A stretch of 24,664 nucleotides of DNA from a virus. The notes beneath the pieces were generated by a model. That model saw only the letters and a program-made list of their open reading frames with translations. It ran no database searches and was not told the origin of the DNA. The stretch covers positions 1 through 24,664 of IMG/VR virus record IMGVR_UViG_3300003881_000052. One strand, 5' to 3'. The number at the start of each line of letters is the position of its first letter. The first letter of the stretch is position 1. This document shows, in pieces, positions 1 through 24,664 of this stretch. The translations under genes were made by a program, and so were the position numbers.

Positions 1-1176
1 GTGAATCTTCGGCAGCGACTGCGCATATTACTGGATTCTCGCCGTAAGACGTTTAGCCCCCCTAAACAGCCTCTATCTAAGGCAATTGTTCAAGGCTATG
101 ACCGCGCCACAGGCAGATACATTATTGGCCAAGGCGGCAGTGTTAAAGTCATGCCGTCTCTGAGCACTGGTGCGGTGGCTGTAGGGGGCGGTGTTAATGG
201 TGGAGCGTTAGGTTTTGATACGATGCCTCATGCTCCACGGATTGCTGAGCCAGTACTTGTCACCGCACCGGTACAGGCAGAACCTTTGGCAGCTATCACC
301 TATATTGCCGATAAATTTGTAAACGGGAAACACCAGATTTGGGCCATTGGGGCGGAGAGCCCTAAGTTAATTGTTGAGTTTGACTCAGAAATCTTGGGCA
401 TATCTAACGCGTTAAGCTTTGGCGTGTTTGGGGCTATTGCAACGAACCAAAGGACACAGTTTGCGAATAGGGTTAGGTTTCATAACCTGAAAGGTCAAGT
501 CCTAGGGGTGACGGCTGCTAAAGGTTCTACATTTATTGTTCAGCGAGGTTGGGCAAGTCTTGGCATACCAGACGATGAGGGGGACGGTGAAACCGTGCAG
601 TCCTACGAAAGAACAGGCGGATTAGCTAGGACAATTACTAACCCTGACCCTGCTGTTAGTCAAAGCCAATTTATTACGCCGTCTCTGAGTTACGACAATA
701 AACTTTCTATTTATGATGTCAGCGCTAGCCCCGGTAATTTTCCGATTATTCGACTAGCCGTAGCTGAGCATGATTACCAGGGCGCCATAGCCGCTGTCTC
801 AAACTCTACCAATCTCACTATTAACGGCGAACGTTTTGCCCCAACGACAGGTGTCTTTTATTGGAATGAGAATGGAAGCCCAACGAAAATCACTACAGGA
901 GTATTCCCCCCTAACCGTACCGGATTCGGGTTTGCGGTTGCCTCTAACTGGCACTTAAAATTCCCCCACCTATACGCTACAACTGACGTGTTATCCAACA
1001 GCAATGCAGGCATACAATCAATTACGTTTGAGAAGTATTTAATAGATTTGACGGCAGAATCACTAACCCTCCTGGGTACTGTCACAACCGATGTCTACGG
1101 TGTCAATGACGCGGATATGCAAATCAGGCAAGCTGTTCTTAACTACAATTTATTTGAGCAACTGCCAGTAACTTAG
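1..1176 (+). CDS. Hypothetical phage virion-like protein (beta-rich)
   Basis: This 391-aa frame begins with GTG at the first base of the window, so the start may be real or the gene may extend upstream. The basic N-terminus followed by a short beta-rich segment (residues 30-65, YDRATGRYIIGQGGSVKVM, then AVAVGGGV) looks like the small beta-barrel segments common in phage tail proteins. The rest is rich in Ser, Thr, Asn and Gly with alternating hydrophobics, as expected for an extended beta structure, and has no membrane segment or enzyme motif I recognise. It is on the + strand and its 3' end overlaps the 3' end of the convergent GH10-like gene by 27 bp. A tail-fibre or other surface role is inferred only from composition and position. 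The product is unknown. Confidence 0.55.
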   Translation: MNLRQRLRILLDSRRKTFSPPKQPLSKAIVQGYDRATGRYIIGQGGSVKVMPSLSTGAVAVGGGVNGGALGFDTMPHAPRIAEPVLVTAPVQAEPLAAITYIADKFVNGKHQIWAIGAESPKLIVEFDSEILGISNALSFGVFGAIATNQRTQFANRVRFHNLKGQVLGVTAAKGSTFIVQRGWASLGIPDDEGDGETVQSYERTGGLARTITNPDPAVSQSQFITPSLSYDNKLSIYDVSASPGNFPIIRLAVAEHDYQGAIAAVSNSTNLTINGERFAPTTGVFYWNENGSPTKITTGVFPPNRTGFGFAVASNWHLKFPHLYATTDVLSNSNAGIQSITFEKYLIDLTAESLTLLGTVTTDVYGVNDADMQIRQAVLNYNLFEQLPVT

Positions 1177-1923
1177 CCGCTGTACCCCTTGCTCTCTTCC
1201 TACTCGTTCATATCGCTTGATAATGGCAGTGGCAGAGTTCTCTTGACCTGGACTGTGAAGGCATTCTACTTCAGACAGATGGACAACTAGGCCTAACCCA
1301 TGAATATCTGCGATCGCGTTTTCCAGCTTGGGCGCTGGCAGCGGTTCAAATAGTTTTGAGAATCCCCAATCGACAACACCAGGAACTTTCTCTGTTATGT
1401 CGGCTCTGCATTGGATGCCAACGCCATCGATCAACCCTTCTTTGCTCAATTTCTCGGTTAGACAGGTGACGTTCTCCCAGTGAGGCTTAGAATTTACAGC
1501 GTATTCATTTAACCACAACTGGGCATTGGGGAATAAATTCCGCGCCATGGCAAACACTTTTAGCTGCCAATCAGAGCCCCACCGACGCATATTCCAACCT
1601 GAACACTCATTGCAAATGTCCCACGAGTGTATGAGCTTACGGTACTGATCGGTCCTATTGACAAGGTAAGTTCGCAAGTCTTCGACCCTATCGACCCTGG
1701 GCGCATCGCGCTTATCAACCAAGGGGTGCCCATGGAGCTTGTACCCCTGAGCATATAGATGTTTCACCTTACTGACGAGGTCTTGAGATACGCCACTCCG
1801 TTGCCTCGAGCGAAAGATAGGCAGCGTTAACCAGTTTGCCTCAGGCGGTTTCACCAGGCCCCGAGGGTTAAATTTGTAGCCGATTTCCATGATTAATTCA
1901 GTGACAAAGGTTCCTCGTACCAT
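1150..1923 (-). CDS. GH10-like glycoside hydrolase of the tail module
   Basis: The 257-aa protein carries the landmarks of a family 10 glycoside hydrolase (xylanase-like) TIM barrel in the right order: a KLHGHPLV strand near residues 62-69, WDICNE with the presumed acid/base Glu106, a LWLNEYA strand near 136-142, LIDGVGIQ near 164-171, and HLSEVE with the presumed nucleophile Glu218. Both catalytic glutamates are therefore present. It is shorter than typical GH10 domains (about 300 aa or more), so it is a minimal or divergent barrel. There is no signal peptide. As the last gene of the tail arm after the hub and a small virion protein, it is most likely a virion-borne enzyme acting on host envelope or sheath polysaccharide; the substrate is unknown. 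The start is uncertain: ATG at 1890, two bases after the upstream stop, gives MEIGYKFNP and is an equally good choice. Confidence 0.7.
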   Translation of the reverse strand: MVRGTFVTELIMEIGYKFNPRGLVKPPEANWLTLPIFRSRQRSGVSQDLVSKVKHLYAQGYKLHGHPLVDKRDAPRVDRVEDLRTYLVNRTDQYRKLIHSWDICNECSGWNMRRWGSDWQLKVFAMARNLFPNAQLWLNEYAVNSKPHWENVTCLTEKLSKEGLIDGVGIQCRADITEKVPGVVDWGFSKLFEPLPAPKLENAIADIHGLGLVVHLSEVECLHSPGQENSATAIIKRYERVGREQGVQRLSYWQLLK

Positions 1924-2255
1924 TCCCCATTGGGCCCACCCGGGTTGACGTAGAGAGTGTCGTTGATGGTGCCACCGCTGCCCGATTGAGTGACATACAT
2001 CTGAATCGGACTATTGACCGCTCCAGGATTCAAGTTCTCAGAACCGCTAGGCACCCACATGGCCCCAGTCGCGTGCCACCCTCCCCCACCCGTTGTTGCT
2101 GTTTTTGTGTAGGGCAATGAGTCTGCCCCTGCGTAAGCCCCGTCGTACCGGAACCAACAGTGATATGCCTCAACAAAGATCAGAGCTTTTGAGTAGGCAG
2201 TCATGTCTACCCCAGCTAATTCAGTTAAGTCTGCAACCATTGCGGCTGAAGTCAT
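1893..2255 (-). CDS. Small hypothetical tail-module protein
   Basis: This 120-aa acidic protein is rich in Gly, Tyr, Trp and Ser (for example YHCWFRYDGAYAG and TTGGGGWHATGAMW). The composition suits a compact beta-sheet domain exposed on a virion. It sits 3 bp after the hub gene stop and just before the GH10-like gene, so all three are probably co-transcribed. It has no TM segment, signal peptide or motif that I can name. A tail-tip accessory or glycan-binding role is possible from aromatic content and position, but this is speculative. Confidence 0.6.
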   Translation of the reverse strand: MTSAAMVADLTELAGVDMTAYSKALIFVEAYHCWFRYDGAYAGADSLPYTKTATTGGGGWHATGAMWVPSGSENLNPGAVNSPIQMYVTQSGSGGTINDTLYVNPGGPNGEWYEEPLSLN

Positions 2256-2258
2256 AAT

Positions 2259-4034
2259 TTATCTCTCCAGATTCAAATACTGTTCTTGAGTCAACCCTAG
2301 ATATTCCGATTGCGATAGATCTAGGTAATCGGATACACCCCCAACGCACGCATTCTCTCCAAAGCCAATCCATTGCTCCTGAGTAAGCCCTAAATACTCA
2401 GCTTGAGACATATCCAGGTAACATATCTGCCCCCCTGACATTGCAGAACCCAAGGTAGTTGTGACCTTGATGCCAATCCTGACCCTAGAAACTAGCTGCT
2501 CAACAGGTCGAGTGAATGAAGTACCCACCTTAATGCCAACCCGAACCCTAGCGCCTGGCTGCGGAATTTGTGTTGGAGGTGTCTCAATGGTGCCATCAGT
2601 AACTTCGATGGGTTCACTCGGCACTGTTCCTGGTGACACTGGCTGGCCGCCGGCGGTGACAGTTGCCCCCTGCAGTCTGTTGAGTAGTGCGCCATTGGTA
2701 CTGACAATTGCTTGCTCGGGGTCAACCCCCCAAGCGGTGCCATTTAGGGCAAAGTCGTAGATGCTACCATCAAGCCTGAGAACCCTCACAACGCCATAGG
2801 GCCGATAACTAGAGAAGAATTCAGCCCGCAATGGGAAACCCATCTCAGCAGATTGATGTCTCGCCTTGGCGACCCGATGCCACACCGACCCATAGGAGTA
2901 GCACTGATTAGCCTGTGTATCTCCGATGGTTACAGTTTTACGGCCATAACGACCCGAACCTTGCTTATCAGATAAGTAGGGGACCGTGTAATTCTCTTGT
3001 CGTGGTTGCCATCCGCTCGGTACCCCTCCAAATTTAACAGTGGCATTCGCTGATTGAGTTTCACTGCTAATTCTCGCGGGCATCCGCTCGGTGCCTGGCG
3101 GTTTAGTTTGGCCACTGCTGCTGTCTTGAGTGGTGGTTTTTACGCTAGCGGGTGCGATCGCACGGTTTAATACTCCTTTCCTGGTATCGTCCGTTGTCGC
3201 AGCAAGAATGTCGGATAAAATCCCTTGCTGAAATCTAGAATCACGACAAGCAGGAACGCGGCTTTGGGTAATTATTTTCCAGTCACTAGGAGACTGAGCT
3301 TCGTATTTAGTTGTAGATTGCTCACCGGAAACAGTAGATAGCAGCTGACTATTGGTAAACAGTGCATTGACGATTGACCAGTCCAGCCCGCCGAGCCCGC
3401 CGAGAACAGACCCTAAAGGCTCCATGACTTCTCTGTCCTCTCGGATCAGTTGCTGCTGCTCGTCATAGGTGTAGTCAATGGTCTCTGTGACATCCACCAG
3501 CTGATCTAAGTTGAGGCTGTAAAACGCTGTGTCGTCATTACTAAGCAACCAGTCTACATAGTTGCTAAGGGCAGTTATTACAGGTACTGACGCTGTTTTA
3601 GTGACCCGCTCCAGCATGGCATTATCATCTTGGCCATACTGTCGAACAGTCACCACGGTGGATGATGGCACCTGATTAAACACGGTATAGCCGTAGACGC
3701 CCCGATACACCAAAAACCCCATCTGGGTTTCTGTTTGGGTGTCGGTTACACGGCTGTTATCAAAATCAATATCCTCAGATTGCCTAAACGTCGAGATAAC
3801 GCCCTGGCCACCGCCGCTAAAAATAATAGACGTACTATTAGGTGCCCGCTGGACAATAGGCGTAGGAGCAATTAGTGATTTATTGCCACGGTCCTCAGTA
3901 AATATCTCACCGGTATTATCGGCCCGGTCAAATACTTCGCGATAACTGCCAGACACTACGGCTTCATCCGCTGGCGGTTGACCAACGATCACAGGTCGAA
4001 TATCTTCAGCCAGTTCAGCTTCACTGATCACCAA
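2259..4034 (-). CDS. Tail-tip hub protein, C-terminal part (after in-frame UGA)
   Basis: The 591-aa open frame begins with TTG (4034) or GTG (4031), but it is in the same reading frame as the 202-aa gene just upstream and is separated from it only by one UGA at 4086-4088 and 17 sense codons. Together the two parts make an 811-residue protein, a usual size for a siphophage baseplate or tail-tip hub lying after the distal tail protein. The middle is an Asp/Thr/Gln-rich virion protein without enzyme motifs. Near residues 497-525 are two copies of an RVR(V/I)GIKV strand, and the C-terminus carries octad repeats of the type YLxL(S/T)QxE at about 539-558 and 570-589. The hub call rests on gene order, size and composition. 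Whether the downstream part is made by UGA readthrough, by re-initiation, or not at all is open. Confidence 0.65.
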   Translation of the reverse strand: MVISEAELAEDIRPVIVGQPPADEAVVSGSYREVFDRADNTGEIFTEDRGNKSLIAPTPIVQRAPNSTSIIFSGGGQGVISTFRQSEDIDFDNSRVTDTQTETQMGFLVYRGVYGYTVFNQVPSSTVVTVRQYGQDDNAMLERVTKTASVPVITALSNYVDWLLSNDDTAFYSLNLDQLVDVTETIDYTYDEQQQLIREDREVMEPLGSVLGGLGGLDWSIVNALFTNSQLLSTVSGEQSTTKYEAQSPSDWKIITQSRVPACRDSRFQQGILSDILAATTDDTRKGVLNRAIAPASVKTTTQDSSSGQTKPPGTERMPARISSETQSANATVKFGGVPSGWQPRQENYTVPYLSDKQGSGRYGRKTVTIGDTQANQCYSYGSVWHRVAKARHQSAEMGFPLRAEFFSSYRPYGVVRVLRLDGSIYDFALNGTAWGVDPEQAIVSTNGALLNRLQGATVTAGGQPVSPGTVPSEPIEVTDGTIETPPTQIPQPGARVRVGIKVGTSFTRPVEQLVSRVRIGIKVTTTLGSAMSGGQICYLDMSQAEYLGLTQEQWIGFGENACVGGVSDYLDLSQSEYLGLTQEQYLNLER

Positions 4035-4085
4035 TATCGGATCGCTGTCGGTAGCTCGATGGATTTGGATTGACTCATTGCGATC

Positions 4086-4088
4086 TCA
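4086..4088 (-). other. In-frame UGA inside the hub reading frame
   Basis: The minus-strand codons here read TTG TTT GCG TGG TGA GAT CGC AAT GAG. Removing the TGA joins the 202-aa and 591-aa frames without any shift. The 17 codons between the stop and the next possible start (DRNESIQIHRATDSDPI and so on) look like ordinary protein. The context UGG UGA GAU is not the well-known UGA-CUA readthrough context. A nonsense change (for example TGG to TGA) or a sequencing error is at least as likely as programmed readthrough. Confidence 0.75.
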
Positions 4089-4694
4089 CCACGCAAACAA
4101 CCCCATACTGGCCAGCATTTTACCGGCTGACTCCAGGTAGCTCCCTGATAGCTGGGGAACATCCCTGAATCTGATTGTGGTCCCCGCTTGGTTATAGGTG
4201 GGAACGCCACAGCCAGCCAAAGCAAGCAATCGATTGACAACAGTAATGGCGTTTGTGGTGCTACCAGGGTTGACTAGACTGAGTAGCTCAGACTCATCGG
4301 TCGGACCAGCAAATAACCGAGCACCAATCAGGCAGGCTACCTCTAGAGTTTGCTGAGGTGGACGCCCTTCTTCTGGGTTCCCTTCATCGGGGGCGCTGCC
4401 AATAATCCGCAATGACCCACGGGGATGGAGTTCATAGGCTCCATTGCGCCACACCTCAAAAGTGACCGCCGTACCAATAGTGAATAACTCTGGGTTGTCC
4501 CAGTTGTTTATGGGCTGGCCGCCGCGAATCTGGTCTATCTCTATCTGACCGTCAAAGGTAACTAATCCTGACTCATCAACGAAGCTGTCCTGGCCAGTGA
4601 ACGCAAAAAACTGGAGTGAATAATCTACTCCGCCGATAGTCAGTCGGGGTGGGTTGGTGGCAGCAGCTGGCAGGCGTATGTTTACTCGGGTCAT
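4086..4694 (-). CDS. Tail-tip hub protein, N-terminal part
   Basis: This 202-aa protein starts with MTRVNIRLPAAATNPPRLTI and is built mostly of beta strands (GGVDYSLQFFAFTG, VTFDGQIEID, FTIGTAVTFEVWRNG, GSLRIIGS). That matches the N-terminal hub domain of siphophage tail-tip proteins, which describes an inner ring around the tail tube. The ATG overlaps the stop of the distal tail gene (frame 4691-5194) by 4 bp, the usual coupled arrangement. The frame ends at a UGA after SMGLFAW, and the same frame continues as the 591-aa ORF. As it stands it would be an orphan N-terminal domain, so I regard both as one gene. Confidence 0.65.
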   Translation of the reverse strand: MTRVNIRLPAAATNPPRLTIGGVDYSLQFFAFTGQDSFVDESGLVTFDGQIEIDQIRGGQPINNWDNPELFTIGTAVTFEVWRNGAYELHPRGSLRIIGSAPDEGNPEEGRPPQQTLEVACLIGARLFAGPTDESELLSLVNPGSTTNAITVVNRLLALAGCGVPTYNQAGTTIRFRDVPQLSGSYLESAGKMLASMGLFAW

Positions 4695-5194
4695 ACGCTG
4701 ATGCCAGGGATTTCGGTAAACGTGCCATTGATCAAATATCGATCCTGGTCTGTTCCTTTCTCTGCAAACTCGACAGGGTTGGCGTCTAGGATGAAATTCA
4801 CCGCATATTGGGCAAAACTCATGGTGAATGTGTCAATAGTGAAGGTTGTTCCAGCGATAGCTTGCTTTTGAGGAATAGCTTCAAATGGGATTGTTCTCAT
4901 CCTGTCTTCAAGGATCAAATGAGTGCGGGCTCCAGTGCTAAGCAAAGTTTCTAAAATTTGAAGCCTAGCTTTATCGTCAGCAAATACGACAGCTCTGATA
5001 GGCCACTCATACCGTCGGTTATAGGATGGGCCCGTCTCTATGTGTCTGCCCGCTCTGTTGATGCGCTGGATGCTGCGACCAATCCGGTTGATAACGGGCT
5101 TGCCATTAGAAAACAGTCGTAGCTGAATGTCTGAGACCACACTACTAGGGTCTTTAACCACATAGTGGGGGTCTGATAGTAACGGACTAACCAC
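4691..5194 (-). CDS. Distal tail protein-like
   Basis: The 167-aa protein follows the tape measure and precedes the hub, which is the place of the distal tail (Dit) or minor tail protein of siphophages. It has no membrane segment. The middle (RRYEWPIRAVVFADDKARLQ, then THLILEDRMRTIPFEAIPQ) has the strand pattern of a protein that caps a tail tube, and the C-terminal half (FTIDTFTMSFAQY) is also beta-rich. It is coupled to both neighbours: its ATG overlaps the end of the preceding frame by 8 bp and its stop overlaps the hub ATG by 4 bp. The function is inferred mainly from gene order. Confidence 0.55.
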   Translation of the reverse strand: MVSPLLSDPHYVVKDPSSVVSDIQLRLFSNGKPVINRIGRSIQRINRAGRHIETGPSYNRRYEWPIRAVVFADDKARLQILETLLSTGARTHLILEDRMRTIPFEAIPQKQAIAGTTFTIDTFTMSFAQYAVNFILDANPVEFAEKGTDQDRYLINGTFTEIPGISV

Positions 5195-5603
5195 GGGCCC
5201 CCCTTGCTACCGCTCCGGTGATAGCTGCTATCTGTTCGTATGGGTCGGTTGTGTCCCCTACATTGAAGTTATTCTCAATGGTGTCGGGGAATGATTGCTC
5301 AATAGCGGCTTTTACCGACCTAATCTCTTCGGTCAGCGTTGAAATCTGAGAGTCTGCCAACTGTAGTTCTTGTTGAGCATCAAAAAACGAATTAATACCA
5401 CCTAGTCCGACAGCGTCCAGTACACCACCAGCAAATGGATTGTCTTCGTTTTGGCTAGCAAACCTGAATGCCTCATCGACGTCAAAGCCGCCACGGCTAA
5501 ACCGCTGGGCCTGGTTGATGGCTGATTGCAGCTGATTAGCATCGTCATCGTCTAGAACCCCCAGCACGGCGGGCTGTCCCAAGGTTTCCTTCCAGTTGGT
5601 CAA
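5187..5603 (-). CDS. Probable C-terminal part of the tape measure protein, out of frame
   Basis: The 138-aa frame opens at a TTG (5603) three codons after an in-frame TAG, and overlaps the tape measure 3' end by 59 bp in the +1 frame. Its content (SRGGFDVDEAFRFASQ, NPFAGGVLDAVGLGGI, then helices ending in DPYEQIAAITGAVARGARG) looks like the C-terminal tail of a tape measure. The last 11 residues of the tape measure frame, in contrast, are a low-complexity TARRAGGSRR-type end. If the tape measure moved by +1 at CTT GGG A (5577-5583), the sequence would run smoothly from LEGNL into GQPAVLGV and total about 1208 residues. It may instead be an independent small gene with a TTG start. I favour the split-gene reading. 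Confidence 0.55.
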   Translation of the reverse strand: MTNWKETLGQPAVLGVLDDDDANQLQSAINQAQRFSRGGFDVDEAFRFASQNEDNPFAGGVLDAVGLGGINSFFDAQQELQLADSQISTLTEEIRSVKAAIEQSFPDTIENNFNVGDTTDPYEQIAAITGAVARGARG

Positions 5604-8600
5604 GGTTGCCTAGAGCATCCGCTTGCGATACGTCCTCTAAACCACTTAGCGCCGACACAATGCTTTCAGCTGCATTTGCACGGTCTTTAGTGGCATCCGC
5701 CAAGGCTTTTTCAGTTTTCAACTGCTCATCAGCCAAATCTTTTTGGGTTTTCAGAGACTTCTCAATTGCCTGTTGCCTTCGCTCTGCCGTGGCCTGTTGT
5801 TCTGCAATTTGCTCGTCAGTGTCGAGCTGGTCAAGCTGAAGCGCCAAAATATCTTTCTGAGTTCTGGCCTGCTCCTCCAGTGAGTCTGTTTGCTCCTCCC
5901 TGAGTTTTACTATTTCTTCCAGCCCGCTCAGCTCTTCGTCAGTTGTGCTATCGTCCAGCTGCGCTCGTTCTAACGCTATTTTGGCTTCTGCTTCAGCAAT
6001 GCGTCCTAGCCGTGATTCCCTGTCAGCATCCAGTGATACCTGCTGTTGTTGAATCTGGAGCGACTGACGCCGAGCGCTAAATTCGGCAGCAATGGATTGT
6101 CGCTGATTGATGAGAATGCGATCGCGCAATTCCTCCACTGCCACGCTGTCTTCAATAGCAGTAGCTTCAGCTAATTTTGCCTCTAAGGTCTGACGGGAAA
6201 GTGATAGACGCGATTGTTCTAAATCTGCCTGAGCCCCGATGAGACTGGCTTGGTCCTGCAATGCAGTCAGCGCCAACCCAGACTGAATATTAATCTGCTC
6301 AGACTGTAGATCGTTTAGCCGCTGTTGAGCATCTAACTGGCTTTCGGCTGCCTTAACTGCCTCCTCTGCTTTGTCCTTGGCGGCAGCAGCGGCAGCGTCT
6401 TGAGCCTCAATCTCTTTTTCAATAGCTTCTAGGGTTAGATCGGCGATACCCTCATTTGCCTTCCTAATCTGATCGGCGGCATTTTTTTCGGAAATGACCT
6501 TACGACTGGCAAAGTCTTCTATTTTGGCTATTTCATCTTCTCGTAACGCAATACGTTCTTGGATGCCTTCAATTTCGATGCTTGAAATTTGAGCATCGGC
6601 CTCGTCTTCTGTGATATTTCCTGCCGCTTGGTTTTGACGCACCCCAGCAATACGGTTGGACTGGGCCACATCTATCGCCGAGATAGCATCCAGGTTAGCT
6701 TGCTTAAATTTTTCAGCGGCTTCCTGGTCGGCCTTGATTCTGGCTGCGGCAGCAGCCTTGGCAGCACGGTCAGCGTCAGCGACAATCTGGTCGCTAGCCT
6801 CTTTATTGTCCTGGACTTTCTGGCTCAGTTCCTCTCTAGACAGTCGGGTGCGCTGAGAGTTATCTAGGTCAACGCCAATCCCAGCAGCCCCTTCTGACAC
6901 AGATTCGTCAAAATTGACAGATCCTTTGATCTCAACAGGCTTAGAATTGCTTAGTCGTTGAATTATGTCCTCAGCAACGCCAAGCAGCCGCAGCGATGGC
7001 ACCAGTCGTTCTGCGACTTTAGTAAATGCGTCCGCGATCGCAAGGATTTCATCAATGCTATTTGCGGCTGCCGATCCTACTACCAGGATGGTGTCAGCGA
7101 TGCTCTCTAGCTCACTAGCAAAGCGTTCAATGTTTTCTGGTTTAGATAGTATCCGAGTGATTTCATCTAACAGTTCGGCGGTGACTTCAGCCCCAGCAGC
7201 TAGAACGCTGCTCAATGCTTCGCCCAGTCGCTCTGCTAGTTCTGGGTTGTCAGCCAAAGCATCCCTTAGCCGTTCCCCAGCCTCAGCCAATGGGTCTAGC
7301 GAGCTAACATCTACTTCTTGAAAAATAGCGGCAAATGTATCAGAGAAGGCGGTTTCTAGTGGCTCTAGTGACTTACCCAAAGAGCTTTGAAAATCAAATA
7401 TTGCAGTTTGCAATCCTGCAATAGCCTGTTGTGCGGCAGGTGCTGCGCCCTCAATTTCTTTGAACCCTTTAGTAATTGCTGGAATAAACTCAGCGGCAGT
7501 AAGATTGCCACTAGCCACCAGATCATTTAATTCAGCAGTGGTAATACCAAGCCCATCAGCGGCCGCACTAAAAGCTACTGGTAACTGCTCGCCTAATTGT
7601 TGACGCAGTTCTTCCATCGAGACTACGCCTTTGCTCGCGATCTGCTGCAAAGCGTTGAACGCCAGCCCCGTAGAGGTGGAGTCTTTGCCAAAAATAGCCA
7701 GCACCCGACTGGTTTCAGCAAACAACTCATTGACCTGTTGCTGAGGGATACCAGCGGCAGCGGCGGCAGCGGTTATTCCCGCGTATTCATTTTGTAGGAC
7801 CTGAAATGATTGGCCAGTAGTTTCTGCTGTTTGCCTAAGAAAGTCGATACTCTCAGCGGCGGCCTGTTGGGAGCCGAGAACAATCCCTAGGGCATTTTCA
7901 GTGGCCCTGAGTGAGGCATTGGCTTGGACACTGGCCGCGACAAACTCGGTGACTTTGCTAGTTAGTGCCCCAAATGCGTTGACTAGCTGATCAATCAATA
8001 CAGCGGCAGCACCAGCAGAGAGCCCGGCCAGAATAGAGTTGAACGAACCAGTATCTTTGCTGGCTTTTTGAGCGGCGTCACCAGTTTTGCGGTATTCCCT
8101 CTGTAAGTCCTTAAGCGCTTCTTCGGCATTGGCCCCGGATAAATTCTTGATGGTTTCGTTGATGCGATTTATCTGCTCACGCGCCTGGCGTGTATCCGCA
8201 TCGATGACTATCTTTTTGGCGTCTATGCCATCAATCTTGGAGTCGAGGGCGGCTAACTCTGAGTCAATGTTTTCGACTTTTGGAGTTAGCCTGATGCGGC
8301 GAAGAGTAAGCCTTTCAATTTGAGCATCTAGCTTAATGAGCTTCTCACTAGCATCATCGTCAGCCGAGATTTTGATAGCCTCATCATTCAAGGCTTTTAG
8401 CTGACTATCGATGAGTTTTATCTGGGCCGTCGCATTTCTAGAATCAGCCTCAACAATTAGTTTTCTGTCTTGCAGTTTTTTGATATCGGCATCTAGTTTG
8501 GCAATATTTGACTGAGCATTAGAGATATTGACAGTGATTTCATTACGAGATTCTCTGAGCCTTGCGATCGCAGACTCAATGGTCAACACAGATCTCTGAG

Positions 8601-14261: not shown

Positions 14262-14461
14262 CTGGGGCCGAGGAGCCGGAGCTCAGCCACCAGGTCCTGC
14301 ACCTCGTCTATGACTGGAGCCGGGACGGAGACCCCATAGCCATTGCGATCGCGCCACGGCAATGGACCATCGTGACGATCGCCGAGCTACAGAACAGTGG
14401 GTTGGTGTGCCTGGGTTTAAATGGGACCTGGGCATGGGACAAGATTGGGCTACCGTTTTGA
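14258..14461 (+). pseudogene. 3' remnant of a phage gene downstream of the PLC-like gene
   Basis: A frame different from the PLC-like gene runs from its last codons to TGA at 14459-14461 and encodes about 67 residues that look native: EEPELSHQVLHLVYDWSRDG, then DPIAIAIAPRQWTIVTIAEL and NGTWAWDKIGLPF. It contains a HIP1 octamer at about 14344 and no ATG or GTG start before its core, so it seems to be the 3' end of a gene whose 5' part was replaced by the G+C-rich insert. The only possible internal start is a TTG near the end. I do not recognise the family. Confidence 0.5.
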
Positions 14462-14465
14462 TGGG

Positions 14466-14497
14466 GTTGCGATCGCGGGGTTACCTGTCGTTATACT
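14466..14497 (+). promoter_or_regulatory. Possible promoter for the head operon
   Basis: A near-consensus -10 box TATACT (14492-14497) lies about 25 bp before the terminase small subunit start. The nearest -35-like TTGCGA (14466-14471) sits at a 19-base spacing and overlaps a HIP1 site. The weak -35 may mean a phage activator is required. Confidence 0.35.
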
Positions 14498-14521
14498 GGG
14501 CTTGTCGCGATTGACTGAAAC

Positions 14522-15184
14522 GTGCCTATTCGCAAGGATTCCAATGGCCTAACCCCGAAACAGAAAAAGTTTTGCCAAGAGTTCTTGAAGGATTTTAATG
14601 GAGCTGCTGCATATGGCAGAACTTATAACAGCAAGGGTACAGACGCTAGCGCAGCCAGGTTACTAGCAAAGCCTAGCGTTCAGCAGTACCTGAATTTGAT
14701 ACTCAATCAAGCCGAAGAAGTCGCCCAAGTATCACTTGCTGCTGTTGTTCGTGAAGCTGGCAGACTGGCATTCTCAGATATCACTGAGGCGATGGAATTT
14801 GATGAGCAAGGTGTCACATTCAAGAACTCCGGTGTTCTCCCGAAGCGAGTAACGGCAAGCATTCGAAGCGTCTCATCGACCCGAACTATTACCCGCACTA
14901 GAAGCGGTGATGACGTTGAGACCGTGAATATGAAAATGGAATTTCACGGGAAGTCTCAGGCTATCAACTTCCTGGGTAAATTCTTTGGGGTGAGCCAAGA
15001 CCTTAACCAGATCAGAGCGGGCTTGTTAAAGTACGGAATAGCCATGATTCCAGACTCATCCACGGCGACAGGTTTCAGACTAGAACCTCATGACACTAGC
15101 TCCCCTGCCATTGCCTCAATTGAAGCCTCTGAAGCCGCTGCAGAATTTACAGGGGAAGTCTGGGAAGCAGCCGAGCAAGCTTAG
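14522..15184 (+). CDS. terS: Terminase small subunit
   Basis: The 220-aa protein starts with GTG and MPIRKDSNGLTPKQKKFCQEFLKDFNG. The LTPKQKKFCQEFLxDxNGxxAYxRxYxS pattern followed by a DASAARLLAKPSVQQYLN helix is the Terminase_2 small-subunit DNA-binding domain (about residues 10-60). The middle (VREAGRLAFSDITEAMEF) and GKSQAINFLGKFFGV near 150 are also typical of this family. It recognises phage DNA and loads it on the large subunit. Its 3' end overlaps the large subunit by 95 bp. The start lies just after a -10-like TATACT box, so it probably opens the head operon. Confidence 0.9.
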   Translation: MPIRKDSNGLTPKQKKFCQEFLKDFNGAAAYGRTYNSKGTDASAARLLAKPSVQQYLNLILNQAEEVAQVSLAAVVREAGRLAFSDITEAMEFDEQGVTFKNSGVLPKRVTASIRSVSSTRTITRTRSGDDVETVNMKMEFHGKSQAINFLGKFFGVSQDLNQIRAGLLKYGIAMIPDSSTATGFRLEPHDTSSPAIASIEASEAAAEFTGEVWEAAEQA

Positions 15185-16493
15185 CTCACTACATGAGACC
15201 CAGAAACAGGTATTTTGGGCTCCTTACCGCTATCGAGTTGTGGTGTGCGGGCGAAGGTGGGGCAAGTCGAGGCTTAGCCTGACCACAGGCGTCATGGCAG
15301 CAATGGGGCAGCTTCCTAACTATGCCGCTGGGGATATGTCATCACGGCTTACATTTCCCTACGACCCCGCATCACCGCCCACCGTGGTGTTTGCAATGCC
15401 CACACTGAAGCAGTGCAAAAAGATTTTCTGGAAACCATTGGTTAATTTGCTGGCGGGTCAACCCTTTGTCGAGAGCATTAACCGGGCAGAACACACCATT
15501 AAGCTGGTTGGAGACTTGCCAGAGATTGTGTGTGTTGGCCTGAACGATGGTGACGGCGATCGCGTTCGTGGCTTTCGTATTGCTGCGCTGTTGGCGGATG
15601 AATGGCAGGATGTGAAACCCATGATTTGGGATGAGGTGCTGCAACCCGCTATGGCAGATACACCAGGCAGTATCGCGCTGTTTGCTGGCACCCCAAAGGG
15701 CAAGGTCAACCACCTTTATAAATTTGATCTGAAGTCTCAGAAGTTTGACGACTGGGGTAGCTTTCGGTTTGAGACTGCAGATAATCCGTTTGTGCCTAAA
15801 GAGGAAATTGAGCGGGCAGAAGCGACTCAAGACCCCAGAACATTTAGGCAAGAATTTAAGGCCAGTTATGAGGATTTCCCTGGCCAGGTGTTTGATCATC
15901 TAGAAGATAAACATCTCAGAGGTGACGTACCCACCGAATTTAAGCGAGTAGTGATGGGTGTTGACTGGGGTGATGTCAATCCAGCTCTGTTTGTCGGTGG
16001 CAAGGACAACAGTGGTGTGTGGTGGGCCTTAGATACCTGGTATTCATCTACTGGGGTAAATATTCTCGATACTGAATTTTTAGAGCAAGGAAAACGGCTT
16101 AAGAAAAAGCACGGAGTACAGGCTGCGTGGTGTGGTCATGATCGGCCAGCTAGCATTCAAAAGTGGCAGACAGAACTAGGTATTCCTTGCAAGAGTTGGC
16201 AAGATGCCAAGTCAAAAAATGGTAAAGCCCCTGGGTTGAACGAGAGAAACAGCCGAGTGAATTCGTGCATTTATCATGGCAGATTTAGGATTGCAGGTCA
16301 TTTAGTAGAGTTCAAGGATAAGATGGCTTCGTATCACAGAGATTCTGATAGTGCAGGCAACATTTTGGATGCGATCGCTAAAGGACAAGATGACCACGAG
16401 GTTGATGCTTGCACTATGGCGATCGGCAGCGAAGAATTCAAACAACCTCTCCAATTCAACCTCGACACACTTGCCTCGACCTCACCTTATTAA
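15090..16493 (+). CDS. terL: Terminase large subunit
   Basis: The 467-aa packaging motor and nuclease has a Walker A motif GRRWGKSR (residues 54-61), a Walker B with catalytic Glu in ALLADEWQD (Asp170, Glu171) and coupling motif AGTPKGK (199-205). The RNase H-like nuclease domain shows VMGVDWGDVNP (Asp292), WCGHDRPAS (Asp351) and HEVDACTMAI (Asp439), so the three acidic residues appear intact. The length is normal for the family. The chosen ATG (15090) lies inside the 3' end of the small subunit gene; this 95-bp overlap is unusual but the frame is clearly used, since its N-terminal Pro/Lys/Leu-rich linker runs smoothly into the ATPase. Confidence 0.95.
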   Translation: MTLAPLPLPQLKPLKPLQNLQGKSGKQPSKLSSLHETQKQVFWAPYRYRVVVCGRRWGKSRLSLTTGVMAAMGQLPNYAAGDMSSRLTFPYDPASPPTVVFAMPTLKQCKKIFWKPLVNLLAGQPFVESINRAEHTIKLVGDLPEIVCVGLNDGDGDRVRGFRIAALLADEWQDVKPMIWDEVLQPAMADTPGSIALFAGTPKGKVNHLYKFDLKSQKFDDWGSFRFETADNPFVPKEEIERAEATQDPRTFRQEFKASYEDFPGQVFDHLEDKHLRGDVPTEFKRVVMGVDWGDVNPALFVGGKDNSGVWWALDTWYSSTGVNILDTEFLEQGKRLKKKHGVQAAWCGHDRPASIQKWQTELGIPCKSWQDAKSKNGKAPGLNERNSRVNSCIYHGRFRIAGHLVEFKDKMASYHRDSDSAGNILDAIAKGQDDHEVDACTMAIGSEEFKQPLQFNLDTLASTSPY

Positions 16494-16495
16494 CT

Positions 16496-17863
16496 ATGTA
16501 CTCTAACAATCCCCCCGTTAAGTCCGGGCTGCTGAATCGGCTGTGGCGGTTGCTGACAGGTGCTCGTCAGACCAAGCAAATGATTGGCACCCAACGTAGT
16601 GCGGTTGTGAGTACATATCGATGGCCAACCTGGGACCAAGAGTTAGTTGAATACCCTATACGAGAACAAGAGCAAGCTAAGCTCCTGATCTCTGCTATTT
16701 ATGGCGAAAATCGAGAAAAGATTTTTGATGACGTGCTGCGGTATATCGAAAGTGATGTATTTAGCAGTAGTGACGGCGATGATCGCGGATTTACAATCTC
16801 TGAGACTTTAGATGATGGCGAAACACCCATTGACCCAGATGTTTACGCGATCGCAACCGAGTTAATTCGTCGGAAGAATGGTGATCATTTTGTCATTGGC
16901 GGGACTCGGTTTCAACGAGCAGCTAGAGAGGCGGCGGCCTATGGCGATAGCTTTTGGCAGCTAGCAATTGAACGCGATGGTGACAGTTATGCCATTACAG
17001 ATACGCTCAAAATGCCTTGCTGGGAAATGTTTAGAGTAGAGTCCGACACGGGGGAACTACTCAGGTACGAGCAACGACGAAGACTGTTTGAAGTAAGCCC
17101 ACAGTTTCAGTTTCCCCCCATCAAAATCATTCACTTTCGCTACCGGCAGCGTGGAATATATGGGCAATCATTGTTTAGTGCATGCCTGACCTATCGAGCA
17201 GACCATGACCGAGCACGGCGAAACCTGGCCAAAGTGACCAACGACACGGGTAGTAATCCCTATATTTTCAAGATGCCTGAGGGAACTACGCGAGAGCAAA
17301 AGCTACAGTTCAAAGAGGCTATTGACCAAGCGTTTAACGACGGTACAGTCACCGCCTTATATCCTGACTATGGTGTTGAGGTAGATCGGCTTGGCGCAGA
17401 TGTCCCTAACTTTGAGCCACTGATTGAAGACAAGAAGACGATCCGTCACAGTCTGGTCCCGGCAGGTTTCCCCGTATGGCTTATCCCTGGCATGGACAAC
17501 ACAGGAGCAAGAGACATTAGTGGCGGTCCTGAGCGGGCCTATGCCAGAATGATCAACGATTTTCGAGCGATGCTGACCACAGGCATCCGGCAAGCGATAG
17601 ACATTGAACTGTTCCTCAAGCTTGGCCCTGACGCCTATCAGGAAAAGGTCATTGAAAAAGGCTACACGGTTACATGGCCCAAAATTACTGTGCTGACCAA
17701 TCAGGGAATGCCTCAAGATATTCCTGAGACCGACGCTGATGGCATTCAAGAGTTAGAAAGTGATACCAATCGTCTGCGTTACACCGACCAAGGCAGCATA
17801 GACACAGCTTGGCTATACCGAGTGATAGACAACGCTATGAGTAGGAACGGCCATGGCAGATAA
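16496..17863 (+). CDS. Portal protein
   Basis: The 455-aa protein, taking the ATG at 16496 two bases after the terminase stop, forms the portal vertex ring. Portal-like features include REAAAYGDSFWQLAIERDGD (about 142-161), RYRQRGIYGQSLFSACL with a polar crown helix after it, and YRADHDRARRNLAKV before NPYIFKMPEG. The frame is open further upstream to 16409, but that part would lie inside the terminase gene and is not portal-like. It overlaps the next gene by 11 bp. Order (after TerL, before a MuF-like gene) and length agree with a siphovirus portal. Confidence 0.88.
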   Translation: MYSNNPPVKSGLLNRLWRLLTGARQTKQMIGTQRSAVVSTYRWPTWDQELVEYPIREQEQAKLLISAIYGENREKIFDDVLRYIESDVFSSSDGDDRGFTISETLDDGETPIDPDVYAIATELIRRKNGDHFVIGGTRFQRAAREAAAYGDSFWQLAIERDGDSYAITDTLKMPCWEMFRVESDTGELLRYEQRRRLFEVSPQFQFPPIKIIHFRYRQRGIYGQSLFSACLTYRADHDRARRNLAKVTNDTGSNPYIFKMPEGTTREQKLQFKEAIDQAFNDGTVTALYPDYGVEVDRLGADVPNFEPLIEDKKTIRHSLVPAGFPVWLIPGMDNTGARDISGGPERAYARMINDFRAMLTTGIRQAIDIELFLKLGPDAYQEKVIEKGYTVTWPKITVLTNQGMPQDIPETDADGIQELESDTNRLRYTDQGSIDTAWLYRVIDNAMSRNGHGR

Positions 17864-18641
17864 ATTCACCCCTTCACCCTCAGATCTCCCTGACCTCTCT
17901 GAGTACGATTCATTAGCTGAACCTGACTGGGAGGAGGTGCGATCTCTCGCCGAGGAACAAGGCTGGGAATGGAACGATGACCAAGGAGCTTATGTTGATG
18001 ATGATGACGAGGTTGTCCCCCTGAGTGAGATCTTAGAGCTCACCTACGAAGAGCTAGAGCGTATTCAAGGTGAGATATCCACTGCTGTGGAACAACTGGA
18101 AGACGATGAAGATGTTACGACCTGGGAGCAAACTTTGGCAGAATTAACAGCAGCTACGGTAGCTCTGTTTTTCCTATTGGGTATTGGGGCCCGTGGAAAT
18201 GTTAGCGATAATCATGCTGAACATGTGCGCGATCGCCTAACCACCCAGTTTGAATACCTTAGACAATTTAGCAATAGTATTCTCGACGGCGAACTCACCA
18301 TTGATGGCATCCGAGCACGGGCCAATCTATACCCACAAGATGCTCAGCTACATTATTCAGAAGCTCAGGAGTTTATCCACTCAACAGAAGAATGGCCATA
18401 TGTGAGAAATCAGCTGGGGGGATGTCAGCATTGTCAGGGTTGTTTAGACGAAGCAGCTAAAGGCTGGGTAGAGCGAGACCAAATGTCCATGCCTGGCACC
18501 CGTATTTGTCGATGGAATTGCTGTTGCCTCTTGGAATATGCCAGGGAAGCTCCAGACCAAAATATTATTCAGCGGGCCATGCCTTTTGGTTGGTTAGGAA
18601 GAGATAAGCTAGCACTGCCAATAACCATACCTGTCAACTGA
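17853..18641 (+). CDS. MuF-like minor head protein
   Basis: The 262-aa protein has an acidic N-terminal third (DDDDEVV and similar), one hydrophobic helix near 93-112 (ELTAATVALFFLLGIGA), and a C-terminal Cys cluster: C191, C194 and C197, then MPGTRICRWNCCCLLEYA with C219 and C223-225. The 'CxxC, W, PG, CxxNCxCxLxY' order matches the end of the MuF-type head morphogenesis family. It follows the portal gene with a shared overlap, the usual order. The Cys set may bind zinc. Its proposed role is in capsid assembly or DNA delivery. It ends about 170 bp before an opposite-strand gene. Confidence 0.72.
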   Translation: MADKFTPSPSDLPDLSEYDSLAEPDWEEVRSLAEEQGWEWNDDQGAYVDDDDEVVPLSEILELTYEELERIQGEISTAVEQLEDDEDVTTWEQTLAELTAATVALFFLLGIGARGNVSDNHAEHVRDRLTTQFEYLRQFSNSILDGELTIDGIRARANLYPQDAQLHYSEAQEFIHSTEEWPYVRNQLGGCQHCQGCLDEAAKGWVERDQMSMPGTRICRWNCCCLLEYAREAPDQNIIQRAMPFGWLGRDKLALPITIPVN

Positions 18642-18674
18642 AACCAGGATTTGATCAGCTATCGAAGACCGTGG

Positions 18675-18707
18675 GCGATCGCAAAGTCTAGAAGGCCTTG
18701 CGATCGC
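18675..18707. repeat. Hairpin built of two HIP1 octamers
   Basis: GCGATCGCAA (18675-18684) and TTGCGATCGC (18698-18707) form a 10-bp perfect inverted repeat with a 13-base loop. It lies in the gap after the MuF-like gene. It may stop transcription or be an accident of HIP1 spread; there is no T-run after it. Confidence 0.6.
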
Positions 18708-18807
18708 AGCGAGCGATTCAACTACTCAAATCGAACTATATGCATGAATCACGTATCAACGAAGGAGATCGGGTGGATTTATTAGTTGGGCGACAATTGA
18801 GGGAAAA

Positions 18808-19359
18808 TCACGCTTGCAGAACCACAGACAACAGGTCATGCCACGGGGATGAAACGTACATAATGGCTCTCCGCCCCGCTACGCCTGATTGTTGTAGCAC
18901 AATAAAATGTTTATACTCATCAATCCTAAATCGGTGGTTGCCTACGCAAAAATACCTACTCTGCATTTTCTCGCCCCGTTCAGTGATTAGCTGAATTTTA
19001 CCCTCCACGAGCTGAGCACTTCCCTCCCAGAGGGTCCGTTTCATCTGATGCCGATAGTAAAGAATGAAAGCCCACACAATTAGGCCGAAAAAAGCCGTTA
19101 CGCCAAAATACGTTAGCAAGGATTTAACCCCCATATTCCCGGTTCGAATCATCTCCGCCGAAAAACCAAGCAGGCCCAGTCCGAAAATAATGAAGAATAA
19201 CTCCCATGCAACCCGAGAATTAGCATAGTGGGTACTTGTGATTCGTGCCTTTTGTGCTGTAGATATCTCACCCGTGCGGTTAGCTGCAATATCTGCTGGT
19301 GAAAACTCAAATACCTCGGCAAGGATAGCTTGCAGGTTGGTTATTTCATTTTGGATCAT
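18808..19359 (-). CDS. Two-TM membrane protein of unknown function (moron candidate)
   Basis: The 183-aa protein (MIQNEITNLQAILAEVFEF onward) has a soluble N-terminal 50 residues (SPADIAANRTGEISTAQKARI), two membrane segments near 51-70 (AWELFFIIFGLGLLGFSAEM) and 80-102 (LLTYFGVTAFFGLIVWAFIL), and a soluble C-terminal domain with KIQLITERGEK, FCVGNHRFRID and FIVLQQ, ending in IMYVSSPWHDLLSVVL. The last part resembles a widespread uncharacterised domain that ends in 'YRxYYxPxSxxLLS'. It lies on the opposite strand inside the head operon, so it is likely separately expressed cargo. A role in altering the host surface or in superinfection exclusion is possible but unproven. A TTG at 19377 is an alternative start. 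Confidence 0.65.
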   Translation of the reverse strand: MIQNEITNLQAILAEVFEFSPADIAANRTGEISTAQKARITSTHYANSRVAWELFFIIFGLGLLGFSAEMIRTGNMGVKSLLTYFGVTAFFGLIVWAFILYYRHQMKRTLWEGSAQLVEGKIQLITERGEKMQSRYFCVGNHRFRIDEYKHFIVLQQSGVAGRRAIMYVSSPWHDLLSVVLQA

Positions 19360-19437
19360 GGGGAAATCCCAATTCAATAATGACTAATCACTACCATATG
19401 TCAGGCAGCTACAGGGCTCTATCCGTTTCAATCTCCG

Positions 19438-19527
19438 TCAGGGGTGATGCTCTTTTACAGCTTCCATCCATGCAGGCAATGGTACCGGATTGGACTCAGC
19501 CAGCAGTATCGTTATCGTGTTCAACAC
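19438..19527 (-). CDS. Possible micro-ORF (29 aa) after the RHH-like gene
   Basis: A GTG that shares its first base with the stop of the RHH-like gene (TAGTG) opens a 29-aa frame beginning VLNTITILLAESNPVPLPA and ending WMEAVKEHHP. The tight stop/start overlap and protein-like composition suggest translation, but the length is too short for certainty. It could be a tiny partner of the gene before it. Confidence 0.3.
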   Translation of the reverse strand: MLNTITILLAESNPVPLPAWMEAVKEHHP

Positions 19528-19661
19528 TACTGCTGCCTCTGCTGAGCTTGCTTCAGAACTTCTTTTTCCTTGAGCTGCCGAATCAACGCCTTGACTTGAG
19601 CCTCAAAGCGTATCGGCACTCTAACAAGTTTTGTGGTTCGGCCAGTGGCAGGTCTACTCAT
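19527..19661 (-). CDS. Small RHH-type DNA-binding protein (antitoxin-like)
   Basis: This 44-aa protein begins MSRPATGRTTKLVRVPIRFE and continues with the helix AQVKALIRQLKEKEVLKQAQ. The 'MSRPxxGxTTKxVRVP' opening is a pattern I know from many small cyanobacterial proteins related to ribbon-helix-helix regulators: the VRVP strand would contact DNA and the helix dimerise. The start lies four bases from a 20-bp imperfect palindrome, which fits an autoregulated operator. It is on the minus strand with the micro-ORF and the membrane protein downstream, so these may form one small operon. Confidence 0.6.
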   Translation of the reverse strand: MSRPATGRTTKLVRVPIRFEAQVKALIRQLKEKEVLKQAQQRQQ

Positions 19662-19664
19662 ATC

Positions 19665-19684
19665 GATAACGGTTAACCGCTATC
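19665..19684. promoter_or_regulatory. Imperfect 20-bp palindrome, operator candidate
   Basis: GATAACGGTTAACCGCTATC is palindromic at 9 of 10 paired positions, with a perfect CGGTTAACCG core. It lies immediately upstream of the RHH-like start, so it could be its autoregulatory operator. A -10-like CATAAT on the minus strand (19701-19706) is just beyond. Confidence 0.5.
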
Positions 19685-19690
19685 AGGAAT

Positions 19691-19702
19691 ATACAGCTGT
19701 AT
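19691..19702. promoter_or_regulatory. Perfect 12-bp palindrome, second operator candidate
   Basis: ATACAGCTGTAT lies 6 bp from the first palindrome and partly overlaps the -10-like CATAAT on the minus strand. Two palindromes side by side at a start suit cooperative repressor binding. Confidence 0.4.
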
Positions 19703-19780
19703 TATGGAAATTCCGTAGGCTTCCTCAGCATCGCATTAGATACGCTAACATTGCCGATAATCCTCCCCCTCACTTAAATA

Positions 19781-20500
19781 ATGGAAAATCTGGCCACCAC
19801 ATTAGGGCGTGTTTTTTCAGAAGCGATCGCGCCCATGGGCCCACCAAACGAAGAACAACTCGTGCTCATCAATCAAAATCGACCACTTGGCCGAGAGCCC
19901 TACACAGCTGACGAGATCGTTTCAGTACCTATCATTGCCAGTAACAACCTTGTGAACTGGTCTAATGGTCGCTGGAACCGTGATGCATTGATCAAGATGG
20001 CTGAGACGTATCCTGGTCAGCCCTTTGCCGTAGACCACCCCATGTACACGGTGAAAGATACCGTAGGTTTTATCTATGACGCTCAGCTAATTGAGTCAAA
20101 TGCTGCTCCTGTGGATATCCTGGAAGCGGCTGGAGAACTGGCCAGCAATACAGCCGTGGTACAGTCTGAAGGATTTATTCAGATGGTTTGCTACGCGGCG
20201 ATCTCAGCAGGCCACCCAATCTTAGACAGCATTGATATGGGTCGAGTTAACAATGCGTCCACGGGGTGCATTACAGACGGAACAAGTCTTTGCCCGTTAG
20301 ATGGCACTGAGTTTGGTTCTATGAGTCGTTACCGATGTGCAGAAGGGCATTATCATCCGTTCTATGCGTGGTGGTATGACGTGGACGACGACGACTTAAT
20401 TGCTCCGTATGCCATTAAGACTGGTGTTATCAGCAGCGTTGAGCTAAGCCTGGTGTTGATGGGTAGCCTGCCAGCCGCCAGCATTCCTAGGGGAGTTTAG
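19781..20500 (+). CDS. Prohead protease-like or scaffold-associated protein
   Basis: The 239-aa protein lies between the MuF-like protein and the major capsid protein, where a prohead protease is expected. It has QPFAVDHPMYTVKDTVGFIYDA (His86) in the place of a protease histidine, RVNNASTGCITD (Ser160) as a possible nucleophile, and a C-terminal GVISSVELSLVLMG segment like that of many prohead proteases. It also has an unusual cluster of Cys and His between 163 and 192 (TGCITDG, LCPLDG, YRCAEGHYH) that could bind zinc. Without an alignment I cannot say which residues are catalytic. The ATG at 19781 is preceded by a long opposite-strand unit. Confidence 0.5.
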   Translation: MENLATTLGRVFSEAIAPMGPPNEEQLVLINQNRPLGREPYTADEIVSVPIIASNNLVNWSNGRWNRDALIKMAETYPGQPFAVDHPMYTVKDTVGFIYDAQLIESNAAPVDILEAAGELASNTAVVQSEGFIQMVCYAAISAGHPILDSIDMGRVNNASTGCITDGTSLCPLDGTEFGSMSRYRCAEGHYHPFYAWWYDVDDDDLIAPYAIKTGVISSVELSLVLMGSLPAASIPRGV

Positions 20501-20757
20501 TCTTGCCCTAAGATTCCCTTACCCCATGGTCTAGGAATAGGGGCCAACAGAACCAGAGGATCTTCACCTAAATCCAGGAACTTCAACAATGCAGGTGTGG
20601 ACTCTAACGGTAGACTACTGCGACCACACTCTATTTTCCATAGTGTTGTTCTACTCAGTCCAGCTTCGACAGCAACTGCCTTTTGCGTCACGCCTAAGTC
20701 TTCTCTTCTATTTTTTAGGTTTCGGCCAATAATTCTGCGAGCTACTCTGTCGTTCAT
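20497..20757 (-). CDS. XRE-family transcriptional regulator
   Basis: The 86-aa protein has a Cro/C1-type helix-turn-helix at about residues 12-60: RNLKNRREDLGVTQKAVAVEAGLSRTTLWKIE style, with the canonical TQ(x)AVA and GLSRTTLWKIE helices. The end (DPLVLLAPIPRPWGKG) is Pro-rich and may help dimerise. It is on the minus strand inside the head operon, overlapping the convergent end of the protease-like gene by 4 bp and divergent from the capsid gene across a 90-bp gap. It could regulate the capsid promoter or itself; its target is unknown. Confidence 0.85.
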   Translation of the reverse strand: MNDRVARRIIGRNLKNRREDLGVTQKAVAVEAGLSRTTLWKIECGRSSLPLESTPALLKFLDLGEDPLVLLAPIPRPWGKGILGQD

Positions 20758-20847
20758 TTTGCAGACACTTGTTTAATTCAGGAACGATAACGCCATAATA
20801 GCCATTTTCTATGGATAAGGTAGACGCAAAGTACCCATCCTACAGAA
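20758..20847. promoter_or_regulatory. Divergent intergenic region between repressor and capsid genes
   Basis: This 90-bp A+T-rich gap holds CATAAT at 20791-20796, a possible + strand -10 for the capsid gene, and a TTGTTT 19 bases before it. No strong operator palindrome is visible. The arrangement suggests local control of capsid expression. Confidence 0.3.
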
Positions 20848-22665
20848 ATGGTAAAAAGTACAAAGGTAATTGTTCAAGAGGAGTCGGCTACCGTTTCTGA
20901 AGCCGAACACCTTAAGCAACAAATGAAGCCAAAACCCAAAGGGTTTAAGGCTGAAATTCAGGCATTAAGCCCTACTGAAGCTGAAGAAGAGCCAGTAAAA
21001 GAGGAAAAGCCTGATCCTGTCCTGGCCGCGATCGCTCAGCTGAATGAAAAAGTTGACCAGCTATCTGCCGATAAAGAAGCTTCGGATAATCGTGTGACCG
21101 AACTGGAGAGTCAGCTTGAGGACCAACGCACCGAAGCAGAAGGCGCGATCGCTGAACTACAAACTCAGCATCAGCAAGAGTTAGAGGCTGTTAATGCTGA
21201 CAAACAAGCCGCTGATGAACGCGTCACTCGTCTAGAAGGCCTGTTTAAACTCACGGGTAACCAGCACGCAACCACTGAAGCAGAAGCAACGAGTATGGAC
21301 AGTGCGCCTAATGTGAATACACTGCTTGCGTCAGAGCGATCGCCTAAGGGAATGTATCGCGAGATCCAGTCGATTTTGGACAGTGCCCAGATCGCTCAAA
21401 AATATACAGGTGCTGGTGCGTTAATCACAACGCGTGACAATCGGGAGCTAAATGCATTCATCCGTCATGCTCGCAAAGACTCTAAAACCTGGCATCAATT
21501 GCTCATGGATGTGGAATCTCATGCTAAGGCAAATGGCCTATTGCGTGGACCCTCTAGCAAGGTAACAGACCGAAATGCCGCTACTGTTGGCGCTGACATT
21601 GATGGTGGCTTCCTGGATACGCTGTCGGTCATTATGCGGACCAACAACCGCCCGCAGTATATTTTCCGTAACTTTGCCAATACTCGAATTGATTTTGCTC
21701 AGGGGCTTGGTGATACTGTGAAGGTTCCTCGTGCAGCTTATCAAACAGGCCCATCTAATCCTGATGATCGTCTGTTGTCTGGCGCTGGGTCATTTGCCAA
21801 TATCGATAGCACCAATCAGCGGCTACAAACTGGCACGGTTAGTGCTGTTATCAATGAATGGGGTCTCGGCAAAAATTCAGAACACCCGCCCGTCGGTATC
21901 CCTAGCTTTGTTCAGGCATACTCCATGATTGATCTCATGGGGTTGCTTGAGCGCAACCTGGGGGAGGATTACTACCGCTGGGAAGACATGAAGGTTCGTA
22001 GCCTATGGGCTCCTACTAGTCGTGTTGTTTATAACGATGGTGATGACGTAACAACGACCACAGCCAATGCTGATGGTAGCGTGACGCTACAGTTTCTAAA
22101 TAACCTTTATGGCTACATGCGTGGTTTGAAGATCCCAACGTATCAAGATGGTTGTTATGGCATTGTCTTGATCTCTAAGGTCTGCTCTCAGTTCCGTAAT
22201 GAAATGATTGCCGATGGCATCTGGCAAGCGCCGTCTCGTGAAGCACTGGAAGCCTTGTCTAATAGCCTGTCTATTTCTGTGGGTATGGATGTTGGTCCTA
22301 CAGATTTAGCAGCAGCCTACCAAGGTAAGCATGGCAACTTCCATATCTTTGATACTAATGCTTATGGAACTGGCACTGTTGGCACGGCTGGTGCTGATGG
22401 CGAAGGTGTACAGACTGAAACGGTAGCGGCTGGTGCTGCTACAACTCGCAGCAATTACGCCTTTGGTGCTGACACGATTGGCCGTGGCATTGGCACTGAG
22501 ATGGAGATCCGCCGAGACACCAATGACAACTTTGGTCGAGTTGGTCGATATATCTGGCGATCTGAAGAAGGCTTTGTTGCGATGGATGTTGATCCAACCG
22601 GATATTCCGACACATCGGAGGTTCCTCAACAGCTTCGTGTTTTAGACGTTCGTACGATTGGTTAA
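20848..22665 (+). CDS. Major capsid protein with N-terminal coiled-coil extension
   Basis: The 605-aa protein has a capsid-like C-terminal region from about residue 240 (DIDGGFLDTLSVIMRTNNRP, FANTRIDFAQGLGDTVKVPRAA, LRVLDVRTIG at the end) that resembles N4-gp56-type coat proteins. Before it, residues 56-138 form a strong heptad coiled coil (DQLSADKEASDNRVTELE, EGAIAELQTQHQQELEAV), like the cleavable delta or scaffold domain of many capsid proteins. A protease-like gene sits just upstream, so cleavage near the coil end (about 140-160) is plausible. It starts with ATG directly after the divergent repressor gap. It is the largest + strand gene and fits the position of the main coat. Confidence 0.85.
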   Translation: MVKSTKVIVQEESATVSEAEHLKQQMKPKPKGFKAEIQALSPTEAEEEPVKEEKPDPVLAAIAQLNEKVDQLSADKEASDNRVTELESQLEDQRTEAEGAIAELQTQHQQELEAVNADKQAADERVTRLEGLFKLTGNQHATTEAEATSMDSAPNVNTLLASERSPKGMYREIQSILDSAQIAQKYTGAGALITTRDNRELNAFIRHARKDSKTWHQLLMDVESHAKANGLLRGPSSKVTDRNAATVGADIDGGFLDTLSVIMRTNNRPQYIFRNFANTRIDFAQGLGDTVKVPRAAYQTGPSNPDDRLLSGAGSFANIDSTNQRLQTGTVSAVINEWGLGKNSEHPPVGIPSFVQAYSMIDLMGLLERNLGEDYYRWEDMKVRSLWAPTSRVVYNDGDDVTTTTANADGSVTLQFLNNLYGYMRGLKIPTYQDGCYGIVLISKVCSQFRNEMIADGIWQAPSREALEALSNSLSISVGMDVGPTDLAAAYQGKHGNFHIFDTNAYGTGTVGTAGADGEGVQTETVAAGAATTRSNYAFGADTIGRGIGTEMEIRRDTNDNFGRVGRYIWRSEEGFVAMDVDPTGYSDTSEVPQQLRVLDVRTIG

Positions 22666-22668
22666 CCC

Positions 22669-23061
22669 ATGCTTCCTACCCCTTCGCTATTTACTCCCCA
22701 GCTCGGCGGCATCGCCAAAGCAACCTATGATTTCTCGGTTCATGGCGGTCCTGTTGGCGATATTGAGCTAGACCTAAAACTTCCCGCTAATGCGATTGTT
22801 TATCAAGGGCTCATTGATGTTGTCACCGCTCCAACATCGGGCGGTTCTGCGACCGTTGCCCTCAAGATTGAAGGCGCGGCTGATTTGTTAGCCGCTATCG
22901 CAGTCGCTTCTGTGACAGACCAGCTGGATACTGTCCCTGATGGTACGGCAGCTAATGCGGTCAAGACAACGACTGAACGAACGCTGACAGTTACTGTGGC
23001 GACCGCTGCTCTAACGGCTGGCAAGTTCCACGTATACCTGTTCTATTTTCTGAGTGACTAA
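22669..23061 (+). CDS. Capsid decoration-like protein
   Basis: The 130-aa protein follows the capsid gene by 3 bp. It has a strand-rich pattern (IAKATYDFSVHGGPVGDIELDLKLPANAIVYQGLIDVV, then SGGSATVALKIEGAADLLAAI and TLTVTVATAALTAGKFHVYLFY) that I know from proteins found directly after capsid genes in many phages and prophages. This family is taken to be capsid-associated, probably a decoration or stabilising protein. No signal peptide or TM segment is seen. The stop overlaps the next ATG (TAATG). Confidence 0.6.
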   Translation: MLPTPSLFTPQLGGIAKATYDFSVHGGPVGDIELDLKLPANAIVYQGLIDVVTAPTSGGSATVALKIEGAADLLAAIAVASVTDQLDTVPDGTAANAVKTTTERTLTVTVATAALTAGKFHVYLFYFLSD

Positions 23062-23366
23062 TGTTTGACGCTGACGCTCGCAAAGCTGAGCTACAAGCTA
23101 TTTACGATGAAGGCGATGGGGGTAATTGGGCACCCATCAAAGAAATTGCCACGGGGCTGGGTATCACTAAACCCGAGGATGGCTGGGAAGCAGCGATCGC
23201 CCTCATTGTTGAAGCTGAAGCAACACAGGCAAACCCGCCTAACGACGCTAACTCAACAACTGAGATACAGAAGCTTGTTAGCCAACCACCGCCTGAAATA
23301 ACGCCATGGCGTAAACCCAGAACAGACTTATACGGCAACCGGATCCCTAGTCCATGGCAATCTTAA
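23061..23366 (+). CDS. Small head-module protein of unknown function
   Basis: This 101-aa protein has an N-terminal helical part (DADARKAELQAIYDEGDGG, then WAPIKEIATGLGITKPEDGWEAAIALIVEAE), resembling a short DNA-binding or HeH/LEM-type helical domain, and a Pro-rich end (PPPEITPWRKPRTDLYG). It overlaps the genes on both sides. Its place between the decoration and connector genes suggests a packaging or joining accessory role; this is inference from position. Confidence 0.5.
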   Translation: MFDADARKAELQAIYDEGDGGNWAPIKEIATGLGITKPEDGWEAAIALIVEAEATQANPPNDANSTTEIQKLVSQPPPEITPWRKPRTDLYGNRIPSPWQS

Positions 23367-24007
23367 CTACCGAAGAACTGGCAGCATACGCCCCTGGGGT
23401 AACTGGAGGAACAGATATTGACATTCTTGTTGCTCAAACAGCGATTGAGAGTTGGCTAGGATTCCCAATTGAGTTATCGGAACGGGTTGAAATCCTAAAG
23501 TTGACAGCCCGCTCAAAAACCACTCAGCTCAGCTACCATCCAATAGCCGATACTCCAGCACCTGTCATTGAGATAAGGCAAGGCAATGAGCGGGACAGAT
23601 TAGATCGTCAGTCAGTTGTTATTGATTGGGTTGCCCTTCAATCTGGTGATTATGTCCTAGATGCCACTGGCCTGATTTCTCTGAACATCCTCAATTCTTC
23701 TGTTAGCTTTGGTTTTAACTTAATCAGCGCGACAGAGTTAAGAGCTACGTATACAGCGGGCCTTGACTTTACCCAAGACAATCCTGAAATCAATGCGCTC
23801 AAAGCCGCAACAGGGCAAATCATTACCTATCAAAACTCAGACCAATTTAAGAGTGGAATCACAGAAATAGATATCAAAGATCAGGTCCGAAAGAAATGGA
23901 CTTCTAGTGGTGGAGGTAGTGGGGTGTCAGCAGCTGGGCAAACACCTGAATCATTTTTTAGACCATTTCAGAAGTACAAGCCACGGAGCGCAATTCTAGC
24001 GAGATAA
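23354..24007 (+). CDS. Head-tail connector (adaptor) protein
   Basis: The 217-aa protein starts MAILTTEELAAYAPGVTGG with a helix-rich N-terminus (DIDILVAQTAIESWLGFPIEL), a middle strand section (RVEILKLTAR, QSGDYVLDATGLISLNIL), then helices with EINALKAATGQIITYQNSDQFKSGITE near 160-185. This pattern (two helices, beta insert, closing helix) is usual for connector proteins that sit below the portal. It follows the decoration-type and small head genes, where such a protein is expected. Confidence 0.6.
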   Translation: MAILTTEELAAYAPGVTGGTDIDILVAQTAIESWLGFPIELSERVEILKLTARSKTTQLSYHPIADTPAPVIEIRQGNERDRLDRQSVVIDWVALQSGDYVLDATGLISLNILNSSVSFGFNLISATELRATYTAGLDFTQDNPEINALKAATGQIITYQNSDQFKSGITEIDIKDQVRKKWTSSGGGSGVSAAGQTPESFFRPFQKYKPRSAILAR

Positions 24008-24008
24008 A

Positions 24009-24413
24009 ATGTCAGAACTTACCAAGGTCATAAGTGTAGGGACAGCTTTCCCTGACCCAGATAGTCAAGATATTCTCGAGACCCAGCTTGCTAGATTTGG
24101 GTTGTTAGGTTCCGACAAAGCTGTCATCGGTGTCTATAACACCGGTTCAGTTGCCCTAAACGCGTTCAAGATCGTCTTTTTCCCAAATGCTACGGCTGAG
24201 AGCGTAGATGGCCCCAGCACCGGGGCAGAATGGACTAGCCCAACGGCAGGAAATATCATTCAACATGGCAATCCAGTGGATCCAACAACATTAGCCGGTG
24301 GGGCAAAAATGTACTTTGTGCTGGATAAACTAAGCCCCATTCACAGCTTACAGGTGCTGGCTACGGTGGCTAGTGGCGAAGGTGTGCTGAAAATTGAATT
24401 CAATAGGGGGTAG
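24009..24413 (+). CDS. Hypothetical virion protein (beta-rich)
   Basis: The 134-aa protein (MSELTKVISVGTAFPDPDS onward) has strands with hydrophobic alternation (KAVIGVYNTGSVALNAFKIVFFP, KMYFVLDKLSPIHSLQVLATV, EGVLKIEF) as in beta-sandwich virion proteins, and no membrane segment. It starts 1 bp after the connector stop and ends 2 bp before the next gene. It may be a surface or fibre-base protein; the function is unknown. Confidence 0.55.
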   Translation: MSELTKVISVGTAFPDPDSQDILETQLARFGLLGSDKAVIGVYNTGSVALNAFKIVFFPNATAESVDGPSTGAEWTSPTAGNIIQHGNPVDPTTLAGGAKMYFVLDKLSPIHSLQVLATVASGEGVLKIEFNRG

Positions 24414-24415
24414 TC

Positions 24416-24664
24416 ATGGTTGTACTGAGTAGGCCAGTGGCAGGGGGAAGTTCATCGCATACTAAAGGGTTAACTCTACGGAGGATTTCATCCCAAAGCC
24501 TTGCGGATAGTACGATTAACTTCATCGAGTTTGACACTGTTGTCAGAGACGATTTAAACGGTGCCTGGTCGGTCTCTACCCCAGAGCAGGTTGTGATTCC
24601 TGTTAATGAGGCTGGTTGGTATGTCCTATCTGGGGGTATCTATCGAGCTGAAAATAACATCGAT
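24416..24664 (+). CDS. C1q/TNF-like virion protein, 3' end cut by window
   Basis: The visible 83 residues begin MVVLSRPVAGGSSSHTKGL and contain a strand-rich section (INFIEFDTVVRDDLNGAWSV, then EQVVIPVNEAGWYVLSGGIYRAE). The 'F-x-VRDDLNGxWS, xIPxxGWYxLSGxIY' layout is typical of C1q-like jelly-roll modules found in phage fibre or capsid head-decoration proteins. It is incomplete: the open frame runs off the window. It may be a receptor-binding or capsid-fibre protein. Confidence 0.6.
   Translation, partial: MVVLSRPVAGGSSSHTKGLTLRRISSQSLADSTINFIEFDTVVRDDLNGAWSVSTPEQVVIPVNEAGWYVLSGGIYRAENNID

What the first reader, a model, noticed from the sequence alone, without database searches (positions are those of the whole stretch)
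4031..4694. Single in-frame UGA splits the tail-tip hub gene
The 202-aa and 591-aa frames are in the same frame, separated by UGA and 17 sense codons that look like protein. Neither part has a normal gene layout alone: the first ends within a fold and the second starts only with TTG/GTG. The joined 811 residues match a normal hub size. It could be UGA readthrough, a nonsense mutation in a decaying prophage, a change of code, or a sequencing error.
Basis: partly seen in the sequence, partly recalled or inferred. Interest (0 to 1): 0.6.

Follow-up and report, generated by a model that had tools for sequence, protein, structure and literature searches.

The report
Premature stop in phage tail-hub gene
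One phage contig carries a single stop codon in the middle of its tail-hub gene, where all the relatives found read straight through, so this is most likely a one-off nonsense change or a sequence error rather than a new way of reading genes.

Summary
On the minus strand a 202-codon frame (4694-4086) ends in UGA at 4088-4086. The same frame stays open for 608 more codons, to a TAA at 2259. Read through, it gives an 811-residue gp27-like tail/baseplate hub (VIA-align Z 20.8 over model residues 12-672). The UGA falls at the end of a predicted strand (199-203) of a beta-hairpin whose partner strand (209-213) is encoded after it. Relatives carry both halves in one uninterrupted frame: 57 of 57 hub loci in viral contigs have no stop within the match, and annotated cyanophages have single 732- to 759-aa genes. 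The aligned position is a varying sense residue in 37 of 37 distinct relatives. Nothing marks it as recoding: no conserved stop, no special RNA fold, no other in-frame UGA in 6,918 codons of 28 other ORFs, six of which end in UGA. Best reading: a one-off nonsense codon in a single contig, either a true mutation or a consensus error. I cannot separate these without reads, and no near relative was found.

The parts
4086..4694 (-). N-terminal part of the tail-hub gene (202 codons), cut by the UGA
   Evidence: matches hubs of Synechococcus phages S-CRES1-3 and S-CBS2
4086..4088 (-). in-frame UGA
   Evidence: aligned with sense residues in 37 of 37 distinct relatives
4035..4085 (-). 17 sense codons between the UGA and the first TTG of the downstream frame; encode the partner strand of the hairpin
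   Evidence: sequence-only test not significant
4056..4100 (-). predicted beta-hairpin, residues 199-213, interrupted by the UGA at residue 203
   Evidence: strands 199-203 and 209-213
2259..4034 (-). C-terminal part of the hub gene (591 codons from TTG, no Shine-Dalgarno-like run seen just upstream)
2670..2927 (-). residues 590-675: C-terminal portion of the gp27-like hub fold, encoded after the UGA
   Evidence: sequence match to relatives at 562-701
4691..5194 (-). gene directly upstream of the hub (167 aa), probable distal tail protein by position; ends in TGA
   Evidence: same place as S-CRES1 gp79, with a very weak match (22 residues, E 0.44)
5545..8814 (-). tape measure protein gene, open over its whole length
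   Evidence: PF20155 E 1.1e-27, PHROG tape-measure families

Best explanation
This is one tail/baseplate hub gene of a cyanophage-like tailed phage, of the gp27/gp44/VgrG-type fold, with a single premature UGA at codon 203. In this record the codon is a one-off: either a true nonsense change in the sequenced phage or prophage, or a wrong base in the consensus of a metagenomic contig. If it is true, normal translation gives a 202-residue fragment ending within a beta-hairpin of the hub's first half. The second half, which completes the fold, would be made only by rare misreading of UGA or by weak restart at TTG/GTG, so particles would be defective or hub-poor. Shown: the codon, the open frame, the homology of both halves to single genes, the predicted fold. 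Inferred: the loss of function and the origin of the codon. I split it roughly evenly between true mutation and sequence error.
For: Both halves match, in order, single uninterrupted hub genes: S-CRES3 732 aa (18-140 E 3e-10 and 600-695 E 8e-4), S-CRES1 and S-CBS2, and the C part a 628-aa hub of a viral contig (E 6e-8). In 57 of 57 relatives' hub loci (39,375 codons read) no stop falls within the match; 47 frames are complete (625-1150 aa), 10 run off the contig. A profile of 7 relatives, window excluded, matches window residues 18-686 as one domain across the UGA: 67.3 bits joined, 57.8 for the C part alone, N part alone not reported. hhalign, also window-excluded, gives probability 98.6 over 14-669 in the same register. 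The aligned position is Q 30, C 3, T 3, V 1, the same in four MAFFT modes. AlphaFold2 puts it in a hairpin of a gp27-like hub fold. UGA is an ordinary stop elsewhere (6 of 28 ORFs). The region has no special RNA fold (z +0.6 to +1.3).
Against: All relatives are distant (17-23% identical), so they cannot exclude a stop kept in a narrow group of close relatives. No near relative was found, and the tools say near records may be left out. The profile of all 37 relatives matched the N and C parts as two separate domains, not across the UGA. The two hubs did not match the N part alone significantly (best E 0.54). The linker residues do not beat shuffles. Other genes that could be compared look intact, which does not fit a decaying prophage.
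Confidence: 0.86

Rival explanations
1. Programmed or functionally tolerated UGA readthrough: a 202-aa terminated product plus a few percent of full hub, which is needed in only a few copies per virion.
For: UGA is the stop most often read through, by tRNA-Trp among others (PMC5289835, passages); phage Q-beta makes its A1 protein by UGA readthrough at about 1/15 (PMC8067240, passages). The frame after the UGA is open and homologous to hubs. Low hub copy number is recalled, not tested.
Against: No stop at this place in 57 of 57 relatives. The short product ends in the middle of a hairpin. No structured element around the codon, no Rfam match in the window, no tRNA in the window. The +4 base is G, not the A or C that ties to leakiness in bacteria (there UGA-G is tied to tRNA-Cys misreading, in yeast).
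Confidence: 0.06
2. A real split gene: two polypeptides, the second restarted at TTG/GTG, that associate to form the hub.
For: A 16-codon frame starting at the ATG just after the UGA ends in a UGA that overlaps the GTG of the second frame (GTGA), an arrangement seen in translational coupling (sequence; the coupling motif is recalled).
Against: The break is inside a hairpin, and the 17 codons in between would be lost from both products. There is no Shine-Dalgarno-like run before the TTG. No relative is split.
Confidence: 0.04
3. UGA is read as an amino acid throughout this phage (code 4-like).
For: One in-frame UGA in a conserved gene; such phages have been predicted (PMC11210395, passages).
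Against: 0 in-frame UGA in 6,918 codons of 28 other ORFs against 106 UGG; 6 of the 28 end in UGA. No tRNA in the window.
Confidence: 0.01
4. Selenocysteine at the UGA.
For: 3 of 37 relatives have Cys at the aligned place.
Against: The position is mostly Gln and otherwise varies (30 Q, 3 T, 1 V). No stable stem-loop after the UGA (z +1.0 for 60 nt, +1.3 for 42 nt); no Rfam match. It is a structural protein with no redox role that I know of.
Confidence: 0.01

Closest known systems
gp27-like tail/baseplate hub (phage Mu gp44, MuSo2 43-kDa tail protein, phage Milano, cyanophage A-1(L) baseplate initiator, VgrG)
   Same: Fold of the read-through product: Z 20.8 (Milano 8fqc_C1, 309 residues, 3.8 A), 18.8 (Mu gp44 1wru), 18.1 (A-1(L) 8kea_A), all spanning about residues 7-673
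   Different: Frame broken by UGA at codon 203; long low-confidence middle (about 217-590) and C-terminal tail (676-811); sequence identity only about 7-12% in the best rows
Tail hubs of Synechococcus phages S-CRES1-3 and S-CBS2
   Same: Sequence homology in both halves; same gene order tape measure - small gene - small gene - hub
   Different: Single uninterrupted genes of 732-759 aa; 21-24% identical to the window hub (S-CRES2 not in that alignment)
Q-beta A1 UGA readthrough
   Same: A leaky UGA in a phage structural gene with a homologous extension would work alike
   Different: In Q-beta the short product is the complete coat protein (PMC8067240, passages); here it ends inside a hairpin, and no relative keeps the stop

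Membership tests
gp27-like tail/baseplate hub | hub fold built from N- and C-terminal parts | tested here: met
   for the read-through product; mean pLDDT of the whole model only 51.5, confident parts roughly 11-130, 186-215 and 610-670
gp27-like tail/baseplate hub | gene downstream of the tape measure, after small tail genes | tested here: met
   against 14, 27, 28
gp27-like tail/baseplate hub | single open frame | tested here: not met
   UGA at 4088-4086; met in 57 of 57 relatives. So I file it as a broken or wrongly read member
gp27-like tail/baseplate hub | trimer at the tail tip | not testable with these tools
   needs particles
programmed stop-codon readthrough | stop conserved between relatives | tested here: not met
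   0 of 57, all distant; close relatives not available
programmed stop-codon readthrough | stimulating downstream RNA structure | tested here: not met
   fold z-scores +0.6 to +1.3
programmed stop-codon readthrough | measured extended product | not testable with these tools
   needs proteomics or a reporter
UGA-reassigned phage (code 4) | in-frame UGA in many genes and UGA rarely used as stop | tested here: not met
   0 in 6,918 codons of 28 other ORFs; 6 of 28 ORFs end in UGA
UGA-reassigned phage (code 4) | suppressor tRNA | tested here: inconclusive
   none in 24,664 bases, but the record is probably a fragment
bacterial selenoprotein | SECIS stem-loop just after the UGA | tested here: not met
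decaying prophage | several broken genes | tested here: inconclusive
   terminase, portal, 19781 gene and capsid gene match over most of their length; the 11172, 17853 and 22669 genes match in part only; the other genes had no relative to compare

The most novel reading that the evidence does not exclude
The UGA is real and kept in a narrow phage group, and low-level misreading sets the hub supply (a few copies per particle), with the 202-residue fragment as a chaperone or dose control of tail initiation. That would be readthrough control of a tail hub in a double-stranded DNA phage.
Probability: 0.05. Interest if true: 0.55.

Novelty: new member of a known kind. Interest (0 to 1): 0.12.

Why it matters
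Mostly as annotation: automatic callers would list two genes of unknown function where there is one hub gene of a known fold. It also shows how to tell an isolated stop from recoding: relatives, fold, UGA use in the whole record, and comparison with a probable genuine recoding site in the same operon (the chaperone frameshift).

Tried and rejected
Pfam and PHROGs gave no family for either half, nor did plasmids. Scans of viral and genome contigs with the window's own hub, upstream-gene and tape-measure proteins found no relative, nor did a genome-contig scan with the terminase alignment A1. The way in was the terminase alignment in viral contigs, then a hub profile over 10 of the 15 records found, then hub alignments A4 and A5. 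A scan for the DNA around the codon with any bases at the codon found 0 records. Cylindrospermopsis phage Cr-LKS4 shares the capsid gene (47%), but its annotated tail genes are lambda-like (J, K, L, M), so its tail was not used. The sequences of solved structures gave only two chance-level hits; the fold search did the naming.

Considered and rejected: code change, selenocysteine and split gene (see rivals). A promoter or terminator signal at the break: 1 promoter-like site (mean 1.3 in shuffles) and 2 terminator-like sites (mean 1.0), all on the other strand. Papers, search listings only: cyanophage, readthrough and stop codon together gave 3 papers, unrelated by title and abstract start; a five-term search on premature stops in tail fibres gave none; the S-CRES names gave none; Cr-LKS4 gave 2, not read.

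Full report
What is there. On the minus strand, ATG at 4694 opens a 202-codon frame ended by TGA at 4088-4086. Without a shift the frame goes on for 608 codons to TAA at 2259, the first 17 of them before any ATG/GTG/TTG. The record is a 24,664-base virus record, one contig, and the window is all of it. The gene follows a tape measure gene (PF20155) and two small genes, the order seen in Synechococcus phages S-CRES1, S-CRES3 and S-CBS2.

One gene, not two. The 202-residue part matches the start of the S-CRES hubs (best E 3e-5 in the collection). The second part matches the end of the same proteins: against S-CRES3, 18-140 at E 3e-10 and 600-695 at E 8e-4. A hub profile found two more hubs in 2 of 10 viral records searched; the C part matches one of them, a 628-aa frame, at E 6e-8, while the N part alone did not match either significantly. 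Two further scans gave 11 and 46 loci. In all 57 the frame has no stop within the match (30 bases of tolerance at its end); 47 frames are complete, 625 to 1,150 aa, and 10 run off the contig. The 57 are not independent: L028 and L037 are contigs already seen as L026 and L027, and the 50 of 600 aa or more reduce to 37 at 90% identity.

Where the UGA falls. Aligned with the 37, the UGA column holds Q 30, C 3, T 3, V 1, in four MAFFT modes. The window was part of those alignments, so I also used profiles made without it. A profile of 7 relatives aligns window residues 18-686 in one domain through the UGA (67.3 bits; C part alone 57.8; N part alone not reported), and hhalign agrees on the register (probability 98.6, 14-669). 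Against this, a profile of all 37 matched the two parts as separate domains (15-124 and 344-686), and shuffling the 17 linker residues did not lower the scores (129 of 300 and 271 of 300 shuffles as good). The alignment of the linker itself therefore rests on the pattern around it and on structure, not on its own letters.

Structure. AlphaFold2 with 30 rows gave a model with mean pLDDT 51.5; roughly 11-130, 186-215 and 610-670 are confident. Strands 199-203 and 209-213 form a hairpin; the block 201-210 has mean pLDDT 89 and 211-220 has 61. The codon is the last residue of the first strand. In the second look at solved structures the model matches hubs of the gp27 type: phage Milano Z 20.8, Mu gp44 18.8, cyanophage A-1(L) 18.1, T4 gp27 16.7, with first and last aligned residues at about 7-14 and 672-673. 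So the fold needs residues from both sides of the UGA. Foldseek alone gave E 1.7e-7 to 1e-3 for 20 chains, nearly all tail, baseplate or injection-system hubs.

How it most likely works. As written, translation stops at residue 202 and gives half a hub fold. I see no sign of a designed bypass: folds at and after the codon are weaker than the mean of shuffles (z +0.6 to +1.3), no Rfam family, no tRNA, and no stop in relatives. The first TTG of the second frame has no Shine-Dalgarno-like run before it. UGA is a normal stop in this record: of 28 other ORFs that I took as likely genes (a choice by eye), 6 end in TGA and none of their 6,918 codons is TGA. Read as a true codon, it would leave hub only through rare misreading or restart; UGA is the stop most often read through (PMC5289835, passages read). 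Read as a consensus error, nothing is broken. I put these two together at 0.86 and cannot divide them with the data here.

A contrast in the same operon. Upstream of the tape measure gene, the 9108-9602 frame overlaps a startless 130-codon frame (9207-8815) that ends right at the tape measure start. The overlap holds A AAA AAG in the right phase for a -1 shift. This is the known arrangement of tail assembly chaperones G and GT (PMC5009743, passages); that A AAA AAG is a classic slippery site is recalled. A probable true recoding site in this phage thus has its usual hallmark; the UGA has none.

Limits. All relatives in the alignment used for folding are 17-23% identical to the window hub. The search for the same DNA found 0 records, and the tools warn that near records may be left out. 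So a stop kept only among close kin is not excluded; this is the novel case, which I give 0.05.

Noticed in passing
window 8815-9207 and 9108-9602, minus strand: Probable tail assembly chaperone pair with a -1 frameshift: the 9108-9602 frame overlaps a startless 130-codon frame and the overlap holds A AAA AAG in phase; the long frame ends at the tape measure start.
   Followed up: partly
window 12924-14261, plus strand: PI-PLC-C1 domain gene (PF16670, E 1.2e-11) with third-position GC 0.81 against 0.34-0.58 for the other ORFs listed and local GC 0.60; no match in the phage collection. Recent acquisition or a chimeric join.
   Followed up: partly
window 1150-1923, minus strand: Glycosyl hydrolase family 10 domain gene (PF00331, E 1.3e-15) two genes after the hub; possibly a tail-borne sugar-cutting or binding protein.
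   Followed up: no
window 20848-22665 and 16409-17863, plus strand: Capsid (47% identical) and portal (28%) match only Cylindrospermopsis phages Cr-LKS4 and RM-2018a in the phage collection, while the hub matches Synechococcus phages: a mosaic of head and tail modules.
   Followed up: partly
window 20497-20757, minus strand: Small gene that looks helix-turn-helix by eye, next to the capsid gene, as in Cr-LKS4 (g18, 'Cro/C1-type'); homology not tested.
   Followed up: no
window 5187-5603 and 5545-8814, minus strand: The tape measure frame and the next frame overlap by 59 bases, and the second has only a TTG start without a clear ribosome site: start misplaced, or a second irregularity.
   Followed up: no
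window 2259-2450, minus strand: The hub ends with a repeated stretch (YLDxSQxEYLGLTQEQ, twice); another hub (L026 8091-9977) also ends in short repeats (MIGLA).
   Followed up: no
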